From Prosapia bicincta (Eukaryota; Arthropoda; Insecta; Hemiptera; Cercopidae), in contig JBAIZL010000001.1 of the NCBI GenBank assembly GCA_036971475.1, positions 138,913,192-138,977,191 on the forward strand: 64,000 nucleotides of DNA. The letters are read 5' to 3'. The translations under genes were made by a program, and so were the position numbers. The notes below the pieces were generated by a model, which ran no database searches, had not been told where the DNA came from, and worked only from the letters and a program-made list of their open reading frames with translations. Position 1 is the first letter of the stretch. Each line of letters starts with the position of its first letter. Of this stretch, positions 1 through 64,000 are shown piece by piece.

Positions 1-129
1 AGCGAAGAGACCTGAGTAAAAAAAGGAAGAAGGAAGGTTAGGTAGAACCTATAGGTGGAGAGTAAGGGACGTAGTAGTGGCCGAAGAGGGAGATTAAAGA
101 GAAATATTAGATGGAATAATAGCGCAGAT

Positions 130-420
130 GGACTTACCGGAAATAGGGGATCCTTTCTATCAAGATCATAGTGAGTAGGAAGAGGATAAAAGAGGGATTT
201 TAGGTAGAATTATGGCTTGCATGAGTAAGGTTGCCTACCTGAAATAGAGGATTCTGTCTTTCAGGGTCATAGAGAAACTCATATAAGAAGAGTATAACAA
301 AGAAAGGTTATGCACAATTATTCCTAGATGCCCAAGAACTCTTGCCCTTTCTTTCAAGATCATAGAAAGCCCCGTTTATGAAGAGCAGGAAAACTGCTCA
401 TTCCCTATCACCAAACGGGA
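130..420. repeat. Degenerate ~97-bp tandem repeat, about 3 units
   Basis: The motif CAAGATCATAG, with a TCCTTTC-like lead, recurs near 161, 262 (as CAGGGTCATAG) and 355, which gives spacings of about 101 and 93 bp. Each copy is followed by a purine-rich GAAGAG stretch. The units are strongly diverged, so this is an old array. No coding signal is seen. Confidence 0.45.
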
Positions 421-429
421 GTGTATTCC

Positions 430-880
430 TCATCTATATCACACACCACGTCTCATCTTCAGCACCTACCAGAGGGAAACGAATAAAGTCAAATAATAAA
501 AGGAATTTACCTTAAATTGAATGGAAATGTAACACTACACTATCTTATTCGCATAACATTGTTATCAGTTGGATTAGGTTGTTGTGTCAGTGATAACATG
601 TTTACATAAATAATACATTACACTGTATAGTGTGAAAAACAACTTAAATGTTTTCACAGATTAGTGAGAGATGAGTTGTCGTTTAGTATAATCCAGAGCT
701 TAGAGAAGAGAGGGAAATTACATCCACCTTAGACAAGATTTAATAATAACTCTACATATTTGTGATAACTGCTATCACTAAGGAGTCTTTAATCTTTTTG
801 GCTGTACATACAAATGACAAATTTATTTCGCCATTCTTTGAACTTGTTCATTATAGAAGGCGAATTCCATTGTATTGTTT
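430..880. other. AT-rich intergenic stretch, nothing recognised
   Basis: No repeat, RNA gene or convincing reading frame is seen. An 89-codon open frame starting near 762 runs into the 148-bp array that follows and shows no protein-like pattern. Confidence 0.5.
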
Positions 881-1700
881 AAAAACGCCCATCCAAATCA
901 ATTCACTTTCGTTATCCCATAGAAACGTTCTGTTTTTCTTATTTCGCACTTTACTGTATCTCCTATCGAAACCAAGTTGCTCTCTGTTTCTAGACAACAT
1001 GAGACATGATCTACCATCTCATAATTTCTGAAACTCCAATCCAAATGAATTTGTTTTTCATTTTCTGAAAGATAAGTTGTGTTTTTATTATTTGCTCTTT
1101 ACTGTACCTGTTATCAAAGCCAAGCTACTGTCTGTTTCTGGACAACAGGAGACATTATCTCCTATCTCGTACTTTCTGAAACTCCTAACCAATGCAATTC
1201 GCTTTCGTTATCCCAAGTAATCGAAACCAAGTTGATCTCTGTTTCTGGACAATAGGAGACATGATCTCCTATCTCATATCTTCTGAAACTCCAATCCAAA
1301 TGAATTTCCTTTCGTTATCCCATAGAAACGTTCCGTGTTTCTTATTTCACACTTTACTGTATCTCCTATCGAAACCAAGATGATATCTGTTTCTGGACAA
1401 TAGGAGACATGATCTTCTATCTCATATCTTCTAAAACTCCAATCCAAATGAATTTCCTTTCGTTATCCCATAGAAACGTTCCGTGTTTCTTATTTCACAC
1501 TTTACTGTATATCCAATCAAAACCAAGTTGCTCTCTGTTTCTGGACAACAGGAGACATTACCTCCTATGTCATAGTTTCTGAAACTCCAATCCTAATAAA
1601 TTTGGACAATTTCAATTTCCAATTCAAACAGTTTTCTGAAAGTCAAGCTGTGTGTCTATTATTTCAATCATTACTGAAATTCTTATTCAAGACATAATCG
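880..1700. repeat. 148-bp tandem repeat, about 5.5 units
   Basis: The block GAAACTCCAATCCAAATGAA, or a close variant, recurs near 882, 1030, 1178, 1285, 1433 and 1581. Spacing is 148 bp throughout except 1178 to 1285, where a unit has lost about 41 bp. Each unit also carries the phrase TCTGTTTCTGGACAA. The short open frames inside come from the repeat and are not genes. Confidence 0.85.
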
Positions 1701-2024
1701 TGAGACTAGAAAAGTTGTAGTATCGTAAAAAATTATCTGCAGACCTTATGCGACTTAGGAAAGCAGGAAACGTTTCATATTCGTCGAAACAAGCTGACAA
1801 CAAAACTCTTTATTGTTTAATTTTTCATTTTATATAATTGTATTAGTTATATTAATATAAATATATATTCATATAATTTTTAATTATACTAATTTTATTT
1901 TGTATATCTATAAATTAATTTTTCCTAAGTACATACTGACAATCAAGTTGTCATCATCAGTAACCAATTGTAACTTATAGAGCTCATGACTTTCGATGTC
2001 TAATAATTTGATTGTTCATTACAG
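1700..2024. other. AT-rich stretch with a partial hammerhead-like stem
   Basis: This is very AT-rich DNA, especially 1805-1925. On the minus strand, about 1937-1960 reads CTGATGA followed by a 6-bp stem (TGACAA/TTGTCA), but the GAAA that would complete a hammerhead core is absent. Nothing else is recognised. Confidence 0.35.
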
Positions 2025-2275
2025 TAATATACAGGAAAACAGTATTGAAAGTTTATGTTGTACAGTCTTGTTTCTTCAAACGAATATTTTCTATACATCT
2101 ATCCGACGGCCTGAAGACCATATGCCTGGCCAACCTACTCATCCAGCTATTTAAGCAGTTTACCACCCCTCTCGTTCTTCGATACTTGCGTGATGTCCAA
2201 CAGTTGCCGCACAAAGGATCAGTTTCAAGGGCAACGCCTCCTAGATCCGGCTCGCTCAAGGTGCAGAACCATTAT
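2025..2275 (+). other. Possible exon-like island, unassigned
   Basis: A locally GC-richer segment is bounded by a reasonable acceptor (TTCATTACAG ending at 2024; a second AG at 2034) and a strong donor (GTAAGT at 2276-2281). One forward frame is open from about 2012 to 2317, and a 68-codon frame is open on the other strand. Neither product resembles a family I know. It could be an untranslated or non-coding exon, or a fragment of an unrecognised mobile element. The call rests only on composition and two splice-like signals. Confidence 0.2.
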
Positions 2276-2281
2276 GTAAGT

Positions 2282-3237
2282 GTGTTTTTACGTGTTGCCT
2301 GGCCTTCGTCGATCTGACATTGTTAAAAATTTACCAAGATTAATTTCATAAAACTAAATTCCTGTCGCCAACACGTGACGATACAAACGACATCTTTTCA
2401 TTCCTATGCAGGTTACGATTACTTCATTTTTTCTTTAAATGCTATAACGGCTTCTAAATTTGTGCACAAACTAACTAGCGTTAAATATATTAAATACGTA
2501 ATTCACTATTTTGATATTTTTAACAGGTGCTTCTCACGCAACAAACAACAAATTCTCAGACGGGAACAAACTCAGCCTACGTAAACACGCGATGTTGTGG
2601 TCACCTGTTTACAAATATGTTTTGCGCGATATTTTCCATTTTTGTTTTTCAACTTATTACTGCTACTAAAATAGAAATTACAGTTGGTGTCAGCAATTTT
2701 ATTTTCAAACGTTCTTAGAAATAATGTTTGTTTCTTATATTAACGATTACTTTGAACAACATTTTCTAAATAATTCTTTTGCTTTTCAAGCTGCATTTAA
2801 CTGCCACGAGGCGTAACGAACAACACGGATCAAGCCACATTGCTCTAGCCACTGTTTCTGTTACCGTTCCATAAGGTTAACACTAAACCAAACACTGCAT
2901 TTGCAAAGTGGGAAGTAATAAGACATATCCTAATACAAACAATACAAATGTGGAGGTGGAAGGCCCCTAGAAAACATGAAGCGGGAACACAAAAAGATTT
3001 ATACATTTAGCTGTTCCCAAAATTTGGCAAACGACATTATTAAGGTTGACGAACAGATAGATCTATTTTTAAAGCTCTACAGTCCTCCAAGAAATGGCAT
3101 TTTGTTAACGACAAATATGCATTAAACAATCGTTTTCATTGGAGATGAAAAGTTCTTAAAATGAACTAGTTCCGGAAAAAGAACTATAAAGAGCGACCTT
3201 TGTTTTGGTGGTTCTACCCGTTTGCTATGAATAGAGA
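2282..3237. other. AT-rich intergenic stretch, nothing recognised
   Basis: No repeat structure or protein-like frame is seen. The short open frames at 2375-2584 and 2527-2718 have low-complexity composition. Confidence 0.5.
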
Positions 3238-3289
3238 AGGCTCTCTCTCTCCCTTCTCTCTCCCTCCCTTCTCTCTTTCTCCCTCCCTA

Positions 3290-3341
<52 letters not shown>
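3238..3341 (+). repeat. (CT)n microsatellite
   Basis: An imperfect CT/CCT run leads into an uninterrupted CT dinucleotide tract of roughly 45 bp at 3293-3340. It produces spurious Ser/Leu and Glu/Arg frames on the two strands. Confidence 0.95.
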
Positions 3342-3344
<3 letters not shown>

Positions 3345-3664
3345 GCATGCATAAGAAATGTGGTACAGATCAGATGACTCGTTCTTACTAGTAGACGATG
3401 CAGGGCAACATTCTGTGTAGCTCTTGAATACATCAGACCCAGCATAGACACCAATTGCAAATGTGTCATAGACTTATTATGGCAATACTTCAATACGGCA
3501 ACAGTCATATTACTAAGAAACCTTTTACAGCGTAAATTACATAATATCGCTCGCCTACTTGTGACTACTCTTCCACAAAATGTAATTGCAGCTACAATTA
3601 TTACTGGTAATATCAGATCAGAACCGGTTCCTCGCGTAGCAAAGATCCTCCGACTTATTCTTTT
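3342..3664. other. Unique sequence, nothing recognised
   Basis: This lies between the CT microsatellite and the 38-bp array. No repeat or coding signal is seen. Confidence 0.5.
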
Positions 3665-5556
3665 CAGTATATTTTCCTGGCAATTAAAAGTATGTTTTTG
3701 CCCTGATAATTAACATATTACATTTCCTCATGGCTAATTCTTATGCAGCCTATTCTATAGTGAGTACGCGTTCAAAGTTGATTTATTTTACCACTTGAGG
3801 GTGTACGCGATCAATTTGATTTATTTTACCACTTGAGGGAGTACGCGTTCAAGTAGATTTATCTTACCACTTGAGGGAGTACGCGTTCAAGTTGATTTAT
3901 TTTACCAATTGATGGAGTACGCTTTCAAGTTGATTTATTTTACCAATTGAGGGAGTACGCTTTCAAGTTGATTTATCTTACCACTTGAGGGAGTATTTTT
4001 CCTGGCAATTAAAAGTATGTTTTTGATCTGATAAATAACATATTACATTTCCTCATGGCTATTTCTTATGCAGCCTATTCTATAATGAGCACGCGTTCAA
4101 GTTGATTTATTTTACCACTTGAGGGAGTACGCGTTCAAGTTGATTTATTTTACCAATTTAGGGAGAACGCGTTCAAGTTGATTTATTTTACCACTTGAGG
4201 GAGTACGCGTTCAAGTTGATTTATTTTACCAATTGAGGGAGTACGCTTTCAAGTTCATTTATCTTACCACTTGAGGGAGTACGCGTTCAAGTTGATTTAT
4301 CTTACCACTTGAGGGAGTACGCGTTCAAGTTGATTTATCTTACCACTTGAGGGAGTACGCGTTCAAGTTGATTTATCTTACCACTTGAGGGAGTACGCGT
4401 TCAAGTTGATTTATCTTACCACTTGAGGGAGTACGCGTTCAAGTTGATTTATTTTACCAATTGATGGAGTACGCTTTCAAGTTGATTTATTTTACCAATT
4501 GAGGGAGTACGCTTTCAAGTTGATTTATCTTACCACTTGAGGGAGTATTTTTCCCTGCAATTAAAAGTATGTTTTTGATCTGATAAATAACATATTACAT
4601 TTCCTCATGGCTATTTCTTATGCAGCCTATTCTATAATGAGCACGCGTTCAAGTTGATTTATTTTACCACTTGAGGGAGTACGCGTTCAAGTTGATTTAT
4701 TTTACCAATTTAGGGAGAACGCGTTCAAGTTGATTTATTTTACCACTTGAGGGAGTACGCGTTCAAGTTGATTTATTTTACCAATTGAGGGAGTACGCTT
4801 TCAAGTTCATTTATCTTACCACTTGAGGGAGTATTTTTCCTGGCAATTAAAAGTATGTTTTTGATCTGATAAATAACATATTACATTTCCTCATGGCTAT
4901 TTCTTATGCAGCCTATTCTATAATGAGCACGCGTTCAAGTTGATTTATTTTACCACTTGAGGGAGTACGCGTTCAAGTTGATTTATTTTACCAATTGAGG
5001 GAGAACGTGTTCAAGTTGATTTATTTTACCACTTGAGGGAGTACGCGTTCAAGTTGATTTATTTTACCAATTGAGGGAGTACGCTTTCAAGTTCATTTAT
5101 CTTACCACTTGAGGGAGTATTTTTCCTGGCAATTAAAAGTATGTTTTTGATCTGATAAATAACATATTACATTTCCTCATGGCTATTTCTTATGCAGCCT
5201 ATTCTATAATGAGCACGCGTTCAAGTTGATTTATTTTACCACTTGAGGGAGTACGCGTTCAAGTTGATTTATTTTACCAATTGAAGGAGAACGCGTTCAA
5301 GTTGATTTATTTTACCACTTGAGGGAGTACGCGTTCAAGTTGATTTATTTTACCAATTGAGGGAGAACGCGTTCAAGTTGATTTATTTTACCACTTGAGG
5401 GAGTACGCGTTCAAGTTGATTTATTTTACCAATTTAGGGAGTACGCTTTCAAGTTGATTTATTTTACTAATTGAGGGTGTAGGCTTTCAAATTGATTTAT
5501 TTTATCACTTGAGGAAGTACACGTTCAAGTTGATTTATTTTTCCGCTTGAGGGAAG
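3665..5556 (+). repeat. Nested 38-bp minisatellite within a ~286-bp higher-order repeat
   Basis: The basic unit is 38 bp, containing TACGCGTTCAAGTTGATTTA followed by TTTTACCACTTGAGG. Most units carry ACGCGT; variants have ACGCTT, or CCAATTGA in place of CCACTTGA. A ~105-bp non-repetitive block (TTTTTCCTGGCAATTAAAAG to TCTATAATGAGCACG) interrupts the array at about 3667, 3993, 4545, 4833 and 5118. This gives higher-order units of about 286 bp, except for a longer one (~553 bp) where 38-bp units expanded. Arrangement of the variants is conserved between higher-order units, so amplification occurred at both scales. Confidence 0.93.
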
Positions 5557-5760
5557 AACAATCACTATACATTTAAATTTTTAATAAAAGTGAAGCAAAT
5601 AAAGCTGTTTTTGTTAGAAAATGGCTTCCCAAATGAAATTCTAGTACTGTATTTCATATAATCATGTAGAAAACTTGATTGGATTAAATAAACATATTCA
5701 ATAATCCCTAAACGTGGATGCCAGACTATACTGTATTACTTGGATAAAGAGTAGGTGTAC
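5557..5760. other. Unique AT-rich stretch
   Basis: This separates the 38-bp array from the MITE that starts at 5761. Nothing is recognised. Confidence 0.5.
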
Positions 5761-6122
5761 TGTCACCGGCACACGACAAGAACACTGTCCCAACGCAGAG
5801 AAAAACTGTAAAGTCATTCCCAAAAACATTTCTAACACAAAATCTTAGATTTACAGAAAATTACAATGCAGTAACGGAATCGTATATAATTTATTTTGTA
5901 CACCCTCTCTTTTTTAAAATGAGTACTTTTATCTATCTCTAAATACTAGCTATCTCTAACTATCTATCTCGTACTTATTTTACTTACTAAAATATAGCTA
6001 CTGTACTAAAATACTACCGTACGGTTAGGTTATGTTTGTAAGTCAGAAATACGCAGCGCATGCGCAGAACTAAAAACCGAGCGTGTAGAAACACCAGGGC
6101 CTCTCTTCGTGCGCCGGTGACA
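5761..6122 (+). mobile_element. MITE-like element, TGTCACCGGC termini (copy 1)
   Basis: A 362-bp segment begins TGTCACCGGCACACGA and ends with the inverse of TGTCACCGGCGCACGA, an imperfect terminal inverted repeat of about 16-20 bp. A reverse-complement relative lies at 40164-40498. The two share internal blocks, including the ACCGTACGGTTAGGTTATG stretch and a GCGCATGC-containing core. No convincing target-site duplication is seen and there is no coding capacity. The superfamily is not assigned. Confidence 0.75.
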
Positions 6123-6780
6123 CGAAGCGCCCATATCAGAAGCGATACCACCTTTGATTCACTATCTAAATTTAATCTTTATATTTTATAAAACATAACC
6201 TAACCTCGTCACAATGTTTATTGCAGAACAGGTGTATTGAATTATATAAGATAATAAGTATATAAGATAATATAGGTATAATGAAGAGCATATCAGCGTT
6301 AACTTTTTATTCCAGAACAGAATATTTCCACATTAGGAATCTACTCATTATTTCCGAATTCGGATATCTCCAGGTATTACTTATGGAAAGTAACAAGCTA
6401 ATTTTGAGGGTAGACACTTCATTTAGAAGCAAATAACATCCGTTTTATAACAAGCGATAAATGCAGCAGACATTGTATTTGTTTTATTTTAATGCAAACA
6501 CATAAATCCAATTAATGACGATAAGAGTAAAACGGAAGTCTGGATATAAATAACATAAATCGACCAAAGTGCGTCAATAGTGGGAGTGCCACAATCGATC
6601 TTTAACTTCGGCAAGTCGATGCTTAACGTCACAAGGTCTGCCGGTAACGCCTTGATTTCTTAATTCACTTTAATACAACGAGAAGCAAAAATAACCGGTC
6701 ACTAATCGTCCACTAACCGGTCGTTGTGTTTTCACATTTCGACGTGTCTCGACTTAAGGCTGTTAACTTATAAAGGGATG
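6123..6780. other. Unique sequence, nothing recognised
   Basis: AT-rich, with no repeat and no convincing frame. The phrase TGTCTCGACTTAAG near 6746 reappears near 7226, suggesting a small old duplication around the dispersed repeat at 6780-7110. Confidence 0.4.
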
Positions 6781-7110
6781 AGTTTATGCCCGACCAGAAC
6801 CAAGTCACTGTTCTAAGGGTCCGAATGCACTACCTGGACAGAACTAACCAGACGGAGTATTGAAGGTACGGAAAATTTGGCCATGGTCTGGAGTAGTTCC
6901 GAGCAGTTCTGGAAACGTTCTGGTTGGAGTTCGTCTCATCCCGGGGGTGGGCGTGTCACCAGTCCAGGCCTTACAAAAAAGTTGCAGACTGGTACCACGG
7001 GTCGTGCTCCGAGTTCCCTGACTCGTGCCTGACGCTATACACCCGGGGTGAGTCACGAGTGATAGAGGATTCAAATGTTTAACTCTAAGATTTCCCCCAT
7101 TAAGCATCTA
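6780..7110 (-). repeat. Dispersed repeat, copy 1 (related to 36.8 and 43.3 kb)
   Basis: The reverse complement matches 43210-43620 in several ordered blocks: CCCGTGGTACCAGTCT, then CCTGGGACGAGACGAAC (here CCGGGATGAGACGAAC), then a GTTAGTTC-GTCCA-GTAGT block. A shorter part of the last block also matches about 36868-36915. This is GC-richer than its surroundings. An 87-codon minus-strand frame inside shows no known family. It could be a SINE or another non-autonomous repeat, but no promoter boxes or target duplication are seen. Confidence 0.55.
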
Positions 7111-8588
7111 TCTTTGAGTTACTGTGGCTAAGATGTAAGAGCCGAGAGCCTCTAAGTCATGGATTTTCTTCTATTCACCATCTCGCATTCTTATTACAAA
7201 CTATCTTATAACACACTGGCTAATGTCTCGACTTAAGTGCAATGGCAATGAGTTGGGCGACATTATTAAGCAGCGGTGTCCGTCTGTTTACGATCTTTAG
7301 ACAATTTGCACGTACTTACTGTAACCAGAGATCGGTGTTTTGTTGTGTCCTCTCTCGTAAACCTCGTTTGTCTCTCGTTATCCTTTGGTAGTTTGCTATA
7401 TTTGATTTCTTGTGATTCATAGGGGAAAATTATATACTTAGGTTATCATCTCCTGATGGTAATATAGAAAAAATGCCGTGGTCTGGGATATGATAAAGAA
7501 TTGTGAGCTTTTTCAATAAATAAAATTAAACCACTCCCTCCTTCCCATTTGCATGTGGAAAAAATAGATGAATTAAACTCTATCATCCGTTTCTATTTAA
7601 AGTAGATGCAAAGTTCAGGCTTCACAAACTGTTGGTATAAAATCATTCCACTGCAAACATAAGTAGGGCACAAGTATATAAATCTACTTACTTACAGTGT
7701 CCTTATAAGGTTGAAACTTCCCATCAAACTAAATTATATATGTTGCAAATTGCTTGGAGCCACTACAAATAAGCGTTAATTCGAATGTTTTAACAATACG
7801 TTATAAAATTGTAGAGGTTCAAAGTGAATGCACATCGTTAGTTACATCATAGTCGAAACCTAGAAAGTTATTTTTTTTACTGAAAAACAAACTGTTCAGT
7901 TGAAACAATGACTAACTACTAAATGATTCATTAATTTTGTGTGTTTTAAGGTAAGGAGCTGCTCCAAAGGGGTTTGGTACATAACCTATATCATTCGAAG
8001 TGCGCCAATATCAAGGCCATCAGGAGGGGTTGTGCAATTACCACCCCTACGTTAGTCCCGTCAGAAGTGTTAAAAGTGTGATCAACCATACATGTTACAT
8101 ATTACACTTGCTTCTATGCTAGAAGTACAATACTGTTTGGTATTTCTTTACAAATATTCAGTTTTTAAACCTTGATTTTACTGCTAATATAGACGCAAGT
8201 GTTTAGGGTTAGTTTAAACTCGTTATACTAGAGTTTTACCTTCCCACCCAGAAAACCTCCTGCCTTGTAGATACCCTCCTACATCCAGCCTTTACCAGAA
8301 GCCCTATTCCCATATTCCTACCCGCAGCCACTGTCCGTGACAAACGCTGCAATACCTCGGGGGGGTCACCAAATCCCCTCCTGCTCTGACTAACTGACTA
8401 TGCTAGAGCTGGTACGCTGCCACTGGCAGAGTAGTGCCTTGCTCACTTCGTTATTTAGCTAATATTCTGCAACCTAAAACTATACAAATTCAGCCGCTTC
8501 ATGACTATATCAATATAGGAATTGTATAATCGCAGCGCGGCTCACTTGTTAAATGGTTTATTCGCTGTTTCACGACTTTTTCTTACTG
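7111..8588. other. Unique sequence with a C-rich tract
   Basis: Mostly AT-rich and unremarkable. About 8235-8420 is pyrimidine-rich, with clustered CCC runs and a GGGGGG tract near 8359. No gene is recognised. Confidence 0.4.
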
Positions 8589-9366
8589 TGTTTTACGTTG
8601 TACATCTCTGTAGTTCACCCTTAGTGTTTCACTGTCAGAAATGTAAGAGTTTTATGCAGCTAGTGGAATTCCATGTTACTCGATTGTTTTACGTTGTACA
8701 TCTCTGTAGTTCACCCTTCGTGTTTCACTGTCAGAAATCTAAGAGTTTTATGCAGCTAGTGAAATTCCATGTTACTCGATTGTTTTACGTTGTACATCTC
8801 TGTAGTTCACCCTTCGTGTTTCACTGTCAGAAATCTAAGAGTTTTATGCAGCTAGTGGAATTCCATATTACTCGATTGTTTTACGTTGTACATCTCTGTA
8901 GTTCACCCTTCGTGTTTCACTGTCAGAAATCTAAGAGTTTTATGCAGCTAGTGGAATTCCATGTTACTCGATTGTTTTACGTTGTACATCTCTGTAGTTC
9001 ACCCTTCGTGTTTCACTGTCAGAAATCTAAGAGTTTTATGCAGCTAGTGGAATTCCATGTTACTCGATTGTTTTACGTTGTACATCTCTGTAGTTCACCC
9101 TCCGTGTTTCACTGTCAGAAATCTAAGAGTTTTATGCAGCTAGTGGAATTCCATGTTACTCGATTGTTTTACGTTGTACATCTCTGTAGTTCACCCTTCG
9201 TGTTTCACTGTCAGAAATCTAAGAGTTTTATGCAGCTAGTGGAATTCCATGTTACTCGATTGTTTTACGTTGTACATCTCTGTAGTTCACCCTTAGTGTT
9301 TCACTGTCAGAAATCTAAGAGTTTTATGCAGCTAGTGGAATTCCATGTTACTCGATTGTTTTACGT
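8589..9366 (+). repeat. 96-bp tandem repeat, 8 units
   Basis: TGTTTTACGTTGTACATCTC recurs every 96 bp, starting at 8589 and 8685. Because 96 is a multiple of three and one phase lacks stop codons, the array is a single open frame, part of a 326-codon frame from 8522 to 9502. It encodes a 32-residue repeat containing FYVVHLCSSP and SKSFMQLVEF. The first and last units share variants absent from inner units. Repeats are almost identical at DNA level, including third codon positions, which favours recent satellite amplification over a selected protein. There is no signal peptide or known domain. Confidence 0.9.
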
Positions 9367-9930
9367 ATCTTCAAACGAGCAGGCTCAACATATGATTGTA
9401 ACAAGAACAATAAAGCATATGGAGACGTTTTGGAGGACGAAAGAAAGCCGAACTATGTGTCCATTTATTGGTTCGCGAAGAAAAGAAGTATCAGGAAAAT
9501 GAAGGAACTTATACGGAGGGATCATTTGATTGAAGGAAGTCTGGTAAAGGCAGAGAGACATAATATCATGAAAAATGTATCCCTTTTTAAAGTCACAGGA
9601 TTTCTTCAGAAAGCTTGTACGACTTTCTAATCAGACATGTAATTCCTCTCCACACTCTACGGACCTAAACGAGCTGAAAGTATGAAAACGTTTTTTTTTT
9701 TCAATAAGAATTTAATTTTTGGTTACTAAACTGGAATTACAACTTAGAGTCTTAAATATTTCCAGCTGGAAATTAAACGTCTACAGCGAATCCATAAGAA
9801 AAAAAACTGCAGTGTTTCCGCAACGCTGGGAAATACAAACACGTTTCCTAATGACCAGATTGCATTGCCGTCCTTTCCAATAAGAGTTGCATGTCCAAAC
9901 CGATGTCGAAATCAAGATATATTTTCGCGT
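9367..9930. other. Unique sequence after the 96-bp array
   Basis: The open frame of the array continues into unique sequence until 9502, and an overlapping 66-codon frame covers 9430-9630. Both are rich in Lys, Arg and Glu but match nothing recognised. The rest is AT-rich. Confidence 0.35.
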
Positions 9931-10060
9931 GACTGCATCTGCGACGAATCATTTGGAACAATAACAGTTAGGATCTGTTGAATGTTAGGATCTGTGGCCA
10001 CGTTTGCACGATGTGACAACAGCGTTACGTCGACACAACGCACGCAGCAGCAACGTATCT
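9930..10060 (+). repeat. Dispersed repeat, direct copy at 14.83 kb
   Basis: The series GACGAATCA-TTG-AAC, then TCTGTTG, then GCCACGT, then CGATGTGACAACA, then a CGTTGAC-like block (here CGTCGAC) recurs in the same order and orientation at 14830-14930, with several substitutions and small gaps. No coding signal is seen. Confidence 0.5.
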
Positions 10061-10308
10061 TTTGTAATAAAGTATTGTGCCGAAGCACGCAGATGTTCAT
10101 TGACGTAATATTAAAGAGGTTAATAGCATCTGACAGTGTTTCTTGGAAAAACTCGGCGCTACACACTTGTGCTGTCTAAAACTAAATAGCAAATTACTAT
10201 TGCTATAATATTTTAGCCAACAACCGCAATCATTTCTACATAATAGGTGAATTGATGTATGTAATGTAATTACGCATCAATGAACAATAATGCAAATAAA
10301 ATACATAC

Positions 10309-10340
10309 GTGTTTCAATGCCCAAGTCGTCATCCTCAATG
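10309..10340 (-). other. Decayed hammerhead-like motif
   Basis: On the minus strand the segment reads TTGAGGA, a 16-base spacer, then GAAAC. It resembles the CTGANGA-stem-GAAA motifs at 14.0-14.1 kb, with the first core base changed and a poor central stem. It is probably a relic of the same repeat family. Confidence 0.25.
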
Positions 10341-10494
10341 ATAAAAACTATACTTTGCATCAAGTAAAATATAATAGTTTTCCATCACGCGCTCATAGTC
10401 CACCGGTCACTTTTTAGAAAATATCGAAATTGCTCCAAAGTCAGTACGAATAAAAGATGTTCCTGTAACCTTTATAATTTTCATTGAATAGTTG

Positions 10495-11398
10495 GTCTGA
10501 AACGTGTCTCGTCCCGGAGGCGAGCTGGTAAGGTCCTTGAGCTCTTACACTCGATCCTGGTGACGCAAGTCGCCTGGATTGTGCAGCGGAAAGTTTTAGA
10601 TTCGACTCGTGGTAGCAACGTGTCTCGTCCCGGAGGCGAGCCGGTAAGGTCCTTGAGCTCTTACACTCGATCCTGGTGACGCAAGTCGCCTGGATTGTGC
10701 AGCGGAAAGTTTTAGATTCGACTCGTGGTAGCAACGTGTCTCGTCCCGGAGGCGGGCCGGTAACGTCTCAGCGTTACAATAAGGTCCTTGAGCTCTTACA
10801 TACTGATACCACGGGCCTTGTAGTCAAACCACTCGATCCTGGTGACGCAAGTCGCCTGGATTGTGCAGCGGAGAGTTTTAGATTCGACTCGTGGTAGCAA
10901 CGTATCTCGTCCCGGAGGCGGGCCGGTGACGTCTCGGCGTTACAATAAGGTCCTTGAGCTCTTACATACTGATACCACGGGCCTTGTAGTCAAACCACTC
11001 GATCCTGGTGACGCAAGTCGCCTGGGTTGGGCAGCGGAGAGTTTTAGATTCGACTCGTGTTAGCAACGTGTCTCGTCCCGGAGGCTGGCCGGTAACGTCT
11101 CAACGTTACAATAAGGTCCTTGAGCTCTTACATACTGATACCACGGGCCTTGTAGTCAAACCACTCGATCCTGGTGACGCAAGTCGCCTGGGTTGGGCAG
11201 CGGAGAGTTTTAGATTCGACTCGTGGTAGCAACGTGTCTCGTCCCGGAGGCGGGCCGGTGACGTCTCGGCGTTACAATAAGGTCCTTGAGCTCTTACATA
11301 CTGATATCACTGGCCTTGGAGTCAAGCCACTCGATCCTGGTGACGCAAATCGCCTGGGCTGTGCAGCAGAGAGTTTGAGATTCAACTCGTGGTAGCAT
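10495..11398 (+). repeat. Tandem array with 116-bp and 166-bp units
   Basis: TCGATCCTGGTGACGCAAGT recurs near 10551, 10667, 10833, 10999, 11165 and 11331. The first interval is 116 bp and the rest 166 bp. The long unit contains an extra ~50 bp, including ACTGATACCACGGGCCTTG, and a duplicated GTCCTTGAGCTCTTACA context. The array has one length class at its left edge and another through the body. Four 73-codon frames, one per long unit, are by-products. A box-B-like GATTCGACTC lies in each unit, but no convincing tRNA fold is seen. Confidence 0.92.
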
Positions 11399-11399
11399 T

Positions 11400-13825
11400 T
11401 GGTTCATTCAATTTAGATAGATTTTCGACAACAGTCCATCTAGAGGTGAAGAAGTGGTCGAAAATGTCATGAGACTGATAGGTAGGGTTTATTTACTCGA
11501 AAAACCACTCAAATCATAACTGTCAACGATTAAAGTTCTACTAACTCTGAATCATAAAATACAGAAATCTAGATCAAAGAATGAAAATATATTTTAGGCT
11601 ATGTTTACATTTTAATAAATTATCAATCTTAGCCTTGGTTCACAGTCTGTCTACATTAAATCACTTAGTCCTCTCACTGATCAGTTTATTAACAGGGTGG
11701 TATAAAAACACGAGGGTCTAAAGGGAAAGTAATTGTCCCAAGGACGTTTTCTAGGTCACATCAGACAAAAAATTGTATTACTAAGGGCTAGTAGGATGAA
11801 CATCTGAAAGAAAACCTTGATCTTTACATTCCATATTGAGGCTAAGACAATCGATATGTTAAAACCATTGAGCTTCAAACATCTGTATTTTCAGATGTAT
11901 TACAGAGGTTTTATTAGAAAAAATTCAGTTCTTTGATAAAACTAATAGCTTAGCAATTTACTTTAAATTTGCTACAGATTTTGTAAAACAGAGGTGTGAA
12001 TAACAGATTGAAATTTCCGACGTTTAAACTAAACGGAAATCAGTTAAATAAGGCGGTAGTGTGATTGTGACAACGAGCTCGAAACACTAATTAAAATTGA
12101 TAAAAAATAATATCTTAGTAAATATATTCAAAAGTTTTATCTACTGTATATGTAAATAGGCTGGGGTTATAAATAAATTCTAAATGAATTGGGTTGCCAA
12201 AAGCTTGTTAAGATACAAGAGGGACTATATACAATTAACCCTTTGAAGAGCACTCTGTTTTACCTTTGAAGAACAATGAGTTTTACCGGGAATAAAGAAG
12301 TGACGTACCGGTTCAAAGAACCGGTTCATTAGTTTAGCCCAAAGAAGGTAATGGATTAATTATTTTGTTACGTATTAGTACTCTTTTTAATGTATGGTAT
12401 AAATAACAGTAAATGTAATTAGGGCGTTAACGGAAGCGTGCTAATAGGATTGTCAAAGGCTTGGGACGGGTAGACCGCGATTTATGGCTCCGATGAGGGA
12501 TGACGACAGGGGGAACAACTGTAAACCAGCGGCTGCTTATGACCCCCTGTAAAGTAGCAGGGGCCGGGAACTTGTGGGGGTTGAAGTGGGGAAAGGGTTG
12601 CGAGTTAGGTTAGGCTAGGTTAAAAAAAATGGATTTGATTTTTTATCCTATCAGGATAATTGGTGAGTCTTTTAATCGACATGGATCGCGTTAAGATCAC
12701 TTTCTGGCATAGTTATACAAATAATAATTAAATTAGGCCTACACATATTCGACGTGAAATAAAAAAGTTTCACTACTGTTTAAGCCACTGTGAAATTTCG
12801 TAGTAGATGAGGTAAAGTAGTATCAATGGCCGGCCCGGCAAACGAGGTAGAAGGGTGAGTTATTTTTCCAAAAACCTCTAAACTCTTGGTCTAAGCGCTG
12901 GAATGGAAAGGCAGATCTGTCTCTTTATCTCACTCCCCTCTTTCTCAGAGAGTGAGGGAGAGAGATTGGACTGACTGGCGCTCTACTTCGGCAAACTACC
13001 TGGCTACCCTCGTCAAACCAAGGGGGTGACTGGCTCACAGTCCTTCACCCATGACGACAGTGTCTGATGTTTTATACACAACGAATACACAATTTCTACC
13101 AAAGAGCCAAGTGGCAGCTTATAAAATTTGACCAGTATCGGCGTACTCAATTGGTTTTGGTTATGAGTTATATTTGTTAGTCATCTTCTTCTTCAAACAC
13201 GTTTGGCGTGAAGTAGTGGTCGTTTATTGTTATCGTAATTTTCCGGAAATCTGTGAGCCTTTTAATCTTTGTTTTTATTATATTACTAACGTTTTGTTTT
13301 ATATCTATCGTGTTTTTATTTTATTTGTATGTTAACAATAAACAACAAAGCAACAATGTCTTGTTCCGATTGCTCATATAATAAGCTGACGAGATAATTG
13401 TTTTAGAGTTTATCACTAAGACATGTAAACGTGTCTCATGTGATTGATATGTGAGTTTATAAATATTTTGTATATAGAACAATAGTGTAAACAATTATTC
13501 TGATAAATAATGCTTCAGTTACGATAAATGTTATATGCAAAAGACTTTTTTCAAACAAAATTTGTAAAACGTAACATTTTTTTTACTTTTTGCAATTTTA
13601 AACCAAAAATAACTTACTTGGTACTAACATTTTAATTTTATTACTAAATACATATTTTTTTATTAGAATTTGACATTTTTTTTTACTCCTGAACGTGATT
13701 TTTGTACGTATTACCCTACTCGCATGAGCCCTGTCGCTGGTGACTTGTCTATTTACGTCACTATTCCTGAAAGGGTTTATATAAAAGAAACATCGATGTA
13801 CAAAATACAGGTAGGAGGAAGTTGC
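11400..13825. other. Unique AT-rich sequence with a small GC-rich patch
   Basis: No gene is recognised. At 12307-12327 the sequence has two ACCGGTT-type palindromic boxes, including AACCGGTT at 12319-12326. About 12420-12620 is GC-rich with G runs and ends in a TTAGGTTAGGCTAGGTTA run. The 30-bp stretch near 13108-13140 (CAAGTGGCAGCTTATAAAA) resembles 48633-48665. Confidence 0.35.
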
Positions 13826-14360
13826 CAGGGCCGTAGCCAGTAATTCAAGAGGTAATTTTTGAGAATTCAAGTAAAAGATTGTTAAAGATTACAAACCGAA
13901 ACTAGGTTAGTGAGAACTTCTTAATACAGAATACATTTTGATAACTCAATTTCTCACAAATGATTTAATAATGTCATAAATGTTTCAATAGCGATGCTAT
14001 CGTCATCAGTGGACCAACAACATTCATAGTGTAATTGATTAACTTATTCCTGTAGAGTTTAATGTTGGTTAGGTTAACTTTATGCCAGGTTAGGTAAGCT
14101 TTGTAGAGTTGGTTTGCGTCTGAGGATGATAGCATCGCTATTGAAACATGTTAAAACATTGGGAGAATTGAGTTGTTTAAGTATATGGTGTAGCATGATC
14201 AAACATGTTTCAAATCAAAAACAGTATTTGTAATTTTACCAATTTGACCACAGATCCAATTTATGTTCTGAGCTTTCTCATTTCTATTACAAAAATCATC
14301 AAAACTTTTTTTGTTATGAATTTCGGGGTGGGGGGCATTTTTACTCTGGAGTCGGCCCTG
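13826..14360. mobile_element. Possible hAT-like remnant with CAGGGCCG termini
   Basis: The left end reads CAGGGCCGTAGCCAG and the right end is the inverse of CAGGGCCGACTCCAG, a plausible hAT-type terminal inverted repeat. Length is about 535 bp. The flanking eight bases do not form a clear duplication, so the insertion is old or the boundaries are off. It contains an internal inverted repeat (13925-14175). Confidence 0.35.
13925..14175. repeat. Inverted repeat carrying two hammerhead-like cores
   Basis: Left arm 13930-14009 and right arm about 14120-14175 are inverted copies; the best block is TTTCAATAGCGATGCTATCG against its complement. On the minus strand, 13983-14009 reads CTGATGA, a 16-base stem-loop (GATAGC/GCTATT around ATC), then GAAA. 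On the plus strand, 14120-14146 reads CTGAGGA, the same stem, then GAAA. Both match the conserved CUGANGA/GAAA core of hammerhead ribozymes. A proper cleavage site with stems I and III is not evident, so activity is doubtful. Confidence 0.5.
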
Positions 14361-15169
14361 ATAATACGTAGTCTCATAGCGTTAATGATCTCGGAATTGT
14401 TCACTTACTTCTTGAAAGAAATTTTAGTTTACATAAACTATAACCAATGACCTATATGAGAAACTACAGCATCGAGTATAAAGCTAAGATTAGCCAGATC
14501 CTCCAGAAATCATTTAGAAGAAATATGTTCCGAAGTAGTCTGATTTAAGGATTTCTGACCTAAAACTGAAACCTCCACAAATACTAAACCATTTATACAG
14601 CATGGTTCTTAGTTGAGCCGCCACCCAATCCTTTAAAAGTTCCTTTAAGTTAGCTTCAATAGCAATTTCGCCTCCATCAGGCGCTCCAGTGAACAGAGCT
14701 CTGAATCTCATGAATGATTTCTCCAACAATGGCGCAACAAATTACACTGCTTTAATTAGGAACAAATTTGCATAATCAAATCTATATCGATATATATTCC
14801 TTAATGCCGTTTAGGGACAGTCATATTGTGACTGTGACGAATCACTTGAAACACTAACTGCTGACGTCTGTTGCCACGTGGCAGTCGCTTGCTCGATGTG
14901 ACAACACTGTATCACGTTGACTTACCCGAACACTCATTTCCGTTTCAAAGCATGATTAGAATCCGGCTTCGGGTATTTCTAAAACATGTTTGAGAGTGTA
15001 ATTTATTCTTAGTGGGTAATAAATCTCGATTTAAAGACACTGACAAAGAAATTTAAAAAAGTGTAGCCCCTCTAAATTCATTATGAAATTGATAGACTGC
15101 TAATAAGTTGACATATATTGCAGATTATTATATTTTAATAGACTGCGACAACCTCATCTGGCCACCTGA
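14361..15169. other. Unique sequence plus a dispersed repeat copy
   Basis: Positions 14830-14930 hold the second copy of the dispersed repeat found at 9930-10060. The rest is AT-rich with no recognised gene. Confidence 0.4.
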
Positions 15170-15183
15170 AATTAAATACTCTG

Positions 15184-15660
15184 GCAGTATGGACACCGAA
15201 AATAATTCATCGTAAATAAGAATAGAAAGTAACAGATGTTTCTGAATATTTAGTGCAAAATAAGTTTTAACAAAAGTCACAAAGCCTTATTTTGTGAATA
15301 TCTTTCACTTTCTATACAAACAGACCTAATTATTTGCAGTTTCCACATCGAAAATAATTAATCGTAAATAAGAATAGAAAGTAACAGATGTTTGTGAATA
15401 TTTAGCACAAACTGAGTTTTGACAAAAGTCACAAAGCCTTATTTTGTGAATATCTTTTACTTTCTATACAAACAGACCTAATTATTTGCAGTTTCCACAT
15501 CGAAAATAATTAATCGTAAATAAGAATAGAAAGTAACAGATGTTTGTGAATATTTAGCACAAACTGAGTTTTGACAAAAGTCACAAAGCCTTATTTTGTG
15601 AATATCTTTTACTTTCTATACAAACAGGCCTAAGTTTGTATTTGCAGTTTCCACATCAGA
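15184..15660 (-). repeat. 152-bp tandem array, left arm, 3 units
   Basis: GCAGTTTCCACATCGAAAAT recurs at 15336 and 15488, with further occurrences near 15184 and 15643 that are variant at the ends. Each unit contains GAATAGAAAGTAACAGATG and the mirrored ACTTTCTATACAAACAG, so units have internal dyad character (AGAAAGTAA against TTACTTTCT). Confidence 0.88.
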
Positions 15661-16517
15661 TTTGACGTTTTTACTTAAAAGTGACCAGATGTGGTCACCA
15701 CAGAATGCACTTACCAGTGCCGAAGTACTGTCGCATAACAACGTTTTGCATTGGTATACGTAACTAACTTGAAACATAGTAAACAATGTTACCTTAATGT
15801 TGATACCAAACTTGGAAATAAATTAATATCCGTGTGTTAAGCAGAATGAAAACCTTATGGGTCTTGTAATATTTTTAACATGTGTATATATCAAATACCA
15901 CGTGTAAAAAGTTATAACTAAAAAAACTATATTGAACAAATCATGTAGCTTACTAAAAAATATAAAAATGTACAACGTAAAAATATCTTAGACTGTCTGT
16001 ACGCAGTTATTACATTTCCATTTATAAAAAGTTTCCATTCCCCTACAATACAGAAAATATTACAATATACAGAATTGTTTATACTGTGTAGGCTAATGAC
16101 AGATAATAGACAATTTTGCTTTTTTAAACACTCAACGTTTCGAATTTCTTTCCAAAAAATTTTTTTTTCAAAAGCTCAGTTTTAATTAAACAATTAGGCC
16201 TATACAACATAAATTACGATTTACAAAATACATAACATTATAAAAAACATAGTAAAAATCAACAAAATTACAAAACTCTTAATAAATATCCATTTACAAG
16301 TCAAATTTTTCTATCACTATAAAACAGACAAATCACAGATACATAAACTAAAACATCTAATATTAATAACAGAATCAACATTTTAAATTTTTAAAACCAC
16401 ACAATCATTCTAATATATATATATACATTACCTCGAGTGACCAAAAAACCCACAAAAATGTTAAATTTCCCTTATAATTTCAGTACTAAAGATTTATATG
16501 CAGATGGAAAATCATTT

Positions 16518-16640
16518 TATGTTGTATAATTGTTTAATTAAATCTGAGCTCTTGAAAAGGAATTTCGGAAAGAAATTCGAAACGTTGAGTGTTTAAAAAT
16601 GCAAAATTGTCTATGATCTGTCATTAGCCTACACAGTATA
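16518..16640 (+). repeat. Inner-edge module shared with 59.03 kb
   Basis: The stretch from GTATAATTGTTTAATTAAA through GAATTTCGGAAAGAAA and ACGTTGAGTGTTTAAAAA to GTCTATGATCTGTCATT recurs in the same orientation at 59027-59135. Its inverse lies in the left arm at about 16085-16210. Confidence 0.75.
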
Positions 16641-17059
16641 AACAATTCTGTAAATTGTAATATTTTCTGTATTGTAGGAGAATGGAAACTTTTTATAAAT
16701 GGAAATGTAATAACTGCGTACTGACAGTCTAAGATATTTTTACGTTGTACATTTTTATATTTTCTAGTAGGCTACATGATTTGTTCAATATAATTTTTTT
16801 AGTTATAACTTTTTACACGTGGTATTTGATATAAAGCATGTTAAAAATATTACAAAACCCATAAGGTTTTCATTCTGCTTAACACACAGATATCAATTTA
16901 TTTCCAAGTTTGGTATCAACATTAAGGTAACATTGTTTACTATGTTTCAAGTTAGTTACGTATACCAATGCAAAACGTTGTTATGCGACAGTACTTCGGC
17001 ACTGGTAAGTGCATACTGTGGTGACCACATCTGGTCACTTTTAAGTAAAAACGTCAAAT

Positions 17060-17852
17060 CTGATGTTGAAACTGCAAATACAAACTTAGGCCTGTTTGTA
17101 TAGAAAGTAAAAGATATTCACAAAATAAGGCTTTGTGACTTTTGTCAAAACTTAGTTTGTACTAAATATGCACAAACATCTGTTACTTTCTATTCTTATT
17201 TACGATTAATTATTTTCGGTGTGGAAACTGCAAATAATTAGGTCTGTTTGTATAGAAAGTAAAAGATATTCACAAAATAAGGCTTTGTGACTTTTGTCAA
17301 AACTCAGTTTGTACTAAATATTCACAAACATCTGTTACTTTCTATTCTTATTTACGATTAATTATTTTCGGTGTGGAAACTGCAAATAATTAGGTCTGTT
17401 TGTATAGAAAGTAAAAGATATTCACAAAATAAGGCTTTGTGACTATTGTCAAAACTTAGTTTGTACTAAATATTCACAAACATCTGTTACTTTCTATTCT
17501 TATTTACGATTAATTATTTTCGGTGTGGAAACTGCAAATAATTAGGTCTGTTTGTATAGAAAGTAAAAGATATTCACAAAATAAGGCTTTGTGACTATTG
17601 TCAAAACTCAGTTTGTACTAAATATTCACAAACATCTGTTACTTTCTATTCTTATTTACGATTAATTATTTTCGGTGTGGAAACTGCAAATAATTAGGTC
17701 TGTTTGTATAGAAAGTAAAAGATATTCACAAAATAAGGCTTTGTGACTATTGTCAAAACTCAGTTTGTACTAAATATTCACAAACATCTGTTACTTTCTA
17801 TTCTTATTTACGATTAATTATTTTCGGTGTGGAAACTGCAAATAATTAGGTC
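17060..17852 (+). repeat. 152-bp tandem array, right arm, 5 units
   Basis: GTGTGGAAACTGCAAATAAT recurs at 17219, 17371, 17523, 17675 and 17827, exactly 152 bp apart, with an earlier variant at about 17067. This is the inverse of the left-arm array with two more units. Inner units share substitutions (for example GACTATTG for GACTTTTG), which indicates local amplification. Confidence 0.92.
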
Positions 17853-17916
17853 TTAACACACAGATATCAATTTATTTCCAAGTTTGGTATCAACATTAAG
17901 GTAACATTGTTTACTA
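17853..17916 (+). repeat. Transposed 64-bp copy of a piece of the palindrome
   Basis: The segment beginning TTAACACACAGATATCAATT and ending ACATTGTTTACTA is a direct copy of 16879-16942, attached immediately outside the right-arm array. This looks like template switching or unequal exchange at the element edge. Confidence 0.85.
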
Positions 17917-19300
17917 ACCTTGTCTGTCTTTAACCTCTATAAAAAACTATTAGTTATTAACAGAAATTTGATAAAAATATTATACAAAATGTTATTATAC
18001 GTACGAATACTTTAACTGAACAAATGAATTAAACGAAATCATTTTAATAATATGTCAATAATGGCCAAAAATTAAAAGCTACGTCTTTACTTTGTAGCCT
18101 TAAGTTTATTAAACAAATTTATTCTTGAAGCAATGTTTTAATATTCATCATACCATATAAAAATTAAATCTTTTACCTAAAATGTCTGAGAGTACATATA
18201 CAACCATAATCCACATAATTTATCCTCATAACAATCATCTCTCATTATAACTGGGGCAGCCACACCAAAATTTAGAAAGTAAGGATAAATGTAAACAGAT
18301 AGTTGAGTTTTGCATCTGTGTTGAAGAAAGGGTTAGTTACGTGACGAAAATAAAATATTTTTCCTAGCACTCAATAGTGGGAGCAAACATCTGTTGCTGG
18401 GGCTAACTAAAAATCTATTTATATTTTAGTTATTATTTAGTTAAAAAGTGCAAATTTAATGTGCCCGTGGCTAACCATCCCATTTATATATATGTCTAAA
18501 TGAAGTTATTTTTCAAGTGAAAAACTAGTGTATTTGATAATAGGAAATAACTAACCTAAGTCAAAAATAACTATATCAACTTACTATTCTTAACACACTA
18601 CCCACTACACTTCTTGCCTTGGGGATAAAGGTTAGCCACTCGAAATATAAGTGGAACATATTTAGCCCTTACTAGTCTCCAAATAAGTGTAAAAAAAAAA
18701 AAATTATAAGTAATCTTACTCCTGTCTGTTTACTTAAAGAAAAAAACTACCTTGTCTTCTAAAGACTATTATATTATTATGACCAGAAATTATTTTTTTC
18801 ACTTTTTTAAATTGTAACTGTTTGTACGCTGCAGTTTATATATAAACTATGTGTTTATATATAATATTTTAATACTAATTGATATATTAAGTACTTGAAA
18901 GTTTAAGTGAAATAAATTGAATCTGAATTTTAATATTCAATAAAACAAAATCTGTACTTTACTAAAGAAATGTTATGTAATTTACTACCCCGAAATTATG
19001 AATGTATATATTATATGTGTATGAAAAAGTTTCTAAAATTTTCAATTTGGATTTTCAAACTCATTGTCTTTGTCTTAATACATTTTATTTAAGGGTAAAA
19101 CCTGTATCTAGGACAGGCAGCTAAAACTAATGTTCTAAATAATATCTATATTGTAGAAAATACAGAAAACCTCAATGAAACTACCACAACATATAATGCT
19201 AAATAGAATCATAGTTGTGAATTTCTGTGCTAGCTACTTTCTTTAGATTTCAGTGGTCTTAATATTATGTAGAGTAATTGTAAAAATACATACATGCAGT
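17917..19300. other. AT-rich stretch, nothing recognised
   Basis: Long A/T runs and no protein-like frame or repeat. Confidence 0.5.
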
Positions 19301-19430
<130 letters not shown>

Positions 19431-20248
19431 TTAAATTTGAAACTACATTATTTTTTTAATTTTCACCTTCATTGTATGTTACAAATAATTTTGAACAAAT
19501 TAATGTGATGCAAAATTTTAATTTTTGAATGCAACAGAAAGACGTAGAACCAGCAGAGCAGGTTTCTCCCCACATAAAGCAAAGGGCTTTTTGTCACATG
19601 AGTTCCCACTCCGATCTCTGATCGTGAAGATACGAATGAAAGAAACCATTATAGTCTCGTTTGAAGGAAAAGTCTTGCGTCAGAGATACGTTCTTTAGGC
19701 CTCTCATCTTGATACTGCTGTTACACACCACGAATGAAATGGGCACTGGTCCAATCGTGTACCAGTTGGTCGCTGTGTAATTATCGCGGTGTAATAATTT
19801 TATGAACATTTAGTAAAACGGAAAACCTCAACTGTCAAAAAAATAAATTTCTGAAACTTTCTCACGCCTTTCGTATTTTGTATCAGAGAAAGCAGATATA
19901 AACGTTGGTGAAGAGGCGATGTCCGTTGAAGAGACAATTGTCAAGAAACAATTGTGAGACGGTTGCCGACCAAACAAGTTACACAGAAAACTGTTAGGCT
20001 ACAATAGACGGGTGAGTGCGTAGCGTCAGTGGGGAGAACAAACGAGAGCAGAGGAAGAAAGGCCTTTTATGGAGAAAGTCGTCACATACCTTAAAGGAAC
20101 TCCGTTTGGAATAGCCATTCAGAAAGCATAGCGTGTTTAAGGATGACTCGAGAAAGTGATTTTGAACAATTAAATCGAGTTAAAGTAAAAACTGTAGGAC
20201 AAGAAAGAGCAATAAGACCGTAGCTGCCTCTCACGTTAAGACTTATAG
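19431..20248. other. Unique sequence, nothing recognised
   Basis: No repeat and no convincing gene. An AGACAATTGTC-type dyad (ACAATTGT) occurs twice near 19934-19955. Confidence 0.4.
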
Positions 20249-20434
20249 TTACAATAAGCACTCTTGTCGCAGGAAATCGATGTGGAAATGTAGTACTTTT
20301 TTCACAAAGTCGATGTCTGCGATAACTTCATTCTTGAGGTTTGTGAAAACTATTGATCGACATTCAGGAATGATTTCCTGACTGATACAGTCCCAGACTT
20401 TTGTGTTAATTTTATCAATCTGTTCCGGAGACAT
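20249..20434 (-). CDS. Small unassigned ORF, possible exon
   Basis: A 61-codon minus-strand frame runs from an ATG to a TAA. The product begins MSPEQIDKINTKVWDC and ends HFHIDFLRQECLL. Unlike most frames here it has protein-like composition: acidic and basic residues alternate with spaced hydrophobics, which predicts a mostly helical soluble peptide. No domain, signal peptide or membrane segment is seen, and I do not recognise the family. It could be a terminal exon, a pseudogene fragment or chance. Upstream on this strand (20467-20700) is another open frame of less convincing composition. Confidence 0.3.
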   Translation of the reverse strand: MSPEQIDKINTKVWDCISQEIIPECRSIVFTNLKNEVIADIDFVKKVLHFHIDFLRQECLL

Positions 20435-22199
20435 TATTTAAGCGCAAACAAAAACTAAAAGAAGTTTCATAACTCATATATTTGGTATATTTTCTGCTCA
20501 CTTTCCGCTGACAGAATCCGACAAAGTGTACATGAGACACCAGTTGCCGAGATGATGGTTGGACATGTCAGTACAATAGCTATCCTCTGCCTACTGCTGG
20601 AGACAATAGGCTGTCTGGCCAGTTGGATCTGAGTACCTACACGAACCCCTTGAAATCTTTCTAACCTACTGTCGTCGTGTAAACGATGGTTGAGTGCCAA
20701 GTAACATCTAAGCCATACGGATGCTAGAACGGCTCTGGGTATTGCACATTCACAACCCCACAGAGAGTACTAAAATGGCGTAAAGTACTGTATCACCGAA
20801 ATGGTATTAGAAGGCAATCGTTTTGACGCTAGTTCAATCAGTAAATGATAGGGTCGCTACTAACGAGGCAACCCACAAATCAATAAATTTTGCTGAGTTC
20901 GAACAGCTTCTGGAGTATGAAATAGACTTTGTCTAGTGACCAATCTGCGTGTTCTTAAACAAATCCCTTATCATTAGTTTCCTGATCGACTCTAGCCTTC
21001 TAAAAGGTGTTCAGGCTTGGAATACAACGCCATCCTCAGTCGTACACCAAATATCAGATGTTATGACCTTCAATGTCTGGTGTGACAATTTGATTTCTGC
21101 TCCAAATCCGCGTGTTAAATGCTTGTAGTTTTTATTTTAACAACACATACTTTAGAGTGTGTACTAACCAAATACAATGAAACACTCGAACTACAGCAGT
21201 GTAAGAACTGTTCGAGGCGTCAAAATATGCAGAAACCAGGTCACGGTTGCCTCCCCAACATTCGCCTCTGCGGTGCAATCAAAGATTTGACCCCCCTGAA
21301 ATACACGCTCAGTATCTCTAACAGACATAACATTAAGATTAGTACTTTAGGGGGGAGGTCGGGAAACATTGCCAATATCTTATATCGAAACATTTAAAAA
21401 TAACAGATTGGAAACATTTAGCATAAGACTAGTCTGTAATAAAGGTTATCTTTTAAATTATGCGTTCAACACACACGAGTCTGTTTTACTGATGTCTAAT
21501 TAAAGCTTTGACACAAATTAGTTTACATTAAATTTCGTTCGTTAAGGAAAGCTGCCGACTTTTTAGATTTTACAGTAGCTGTCACTTGTGCTACTAATCA
21601 CCATGAAAACATATTTCTCCGATTATTGCAGCATATCTGAGAAAATGAAAATGGTAAACATTGGGAGCAAGTGATAAAGAAAGTAATACACGACTGAAAT
21701 CTAATAAAATTGATCAAGGAACTCTATACTAAATGCTCTTGAACCAGAGAGATTGAAAAACCGAAAAGAAAATACAATTAAGTTATTGAAGAGTAGGAAT
21801 GTTATGTTGAAATTATGTTATTTGAATTTTCTTTATGAAAGTTTGGAATTAATAATAATTTTGTTACAAAACTTGCATATTTTAGCCTATAAGAGATTTA
21901 AAGACAACTCTTTTGTAATCATTTCAACACTATCTGCCTCTCTGTGCTTTTGGATCAACTTATTTCACCACGGGAATAGTTTGATCATTCGGAAAGCACA
22001 AGTGCCCCCTCTGTTGAATAGAAGTAGGAAAACCATTTTGATTGTCTTATTTATAAAATTAAGAGGATTTCATACTTATTTCCATATTTCATTTGGAAAG
22101 GTTTTCGAATGTTGCGGGACAGAAAAACGGCTGAAGCGGAGGCAGATGTCATGCAAAATCTTGCCAGTAAAAATAACCCTAATGAATTATAATCAACGA
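20435..22199. other. Unique sequence with a long but unconvincing open frame
   Basis: A 159-codon frame at 21753-22232 begins at a TTG and is rich in Leu, Ile, Lys and Asn, as expected of AT-rich chance frames. No domain is recognised. The rest shows no repeat or gene. Confidence 0.35.
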
Positions 22200-22345
22200 A
22201 CATATGTTGCTAGCGGAAGTGTGACGTCATGATTGTGACGTGTAGCCACGGGAACGAACCCTCTGATATCGTCATGGCAACACCCCGTAGGCTTCGGTAC
22301 AGTTGCAGAGGAAAGTTTCCATTGGAGTAACGGACAAAGCGTGTT
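22200..22345. promoter_or_regulatory. Possible regulatory island with a CRE and an X-box-like half site
   Basis: A locally GC-richer stretch contains a perfect palindromic TGACGTCA (22222-22229), a second TGACGTG shortly after, and CGTCATGGCAAC (about 22270-22281), whose inverse GTTGCCATGACG matches an RFX X-box half site. Such clusters occur in promoters, but no adjacent gene is identifiable, so a promoter call is speculative. Confidence 0.22.
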
Positions 22346-25306
22346 TGCATAATCAATCACATCTGTAAACATGCCTTACAGCGTGTGAAACACGCTTGCA
22401 CAAGTTTGCGTGAAGTGGATCGTTATATATATTAAAATTACTTGTGGGATAATTGGAACATAATGGAAGTACATATGACATATTGGAGATAAATACAGCT
22501 ATCTGTGGAATAATGGAAATTTTATATGGAATAATAGAAATATAATAGTGTTATATATAGGATGATGGGATTATATTGTGGACATGTGAACGTGGAGGTC
22601 CATGTTCGGATAATGGAGGTACACGTAAGACTTGAGGAATTAGAAGATCTTATAACTGAGATGTACATTATGTATTATAGTGAATAAATCACGTTAATTG
22701 TAGGTATTTAGTTTTTTTTTGTTTAGTTAATTATTTTATCTAATATAAAATACGTTTGACTTGAAACATTTCATTAACTGTTACTGACTGTATATAATGG
22801 CTCAAGCAAGAAGGTATGAGTTGATGATAGGTGACAATAACGCAAACTAATTATATGCTGAGAGAAGTGGAAGACGGGAAGTGGAAAGAAGGAGGCTAAG
22901 AGGAAGTTGCATGTGAAAGGCCTGGCCTTAGATAGAAAACGTAGAATTATTTCTCGTTCACTTTTTTATAAGTTATAAATAATTAAAATGTATTTCTTAG
23001 TAGAGTTATACTAGCCTTGGTGTCGGTTTATTTAGAAACTAGCATCATTTTACATCAGATACTGACAAGTAGAAAGCAGTTTTATTTTGTAGAACACAAG
23101 GCTATGTATGATCATAGCATAACACAGTGTCAGGTTGAGTTGGAGCAAAGTGGAGAATAATACTGCACTGTTTGCATTATAGCTGAGGCACGTGTCAAAC
23201 TACCAACTGTGCAGATTTAAATATACCCACGTCACCGTGTGACATGTGGCTTATACAGTGTCCGCTTTAATTAACTTTGCAAGCAGTTATTTATGTTGAG
23301 GTGGAATTAACTTGCTAATTATTTTATACACAGAATACAATTGGTTTAAAGGTGTATGATCCTGCCATACATACATGGCGTGTAACTGGTATACACACCT
23401 TAAAGTGTTCTGTGTTTAAAACAAGCCTATGTTTCAGTATTAACTATACAAAATTTAAAATTTTTGTAGTTCACCTAATCTACGGAAATAGATATTACGA
23501 TAGTTTACTTACTAAGAGAAAAAAGTAAAGCAAAAAGTTAGCGATATTAAAATAAAGAGCAAGAGAGAAGGATTATTTTGTTTAAGTAACTCTGATAAAA
23601 ATACTTAAGATCGCCCCCACCTGCCTGTCTCTCCCAAGATTGTATAGAGGTTAAAAATCAATAGAATAGTTTTAAAAGTAATAAAATAAGCAATATAACT
23701 TGCAACAGATGATATCGGGGACAGAACAGTTATTTTTATCAGGTTATAATGAACTTGAACAATGTTTATTTGTTGATTCCATCTTCATATGAGCTACTAG
23801 TTTTCACTAATACACTTGTAAACACACAATCTGAGTTGACAATGGGACACATCTCCCGAAACGGCCGTCCTCAACAAATATAAGTAAGTGCTACTATAGG
23901 AAATCTTGTAAATATTTACAAGTGTTTTAGTGAAAAAAATTATTATTACACACAAAGATAAAGGCAGTCTAAAGGTTCAATGAAGATGTGACAAAACCTG
24001 TAAATTGAACAGTGTAAACGTCTCTTGTGTTGCCATAAAAAATAAATAAAAATTAATAAAACACTTTACATAAAACAATTCAAAACTTGAAAACAAGGTT
24101 TATTCATGAACTCTCGTAACCGATTTCGTCGCGAGTACAGCTTTTATCGATTACTGACAAATATGTGAAACTTCACATACCGGGTAGTTTATACGAGTCC
24201 ATTTGTGAAAGTAAAATTTCGAAAATGTTTCCATCTGCGCTGCCAACTTGTAGAAATAAACTGTGTTTTGTGGCAAGTAGAAATAAAATAACAAGTTGTG
24301 TTGAAATTGTTGAAAGCCAAGAATTAAGAATCAGAAATGTCTTTTTATTCGATCGATGATAGTTTTCTGAGCATTTGTCTCAGCAACTCAGCCCGTCTAA
24401 AATGCTTTCTTTATCTCCGATGTGTCTCGAATATAATGAGTATTTCATTTATATAATAACTCTCTACTGACCATAATCAATCTTCAGTATACTTAGTCTT
24501 CTATTCACTCTTTCTAATTCATCTTCATCTTTCATTAAATCATTAATTTTAATATGTTTCGTTATTTGGAAATAAATTAAAAACCTAACATGTTCAATTA
24601 TATATATACAGACTTCAAATGAGTGCCTTTCACAAGTATTTTTCTTTGATCTTTTTCCCAAAAAGATACAAAAAAATCTTTCTGTTTTAAAAACATTTCC
24701 TTCATTTAGTTTCTTTTCACATCTCCCGATCACAGGCCTTGTTACTATTTACAGCATGTACCCACTTGTGAGTTTTTACAAATTCGTCTACTCCAATTCT
24801 ACTTCGAAAACAAATTGTTTACCTAATTTATTGCTTCTAATTATACTCCATCGAGTCGTAAAGCGCCCCTGATTATTAGGTGACCATCCCACACTCACTC
24901 GGCCTGGCGCAATACCGACCTACCTGCCATCTATGAATCATCTACCAGGCCTTGGTCAACAAAACTAAGTTTTTTTAAACTGTACAATTTTACTGACATT
25001 TTTTTATTCTATATATTATATTCCTTGGAAATAGAGGCCAAACGCGATGTAACTTTGCCACTTATAAAGGTATTAAAATCGATAACAGTCGTTAAATATT
25101 GATTTCCGATATTTAATAAATTACATTAAATATTATTATAAGTACTCTGTGTTTGGTCTATATTTCGAAGGCATAACATTACACTATATTATAGTGTTCA
25201 GAAGTGTCAGTAAAAATTACATAAATGTAAAAAGCAAATGTAGGCCAAGTAGGCTGGCAGGCCACCTATTAGGTGTGTGCGCGTATAGCTGCGAGGACAG
25301 CTTAAT
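22346..25306. other. AT-rich intergenic stretch
   Basis: No gene is recognised. Positions 22430-22690 show a loose repetition of GGAATAATGGAAATTATAT-type phrases. Positions 23765-23830 (TTTGTTGATTCCATCTTCAT, then ACTAGTTTTC and ACACTTGTAAA) are a direct copy of 28360-28425. Short open frames at 24165-24359 and 24464-24733 are not convincing. Confidence 0.4.
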
Positions 25307-25756
25307 CAAGGGGCTCCCAAACCGGGGGGGGGGGGGGACGTGAAGGCAAGACAGAGGGCACGAGACCAGCTGGAAAATAATAAGATAAATGTAATATATT
25401 TAATATTATTGGAACAAACCGATGTTTGTAAAGACTTTGGTTGTGTCCTTACTAAAATACATTCTTAAATAGCCATGCTAGTGTAAAAAATGCAAGCTCA
25501 AGCATCTCGGTAACAGATTTTCCTCTTATCAGTTAAAATTTACCGTGCAAATAAAAACTTTAAATGTTATATCATGTTTCTTGTGAAAGTATGTATAAAC
25601 AAATAAATTGTTCTCAATGTATATAGATATATGTATAATTTTTTTATTTTTTCTCGTATGCCCATACCATTTATTTATAGTGTAAAGTGAAGGGGGACGT
25701 GGGTGGATTTCATTTCAAGAGGAGGGGCGTGGCACCAACAAATTTGGGAACCCCTG
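25307..25756. mobile_element. Non-autonomous hAT MITE, Buster/ZBED5-like termini
   Basis: The left end reads CAAGGGGCTCCCAAACCGG. The right end is the inverse of CAGGGGTTCCCAAATTTG and continues into a GCCACGCCCC block. These match the ends of the hAT copies at 53938-55538 and 61862-63453 (CAGGGGTTCCCAAACTTTTG and CAGTGGTTCCCAAACT). The 450-bp element has no coding capacity. A run of 15 G residues follows the left terminus. The flanking eight bases do not match well, so the target duplication has decayed. Confidence 0.75.
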
Positions 25757-26399
25757 CTCTATAGCGCTTACAAGTTTGAGTGGCCTAGAAACTCATGTAA
25801 TCCGGAGAAGCTGTCACCAACTTACATCCTCTATAACCGTACAGTAACTATTTACAAAGAACATTTCCTTTTCATCTGATAACGTTGCTCTTCATATAAC
25901 CATTGTTTGTACATTTTCATTTTATAAGCATTTTCAAAATTGTATTTATTCGTTTCCGATTCGTGTTCGACTTTGTGCGTGTTCATCCGAAGTATAGAAC
26001 AGTGTGTTTACCTCAGGTACCATTGATAATGTTAATGTAGGTTAAACAAAGTGTACGCAATAACGCTAACATTTGTTCGCTCGATATTGTCTAGACACTG
26101 GCTCGATGGCTACGCAACTCTTCTTCATACGATCATTTTAAAGAATTTTATGATAATGATACTGTTTTGTGGTGATTTAACTTTGGGAAACGAATTCAAA
26201 AGATAGAAAAAGCGCCCAAATAATGAGAGCCGAACACAAATGATTATATCTCACTCTACAATTATAAATTTTAATGTTAGTTACTAACTACGCTAAAGAA
26301 ACGTCTAACTTCTTAAGCTTCCCCGTCGCATCGTAACGGTATTATTTGGTCTGAAATAACATTAACATTAACACGAAGAACTGTCACCGGTTGGAGGGG
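25757..26399. other. Unique AT-rich stretch
   Basis: Nothing recognised. Confidence 0.5.
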
Positions 26400-27050
26400 C
26401 GTTCAGGCGCGTCTCAACGGTAGCTAGAGGGAAAGTTTCCTTGCGTCTTTGCAGCAACATTTTAAAGTTATGAGTGTTCCTGCGAAGACCTATGCGGCAA
26501 TCCGAAGCGTCTCAGCGGTAGCTGGTGAAAATATTTCCTCTGCTTCATTAAACCAACAATTAAGAGTTATTCCTCTTCCTGCGAAGACCAATGAGGTGTA
26601 CCGGAGCGTTTTATCGGTAACTAGAGAGGTTTCCCCTGCTACAATGCACCAACAGTTTAAAGAACTATTCGTCGTCGTGCGTAGGCGTTCCGGAACGTCT
26701 CAACAATAACTACAGAGAAGGTTCTCTTGATTATTTGCACCAACAAAAAGCTTGTTTATTCTTTGCGCCAACAAAAAGCTTGTTTATTCTTTGCGCCAAC
26801 AATAAAGAGTGTAAGGATCCCCTCCTTAATTGTACCAACAATTAAAATAGTTATTCATCTTGCTCCGCCTCGGTGGTAGCTACAGAGAGGGTTCTCCTGA
26901 CGTTTTGCGCCACCAAACATGAGGGAAAAGTTTCCCTTCTTTCATCGTACCAACAATTAAAATAGTGATTCATTTTCCTGAGTAGACGTCTCAGTGGTAG
27001 CTAGAGAGAAGGTTCTCCCAACACTTTTCACCAACAATTAAACAAGTTCT
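26400..27050 (+). repeat. Degenerate ~98-bp tandem repeat
   Basis: The phrase GGTAGCTAGAGAG, with variants, recurs near 26418, 26516, 26614, 26700, 26872 and 26996, each time beside CACCAACAATTAAA and TTCCTGCGAAGACC blocks. Early spacing is 98 bp and later spacing irregular. A 32-bp piece (GCGCCAACAAAAAGCTTG region) is itself duplicated near 26740-26800. The 86-codon open frame at 26449-26709 follows the repeat and is not a gene. Confidence 0.75.
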
Positions 27051-28706
27051 TCCTATTAATTATTATCCTACGCAGGCTAATAATTTAACGAATACTTCTA
27101 TCCTTGTGTTACCGACTCAGCGTTCGAGGAGTTAAAATTCGTGAAAGAACTTACGAATATCCATGTCGATATCTGGATGTACGAATAAGAATGATTCAAA
27201 GACAACTTAAATAGGTCATTGTTACTAAAAAAATTACAAGACCGCATGTGTCCAAAACAATATTACAGAACGACAGGTATCGCTGCAACCATTTCGTAGG
27301 TAACAGTGATAGATTGCCTCATCTAGTTGCCATAACTTTAAAATTTAAATTATCTTTTCTTATTACTTAAAACTAAGAAAAAAATGTTTCTTTTTTTAAT
27401 GTTAGAAAAGCATAAAAAGTGCGTTGAGGATTGAACGGACATTAATTCAACTTTTTTCTGATGGGAGTAATATCTTCACTCTCGGGTGATTGGGAGTAAC
27501 CCTCAGTCCCGGTTCCCAGACTCACACGTAACCTGACCTGTCTGCAGTCTAGACGTCTGCGAGGGGAAATAAACAGCTGAATTGCGAACTCTTCGGAATC
27601 GGGGTCCATGAGAAAGAAACACCTGGGTACAAAGCTTATACAGATGATATCCCAGGCTGACACAAAAAACTTGCAAACAATCATAGTGTGCTTGCTTCTT
27701 GTTGATTCAATATAAAATCAAACTGTATCTAAAATAAGTAAGTTGTTCCTACAAAATGAACAAGTTACTTGTCTTCTTTCCCCCCCCCCCATTTCTGCAG
27801 GCGCTTTCTGTTTTTAAGTAAATTATTTAAAGTAGACTCTGAAAGTGAAGGGTATCACGTGAACGTGTTAGTTAGCGTGACGCCGTGCTGGTGGCACATT
27901 CAGATCCGTGGGGCGTAGTACACTCACAATAGCGTAATGTATGCAATATATAACTCGTGAGTAAAGGATTGGATTATTTTTTCGAAATCCATAATTGTAA
28001 CGCCTTCAATCGACGAGATTATTCATTCGTTTATTGTTCTTTTTAAAGCCATTTACCGCTAAACTCAACGTTTGACCTCTCATTTGACTGCCAATCTCTC
28101 AGTTTAAGATCGATTTTAATCCATCTAGCAACTGATATTGTTTTCTAAAATGGAATTCCAGAAGACTTCACTGTACATTCAGAAAAAACGAATCAATTAT
28201 TTTTCTAAAGTAAATTTCTAAACCACAGAAGGCAAACATTTGGAAAGGGAGGTATTTTATGAAAAACGAAGGAGTTTGCTAAAGGCATCATAACGTTAGT
28301 GTTGACAAAACATTTCTATTGAGTTAGATTTTGTAAACATTGTTAACAATTTTTTTTATATTTGTTGATTCCATCTTCACGTGAGTTACTAGTTTTCTCT
28401 AAAAACACTTGTAAATACGTTACAACTTACCTATTTTTTTTTAATATTGAAATGTGTATTTAGTCTAGAAAAACATTTTACAAATACTGTTTTTACCACT
28501 TTATAGGCAATTTACACTGATTTATGGGTACTTTTATTCACTTTTATCAATTATTTAATACTGTTATGAACTCGACATTTTTCAAAATTTTGAAAGGATC
28601 AGTCTCTCACAACAACAAACTAAAAACAAATACAGTTTAAACTATTATAGCAACAAACACAAGCGAGAGAAGGCGTGCGCCCTTGAGAAATATTCTTTCT
28701 TTCGTT
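27051..28706. other. Unique sequence, nothing recognised
   Basis: Contains an 11-base C run near 27780 and the second copy (28360-28425) of the short dispersed repeat seen at 23765-23830. An 80-codon minus-strand frame at 27442-27684 shows no family. Confidence 0.4.
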
Positions 28707-28985
28707 TCATTTTAAAAACAATAACAGAATTAAAAGTGTAAAAGTAGATATTTGTTTATAATGTTTGTTTTCAAAACAAAATAGCAACATATTTTTAAAC
28801 TTCATTTTGTCATCATAGAAGCCTTTGAACTCATTAGTCAAACAGTAGGCTATGTTATTATATTGTGGCGGTCGGCCCACATAACGGGAAGCAGCAATGA
28901 ATCCAAGGCTTAACACAGTGTCTGATGCAAAGCCAAATAGCCACCACATCCTCTCTGCAAGTAGAACACCTCCAACGATGCACAC
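28707..28985 (-). CDS. Unassigned ORF with a hydrophobic segment
   Basis: A minus-strand frame opens after an in-frame TGA near 28997 and an AG dinucleotide that could be a splice acceptor, so the listed start (GTG at 28985) is probably not a true initiator. The first ~50 residues are protein-like, with a hydrophobic stretch containing GGVLLAERMWWLFGFA and then ASRYVGRPPQYNN. The remainder is Lys- and Phe-rich and probably beyond a real exon. It could be part of a membrane-protein exon or a pseudogene, or chance. I do not recognise a family. Confidence 0.2.
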   Translation of the reverse strand: MCIVGGVLLAERMWWLFGFASDTVLSLGFIAASRYVGRPPQYNNIAYCLTNEFKGFYDDKMKFKNMLLFCFENKHYKQISTFTLLILLLFLK

Positions 28986-31900
28986 TGTCCTTCAATACTC
29001 CCACATTGTCATCATCCATTCATTGTAGAACATATATTTTAGCTTACTACAACCTCTAAACTGCATTTCGATATGGTTTGGTTTGTAGTGGCCCTAAATA
29101 CTACAGGGCTTACCGAGATTAACTCTAAGGGTTAATCCAAAACAGAACTGAAGTCGTGTCGCTACATTGTGTTACCCAGCCGGGGGCTACGGCCAAAGAG
29201 TCGGCCTCCATGGCGCATGACAATTCTCGATCAATCAGTCCGTCAGAGAAGGAGATACACAAAGAATAATGGTCAGAAACTATCCGGGTCAGTGTTCCGA
29301 ATTAGGTGACTAGTTTCATACAGGTACTGGGGCTTGGATGGCAAGACCAGTATGTCTGACTGGTCACCGGGACGAATCCTTCAACACGAAACTACGGCAT
29401 CACACGGTCTTCTAGAACTACCGGAACCAGTAGAACCGCCCGGTAGTCTGTGCCGTCAAAATATCCTTCATCGTTTCTCTCTACAATTAGATGCGAGTGG
29501 CCTTGGGATTAAATGGAGTCGGCCTCTGTAATTCGGACAGTCACATTTTTCAGACATATATCCTGTTGTCCCAACTATCCTTCTGGGTACGCTTATTTGA
29601 CCCGTTTTCGCAGGAAATTAACTTACATATAAGTTTTTAATTTTAAAAAAAATTATTTTGACCAGATAAATATTGAATGCATTAAACAATAAATTGAATG
29701 TCTCATATTATTAATTCGAAAGTACACATTCTTGGTATATTTTATTACACTATTGGGGTTTCCAGGGGTATTTCCACGGGCCCCCCACTTTGCTGGGGAT
29801 ATTCATTTCATATCCCAAAAGCTGTCAGAGGGTACCTTCCCGTTTTGCTCTTCTAACAATCTGATCGCCTTACCCATAACTATTCACGACGGACTCCACA
29901 TTGTTGAATATACTGAGGCAGAAATACTATATAAACGGTAAAAAATGTACAGATAGAACAAATATGAAAAGAAACAAAAGTAAAAAGATAACTAAAGGCT
30001 ATAAAACGTATTTCTATTTTGTAAGGAGTAGACCTAATGATACATGAATGCCTTATCGTACTAGGAAATGAATAAATATTTTTCAATTTAAATCCGAGCA
30101 TAAATTAGTTTTTTTGACTTTACCTCAAGGATGACGTATAAAGTGGAAATTTTAGCAGCCCTGTAAATACAGACATGTTCGTTGGTCCATATTTACTAAG
30201 AGACGTTAAATTAGAAATACAGTACAGAGTTTATAGCTTTGCTGCAGCCACGTGCTGCAGCTTATCTCAAGATATAAGCTGGTGGTGACGAAATAGCAAT
30301 GTCGCAGGGTTTCACGCTAAACACGATCTAATCACGTGATCATAATGTGAGTCCATTACCACACTAAACATAGGCCTCTGTCAAGTACTCGTGCTTCAAG
30401 CAGCATGTTTCTTTTATTTCGGTTAGGTTAGGTATACCGTCAAAATTTCTAATATTATGTTGCATCTACAACCATCATGTTCAATCTGTCCCTCTATTTG
30501 TTTACTTTATTCTAAGTTGGGTTTGATTAGGTATAGATTCCCGTTCAGTCTGCTCAGTTTTATTCCAAGTCAGGTAAGATTAGGTTACGTATAACTGTCA
30601 GTATTTCGTAGACTACATTTGTCCTATGGACATCCCATTCAGTGGAAGTTGCGGCTAGGTTAGGTATAACAGTCAAGGGTGGCTCCAGGGGAAGAGCAGT
30701 ATGGGCAAACCGAAAGCTTTCACAAGAACGACCGAGAGGTAAAAGACTATAAAACTTGGAAAATATTCCCTTAAATCAAGGGAAATGGTGTTTATTAAAG
30801 ATGGCAAAATTACACGAGTACAAGAGAAACGTTTAAAAAGCAAGACTTGCCACGTGGCCAGGAGACGTCAGTGGGGGTGTGTTTATCCAGTGCCACGACT
30901 GTTCCAGTGATACCTAGCGCAATCATGATTCCAAGCTCTATAAATCGTACGTATGACTTGTCGCCTGGTTTATCTAATCAACCAATTAACATTATCACAC
31001 ATGTCACTTTAATAACGAATATCATCGTATCTCATTAAACCTATGTAGTATCGTACCTTCAATAAACGTCTAGCAATACTACAACAAACTAGTTACATAC
31101 CGAAATATTATTTGTGATTTCAAAGTAAGCCATGAGGGACAGTTAAAACATGTTAAGAAATATAGATTTAAAAAACCGGCGGCAACAAATAACGACCGGA
31201 TCGCAAATAAACTTTCCTTCCTTTCGACCAACACCGAAGGAAAGGTGTCTCGGCCCTTTCGATCAGAACTGCAAATGTTAACAGGTGTGATGCTGTAATT
31301 GCTGGTGGGCTGCCGGTTTTTAAGAAGCAAATCTGTGACTTTAAGAAGGTTTTGAAGCATGACCTCAGAACGCTTGTTAAATACGTTTAGGGCTCTTTTC
31401 AGCCAACCCCGGATGTTTGGAATGGTTTACAAACAAAGATCTTGTTCAGATTTGTTCCAGAAACTGGTGTTTTCAAGTGATAATTGTCGAACACTGTCGT
31501 AAATATTTTAAACAACATTATCGTCTATTAGATACTCAAATGAAATAATAGTCAAGATCTGATACTTGAGGATTTCAAATGGTCTGGCCCTTGTATATGT
31601 GCAATCAAGATAACTGTGGGCTTTGTCTAAGCAGAACATTTAATTACGAAGTCACAGAACTTTTCAGCAATGAGTATTTTCTGTAGAAGCAAAGGAACAC
31701 CTATAAAGAGGGTGAACCTATTAAAAAAAAATTAAGTAAATTTACTACAGATAATTTTTCGTGAAAACTATCTTGTAAACTGATTATACGCTCTACCCCC
31801 CCCCCCCACACACACTCACATTACATACATACATATAAATACAATATAAAACTTTATTCCTTCTATTGTCATACTTATAATTTGAATCAAATTTGGCTCT

Positions 31901-32385
31901 AGTTCCTTGTCGAAGAAGATTGGTGTTGTTTTCTTCTAAAACGTATTTGTATTACTGTATATTTATATCTTGGATATGCCGATATATTTCGTATTTTATC
32001 TTCTGACAGGTTTTTTATTAATCACTTAAACAATAGTTTATGACTATCCGAACTTTATTAGAATGTTTATTATATTACATACATTTAAGTAGCAGCACGT
32101 ACAGTCTCGAATGATTCAACTGCTTGGCCTATTGCTTAACATTAGCTAATTTGTCTGAATTTGAATATTATCGAACGGAACAAAAGAGGTTTAAAATCTG
32201 ATTATTTTATGTCAGTAATATGTTATCCAAACTGTGAAACACTACATGAAGCAGAAAAACTGCAGTAATGGCGTTTTCAAATATATTTCCCTATTTTTGA
32301 TATTTAAAAAATTAAATTATAAAATTACCAAAGATAAATACTAAGTTATTGTACTCAAAGTCTCACTAAATACTGATTAGTTTCA
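28986..32385. other. Gene-free stretch with minor repeats
   Basis: No gene is recognised. GAGTCGGCCTC occurs at about 29200 and 29516. A tight dyad GCTGCAG-CCACGT-GCTGCAGC lies near 30241-30262, and a TTATCTCAAGATATAA dyad follows it. A loose repeat of TTAGGTATAACNGTCA appears near 30425, 30531, 30588 and 30657. A C run followed by CA repeats lies at 31795-31820. Confidence 0.35.
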
Positions 32386-32387
32386 GT

Positions 32388-32460
32388 GACCATGCCGCTT
32401 CATTAGTGATGGATTTACACTGATCCGTCCACCACTGATGAAGCCGACGTGGTTTCGAAA
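32388..32460 (+). other. Imperfect hairpin with a weak hammerhead-like core
   Basis: Left arm 32388-32413 (CATGCCGCTTCATTAGTGAT) and right arm 32428-32453 (CACTGATGAAGCCGACGTGG) are imperfect inverse copies. The right arm contains CTGATGA (32435-32441) and, 15 bases on, GAAA (32457-32460), with only a short central stem. CTGATGA near GAAA is the hammerhead signature, but stem I and a usable cleavage site are not visible. Such motifs are common in the ends of Penelope-like and related retroelements. Confidence 0.35.
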
Positions 32461-33552
32461 ACCAGTGTCTTTAAATAAACTAAGGTTAAATGAGATTTTG
32501 ATACTATGTATTATTTACTATTGGTGAATTGTATTCGCTAGCTACGCTGTAGTTAATAATATATAATTTTGTAATATTTTTATTTTATAAAGTAAATGAA
32601 ATATTAAATAAATACAAATATAAAATTAATCATTATATTTCAACCATTGTCCAAAGTAATGCTGTACTTTCTCTACAAATGAATCGACATAATGGTTATA
32701 ACGCAAATAAATTTTCCTAGGCGTTCTATGAATCCATTAAGACTGAGCTAATTTTCCACTCTTACATGGCGAATATTTTGTACACCACTTGCCATGACGA
32801 CATGTTTCGAGCTTAGGCCTGCCCACAGTCATCGCCAATCTCGCTCTCGTTTCTCGGGAACTGACACGCAACGATTATCGACAATGGAGAACTGGTGACG
32901 GGACTGGTACTGTGTAAACCCGCCAAGATTGCAGGTTCCTGTAAATGACCGCGTTAACGAGGAAACTCATTACGTAAACTTTCCTAAGTGAAAGAGATTT
33001 CTAGTGGAAGATTTTATTTTAATGATGGGTAAAGTTTACTGAAAAGAATATTAAAACCATATACCTGATTTTTGGGAATATGAGTCAACCATCATTTTAA
33101 TATTTAAACCTACAAGAACAAAAAAAACAGAGGCTCTGGCCCCCCTTTTATAATTTTTCTTTAAAAACAAGAAATATTTAAAAGAATAATAAATAATAAG
33201 TCAATTCCTACTGAGGAACGAAGAAAAATTCATTTTAGCTACTTTTTACTTTATAATTAAAACTAATATAAATATGTATACACGTATGTGCCACATATGA
33301 TAGAATCATAGGTAGCACGTTAGAAAGCGAATTTCTTTGCAGTTTTCCTTTTTCCTCTCTATACAGTATATGGTGTTGGACTGTCATTTCATCAAATTAA
33401 TTTTTATTTGTTACTATTTATTCTCTTTCTTTTTTCCGTTTATAATTTATGAAGTTGATGGTGGTCTGTAATTTCTCATTTTATCCATCTCCTATATGCT
33501 TCATTATTGCAAGGAACCTTTCTCTTATAATTTCATATACATCTTGAAATAA
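32461..33552. other. AT-rich stretch, nothing recognised
   Basis: No repeat or gene seen. Confidence 0.45.
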
Positions 33553-33660
33553 TAGATTTCTAGCTATGGGAAAGTTGGTTCAGTCCCAAAGTGCTAGATT
33601 TTAAATCTGTAGTCATTCTGATCGAATCCGACCGGGTCATCGACATTTTTAAATTTAATT
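33553..33660 (+). repeat. Possible tRNA-derived SINE head
   Basis: Box-A-like GTTGGTTCAGTC (33574-33585) is followed by an anticodon-arm-like AGATTTTAAATCT (33596-33608), then a box-B-like GATCGAATCC (33620-33629). Order and spacing fit a tRNA-Lys- or Leu-like ancestor, but the acceptor stem does not close, so this is not a functional tRNA gene. An AT-rich body follows. No target duplication is found. Confidence 0.35.
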
Positions 33661-35263
33661 AATGAATAAACACTGTATTAACATCAATTGTCATACACCA
33701 CAGGTTTAAACAAATCTATTTTAACAATTAAAAATTTGCACGGAGGATGTGAGCCAACAGAAGGAATTGAGATACAACGTACAGTATTTTTACAATAAAT
33801 AACTAACTACTATAAACAAGATCATAGGCAACAAAATTAATGAAATACCTCAGCCACGAATTTTAAAAAAGTCAAGAACAAAACATTGTCTGCACAATTA
33901 TTTGCCTCACACAACAATGCCTTTTCTGATGTTACAAATCAAGCCATAACTACAATCCTTAGTTATATACAACAACCTAAACTTCAATTGTGATAGCTAA
34001 AAGTATTGATTGTTTACCGACTGCTTGTGCAACGTGTGTATCAGACCTGAAAATGCCATTAATCTGAAACCGCCGCTATAACACAAAAGCATTAATTTGT
34101 TACACTGTGTACGAATTACGAACAATTTTCGACCTAAGCTACTCACGTTAAAATCTACAGTAACTGAGTGTGTAACAATTATAGCAATGTGCAAATATTA
34201 TAACACATATAACCTATATAAAGCGTAAAAAATAACTATTTTAAGAAAATATTTTACATATAATTTTCAACATAACTTAGTAGTGATGTAGTTAATCTCT
34301 CTAACCTAGAAGATTATAAGATTTCTTTTTAATCTTATAAACAAATTATTATAAATTGACAGGCTTTTTAATAAATTTTTATATTTATTTCTACATCTAA
34401 TAAGGGAATACAGTAGAGCTTCAAGATAGTTTTCAGTTGACAGAAACCTCAGAGCATTGAAAAAGCATAATAGTTCTATACAATACTCGTAAACTACAAT
34501 GAACGTAAGTTAGTTCGGCGATGGCCTCATGTTTGAGATATAAAACTTTCGAAAGCGCCCAAATGATATGGGTTACATCAATAGCGGAATCAAGAGATAC
34601 TTTTTAAGGGGAGTTTGATTTTTGTCATTTCATAGGTGGGACTTGGAACAAATTTATACCCATAGTAGAAAAATAAATGCCATTTTGCCATTCTATCACT
34701 TAACAACTTTATAAAATAAGTGAACTAAACTTCATAATTTAAATATATTCCAAATTTAAAGAGTACTCAGTGGGCGTTAATTTTAAAACTTATAGTTTTG
34801 GGGTTGCACATCTTGAGGTTTCTGTATTATTTACTTATTAATTCACTTACAAAAAAAAGCACTACTTACTGAAGTTTCAGTGAGTTAGTACACGTCATTG
34901 CAGATTTCACATCGGTCAACCCTCTTTTCCCATACACGTCATTGCTAACCTATACATGTTGTGAGTCTAGATTTACGTCGGTCACTCTAATCTTATCTTC
35001 CTATTAGGACAATAGGTTATCCGTTTGAAGGAAAAATAAGTTAGTTGTAATACCCACAAATGTTACGAGAATTAAATCATGGACATTAGCCAGTGTGCGT
35101 GTGAAAAGAAAAGAAATAAGAAGATGGTGAAACTTGAAGAATAAGGGCGACGGGAACGTAGATCTGAGCCTCATATCCCTTCGTCTAGGAATAGGACAAA
35201 GACACGCAAAATGTCTATGTAAGTGCATGGCTCCACACCTACAGACTTATTCATGTGTGACTA
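33661..35263. other. AT-rich stretch, nothing recognised
   Basis: No gene or repeat array. Short open frames at 33997-34194 and 35004-35228 lack protein-like patterns. Confidence 0.45.
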
Positions 35264-35349
35264 CTATCTGGTCGTACCAGTGACAAAATCATGGAAAATA
35301 ACAGTTCCAGTGACAATGGATCGATCGGAAGCAAAAGGTCGTCATTGGC

Positions 35350-35735
35350 TGGAAAGTTACTGATATTTTACCGCAGCTGTCATTGGTTAATTTGTCACTG
35401 TCACTGGATCTACTCTAACCGCTCGGCTTACGGAGCCGATCCTCGTGCAGTGTCGTTGAGGAGGTTTTCTCTGTTGTGATTTGGCAAAATATCGCCGTCA
35501 CTGAATGTATAGTTACTGATATTTTACCGAGGCTGTCATTGGTTAATTTGTCACTGTCACTGGATCTACTCTAACCGCTCGGCTTACGGTGCCGATCCTC
35601 GTGCAGTGTCGTTGAGGAGGCTTTCTCTGTTGTGATTTGACAAAATGTCGCCGTCACTGAATGCATAGTTACTGATATTTTACCGAGGCTGTCATTGGTT
35701 AATTTGTCGCTGTCACTGGATCTACTCACGTCGTG
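35350..35735 (+). repeat. 156-bp tandem array inside the hAT-like element, ~2.4 units
   Basis: GTTACTGATATTTTACCG starts at 35356, 35512 and 35668, exactly 156 bp apart. Each unit repeats TTGTCACTGTCACTGGATCT, so the array multiplies the subterminal GTCACTG motif. Confidence 0.92.
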
Positions 35736-35867
35736 TGTAGGAGACCCAGAGTGGGAGATTTGGAGAAGTGGGAGATTTGTGTCAGATTTCAGGACAGTAA
35801 GAGTGTTGTGTGGCGTAGATGCTATAGTTTTTTTTCTTAGTTCCGTATGAGTTTTTTTTTAAATAAA

Positions 35868-36017
35868 ATGAGCTTTCCGGAAAAGCGGGGTGTCGAATCA
35901 TTCTCCCCTGTTAATGGTGAATTCCCGAAATGTGATATTTGTCAGTCAAAATTATCGTATAAAACAACTAACAGTAACTTGAAGAAACACATGGTGAGAA
36001 AACACCCGTTAGTGTAG
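35868..36017 (+). pseudogene. BED-type zinc finger fragment of a hAT transposase
   Basis: A 49-codon frame from ATG to TAG encodes a single BED-like zinc finger. It reads CDICQSKLSYKTT, then NSNLKKHMVRKHP, giving Cys-x2-Cys at residues 22 and 25 and His-x4-His at residues 41 and 46, with the conserved SNLKKH core. BED fingers are the N-terminal DNA-binding module of hAT transposases and of ZBED proteins. The usual catalytic and dimerisation regions are absent: the frame stops two residues after the finger's final HP pair and AT-rich DNA follows. It sits about 600 bp inside the left end of the element. All four metal ligands are intact, so either a short DNA-binding peptide survives or this is the first exon of a deleted gene; the former would be unusual. 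Confidence 0.75.
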
Positions 36018-36721
36018 CTGCAACCAACAACAAACCTTTTACCTTCACCATCAAATTTAGAGATAAATAAATTACTTATATTTATGTATTATGCATAATC
36101 CAACACCGACTTCTGATAATATTATGTTATAATCTAGGCTGTTATGGAAGGTTATGTTAGATTTAAAGGATAAACTATTAATTTGCTTTGAAGTAATTGA
36201 AAACGTGCAAAATATTTTGTGAAATAATAAAGTTAAACTGTAAATGAACTAACATCATTGTTATAGGCACACACTTTTGTAAGCCTAAATTAGTACTTTT
36301 AATTTACCTTGCAAGCGACTATTCTCTAAGGAAGGTTACATTTTAAATGACAGAAGATCTCGTATAAGTCTTGATAAGGTAAGAAAAATCCTTTTTGTTA
36401 ATACAAACATCCAATATTGAAAATTAACTGTATTTTGTAATTAAATCCTATGTTGTAGATAAACTGTTATTTTGTAGTTTCATGTAAGATTATATAATTT
36501 ATTACTACAGTGTAGGCTTATGTGTTGCAGTAGCTTCCTAATAATAATGTCACCGCTCCTGTCTTTCGTCACCAGTGTGGTATGCCTGCTTGATATTTGC
36601 ACATCTATCTCAGTAGCCCTTGTCACTGGTACTAAAGTCACCGGTAATAGTCTCTGATGCAAGCCTGGCGTTGTCACTAAAATCACCGATTCGTTAAAGT
36701 CACTGGATCGACCATCCCTAG

Positions 36722-37234
36722 TATGTATGTATGTCAGTACGTGAGAATCCGAAAATCTTACAGTAAGCACTATACTGGAACAGTTTCCAGTATATCTAGC
36801 TTTTGGCACGATATGAGTCCTCCAGCCGGAGCCTACTGTACTCAGGCCCAGTAGAACCTTCCGTACGACCGCTATAATATACCTTCTGATTAGTTTGGTC
36901 CAGGTAGTTCAGACCGCCCTTTGTCCACTGGAGAAGCTTTTGAGTAAGTTTCCATCAGTATGCACCCTTGTAGAACTACAAACATGACTAATATAACTTT
37001 CTTTGTTGCACCACTTCTCCTTATTAGTATAAGAATAGTTTTCATCAATATATTTACCAGTTGATATCTTCGTGTATCTGCCTATGGCTGTGACCCTAGT
37101 AGTCTTATTGACCCTAGTTTGTAATTTTATTGAAACACAGATTACCTGTTGGAGGAGTATTGGCAGTGGTTCTTAAGCTCCTTTTATCATTAAGAACAGC
37201 CTTACAGAGATTTTAGTTTGAATAGTTTTGAAGT
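36722..37234. other. Unique sequence with a dispersed-repeat fragment
   Basis: About 36868-36915 (TAGTTTGGTCCAGGTAGTTC) belongs to the dispersed family also seen at 6780-7110 and 43210-43620. Nothing else is recognised. Confidence 0.45.
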
Positions 37235-37329
37235 GTATAAATGGCGGATCTAACCTAACCTTACAAGCTTGCAAGGTGTTGTATTGCGCACGGCCTTGCA
37301 AAATCACAATGTCAGATCTGCCTTTATAC
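37235..37329 (+). other. Imperfect ~95-nt hairpin
   Basis: The arms GTATAAATGGCGGATCT (37235-37251) and AGATCTGCCTTTATAC (37314-37329) pair almost fully. A second inner pair, CTTGCAAGG and CCTTGCAA, extends the fold. The size is in the range of a microRNA precursor, but the outer arms are separated from the inner stem by unpaired stretches, so it could equally be a tiny inverted-repeat element. Confidence 0.4.
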
Positions 37330-38029
37330 GTTTTAGAGCTAATCCAAGGTCATTGTTGGTCTAATTGCTCTTGCTTGCAAGAAGGAAAGGTTTCCATCGT
37401 CCTCAGAAATGCCAATATACATCTTTTCCTCTTCTGCAATTGTCCCACGATTGGACGAATAAAATCAATCAAAGTGGCAATAAATTACAACAATAAATCA
37501 GCAATTGCTAGGTAGTGACGTGATGTGTGAGCGCTCAGCTGTTCACATAAATGAACTCGCCTTGACTCGCCCGGGTGTTCCCATTGCTCGCAATTAAAGC
37601 CTTAATTCGTGTTGAAAACAAATTGACGGCTTTGTCAATTCGGTTCTGTATAAGAGACTAGCTTGATGGAACATAGGGTCATTATGTAACAAGCTATTAT
37701 GATTAAAATTGTCTCTTGTACATTTTGAAATTTTACTTTAGATTAACAAATTCACATTGGAAGTATTTTCCTTCCTAATTATTTTTTGGAACCTCAGCCT
37801 CGTTCTGATTCCTCTGGGAACTGGGATTCACATTCTCATGACCGTTATAAAACTCTGTATACTAGGTTTTTAAAGTTTTTTTTTCAGGAAACGGCCAAGG
37901 AATAGGGCTGTTCATCACACAACCACGCTGTGTGACCATAAAAAATATTTTTCTTTGAATCGTAAATGTCATTTATTTGCATATTACACTATAGGTCGAG
38001 GTTAGATGCGCTGACCTGTTTTTCCTGTT
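37330..38029. other. Unique sequence, nothing recognised
   Basis: No gene or repeat array is identified. Confidence 0.45.
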
Positions 38030-39065
38030 TCATTTGACCTAAAGCTTTCCTCAGGGATTTATCAGATGATTTCCTTTTACTAGGTAGTAAAACGTTGTAG
38101 AGGCTCTTGATGGAGGTAGAAGCCAGTTCTATCTTTAATTTGATTTCACCTAAGGCATTCCTCAAAGATTAATCGGATGTTCTCTTTCTACTACCTATAG
38201 ACGATCTGGATGAAAGTAGAAGCCAGTTCTATCTTTAATTTGATTTAACCTACGGCATTCCTCAGAGATTCATCGGATGTTCTCTTTCTACGATTTACAG
38301 ACGGTCTGGATGAAAGTCGAAGCCAGTTCTATCTTTAATTTGATTTGACCTACGGCGTTCCGGAGAAATTGATCGGATGTTCTCTTTCTACTACCTATAG
38401 ACGATCTGGATGAAAGTAGAAGCCAGTTCTATCTTTAATTTGATTTAACCTACGGCATTCCTTAGAGATTCATCGGATGTTCTCTTTCTACGATTTATAG
38501 ACGGTCTGGATGAAAGTCGAAGCCAGTTCTATCTTTAATTTGATTTGACCTACGGCGTTCCTCAGAAATTGATCGGATGTTCTCTTTCTACTACCTATAG
38601 ACGATCTGGATGAAAGTAGAAGCCAGTTCTATCTTTAATTTGATTTAACCTACGGCGTTCCTCAGAAATTGATCGGATGTTCCATTTCTACTACCTATAG
38701 ACGATCTGGATGAAAGTAGACGCCAGTTGTATCTTTAATTTGATTTGACCTACGGCGTTCCTCAGAGATTCATCGGATGTTCTCTTTCTACGATTTACAG
38801 ACGGTCTGGATGATAGTCGAAGCCAGTTCTAACTTTAGTTTGATTTAAACTAAGGCTTCCCTTAGAAAATCCTCAGGCAGTTCTTGTTCGAGAACAGATT
38901 TCAATCGAGTCTTTACAGAGACATTTTATCTTTACGCCTATACATATGCTTTGCCTTCTTTGATTTGAACCAAAGATTTCCTTACAGATTGATCATATGT
39001 CTCTAATTCTAAGTCCCGTAGACGTTCTCCATGAAGAACGTAGCGGTTTAATGTTTAACTAGACG
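38030..39065 (+). repeat. 100-bp satellite with A/B alternation
   Basis: AGCCAGTTCTATCTTTAATT recurs near 38121, 38221, 38321, 38421, 38521, 38621, 38721 and 38821, exactly 100 bp apart in the core. Two unit types alternate: A has CTACCTATAGACGATCTGG, B has CGATTTACAGACGGTCTGG. The order is A, B, A, B, A, A, B, so the effective higher-order unit is 200 bp with one slip. Outer units at 38030-38160 and 38850-39065 are strongly diverged, the pattern expected when exchange homogenises the centre. Confidence 0.92.
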
Positions 39066-39092
39066 TTATGCTGCGCTGTCCATATCTTATTC

Positions 39093-39099
<7 letters not shown>

Positions 39100-39158
<59 letters not shown>
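39100..39158. repeat. (TA)n microsatellite
   Basis: About 58 bp of uninterrupted TA dinucleotides. Confidence 0.97.
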
Positions 39159-39160
<2 letters not shown>

Positions 39161-40163
39161 CATACCTTTTCGTTTTCACCTATCAAGTATTTTCGTACTA
39201 TTCGCGATGATTCATAATTCACAGAATGTCAGTATTATTACATGCGATTTAACTTGCAAAGTTGAGTAGTAGTATTAGAAATTGAATGACACATCTATTG
39301 CTGGTTAATAGGCTCAGGAATTCCGCGAGTCAAATGATCATTGCGCGTGTACGAGGATCCTGTCTCACCAAGGATTGGTGATTGTTTCGATAGTCCCACG
39401 TGTAAATGTAAGCCTACCACTACACTTGTAGGTAGAAAAACATAATATATATGAGTGTGGGTTATTTAATTTCCAAGGCATTCAGATCTGTTTAAGTGTA
39501 CGTCTCCCAATATTTCCTTGAAATCATGACGTTATTGATAAATACTAGATTAGACCTTATTGTCTTCTAGTTTCGATCCAATCATTCTCATATACTATAA
39601 CATGTATATAACAAATAGTCGATTCATTTGCTCTTATTTCTTTTCTATTCATCCGAAATCACATTTTCATAATTCATAAAAAATATATGATTTTAAAATC
39701 AGTATTGTTAGCCATTAAACTAGGTAGGATCCGTCGTCCAATCCTTTGCATATACTGTGGAAATATAATAGGCATGTTGAAGGTATGGCCGAGTTAGGAT
39801 CGCCCCTACAACCAGAATTGGTAGCAGAAACAGTTTTGCAATATACAGAGGGAATGTGATAAAACAAAGGTGCCAAGGTAGATATTTGTATTGAGAAATA
39901 GTACAAAATCTGACGCCGTATCTGCGGGAAGCACAATTTCATTTCACTGACAGCCATATTGAAGTAGAGTGACGTGCATCCGGTATCCGCATCTGGCAAC
40001 AATTCTAGCGACACAATGGCCAACTGCTCATGGGCGTTAGTGTGACCGCGCCTATACTTTCTGGGTTTGGACGAGGGTTTGACGCTTCTGTGCATCTGAC
40101 CGTGCTTTCCTGTATTTTGTAAGCTCGCTATGACCTTGAATAAATAGTCGCAATGGAAGCTAC
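39159..40163. other. Unique sequence with an unconvincing long open frame
   Basis: A 171-codon minus-strand frame covers 39715-40230. Its first ~23 codons come from the terminus of the neighbouring MITE, and the rest matches no family I know. GC is slightly raised at 39960-40160. I treat it as non-coding. Confidence 0.35.
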
Positions 40164-40498
40164 TGTCACCGGCGCACGAGAAGAGCTCTGGTGTAGAAAT
40201 CAGTCGCTCTCGGTTTTCAGTTCTGCGCATGCACTGTTGATGTATTCCTAACCTACAAACATAACCTAACCGTACGGTAGTTTTTAGTAGTTATATTTTA
40301 GTAAGTAATATAAGTATTTACAGATAGGTAAATGTACTAATTTCATTAAGAAAGGGTGCACAAAATACATTATATATGATCCCGTTCTTGCATTGTAATT
40401 TTCTATAAATTTGACGTTTTGTGTTAGAAATGTTTTTGCGAATGACTAAATCGTTTTGACCTGCCTTGTGTCAGCTTTCTTCTTGTGCGCCGGTGACA
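40164..40498 (-). mobile_element. MITE-like element, TGTCACCGGC termini (copy 2)
   Basis: A 335-bp element has ends TGTCACCGGCGCACGAGAAG and the inverse of TGTCACCGGCGCACAAGAAG. It is the reverse complement of 5761-6122, with shared internal blocks (CATAACCTAACCGTACGGT; GTTAGAAATGTTTTTG). No clear target duplication is seen. The GCGCATGC core here has lost the last bases of the palindrome that copy 1 retains. Confidence 0.78.
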
Positions 40499-43209
40499 AT
40501 ATTTAGCCGTAGATCCTTTGGAGTACTGACATTCCCGAGGGATTGTGAGGTGAGTCATACACATAGAGGAAAATGTTTGAAATTAAATTTCGTTTTATCC
40601 AATTCTAACCTTTAAAATTAGACAAAGTTGAAAAAGTGAGAGACTTAATTCTTAATTTATATCCGTATTGTAAAGAGTACACAACGAACATCAAATAAAT
40701 TACAATAAATGAGGACAGAGCCAGTGTTACAATAACACCAATGACAATAATTCCAGAGCCACAAAAATCTATCAAAAATAACTAACAAAAAAGCTACCAC
40801 AATTAAACCCCTAAAAGGGTTTTGGGCTAGTTTTATGTATTAACTAAAATAAAATTTATGAAAAGCGCCTAAATGGTTCGGTAATGGTGTATATACCTGT
40901 AACAAAATTCCAGTAACAGAGGACGAAATTCTTAAGGAACAGTGCTGTAGAACCAGTATTCTCTTTAAAATTTGCGAAAATAAAAAGTTAACGTTTGTTT
41001 TCAAGACATTGTTATTTCTTGCAAGTCTTTAACTAAATTTACTTAATAAATTCCACCCAGTACATGTACTTGAATTTTAATATTCATTGAGTAATATTTA
41101 AATTTGGAATTTACCGTATGCACTAAAACAAACAGTACTTAAACAGCTGTAAGATTTTATTTCATTTCATTTCATTTTATTTACATAGTATGATCTGCAG
41201 TAGTTAGCACCATGTCAGAAAAACTAACCTCAAATGAAATACGTCAACACGATTACGCGGCAACAATCAAAAGTCGGCACAGCTGATCGAGAAGGCAACT
41301 ACAGCTGATTTAGTTTCAGTACCTTTTTAGTTTAGTTTATATAACATTTAGATCATAAAGAGGTTTTGTTAATTTATTTTGTGTATCTCTAAGCCTTAGA
41401 ATGACCTAAAATGGCGTTTAAATGTTAATGTTTTTCTTTGGGGTATGAATTATCTCTCGGAATTTTAAAATAACAATTCTGTTAACTAAGAAAAGAGGTA
41501 ACAAATTAACATACGAAATTAACCTCAATTAGGTAAATTTAATGTTAATGGGTTAATTGGAAATTTAAAAATGCTATGTAAATTAGTATTAAGACTTACT
41601 TCCTGTATGATGTGTTCTCAATTAAAAAACTCCACATCCACGTAATTCTTGTTAAATTACTGACAATGGAATGAGACGTCATGAATGCCGCAGTTCGTGT
41701 GAGCTGGGCTCCACCTGCGCGCTGGAAGCCACACAAGAATTAAAAAAACACAAATAATGCTTTAAAAAAAAGGGAAGCATTAGATCCCAGGGGTTAGATC
41801 CCAGGGTTCCTGCATGATCTAACGCGGGATTGTTTCCTGGCAGGGTTTCTTTGTTGCCAGGTTTTATCATCCTGCTCTTATCGTATAGTTCATTTCACTA
41901 TCTCCTGATTTTCCATGGAAATAGCTTATCACAGTACGATCTATCATCTGAAAGGATTCATTTTTCAGGCTACCGCAATATCAGTTTAGTAGTTTCTCGC
42001 CAATCTCCAGTTCTTTTTCATTATTTTCCATTTCTCATACACTTGTAGGATAACATCAACTTTTAATAAAATTTAACCCTATCTTTCAACACAAAGTTTT
42101 AAATACTTCTATTTTTCTTCTTGGTAAATTATACAACCGAAAGGTAAACTTGATTAAAAATGAGAGGAAATTTGCGGCGAACATTTGTTGGTATTTGCGG
42201 ATGGCCTATAACCTTTAAGCTCTAAGCTATTTACGACTGAATCACTACTGTTATTGTATAGGTAATGATGGAGGTAGTAATGCAGCCTTGCTTAAGGCCA
42301 AAGTAAACTCTTCCTTGTTTGTTTACATTCGTTAAGCTCTGCCAAAATTCAAGGTCGGCCGTTTAATAGCGACGGAAAAACAACAAGTATTTCAGGTCCA
42401 ATTGTTGGCGCTGGTAACACGATATCCTAAAGCCACAACCTCTCTATTACTTGTAAGGTTACCCCAGACCACTTGATCATCACAACCGCATACAGTGTTT
42501 TTTCTAGCTGCCATGCTTAATAATAATACAATTTCGTCAGGAATGAATAAAAAAAATTTTAATACAATTCTAATATACAAACAAATGTATATTTTTGTGT
42601 TTTAAGACGAAATGTATTGATAAAACAACCACTATCCCTGAGAAGTTTTTAAACAGGACTAAGGTGGAAATATAAAACTGCTATGGTCAGGGACAAGGTC
42701 AAGGTTGCTCATGGATCTCAGAGTCCATATAGTACGCACGTGGAGGTGTCTACCCTTACACTTCCGTATAGGAAGAGGAACAAGAGGAGCGTCTACACAA
42801 CCCGTACATAGCTGATGCCTGTAGCACATTTACAAACGTATCCTTCTCCACCAATTAGGCCAATTAAAGAATTACAACATTTTCTTGTATTGATTGAAAT
42901 AAAGCTTTAAGTGTTGCACGCACTTTCACCCGAGCTTTTATCTGTCATTTGTTTGCAAAGTAACGTGTGAACCATTTCATTCAGATCAGCTGATCGTGTG
43001 GAATCAATTCTTTTAAAATCCCATAAATAAGAGTACTTTTCAGCAGTGTCTTACGCGAAAACGTGTAAGAAGAAAGGAAGATGTAAAAAAAGATGTCTGG
43101 TGACAAGGAGTGTAAGTCTTTTGACTCCTCTTCTTGTCAAAGAACACGAAGACAGATCATCCTTGTAGAAGTATCTTTAGTCTAGCATATGAAACCTCTA
43201 CCCACATGA
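40499..43209. other. Gene-free AT-rich stretch
   Basis: No gene is recognised. TTTCATTTCATTTCATTTTA forms a short pentamer run near 41160. A phrase GATCCCAGGGGTTAGATCCC (41785-41804) is a local duplication. A 62-codon minus-strand frame at 42392-42580 ends in a moderately protein-like stretch (CGCDDQVVWGNLTSNRE) but belongs to no family I know. Confidence 0.35.
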
Positions 43210-43620
43210 ATCCAACTTCAAATTCGTGGCAATCACCCAGGTGATTAGTGTCAGGCTTGAGAAAGGAAACTTGGTGCCACTACCCGTGGTACCAGTCTAC
43301 AAGAGTCTTATGACCTTGCTATAACGCCTAAACTGGTCGCCCCTGGGACGAGACGAACGCCGGTCAGGCACAGCGACTCTGCAACTTATCCAAAGTTACT
43401 GGGGCAATCCTCCAAACGGGTAGGTTTCAGTACTTTAATACCCAGTCTAGTTAGTTCGGTCCAAGTAGTCCAGTCGGACCTTTATCCCCTCTCAGTTGGC
43501 ACTATCCTATTACCCGCACCCTCAGACTCAGGACTAGGTCCTAAACAACCCTCCCATTAGACCTCGAGAACTACCTTACTGAACAGTCTAAAACTTGTTG
43601 AAATGGAAGATAAAATCTTG
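43210..43620 (+). repeat. Dispersed repeat, copy 3
   Basis: This is the longest copy of the family also at 6780-7110 (inverse) and about 36868-36915. Shared blocks are CCCGTGGTACCAGTCTAC, CCCTGGGACGAGACGAACG, and TAGTTAGTTCGGTCCAAGTA with CCAGTCGGACC. It is GC-richer than its flanks. No coding frame, tRNA-type promoter or poly-A tail is seen. Confidence 0.55.
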
Positions 43621-46255
43621 TGAACGAACCGAGCCTGTTAGTAGACCAAACCGAATGTAGTTAGGTGACCGTTATGCAGATCTTTTCTAAATACAGACTC
43701 GAAGTACTTCCGTAAACCTGTGCAGAAACTGAAATGAACGCCGTTTCAGTACCCCAACACCTGTGCAAAGCTGTGCCTAATAGCAGGCGTGTTTTGGCAG
43801 GATGTTGACATTGGCTAGACATGCAAGGTGCTCGTTATACTTAGAACAATGTTTCAAACACAACGGCGCCGGTAGTGGGACACTGGCGCGCGTCCAAATT
43901 TGGTCGTCACCGAGAACTAGGCAGGGTTACGTAGGAGGGTAATCACGTCAATGTAGGGTTAAACATTGAGCTGCCAATGTAGAACCTAGTGTAATTGAAA
44001 ATTTTACCTTGCACTTTATGAAATGTATAGTTTGTTCTCATGACGATGCTAAGATGAAAAAATAAACGATTGAAATTAACTATGCTTCCAAAGAGAATAA
44101 CAAAACCTAAGAAGAAACGAGATTGGACCACTGTGTAAATACTTTTCAAATCACAATAAACCGATAACTTCTATACGTTTACTTCGTCCGTTTTTTTAAA
44201 AGGTCGAATACTACCAGTTATTTTCCTACAGGTTAAAGGATAATCAAGGATATTTGGCACCTCCTCAATACCGGGTTCCTAAGTTGTAAATATGTTACCT
44301 ATCTCATGACCAAGAAGACTCTAGCCACGTTCATAGTTACAAGGAGACGTAGGGGGTCGAGCACGTAAGGAACCTTTATATCCTTGTTTGAACTTGAAAC
44401 CTTTATTTGCGTCTTGTTTTTTCTCCCTATAACGATATGCAACGTGCAAACTTTCTAGGAAAATCCTTGTTTGAACTCTTACTCTTATTTTCCCTCACCC
44501 ACTTCCTCCTTACAAAGTCATTTGAAGTGCAAAGCTTTGATAAGTCGAAAACAAGTAAATAGGCTGATACTTGTCCCTTTCTTCAAGTCAGGACTTTTAT
44601 TTACCCCGAGATATCTTTCTCCTCGGGAGTAGAGGAACTTACAGGATAAGCCCTTAGAAACATATCAGAGAACACCAAAACACCCCAGACTCACAATAAC
44701 ACAATACACCTGGGCAACAATCTTGTCCGTGACTCACAACATTGAACAATGCACTGCTCTAGAGCGAAAAGCATCTCCTGACACCTTCAGTAAGTAGTGT
44801 TTTTTTGCCAAGTAGTATTGATAAGTATATTTCAACACTATACCTGCATCCTTTTTACCAAGCAAGCCCGCATTAGTGGACAAACGTTAATCATGGCTTA
44901 AGTGCGTAGTGTTGCGAAACCTATATCTGCAACATTGCTACTATAAGGAAATGTTTAAACACTCTCAGATTTCAAAAATAATGGCGTAAAATCGTGCAAA
45001 TCGCCTGATGATACAGTACGCGTATGTATGACACGTCATAAGATCTGCAAGGCATATATAGGCAAACATACAGCTGAAGTAGATTTGGCCCTTTTGCATA
45101 TTATTAACCTACTGGCACAAATATAAGGTAAGCTGGCTGGCAGCCGGGCAGAAAATCAATCTAGACCCATTACTCCACAATTACGCAGCATGCTGTTAAG
45201 TAACTGTTAGGAATACTTGTTGACATATCCTCTGAATAGAAATAGTTTAGACGCAGAAACTAATGCGTTGGCTGTTTGTTATATAAGAAAACAGGTTGTC
45301 CTTAAAGGAGCGTCGAAGTTGTAAACCTTAGTACACGTACAGCCAAGGTTACATCTTGCGTGTAGGTAAAGCTTTTATTAACTAGTTCTATAGTATTTCT
45401 GGTTATAATAACATTCTAGAAAAATAGTATTACAATCACGGAGACTAATCAACCACTATAACAAACTTACGTATTAAACAAACCCACAGTATTATAAGAT
45501 GGTTTAAAAAACTTATGGTGGTAAGTAGGTCTTTTGTATTATAAAACCCCCTCCTTGTAATACAAGTAGGGTTATCCTAATCAGCTGCTAAAACCTCGGT
45601 ACGAACTTTGTGGTTTTACCGGATTAATACCAGGGGGGCTCTATTTCTATTGCGAATTCGTCTCTACTTTCTCTTTTATTCTTAAACACAATACAAAACA
45701 TTAACAGCATATAAACGAACAAAAATATTCTCTTTAGAACGTAAATCAGGGAAGTTAACAAAGAATTTCTCGATTAAAGCGAAATACACAGCAAAAATTC
45801 TTGCCACCTAGCATCTAGTTACTCCAATAGCAGAGTCCAAATAAGGTTGATTAAGAATTAGCAAATAGTACTAGGTTAAGCCTAAGATTAAGTGAAAAGA
45901 GCCTATTTACAGTTACTATGGCTTTGAGTGATATGAAGGTGGAGGGTTTTTAGCAAGTAACAGCTCGGTCCAGTAGCACCGTTCAGAATACCAAAATGTA
46001 TCCTATGACCCCGTCGTAAATAGAGAAATATAAAGTTCCTAGATTTGAAATACCTTTTTAATTTTTAAAGCATAACGAAATGTCACTCTGACTATATGAA
46101 TATCGGTTTTACTCCACTCGGTCTTACTTTTAGGTCTTGTTAATTCTAAAGCGTTTAAAAAGTTACCTTAAATAACTTAATGTTGTTACTTTGTAGAAAG
46201 TTTTAAGAATTTGTTCGGTGCCATTAGAATATAGAATAACGGCATCCACTAAAAC
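43621..46255. other. Gene-free stretch, nothing recognised
   Basis: No array, transposon end or protein-like frame is identified. Confidence 0.4.
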
Positions 46256-46311
46256 TGTAGTGTTCTTTACAGTACTGAGAAAACTTCTTCCGGTGAACTG
46301 AGACAGAACTT
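46256..46311 (+). repeat. Left inverted flank of the 147-bp satellite
   Basis: TGTAGTGTTCTTTACAGTAC followed by CCGGTGAACTGAGA is the inverse of 47995-48039, with roughly 85% identity by eye over ~47 bp. It lies about 200 bp outside the satellite. Confidence 0.7.
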
Positions 46312-46506
46312 CCTGTATGATAACCAATTACTGTCAACGTTATACGTTGATAAATCACAGAAAACTTTAGAGCGGATCTATTAAACTGGAACGCTGTGTG
46401 AGTCTAAGTAGTCTACGCCTTCTTGAAATAGAAGCTTTTGTATACAAGGCCGGTTAGTGAGAATTCATCCGGAATCCATCCACACTACCCCTAAGAACTC
46501 GACAAC

Positions 46507-47540
46507 TAGTGTGACCAGAGTCATCTACAGCACATACTATGAGTTGTTGGTCTATCTCGTGGTTCCCGTCTCCAGACCGTCTCGTATCTCTAAGACCGAA
46601 GATATTATGCACCAAACCTGTCACATGTCCGCCCTCGGCCGAGTGTTTCAACTAGTGTGACCAGAGTCATCTGCAGCACATACTATGAGTTGTTGGTACT
46701 ATCTCGTGGTTCCCGTCTCCAGACCGTCTCGTATCTCTAAGACCGAAGATATTATGCACCAAACCTGTCACATGTCCGCCCTCGACCGAGTGTTCCAACT
46801 AGTGTGACCAGAGTCATCTGCAGCACATACTATGAGTTGTTGGTACTATCTCGTGGTTCCCGTCTCCAGACCGTCTCGTATCTCTAAGACCGAAGATATT
46901 ATGCACCAAACCTGTCACATGTCCGCCATCGGCCGAGTGTTCCAACTAGTGTGACCAGAGTCATCTGCAGCACATACTATGGGTTGGTGGTACTACCTCG
47001 TGGTTCCCGTCTCCAGACCGTCTCGTATCTCTAAGACCGAAGATATTATGCACCAAACCTGTCACATGTCCGCCCTCGACCGAGTGTTCCAACTAGTGTG
47101 ACCAGAGTCATCTACAGCACATACTATGAGTTGTTGGTACTATCTCGTGGTTCCCGTCTCCAGACCGTCTCGTATCTCTAAGACCGAAGATATTATGCAC
47201 CAAACCTGTCACATGTCCGCCCTCGACCGAGTGTTCCAACTAGTGTGACCAGAGTCATCTACAGCACATACTATGAGTTGTTGGTACTATCTCGTGATTC
47301 CCGTCTCCAGACCGTCTCGTATCTCTAAGACCGAAGATATTATGCACCAAACCTGTCACATGTCCGCCATCGGCCGAGTGTTCCATCTAGTATGACCAGA
47401 GTCATCTACAGCACATACTATGAGTTGTTGGTACTATCTCGTGGTTCCCGTCTCCAGACCGTCTCGTATCTCTAAGACCGAAGATATTATGCACCAAACC
47501 TGTCACATGTCCGCCCTCGGCCGATTGTTCCAACTAGTGT
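46507..47540 (+). repeat. 147-bp satellite, 7 units
   Basis: TAGTGTGACCAGAGTCATCT starts at 46507, 46653, 46800, 46947, 47094, 47241 and 47388, and the array closes at 47535. Spacing is 147 bp (the first is 146). Units are nearly identical, with a shared switch between CCCTCGACC and CCATCGGCC variants. The length equals the DNA wrapped on a nucleosome core. The 65-67-codon frames on both strands in the first unit are by-products. Confidence 0.96.
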
Positions 47541-47994
47541 CTGTGCTTTCTACATCGCAAGATTCCCTTTCTGGATTATTCTGTCAAAGTGCCTGAGAAT
47601 TATTTTGAACCACTCCAGCGTAGCCTTACTTAAGGCCCAGACACCACATTTAGAATAGTTGAGATAGGTTTACAATAACAATTCCAAGCCCAGACTGACC
47701 ACCACCTTTGAGAACGAATAAATTTGGACAGCTGGCATAAATTAACAAGGTTTTTGTTATCAGCAATATCAAGTGTAGTTTAAAATTATTTAAATTTGAA
47801 ACTGATTATGTGGACAACCTTGGCAAAACTGGTTTTCGCCAAATGAGTATTGGGGAATCGACGACCCTCGCCTGTCCCAACTAACTTTGTTGAGACCTAC
47901 ATGTCCTACATCAACAAGCTGCGTATTGGTCGGCTAATGACGTCCACATGTACTTTCGCCTGTTCTCGTCACCCCGGAAGCTCTCAAGGAACTC

Positions 47995-48039
47995 TCTCAG
48001 TTCACCGGAAGTTCTTTTAGTACTGCAAAGAACACTACA
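47995..48039 (-). repeat. Right inverted flank of the 147-bp satellite
   Basis: This is the inverse of 46256-46311 (TCTCAGTTCACCGGAAGTTC, then GTACTGCAAAGAACACTACA). The pair brackets the array, so the whole 46256-48039 segment could be a foldback-like unit that captured or generated a satellite. Confidence 0.7.
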
Positions 48040-49109
48040 CTTCGTATTGGTACACTTCCTCTGCACGAACAAGTTGTTAAAGATCAGAGACTATTCATAG
48101 TAACATCATACATTTGTTTAAGTATTAACAAGACCTAAAAGTACAGACCCAGTGGAGTAATTTATATTTCATTGCTTTTTTTAAATTTTAATGTTAAAAA
48201 GATAAAAACGTATTCCAAAGATGATTGTGCGTTCCAAAGACGAGCTTTCCTCGAACTATATGGGCGGATCCAAAATTTTATCCTGGTGGCATAACAGTTA
48301 GGTATAGGGCAAATTTTATAACTTGATCCATAGGTAGAAACTGTGTATTCATCGCCTAGAAAACATCAGGCACTGTGGTCATACCTCATTGGGCCCATAA
48401 ATCGAGACCTACTAGTCCCAAACCGTAGACAATCCCAATAGCACGCTTCCAGAAACGCCCTATTTCAATTTGTTGTTATTTATACTGTACATAAAACGTA
48501 TCAATAAGTAACAAAATAATGAGTCAACCCTATGAGTTACTGGAAGTCCAAGGGTCGATGTTTTTCAAAATGACCGGCGAGCACCTCCACCCTCCCCTCG
48601 TTCTCGGTCTCTTTCCAAGGCCCTCAGCCCTCAAGTGCCAGCTTATAAAACTTTACCTATACCAAACCTAATAGGAGGGGGGTTAGCGTTAGACACAAGG
48701 ATTGGCGTGGCGGTTGTATATCACAACAATAATGAAACATTATAAAGTGGAATGAGCAACACTTTGAACTTTTCCTGTTTCACAACTAAATATAGGTTTT
48801 AAATAATCACTTATTTCGATTTTTTTGCCAGTAATGTGCAACGTTTTATATGATTTCTATCTTATATCAGAGCAACAGATTACTTTCACATTCCCATGAA
48901 GGTATACAGGTACCGTGTTATACCACAACTGGAAGCAATTACTTTGTTCTTTTTACTCAGAAATAACCAACTGTTCCTTCTTTGGTATAATTTTCTCTGA
49001 GGGATCATAGAACCAGCCACTTTCGGAAGTGGTACTAGAAACTGTTTATTTTATTGCACGAAGCAATCGCAACAAACACAAAATGCAGGAATAGTAGTAA
49101 AATGACGTT
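48040..49109. other. Unique sequence, nothing recognised
   Basis: Positions 48633-48665 (CAAGTGCCAGCTTATAAAA) resemble 13108-13140; otherwise no repeat or gene is seen. Confidence 0.4.
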
Positions 49110-49763
49110 GTCTACATCAGTTGCCGGTGTCTACATCAGTTGCCGGTGTCTACAACAGTTGTGGGTGTCTACATCAGTTGCCGGTGTCTACATCAGTTGC
49201 CGGTGTCTACAACAGTTGCCGGTGTCTACATCAGTTGCCGGTGTCTACAACAGTTGCCGTGTCTACATCAGTTGCCGGTGTCTACATCAGTTGCCGGTGT
49301 CTACATCAGTTGCCAGTGTCTATAACAGTTGCCGGTGTCTACATCAGTTGCCGGTGTCTACATCAGTTGCCGGTGTCTACAACAGTTGCCGGTGTCTACA
49401 TCAGTTGCCGGTGTCTACAACAGTTGCCGGTGTCTACAACAGTTGCCGGTGTCTACATTAGTTGCCGGTGTCTACAACAGTTGCCGGTGTCTACATCAGT
49501 TGCCGGTGTCTTCATCAGTTGCCGGTGTCTACATCAGTTGCCGGTGTCTACAACAGTTGCCGGTGTCTACATCTGTTGCCGGTGTCTACATCAGTTGCCG
49601 GTGTCTACAACAGTTGCCGGTGTCTACAACAGTTGCCGGTGTCTACATCAGTTGCCGGTGTCTACATCAGTTGCCGGTGTCTACATCAGTTGCCGGTGTC
49701 TACATCAGTTGCCGGTGCCTACATCAGTTGCCGGTGTCTACATCAGTTGCCGGTGTCTACATC
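49110..49763 (+). repeat. 19-bp minisatellite, ~34 units
   Basis: The unit is GTTGCCGGTGTCTACATCA. Two variants, CATCA (A) and CAACA (B), are interspersed. The order starts AABAABAB and a similar AABAABAB block recurs after an extra A, so a multi-unit segment was duplicated. No forward phase of the unit contains a stop, so all three forward frames stay open for 61 to 216 codons, each giving a 19-residue repeat such as LPVSTSVAGVYISCRC. These are by-products of the repeat. Confidence 0.96.
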
Positions 49764-49967
49764 GGCAATAGGACGCAATGTATTCAAGCCTAAAATAGAC
49801 TTTGCAATGATGAGAATAATACAAAAAATGTATTTAAAGAAAATAATTTGGCTGCACTACCAAACATCGGTTTAAGTTTGGCCAGGCAATGCCTCCTGTT
49901 ATTCAGCCATAACATTCTTTACAAGTTAGTTGTAGGTCGTAGTGTAGTTGTAAATCAAATACAATGT

Positions 49968-49972
<5 letters not shown>

Positions 49973-50005
<33 letters not shown>
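49973..50005. repeat. (TA)n microsatellite
   Basis: About 30 bp of TA dinucleotides directly abutting the left arm of the 217-bp hairpin. Confidence 0.9.
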
Positions 50006-50011
<6 letters not shown>

Positions 50012-50222
50012 AATAAAACAATTTATAAATACAAGAATAATTCATTGAATCTACAATTCAAAGCTTTTCGTTGGCAAACAGTACCAACATCCTCAGGAAT
50101 ACTAGAGACTTCTAGTGTCGTCTCTAGTATTCCTAAGGATGTTGGTACTGTTTACCAACGAAAAGCTTTGAATTGTAGATTCAATGAATTATTCTTGTAT
50201 TTATAAATTGTTTTATTTTTTT
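50006..50222. repeat. 217-bp near-perfect hairpin, possible snapback MITE
   Basis: The left arm 50006-50109 and right arm 50120-50222 are reverse complements around a 10-base loop (TTCTAGTGTC), with about two mismatches by eye in ~103 bp. On the minus strand of the left arm, 50066-50096 reads CTGAGGA, a stem-loop (GTTGG/CCAAC), then GAAA, the hammerhead core layout. The right arm has CTAAGGA there, so only one arm keeps the core. A transcript would form a long double-stranded hairpin. Confidence 0.9.
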
Positions 50223-50654
50223 ATTAATACACAAGAATACATATTATAGTATACATATATTGGTTCAGTAATTTCAGGACTGGCCAGCCTTACTTCACTT
50301 CATTACTCAGTTTGTGATTATTATTACAACTTGATTATAGCTGAATTAAACTTCTATTACGTTCAATCAAATCTATATTTTTATATCCGTTTTAGCAGGA
50401 ACTCACCCAGTATATAAAAGCAACAGGTCTGTTTTAATATTGCAATATACTTTTTTTCACTGAGTGTCAAAAATGTGAATGTATAAAAAACATGAATTAA
50501 AAATATGTATTAGTAGTTTTTAATTGATTGACCTTCTTGGAATACTATTTTTCATTATCCCTTTTCTCTCTCTTATTACAACACCTTAGGTCCTAACCGA
50601 TAGTTTCCTTTTTTTATACTGTATTATCAGTGAATGTTATTCTACAATCACTCT
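50223..50654. other. Unique AT-rich stretch
   Basis: Nothing recognised. Confidence 0.5.
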
Positions 50655-52100
50655 TTCTTTACAAACTCCTTCCTTCTTCTAACCTTCTTCACTTAACTGT
50701 TACATTAAGATTGCAGCATCATACAAACTCCTTCTTTCTGTTAATTCCGTTCACTTTGCTCTTACAGCATCACACCTTGCATCACACAGAATCGCACTCA
50801 TTGCGATTTGCAGCATCGGAAAAATTGGTTTCTTTTCCTAATTCTCTTTACTTCGCTCTTACGTCCAAGTTGTAGCATCCCACAAACTCCTTCCTTCTTC
50901 TAACCTTCTTCACTTCGCTCTTACGTCCAAGTTGTAGCATCCCACAAACTCCTTCCTTCTTCTAACCTTCTTCACTTCGCTCTTACGTCCAAGTTGTAGC
51001 ATCCCACAAACTCCTTCCTTCTTCTAACCTTCTTCACTTCGTTCTTACGTCCAAGTTGTAGCATCCCACAAACATCTTCCTTCTTCTAACCTTCTTCACT
51101 TCATTCTTACGTCCAAGTTGTAGCATCCCACAAACTCCTTCCTTCTCCTAACCTTCTTCACTTAACTGTTACATTAAGATTACAGCAACACACAAACCAC
51201 TTTCTTCACAAAATCCTCTTTACGTTTGATTTGCTTCATCACACACACTCCTTTCTTTAGCTAATGTTCTTTTCACTGTTAAGTCCCATTGTCAGCATCA
51301 CACAAACACCTTTCTTTACCTAATGTTCTTCTTTTCGCTGTTACGTCCCATTTTCAGCATCACACAAACACCTTTCTTTACCTAATGTTCTTCTTTTCGC
51401 TGTTACGTCCCATTTTCAGCATCACACAAACACCTTTCTTTACCTAATGTTCTTATTTTCGCTGTTAAGTCCCATTGTCAGCATCACACAAACTCCTTTC
51501 TTTACCTAATGTTCTTTTCGCTGTTAAGTCCCATTTTCAGCATCACACAAACACCTTTCTTTACTTAATGTTCTTATTTTCGCTGTTAAGTCCCATTGTC
51601 AGCATCACACAAACTCCTTTCTTTACCTAATGTTCTTTTCGCTGTTAAGTCCCATTGTCAGCATCACACAAACACCATTCTTTACCTAATGTTCTTCTTT
51701 TCGCTGTTAAGTCTCATTGTCAGCATCACACAAACTCCTCTCTTCACCTAATGTTCTTCTTTTCGCTGTTAAGTCCCATTGACAGCATCACACAAACTCC
51801 TCTCTTCACCTAATGTTCTTCTTTTCGCTGTTAAGTTCCATTGTCAGCATCACACAAACTCCTCTCTTCACCTAATGTTCTTCTTTTCGTTGTTAAGTCC
51901 CATTGTTAGCATCACACAAACTCCTTTCAATTTTTTTTCCTTCCTGTGTCAAGCTTAGGTCCCATCACACAAACTCCATTCCTCCCTTAACCTTCTTCAC
52001 TTAGCTGTGACGTACAAGCTGCAGCGCCCCACAACCTCCTTTCTTATGCTAAACCTTTTCACTCCTCTGTTAAGTCCAGGTTGCCGCACCATAACTCCTT
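50655..52100 (+). repeat. Pyrimidine-rich ~61-bp minisatellite, two subfamilies
   Basis: Subfamily 1 (about 50872-51185) repeats every 62 bp with TTGTAGCATCCCACAAACTC and TTCTAACCTTCTTCACTTCG. Subfamily 2 (about 51235-51930) repeats every 60-62 bp with CAGCATCACACAAACACC and TTACCTAATGTTCTTC. Both follow the same plan (GCATC, CACAAACTCC, TTCTTCACTT-type, TTACGTCC), so they share an ancestor. Edges at 50655-50870 and 51930-52100 are diverged. The plus strand is strongly C/T-rich. Confidence 0.92.
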
Positions 52101-53394
52101 CCTCTTCCTTCTAATCTTCGATATGACTTTCTTGTTCCCGTACTTCATCAGTCCTTTGCCTAGTTCATACTCTAAAGATTCATACTGAATATCACTCTAT
52201 TTCCGGAAATCGTTCTCTGCCAGTTGTATCATTGTATCACAGTTTTAATTTCTCTCAATTTTTCCAAACACAAAATTATTTTTAAAATAACGTATACGTT
52301 TGTGAAATAGTTATTCTAAACACCCAAGCATGAAAATGAACGGGCACAAAGTTTGTCCTTTCAACAGGATTTACTTGTTTTTATTTGTTATTTAACCTTT
52401 AAAACACGTACGGTATCACCGTAGGGAACGGACGTGATATCTCCCTCGGTACTAAAGTGGCCAATACCGTCATGTATGGATGTCTACCTGCATCGGGTAA
52501 AGGCGAGGAAGGCCATTAATGTTATAGACAGGATTTATGTACGCACGCAAAGCTCTTCTCGATAACTAATAGTGTGCAAAGGTTTGATTCCACATAGGCT
52601 ATTACTCTTCTACTATAATTTTATTCCACTTTCAAACTAAACCTGTTTGGCATATTTTTATTGCTCTTAAATTTTAGAGAAATTTTTTATATCGTGTAAC
52701 ATAATTTAATTTATTTTCTATACAAACAAGATATTTAAATTTGTAAAGCTACTTATTTTAAAACGCTTTGCATTATTAAAAATGGTTCAAAATTAAGTTC
52801 GCCCCTGAAAAAAGTGTTACGTTCGACTAACGAAAAAGTTAGTCAGTTCGAACAGACTACATTCTAGCTGCTTGTCGTTATTCTTCTATAATTATCTCGC
52901 AAAAATAGTGAAAGTAAATTCTAATATAGAAGCTGAAAACCGAAATAGCAACATGAAGAGCGTCATGGCAGATTTCAAACAGGTGACGGTGTCAAAGTGT
53001 GGCCCAGGCAATCTATTCAACCCTTTTACCTGTGCAACAGCTGCTGCAGATGGTTCGGCAAATCTTCCCACGATCACCGAATTTCTCCCCAATTTAACTC
53101 AAAAGATCGAAAAATAACTCGCAGCACTAGCGACGAAGCGGCCAGTTAACTTTGGCCAAGAAGCGAAGCATTGCAGTTGCCAACTCGTCGTGATATTGGC
53201 CGTGAATTTGACGAGCTTTTCTCGAAACTAGCCTTGACTTTAACCGCTTTGTTTTGCATTTTACCCTCACAGCGCTGAAGTCAAGTTTTAACAACTCTTG
53301 AAATTTTAATCGCAAAATGAAAATTTTAATTTGATTTCCAGAAAAGAGATTTTGAAAAAACAATTTCTGCAATCAGTGGTTTTTACATTGATAG
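52101..53394. other. Unique sequence left of the large palindrome
   Basis: An 81-codon frame at 52872-53117 is the only open stretch of note; its product has no recognised domain. No repeat is seen. Confidence 0.4.
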
Positions 53395-53540
53395 AGGGAG
53401 AAGCCCAAACCATGTTAATTCACGTGCAAGGTTCGTAATGCCGCTACATAGGCTTCACTACAACGCCGGTCTGTTATAAGAGTCTAAGCTGTCTAAATCT
53501 AAAACTTCACACTGCAGACCATTACACCAGTTTACTCTTG

Positions 53541-53937
53541 CGTACATCTAAGAACCTCCATTAGAATAACTAACAAGATTTCTATAACGTTTATCCATCA
53601 CTTACCCTAAGCCATTTCACAGTTTCACGTCTTTCAAGCTAAGCTTGTAACGTGACTCCTTGAATATTTCCCGGGCAAGAGTCGTCATCCTACCATTCAG
53701 TTGTGTACATAAAACCCCTTCCATCGGTTGATTAAAGCAGTTCCTATAACGTTTATCCATCACTTACCCTAAGCCATTTCACAGATTCACCTCTTTCAAG
53801 CTAAGCTTGGAACGTGACTCCTTGAATCCTTCCCGGACAAAGAGTCGTCATCCTACCATTCAGTTGTGTACATAAAACCCCTTCCATCGGTTGATTAAAG
53901 CAGTTCCTATAACGTTTATCCATCACTTACCCTAAGC
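53541..53937 (-). repeat. 162-bp satellite, left arm, outer block (~2.5-3 units)
   Basis: TATAACGTTTATCCATCACT recurs with repeat marks at 53591, 53753 and 53916 (intervals 162 and 163 bp). The third unit is interrupted by the hAT insertion at 53938. Confidence 0.9.
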
Positions 53938-55538
53938 CAGTGGTTCCCAAACTGGGGGGCGCGCCCCCTGGGGGTTCTTGGAGAAAGTCCAGGGGGGCAT
54001 GACACCCAAATGAAATAAATAAAAAATTACAAAAATAATTTCCTACAAAAAAAATAAAACTTATTGGTGTATGCACAGATGGTGCTCCTTCAATACTGGG
54101 TTCTCATTCAGGCTTTGAGCAGTTGGTCAAAGAGAAGAATGCTGATGTGGTTGGGATTCATTGTTTTATTCACCGCCAAGCCTTGGCACCAAAAACGCTT
54201 CCAAACGAACTCAATGCTGTTTTAAAGCTATGTATTAAAGTAGTCAACTACGTTAAGAACAGTGCCTTAAATACTCGACTGCTTAAAGTTCTTTGTGAAG
54301 ATTTAGGAAGTGACCACAAAACGCTGCTATTTCATACAGAAGTACGATGGCTACCAAAAGGCAATATGTTGGGAAGACTACTTGGGCTCCGTGATGAAGT
54401 GATTACGTTTTTGGCACAGCAGAAACAAAACGAGCTTAGTGCAGAGTTCAAAAAACCCAGTAACCAAGTGATTCTTGCCTATTTATCAGATTTTTTTGAC
54501 ACGTTAAACAACCTAAACTTGAGACTGCAAGGTGCAGACTCAAATATAGTAACACATCAGGATGCCATCAAGATGTACGTTGAGAAACTACAACTTTGGA
54601 TACGTAAAGTGTCAATGAACCCCAGCAACTATTCAAGTTTCAGCAAAGTAGTATCAGTCTCAGAAGAAGCATGTTTTGAGGACGTTTTTGAAGGACCGCT
54701 TTTGAAAAACTTGATAATTGACCATTTGAAGAACCTCAAGGAATAGCTCAGCAGGTACTTTCCTAACTTCAGAGGAGTTTTACAAACTATCAACAGACCC
54801 GTTGCAGATGGACATACAGTTGCTGCCAGAAGAGTTGCAAGAGGAGGGAATAGAAATAATAAATGACTCTGCTGCAAGATACGATTTTGAACAAATGGAC
54901 AAGCCCTCATTTTAGTTAAAGTACTTAAAAGTTTACCCCAGTGTTTCAGAGAAAGCTGTTCGGATGTACTTGCCTTTTTCAACAACATACATGTGCGAAA
55001 AAGCGTTTTCAACTCTTGTGGCGATCAAAACAAAGTACCGCAACAAACTTAATGTCGAAAGTGACCTACGCTGTGCTTTGTCTGAAACTCAATCCAGGAT
55101 CTGTCAACTTATTCAGAACATGCAAGCGCACCCATCTCACTAAATTACATTTTATGTTTTGTTTTTGTAAGTAGGTAGGCCTATTGTTTCACCTTCCTTA
55201 AATTGAAATTTGTATCTGTGTTACAATGTTAAATTTTGTATCAGTAATTATATTCGTTTTTCATGTAATACTTGTTTTAATTTTCATCATACGTACAATT
55301 ATCGAATCTTCCATTCTGCGATACCGCATTCAACAGTGAACAAAAAATCTACCTACTCACGGTATCAAGTAGGCACATACTTGTACGACTTCATGTACTT
55401 ATACAAGTAGGAGTTGCTATGTACGGCACCGTGGAAATAGGGTATTGTAAAATTGAAAGCTGATATGTGTAGGGGGGGGCGTGGAGGTCTCCAAATAACC
55501 AGAGGGGGGCGTGGTACACAAAAGTTTGGGAACCCCTG
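53938..55538 (+). mobile_element. hAT element, Buster/ZBED5 type, copy 1
   Basis: A 1601-bp element starts CAGTGGTTCCCAAACTGG and ends with the inverse of CAGGGGTTCCCAAACTTTTG. It is flanked by perfect 8-bp duplications CCCTAAGC (53930-53937 and 55539-55546), the hAT hallmark. The target lies inside a 162-bp satellite unit. The subterminal regions carry GGGGGGC runs. The coding part lacks the 5' end of the transposase gene, so the element is non-autonomous. Confidence 0.95.
54039..55143 (+). pseudogene. Truncated hAT transposase (ZBED5/Buster-like), copy 1
   Basis: This is the remnant of a DDE transposase that cut and pasted the element. The readable frame opens at 54039, near the second catalytic aspartate in CTDGAPSILGSHSGF (Asp codon 54078-54080). 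The hAT Cys-x2-His motif (HCFIHRQAL) follows, then the VRWLPKG motif and a helical insertion region. The C-terminal dimerisation region (LPFSTTYMCEKAFSTL) carries the catalytic glutamate codon at 54997-54999, and the frame ends HPSH at a TAA (55141-55143). The N-terminal BED finger and first catalytic aspartate are deleted. Reading is broken by a TAG at 54744-54746, a frameshift shortly after (around 54763-54772) and a TAG at 54913-54915. It resembles the ZBED5 / SCAN-domain-3 group of hAT-derived proteins. The same lesions occur in copy 2. Confidence 0.93.
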
Positions 55539-56560
55539 CCCTAAGCCATTTCATAGGTACACGTCTTTCAAGCTAAGCTTAAAACGTTCCTCCTTGAATC
55601 CTTCCCGGACAAGAGTCGTCATTCTACCATTCAGTTGTGTACATATGAACACCTTCAATCGGTTGATTAAAGCAGTTCCTATAACGTTTATCCATCACTT
55701 ACCCTAAGCCAATTCACAGGTTCACCTCTTTCAAGCTAAGCTTGGAACGTGACTCCTTGAATCCTTCCCGGACAAGAGTCGTCATTCTACCATTCAGTTG
55801 TGTACATATGAACACCTTCAATCGGTTGATTAAAGCAGTTCCTATAACGTTTATCCATCACTTACCCTAAGCCATTTCACAGGTTCACCTCTTTCAAGCT
55901 AAACTTGGAACGTGACTCCTTGAATCCTTCCCGGACAAGAGTCGTCATTCTACCATTCAGTTGTGTACATAAAACCCCTTCAATCGGTTGATTAAAGCAG
56001 TTCCTATAACGTTTAGCTATCACTTACCCTAAGCCATTTCATAGGTTCACCTCTTTCAAGCTAAGCTTGGATCGTGACTCCTTGAATCCTTCCCGGACAA
56101 GAGTCGTCATCCTACCATTCAGTTGTGTACATAAAACCCCTTCCATCGGTTGATTAAAGCAGTTCCTATAACGTTTAGCTATCACTTACCCTAAGCCATT
56201 TCATAGGTTCACCTCTTTCGAGCTAAGCTTGGATCGTGACTCCTTGAATCCTTCCCGGACAAGAGTCGTCATCCTACCATTCAGTTGTGTACATAAAACC
56301 CCTTCCATCGGTTGATTAAAGCAGTTCCTATAACGTTTAGCTATCACTTACCCTAAGCCATTTCAATGGTTCACCTCTTTCAAGCTAAGCTTGGATCGTG
56401 ACTCCTTGAATCCTTCCCGGACAAGAGTCGTCATTCTACCATTCAGTTGTGTACATAAAACCCCTTCCATCGGTTGATTAAAGCAGCCCCTATAACGTTT
56501 ATCCATCATTTACCCATAGCATCTTAATAGGTTTCTAACTAGTCACCGACAAAGGCAGTG
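55539..56560 (-). repeat. 162-bp satellite, left arm, inner block (~6 units)
   Basis: Units mark near 55688, 55851, 56012, 56175, 56337 and 56498. Variants include TTAGCTATCAC in place of TTATCCATCAC and CATATGAACACC in place of CATAAAACCCC. Beyond 56500 two strongly diverged units grade into unique sequence, to about 56790. Confidence 0.93.
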
Positions 56561-56822
56561 AAAGAAGGTAATTCTTTCAAGCCTTCCCTGGCGAGAGTTG
56601 TTACCCTGACTAGGCTGGGTTCGCCCAAACACTTCCAATAAACTGATTAAAGAGGGTTCTATAACGTTAATCCATAATGTTTACCCTTAGGCTCTGTATG
56701 GGTTTCTTCTTGTTCGGCGACAAAACTAAATACGGAATATGATTCCTTGATGCTTCCCTGACGAGAGTTGTCATCCTACCATTCAGCCATGTACCTACGT
56801 AAACACACATTTCTTTTGTAAA

Positions 56823-56905
56823 TTTTACCTCTTTATTAGCTATCTATAGCAATAGCAAAGTACGAATGCCCCTGGACGCTAAGGTCAGTTTTTCTCGCAC
56901 GCATG
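56823..56905. repeat. Minor inverted repeat nested in the left arm (first half)
   Basis: ACCTCTTTATTAGC...CAATAGCAAAGTACG...GCCCCTGGACGC is an inverse of 57275-57345 (GGCGTTCAGGGGCACTCGG, TTTTGCTATTACTATA) with clear divergence. It points to an older, smaller foldback at the inner edge of the large palindrome. Confidence 0.6.
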
Positions 56906-57255
56906 CACACTCACCCTTACGAGTGCAGAGTATTTCCACTTCATTGGTCATTTAGTGGTATCTTCTAACCAAACGCTATTTTTTTAAGTGTTAATTTTAA
57001 CTAGAAATAGTTAATAAATATTGGTTCTACTTAAAATTACAAGAAAAATGATACCAAACAACCCATGTTTTACTTTAGCATTTATTAGTCACTTTAACGT
57101 ATTAAGTACAGTGTTTTCCTTTAGCGTTTTTACAGTGTTTTTATTTCACGTTATCCTCTCATGAACAGCGACAATAAATTGTACATTGTTTGGTATCGAT
57201 TTTCTCGTATGATGTGCAGAATCAATTTATGTTAAACTATCTAAGGAGGAGATTA

Positions 57256-59265
57256 GGCCCGTACTAATCTTCTGCTTTTGTGTGAGTGAGACTACCTGGC
57301 GTTCAGGGGCACTCGGATTTTGCTATTACTATAAATATAGGTTGCTATTTTAATGTTGTATTTTAACATGTTACTTCACTTTTATTTTGCTTTTGCTCTT
57401 TATGTATTAGGATGATTTTGCTCTATTTCTGGCGATTATAACCAAATAACATTTTTTACTTATAACACAAAAAACTAAAAAGCCGAGACTGTGTCGTTCT
57501 TGAAAGTTTGTAGTTAGTATTATAAAAACGTCAAAATAACTTTAAAAAGGCCTATTTAATATCAAAAAATAATATATAACGAAATTATCGAACATTTTAC
57601 TTAGTGTCAAGGGCATATACCACGAGGATCTGGCAACACTGAAGTGCTTTCACCTTAGATATCCCTTCCTACCTACCCCCTGTTTCACTCCAATAAATCA
57701 TCCCATTGTGTTTTTTCTGGGAAAGGTACACTTCCTACCATATTTCCATGGACAAGGTAAACGGCTCAGACATTGAACATTTCAAGGACACCTGTACGGT
57801 TCCAACCTACACTGAAACAGAATTTAACGCTTTTCAAGGACTTTCTCTTCCCCGTGGTTTCCCTAATTAGGAACAGAATAAAACCGACAGCGAGAGCCAA
57901 GTAGCTAGCATTCCCATCATAGTTTAGTTTGGGGAAATTAAATGGGATGAATAGTGTTGGAGAGAAGCAAAGAAACATCCTGGAAACGCTTATAAGTGTT
58001 TCCTTCATTTTATTTGTGTTAAATAAGATGCATCGTAGGATTAAAATTAAGCATAACAATTGTTCTAATATTTTTTTAAAAATATCTTCTTAAAGTATTA
58101 CAACAGAAGGAATTCTCTTACCAATGATTAACGTGAGTTTTTGGGGTCAACGCCCTTCATGAGGATTATAAAATTCGTTTATAATATTTTATAAACTAAA
58201 ATTTTTATTTTATGATTTGTAACGATTTTCATATTAATTTCAAATTCTATTTAAGGAAATGAAACATAATTTCATATTAGTTTTCTTTTAAAACGAGTTA
58301 ACAGTAAACTGAGAATTATCAATAAATATTGGCTACATATACAATAGCCGTAAAGCATTCAATGTGCACAGCCTGGTTTAGCAATTGTTGCGTATTTAGA
58401 AAATATGACTCCCGACCTCCGAAGAATGGGTAAATACCCTAACTGTGGTTTGAATCCATGAAACAATCGCTGTAGCATTGTCCTTAACCTATCACAAAAG
58501 TCTTGTAGACTGGGTATTTTGTAGGATTGTAGTTTGTGAAAGTGAACATTTAAACTTTGACATTTCTTGCATGCCTTTAACCTGATCTACTCTCTACACG
58601 TACTAATACTTATATTGACTTTGCACTCTTTATATTCGTAATGTATTTAAAAATCCATTTAAATTAAAAACAGTTTTATTTTATTTATTTTTGTTAACTT
58701 CTGCCTGACCTTAAGCATTAGATTTATGTAATTTTCAAAATATTGCTTTGGGGATACCAATTTGCTCCTAGTCCCCAGAGAATATTAATACACCCTCTCC
58801 ACAAAGGATATCTGATGCACTCCTGATGTAATGCTCTTGAAGTTATTTCTTCCATGGGCTAAACCTTAATTCCTAAATAAATACCACCCAAGTCATGTTT
58901 GGTGATGGATATTTGTACATTTGTACTTGTAAATGTATTAATGTAAATTTATTAAGAGTTTTATAATTTGTTGATTTGTATTAGGTTTTATATAATGTTA
59001 TAATTGTTATAAATGTTATAATGGTGTATAACTGTTTAATTAAAATTCAGCTCATTAAAAAGAATTTCGGAAAGAAACGTTGAGTGTTCAAAAAAGCAAA
59101 ATTGTCTGTGGTCTGTCATTTGCCTATATAAATATATATGCCCGAAGATAATAGCAAGGCCAGTCATTGAAAGTTAACTCGCATAAATACCAAGTAAGAT
59201 TCTTGTTTAAGTACATAAGTTAAAGTGATAAGTGTATACAAGAAAACAGTGTTGCATAACTACAA

Positions 59266-59334
<69 letters not shown>
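57256..59334. other. Spacer between the arms of the large palindrome
   Basis: About 2 kb of mostly unique AT-rich DNA. It contains the second half of the nested inverted repeat (57275-57345), the module shared with the 16.5-kb palindrome (59027-59135) and a TA run (about 59270-59335) that abuts the right arm. A 97-codon minus-strand frame at 57766-58059 has no recognised domain. Confidence 0.6.
59027..59135 (+). repeat. Module shared with the 15-18 kb palindrome
   Basis: GTATAACTGTTTAATTAAAA, then AAGAATTTCGGAAAGAAACG, then TTGAGTGTTCAAAAAAGCAA, then TCTGTGGTCTGTCATTTGCC matches 16518-16640 in the same order, with one ~6-base gap and several substitutions. Confidence 0.75.

Positions 59335-59337
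<3 letters not shown>
59270..59337. repeat. (TA)n microsatellite at the arm junction
   Basis: An AAATATAAATATA lead gives way to about 55 bp of TA dinucleotides, ending exactly where the right arm begins. Confidence 0.95.
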
Positions 59338-59338
<1 letters not shown>

Positions 59339-59999
59339 CTCCTCCTTAGATAGTTTAACATAAATTGATTCTGCACATCATACGAGGAAATCGATACCAA
59401 ACAATGTACAATTTATTGTCGCTGTTCATGAGAGGATAACGTGAAATAAAAACAGTAAAAACGCTAAAGGAAAACACTGTACTTAATACATTAAAGTAAC
59501 TAATAACTACCAAAGTGAAACATGGGTTGTTTGGTATCATTTTTCTTGTAATTTTAAGTAGAACCAATATTTATTAACTATTTCTAGTTAAAATTAACAC
59601 TTAAAAAAATAGCGTTTGGTTAGAAGATACCACTAAATGACCAATGAAGTGGAAATACTCTGCACTCGTAAGGGTGAGTGTGCATACGTGCGAGAAAAAC
59701 TGACCTTAGCGTCCAGGGGCATTCGTACTTTGCTATTGCTATAGATAGCTAATAAAGAGGTAAAATTTACAAAAGAAATGTGTGTTTACGTAGGTACATG
59801 GCTGAATGGTAGGATGACAACTCTCGTCAGGGAAGCATCAAGGAATCATATTCCGTATTTAGTTTTGTCGCCGAACAAGAAGAAACCCATACAGAGCCTA
59901 AGGCTAAACATTATGGATTAACGTTATAGAACCCTCTTTAATCAGTTTATTGGAAGTGTTTGGGCGCCCCCAGCTTAGTCAGGGTAACAACTCTAGCCA

Positions 60000-61861
60000 G
60001 GGAAGGCTTGAAAGAAATACCTTCTTTCACTGCCTTTGTCGGTGACTAGTTAGAAACCTATTAAGATGCTATGGGTAAATGATGGATAAACGTTATAGGG
60101 GCTGCTTTAGTCAACCGATGGAAAGGGTTTTATGTACACAACTGAATGGTAGAATGACGACTCTTGTCCGGGAAGGATTCAAGGAGTCACGATCCAAGCT
60201 TAGCTTGAAAGAGGTGAACCTATGAAATGGCTTAGGGTAAGTGATAGCTAAACGTTATAGGAACTGCTTTAATCAACCGATGGAAGGGGTTTTATGTACA
60301 CAACTGAATGGTAGGATGACGACTCTTGTCCGGGAAGGATTCAAGGAGTCACGATCCAAGCTTAGCTTGAAAGAGGTGAACCTATGAAATGGCTTAGGGC
60401 AAGTGATAGCTAAACGTTATAGGAACTGCTTTAATCAACCGATGGAAGGGGTTTTATGTACACAACTGAATGGTAGGATGACGACTCTTGTCCGGGAAGG
60501 ATTCAAGGAGTCACGATCCAAGCTTAGCTTGAAAGAGGTGAACCTGTGAAATGGCTTAGGGTAAGTGATAGCTAAACGCTATAGGAACTGCTTTAATCAA
60601 CCGATGGAAGGGGTTTTATGTACACAACTGAATGGTAGGATGACGACTCTTGTCCGGGAAGGATTCAAGGAGTCACGATCCAAGCTTAGCTTGAAAGAGG
60701 TGAACCTATGAAATGGCTTAGGGTAAGTGATGGATAAACGTTATAGGAACTACTTTAATCAACCGATTGAAGGTGTTCATATGTACACAACTGAATGGTA
60801 GGATAACGACTCTTGTCCGGAAAGGATTCAAGGAGTCACGATCCAAGCTTAGCTTGAAAGAGGTGAACCTATGAAATGGCTTAGGGTAAGTGATGGATAA
60901 ACGTTATAGGAACTACTTTAATCAACCGATTGAAGGTGTTCATATGTACACAACTGAATGGTAGAATGACGACTCTTGTCCGGAAAGGATTCAAGGAGTC
61001 ACGATCCAAGCTTAGCTTGAAAGAGGTGAACCTATGAAATGGCTTAGGGTAAGTGATGGATAAACGTTATAGAAACTGCTTTAATCAACCGATTGAAGGT
61101 GTTCATATGTACACAACTGAATTGTAGAATGACGACTCTTGTCCGGGAAGGATTCAAGGAGTCACGTTCCAAGCTTAGCTTGAAAGAGGTGAACCTGTGA
61201 AATGGCTTAGGGTAAGTGATAGCTAAACGCTATAGGAACTGCTTTAATCAACCGATGGAAGGGGTTTTATGTACACAACTGAATGGTAGGATGACGACTC
61301 TTGTCCGGGAAGGATTCAAGGAGTCACGATCCAAGCTTAGCTTGAAAGAGGTGAACCTATGAAATGGCTTAGGGTAAGTGATAGCTAAACGTTATAGGAA
61401 CTGCTTTAATCAACCGATGGAAGGGGTTTTATGTACACAACTGAATGGTAGGATGACGACTCTTGTCCGGGAAGGATTCAAGGAGTCACGATCCAAGCTT
61501 AGCTTGAAAGAGGTGAACCTATGAAATGGCTTAGGGTAAGTGATAGCTAAACGTTATAGGAACTGCTTTAATCAACCGATGGAAGGGGTTTTATGTACAC
61601 AACTGAATGGTAGAATGACGACTCTTGTCCGGGAAGGATTCAAGGAGTCACGTTCCAAGCTTAGCTTGAAAGAGGTGAACCTGTGAAATGGCTTAGGGTA
61701 AGTGATGGATAAACGTTATAGGAACTGCTTTAATCAACCGATTGAAGGTGTTCATATGTACACAACTGAATGGTAGAATGACGACTCTTGTCCGGGAAGG
61801 ATTCAAGGAGGAACGTTTTAAGCTTAGCTTGAAAGACGTGTACCTATGAAATGGCTTAGGG
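60000..61861 (+). repeat. 162-bp satellite, right arm, inner block (~11 units)
   Basis: AAACGTTATAGGAACTGCTT, or the CGCTATAG variant, recurs near 60092, 60253, 60415, 60577, 60739, 60901, 61064, 61227, 61391, 61553 and 61715. The left arm has about six units in the same interval. Two variant blocks (the GTTTTATGTACACAAC type and the GTTCATATGTACACAAC type) alternate in groups, so the extra units may be a block duplication. Confidence 0.94.
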
Positions 61862-63453
61862 CAGGGGTTCCCAAACTTTTGTGTACCACGCCCCCCTCTG
61901 GTTATTTGGAGACCTCCACGCCCCCCCTACACATATCAGCTTTCAATTTTACAATACCCTATTTCCACGGTGCCGTACATAGCAACTCCTACTTGTATAA
62001 GTACATGAAGTCGTACAAGTATGTGCCTACTTGATACCGTGAGTAGGTAGATTTTTTGTTCACTGTTGAATGCGGTATCGCAGAATGGAAGATTCGATAA
62101 TTGTACGTATGATGAAAATTAAAACAAGTATTACATGATAAACGAATATAATTACTGATACAAAATTTAACATTGTAACACAGATACATTTTCAATTTAA
62201 GGAAGGTGAAACAATAGGCCTACCTACTTACAAAAAAAAAACATAAAATGTAATTTAGTGAGATGGGTGCGCTTGCATGTTCTGAATAAGTTGACAGATC
62301 CTGGATTGAGTTTCAGACAAAGCACAGCGTTGGTCACTTTCGACATCAAGTTTGTTGCGGTACTTTGTTTTGATCGCCACAAGAGTTGAAAACGCTTTTT
62401 CGCACATGTATGTTGTTGAAAAAGGCAAGTACATCCGAACAGCTTTCTCTGAAACACTGGGGTAAACTTTTAAGTACTTTAACTAAAATGAGGGCTTGTC
62501 CATTTGTTCAAAATCGTATCTTGCAGCAGAGTCATTTATTATTTCTATTCCCTCCTCTTGCAACTCTTCTGGCAGCAACTGCATGTCCATCTGCAACGGG
62601 TCGGTTGATAGTTTGTAAAACTCCTCTGAAGTTAGGAAAGTACCTGCTGAGCTATTCCTTGAGGTTCTTCAAATGGTCAATTATCAAGTTTTTCAAAAGC
62701 GGTCCTTCAAAAACGTCCTCAAAACATGCTTCTTCTGAGACTGATACTACTTTGCTGAAACTTGAATAGTTTCTGTTCTGTACTTTACGTATCCAAAGTT
62801 GTAGTTTCTCAACGTACATCTTGATGGCATCCTGATGTGTTACTATATTTGAGTCTGCACCTTGCAGTCTCAAGTTTAGGTTGTTTAACGTGTCAAAAAA
62901 ATCTGATAAATAGGCAAAAATCACTTGGTTACTGGGTTTTTTGAACTCTGCACTAAGCTCGTTTTGTTTCTGCTGTGCCAAAAACGTAATCACTTCATCA
63001 CGGAGCCCAAGTAGTCTTCCCAACATATTGCCTTTTGGTAGCCATCGTACTTCTGTATGAAATAGCAGCGTTTTGTGGTCACTTCCTAAATCTTCACAAA
63101 GAACTTTAAGCAGTCGAGTATTTAAGGCACTGTTCTTAACGTAGTTGACTACTTTAATACATAGCTTTAAAACAGCATTGAGTTCGTTTGGAAGCGTTTT
63201 TAGTGCCAAGGCTTGGCGGTGAATAAAACAATGAATCCCAACCACATCAGCATTCTTCTCTTTGACCAACTGCTTAAAGCCTGAATGAGAACCCAGTATT
63301 GAAGGAGCACCATCTGTGCATACACCGATAAGTTTTATTTTTTTTGTAGGAAATTATTTTTGTAATTTTTTATTTATTTCATTTGGGTGTCATGCCCCCC
63401 TGGACTTTCTCCACGCCCCCCAGGGGGCGCGCCCCCCAGTTTGGGAACCACTG
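61862..63453 (-). mobile_element. hAT element, Buster/ZBED5 type, copy 2
   Basis: A 1592-bp inverse copy of 53938-55538. It is flanked by 8-bp duplications GCTTAGGG (61854-61861 and 63454-63461), the exact complement of the duplication at copy 1, at the equivalent satellite position. The two are therefore one insertion that was later duplicated in inverse orientation, not two independent insertions. Confidence 0.95.
62255..63353 (-). pseudogene. Truncated hAT transposase (ZBED5/Buster-like), copy 2
   Basis: Same remnant as in copy 1, read on the minus strand. It has the second catalytic aspartate region, the Cys-x2-His motif, VRWLPKG and the C-terminal glutamate region. The 5' deletion, internal TAG (at 62652), frameshift and second TAG are identical to copy 1, so they predate the duplication. 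Differences from copy 1 are few: a Pro-to-Leu change in RQALAPKTL, a Leu-to-Phe change in VILAYL, a 6-base loss near KVSMNPSN (here KVQNRN), and scattered C-terminal substitutions. No function is expected. Confidence 0.93.
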
Positions 63454-63800
63454 GCTTAGGGTAAGTGATGGATAAACGTTATAGGAACTGCTTTAATCAA
63501 CCGATGGAAGGGGTTTTATGTCCACAACTGAATGGTAGGATGACGACTCTTGTCCGGGAAGGATTCAAGGAGTCACGTTCCAAGCTTAGCTTGAAAAAGG
63601 TGAATCTGTGAAATGGCTTAGGGTAAGTGATGGATAAACGTTATAGGAACTGCTTTAATCAACCGATGGAAGGGGTTTTATGTACACAACTGAATGGTAG
63701 GATGACGACTCTTGCCCGGGAAATATTCAAGGTGTCACGTTCCAAGCTTAGCTTGAAAGACGTGAAACTGTGAAATGGCTTAGGGTAAGTGATGGATAAA
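63454..63800 (+). repeat. 162-bp satellite, right arm, outer block (~2-3 units)
   Basis: Unit marks are near 63477 and 63641, with a final disrupted unit near 63797. This mirrors the outer block of the left arm (53541-53937). Confidence 0.9.
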
Positions 63801-64000
63801 AATCCATGGATAGAAATCTTGTTAGTTATTCTAATGGAGGTTCTTAGATGTACGCAAGAGTAAACTGGTGTAATGGTCTGCAGTGTGAAGTTTTAGATTT
63901 AGACAGCTTAGACTCTTATAACAGACCGGCGTTGTAGTGAAGCATATGTAGCGGCATTACGAACCTTGCACGTGAATTAACATGGTTTGGGCTTCTCCCT

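Follow-up and report, generated by a model that had tools for sequence, protein, structure and literature searches.

Near the right end of the window, by which we mean the whole stretch of 64,000 nucleotides of Prosapia bicincta DNA analysed here, two long and similar segments face each other in opposite orientation, and the locus raises the question of how such a structure came about. A sequence-only reading had described an inverted duplication with arms of ~3.9 and at least ~4.7 kb around a spacer of ~2 kb, and had offered a recent origin by breakage-fusion, foldback transposition or template switching. We regard it as a structural mutation, for which no function is proposed.

The existence of the inverted duplication was borne out by self-BLAST of the window, which paired 53395-56533 with 64000-60866 (97.5%) and 55539-57255 with 61049-59335 (97.4%). 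The match, which is kilobases long and about 98.7% identical, is not due to chance. When the 29 kb that follow directly downstream (loci L009-L011) were added from the organism's own assembly (2.2 Gb in 361 contigs), the arm homology extended on both sides; coordinates above 64000 continue the window numbering, and a position in L009 is the coordinate minus 62808. BLAST and edge alignment of the enlarged sequence resolved both edges, the left one at 50233 and the right one at 68214. The right tip thus lies past 64000, as anticipated from the invisible outer edge, and the estimated spacer was about right while both arms turned out longer. The whole structure spans 17,982 bp and is made up as follows.

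50233 to 57255, forward strand: left arm of 7,023 bp, most simply taken as the parental copy (BLAST and edge alignment).
57256 to 59334, no strand: spacer between the arms, 2,079 bp, occurring once (edge alignment and own-assembly search).
59335 to 64000, reverse strand: in-window part of the right arm, the inverted and derived copy, which runs on for its last 4.2 kb to 68214 (L009:5406) and measures 8,880 bp in all (BLAST and edge alignment).

Both arms contain the nested satellite and hAT that had been recognised before, together with further tandem arrays.

53938 to 55538, forward strand: non-autonomous hAT with a ZBED/FAM200-like transposase remnant, left copy, target-site duplication CCCTAAGC (terminal motifs, sequence, protein relatives).
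61862 to 63453, reverse strand: right-arm copy of the hAT, target-site duplication identical (GCTTAGGG on the right-arm strand; terminal motifs, sequence).
55539 to 56515, forward strand: 162-bp satellite, left inner array, 6.0 copies, with two much diverged units on to about 56804 (TRF, profile search).
60073 to 61861, reverse strand: 162-bp satellite, right inner array, 11.0 copies (TRF, unit matching).
53582 to 53939, forward strand: 162-bp satellite, left outer array, 2.2 copies (TRF).
63452 to 63800, reverse strand: 162-bp satellite, right outer array, 2.2 copies (TRF).
50852 to 51928, forward strand: 62-bp satellite of the left arm, 17.7 copies, against 29.1 copies in the right arm at L009:2987-4768 (TRF).
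52364 to 52537, forward strand: 164-bp unit with the 10-bp direct repeat ACAGGATTTA at either side (52364 and 52528; sequence comparison).

The hAT is a common 1.6-kb element with 1042 candidates in its own genome, and the 8-bp target-site duplication common to both arms indicates that it was inserted before the duplication. The 164-bp unit is single in the left arm, whereas the right arm has three of them in tandem (L009:2038-2539); altogether, the copy has the longer tract in four of five tandem repeats. Exact patterns for the satellite and the spacer element gave 0 matches in viral_contigs, and the satellite also gave 0 in genome_contigs. Nothing useful came from Pfam scans of two sets of ORFs (8 and 6), and the window contained no Rfam family at the gathering threshold. 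The idea of a structured RNA in the satellite was considered and rejected; the two sub-threshold matches in 53300-64000 were both to a bacterial sRNA and were taken as chance.

Inverted arms that contain tandem repeats call to mind Tetris/FB-type foldback transposons, which have long terminal inverted repeats, and the order of flanking domain, tandem repeats, inner domain and middle does fit such an architecture. Tetris of Drosophila virilis (PMC4079207) likewise combines tandem repeats inside its inverted arms with a middle that is non-coding, but it is described there with several copies and 8-10-bp target duplications. Here three arm segments were searched in the 2.2-Gb assembly: 52900-53581 (682 bp) had 3 matches, namely the left arm, the right arm and one 77% fragment (covering 53202-53520), while 55868-56840 (973 bp) and 51985-52900 (916 bp) had 8 and 12 matches, respectively, all at the inverted-duplication locus. 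Hence, apart from that fragment, these segments revealed neither a second locus with the arm nor the arm without an inverse partner that the sequence-only reading had proposed to look for. Edge alignment of both flanks detected no target-site duplication of the 8-10-bp type at the tips, and at its inner edge the right arm breaks off within a high-copy MITE. As the three arm segments searched occur, apart from the 77% fragment, at one locus and the tips show no target-site duplication, a foldback transposon is very improbable and was rejected. Other inverted pairs of kilobase size were absent from ~70 kb of other sequence, which was not a random sample; what the same ~70 kb did contain was smaller, namely several short palindromes and, in L015, one inverted pair of 451 bp (91%).

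A comparison of the arms over seven modules, leaving the tandem arrays aside, gave 62 differences in 4,798 aligned bases (1.29%). Because repeat units cannot be paired one to one there, the count omits the 62-bp array and the 164-bp unit, together with the greater part of the inner 162-bp array. Four modules show 98.1-99.5% identity, in keeping with the claim that the arms are ~99% alike in most parts. Divergence ranged from 0.35 to 2.37% over the seven modules without significant heterogeneity (chi-square p 0.10); a gradient along the arms was therefore rejected, and the values are compatible with a single event. Mismatches were mildly clustered, with 18 neighbours at distances of 30 bp or less versus 12.4 expected (p 0.019; 53395-57255 only, without 55703-56377). 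Private mutations are found in both arms. A strong excess in the right copy was first suggested by the proteins and was not upheld: polarised changes in hAT and MITE numbered 14 on the right and 6-7 on the left (p 0.12-0.19, not significant), with hAT 54611-54626 counted as one event and with indel columns and two ambiguous MITE sites omitted. The "recent" origin can be retained in a relative sense, as an arm difference of 1.29% with private mutations on both sides.

This level of divergence invites the explanation that the two arms are two haplotypes of one segment, of which the assembly joined one, as the right arm, in reverse. The divergence is about equal to the heterozygosity of 1.16-1.68% that PMC8496328 gives for H. 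vitripennis, and each end of the right arm has (TA)n at it or close by. Alleles would, however, share their flanks, yet beyond the homology the right-arm flanks are unlike those of the left arm at both ends; moreover, the outer junction lies 17 bp past (TA)n and not within the tract, and the 92.8 kb examined contain no Ns. An artefact of palindromic reads should have produced near identity rather than 1.3% divergence and unequal array lengths. Taken together, we consider a haplotype misjoin improbable.

The edges themselves were informative about the direction of copying, and three further features are needed here.

50007 to 50222, no strand: 216-bp near-perfect hairpin MITE (94.9% self-complementary), ending 10 bp outside the outer edge of the left arm and thus beyond the coordinates of the sequence-only reading.
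56841 to 57337, no strand: MITE with TIRs of 39 nt, 85% complementary, or longer, spanning the left inner edge (own-assembly copies).
59266 to 59336, no strand: (TA)n tract of 35.5 copies at the right-arm inner junction (TRF).

In the right arm, the MITE at 56841-57337 breaks off at 57255, whereas in the left arm it runs on past this point, and the left arm would therefore most simply be the parent and the right arm the copy. Among its other copies (own assembly, best 40 of 861 candidates), 32 of the 39 listed include sequence to the right of 57245. The left copy lacks ~75-80 bp near 57247-57252 that are present in six other copies. The 7-kb copy begins inside a MITE, ~10 bases from the deletion scar of that MITE, and ends 10 bp from the hairpin MITE. 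The DNA fold of the latter has -107 kcal/mol (z -33). It is high-copy in the assembly, with 1299 candidates and other copies at 85-93% (best 40 of 1299), and could be a later insertion. Two such hairpins in 92.8 kb place 0.11% of positions within 12 bp of a hairpin end, compared with 0.4%, 0 and 1.0% in three other stretches of the assembly, figures that were judged after the match had been seen.

At the inner junction, TRF placed the tract at 59266-59336 and the arm starts at 59335, in agreement with the earlier placement of (TA)n exactly at this junction. The letters GGAGGAGATTA run into TATATA on the right versus GGCCCG in the left arm, and the microhomology, a shared TA of about 2 bp within the TA tract, is weak. 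In the spacer, 57609-58290 has one relative at 80%, ~115 kb downstream in L021 (own assembly, best 40 of 1921 candidates), and the L021 region showed no further similarity to the locus within the 3.7 kb compared; 59141-59250 had no match among those listed from the same search (best 40 of 1921 candidates). One more feature lies close to the right-arm junction.

58940 to 59132, forward strand: half of a high-copy palindromic element (own-assembly search).

A second inverted duplication within the window is centred on this palindromic element, of which the first carries the half-copy in its spacer.

On the forward strand, the flank outside the left tip reads TTAATACAC and that outside the right tip ACATAGTCAT. 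A few unexplained bases separate the right tip from the adjoining element end. The first ~38 bp past the tip belong to the end of a dispersed element, and in the eight loci read this end piece was preceded by different sequence. The 609 bp past the right tip had no second full-length copy among the matches listed (best 40 of 127 candidates); there were 48 of these, about 110 bp or shorter except for a 122-bp self-match. Searches of the own assembly with spacer and flank found no paralogous empty site among the listed matches, and because the ~38-bp element end is preceded by varied sequence, there is no empty site for comparison that would reveal the sequence before the event.

Such junctions could also arise if a left-arm fragment, replicated or excised, had been captured at a double-strand break in (TA)n and ligated in inverted orientation by end joining. 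TA tracts are break-prone, and the non-homologous sequence past both tips, the scant microhomology and the few unexplained bases beside the right tip would all suit this route. It demands, on the other hand, a free linear copy with one end 10 bp from a strong hairpin and the other within a MITE, and both ends are more directly explained by template switching. We therefore judge end joining unlikely.

A terminal fold-back of a broken chromosome, or a breakage-fusion-bridge cycle, would share with the cases in PMC3907307 a normal-copy spacer between inverted copies. The human-patient fold-back duplications reported there come with terminal deletions, translocations or rings, whereas the present duplication is interstitial and resolved at both edges: it lies inside a contig of 403.6 Mb, the right arm stops after 8.9 kb, different sequence follows, and sequence continues at both sides. 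Because the duplication is interstitial, breakage-fusion fits poorly and is scarcely credible.

Of the three origins first proposed, template switching fits best. The inverted copy lies near its parent, the spacer is of normal copy number and the edges are non-homologous; moreover, since the copy starts at a TA run and ends beside a hairpin, it has the look of a replication accident rather than of a mobile element. We favour, with reasonable though not high confidence, the view that replication switched template twice (MMBIR/FoSTeS type) and that the tandem arrays diverged thereafter. A replication fork may have stalled or broken at the (TA)n tract, whereupon the free 3' end would have primed new synthesis on the opposite strand, at 57255 within the MITE, helped by no more than minimal homology (TA, about 2 bp). 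About 7 kb would then have been copied backwards until synthesis halted beside the 216-bp hairpin at 50222, and a switch back to the original chromosome would have placed the inverted copy 2.1 kb downstream. Afterwards, both copies would have mutated independently while several tandem arrays changed in length. The MMBIR model (PMC2621351) includes inverted duplications with 2-5-bp junctional microhomology, and the cases there resemble ours in the inverted copy near the parent and in non-homologous junctions. Ours differs in coming from an insect reference assembly, in having microhomology that is weakly measurable, at the inner junction, and in being known from the derived allele alone. Very error-prone copying should have left most of the new mutations in the right copy; the 14 versus 6-7 changes are not a significant excess.

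The kind of rearrangement is already known, and the present locus is a further, well-resolved example: a clean natural case of an interstitial inverted duplication, for which one can name the parent, the copy, the edges on either side and the likely stall sites. It also illustrates that, without a search through the remainder of the genome, such arms may be taken for foldback transposons. Given that the copy starts inside one MITE and ends beside another, we tentatively raise the possibility, which we hold to be rather doubtful, that hairpin-forming MITEs set the start and end of replicative inverted duplications in this genome, and that copying through such events would seed and lengthen private tandem arrays. 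Should MITE hairpins prove to be linked to the ends of duplications throughout the genome, three features of this assembly would be connected, namely its high-copy MITEs, its inverted duplications and its short satellite arrays of private type.

The large inverted duplication near the right end of the window is real and well resolved. For its analysis, 29 kb of contiguous downstream sequence was joined to the window, such that 92.8 kb were examined (coordinates above 64000 continue the window, and positions in the downstream stretch L009 equal the coordinate minus 62808). Self-comparison recovered the inverted arms where the sequence-only reading had placed them. That reading had also noted that the outer edge was not visible, and indeed the right arm is still running at the window end; the homology continues outward in the added sequence, passes through further satellite and terminates at the common sequence AAGAATACATATTATAGTATA. 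The following features were delimited:

50233-57255: left arm, 7,023 bp
between the arms: spacer, 2,079 bp
59335-68214: right arm, inverted, 8,880 bp

With tandem arrays left out, the arms diverge by 1.29% (62 of 4,798 aligned bases), and no difference in divergence among seven arm modules was significant. From the outer to the inner end, the arms comprise a segment free of tandem repeats, a 62-bp satellite, a 164-bp unit, more non-tandem DNA, two 162-bp units, a hAT element, the remaining 162-bp array, two strongly diverged satellite units and a partial MITE. The 62-bp satellite has 17.7 copies in the left arm versus 29.1 in the right, the 164-bp unit is present once in the left arm (52364-52537) and three times in tandem in the right (L009:2038-2539), and the inner 162-bp array has 6.0 copies in the left and 11.0 in the right. 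The nested hAT is a non-autonomous element of 1.6 kb with a target duplication, CCCTAAGC, common to both arms. Its family is large in the assembly (1042 candidates; other copies 92-97% identical among the best 40 of these), and the nested transposase fragment has 93-94% identity with annotated proteins of Homalodisca vitripennis (P0001, P0002). This leafhopper or a relative close to it is therefore the most likely host. Compared with five other hAT copies, the hATs of both arms share 15 private changes and the element was therefore inserted well before the duplication. A small complex replacement separates the two (54611-54626 versus 62772-62781); as the five other copies have the left state, it arose in the right arm.

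Foldback transposition, one of the origins initially considered, would make the duplication itself a transposon. Three arm segments were searched against the whole assembly (2,207,215,594 bases, 361 contigs), with very common words skipped and all of the three or four candidates per search scored. All 12 matches of 51985-52900 and all eight of 55868-56840 lie in this locus, and the three matches of 52900-53581 comprise this locus and one 77% fragment. The bases outside the two tips, when compared, formed no target duplication. On these grounds we rejected a transposon identity and with it foldback transposition. Most likely, the structure is an inverted duplication of otherwise single-copy chromosomal DNA that arose by template switching. 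The inner edge of the right arm severs a MITE that in the left arm continues as far as about 57337, and the sequence right of the cut point is present in 32 of the 39 other MITE copies listed. Since the MITE is cut in the right arm and continuous in the left, sequence comparison points most simply to the left arm as parent and the right arm as inverted copy. A larger palindrome may instead have existed first and then lost sequence on one side, although this history takes more steps.

The divergence of the arms is close to the heterozygosity of H. vitripennis (1.16-1.68%, tabulated in PMC8496328) and a misjoined haplotype in place of a true duplication must therefore be considered. However, the flanks beyond the homology are unlike at either end, 17 bp separate the TA tract from the outer junction beyond it, and a gap is absent, with no Ns in 92.8 kb.

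At the inner edges, the left arm reads GGAGGAGATTA/GGCCCG and the right arm GGAGGAGATTA/TATATA..., where it is joined to a 71-bp (TA)n tract, in agreement with the tract noted at this junction from sequence alone. About 75-80 bp carried by six other MITE copies are missing from the left one, and this deletion scar is no more than about 10 bases away from the right-arm break. A near-perfect hairpin of 216 bp (50007-50222; predicted fold -107 kcal/mol, z -33) ends 10 bp before the start of the left arm. It is a high-copy MITE (1299 candidates; other copies 85-93% among the best 40). With two such hairpins in 92.8 kb, 0.11% of positions are at most 12 bp away from the end of a hairpin, and the values for three other assembly stretches are 0.4%, 0 and 1.0%, all computed after the match had been seen. 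The right tip (68214) is followed by two or three bases and then by about 38 bp (68217-68254; L009:5409-5446) that are an end piece of a dispersed element; in the eight loci examined, other sequence precedes this piece. A second full-length copy of the 609 bp beyond this tip was absent among the best 40 of 127 candidates. The end piece also occurs at 70811-70874 and 32011-32058, once on the far side of a downstream Penelope-like copy and once more in the window in opposite orientation. The former element, which we take to be Penelope-like from its RT motifs, starts some 620 bp past the right arm (L009:6030-8082, minus strand), is a reverse transcriptase remnant and is very high in copy number (3662 candidates, best 40 scored); a Pfam search with it returned nothing.

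A replication fork may have stalled or broken at the TA tract, moved back 2 kb to re-prime on the opposite strand, copied 7 kb and left its template at the hairpin. We infer stalling and template switching, the latter among the origins proposed in the sequence-only reading and now favoured. This model accounts for the orientation, for the spacer and for where both ends lie. According to PMC2621351, MMBIR covers inverted duplications with microhomology of 2-5 bp, and PMC3855049 and PMC10164571 describe breaks and rearrangements caused by hairpin-forming inverted repeats. The inverted duplication belongs to an already known kind.

For changes after duplication, five tandem tracts were compared (62-bp, 164-bp, inner 162-bp, outer 162-bp and outer TA run). 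The right arm is longer in four of them and the outer 162-bp pair is equal (2.2 copies each); four of four unequal tracts being longer on the right gives p 0.125 at best. Polarised substitutions in hAT and MITE number 14 in the right arm versus 6-7 in the left, a difference that is not significant. Units at the edges of the inner 162-bp array pair one to one between left (L) and right (R) arm (L0-R0, L1-R1, L2-R2, L7-R12), and in the middle five units were gained by the right or lost by the left. The left-arm 164-bp unit, not found elsewhere in the assembly, is bounded by the 10-bp repeat ACAGGATTTA, spaced exactly 164 bp. The 164-bp array is possibly a newborn satellite begun by slippage between short direct repeats; alternatively, three units were reduced to one in the left arm.

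The window (1-64000) contains many short tandem arrays, with periods of 38, 62, 96, 100, 147, 148, 152, 156, 162, 166 bp and others; comparable rows in three other assembly stretches (25, 10 and 10 kb) number 5, 2 and 0. Inverted dispersed repeat pairs are present at 5758-6122/40501-40164 (74%) and 12359-12509/48520-48373 (79%). A second, smaller inverted duplication at 15184-17535 (within 15184-17916) has arms of about 1 kb with 97% identity. Its two outer ends carry a 152-bp satellite, with 3.0 copies at one and 5.2 at the other, and 65 bp of arm sequence recur at 17852-17916. Among the best 40 of 78 candidates for its arm outside the central element, another full-length locus was absent and most other matches were short or partial (67-91%). 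A palindromic element forms the centre of this second duplication (16089-16631), and half of the element is also found in the spacer of the large one (58940-59132). None of the ten other loci of this element that were examined showed similarity to the arms (15184-16072 and 16648-17535), indicating that it ends no more than about 16 bp away from the arm ends. Just outside the second duplication, at 17923-17983, three of these ten loci match again over 54-61 bp. That 64 kb hold two inverted duplications and that both touch one and the same element family is suggestive, and the edges of the large one hint that hairpin-forming MITEs set its limits.
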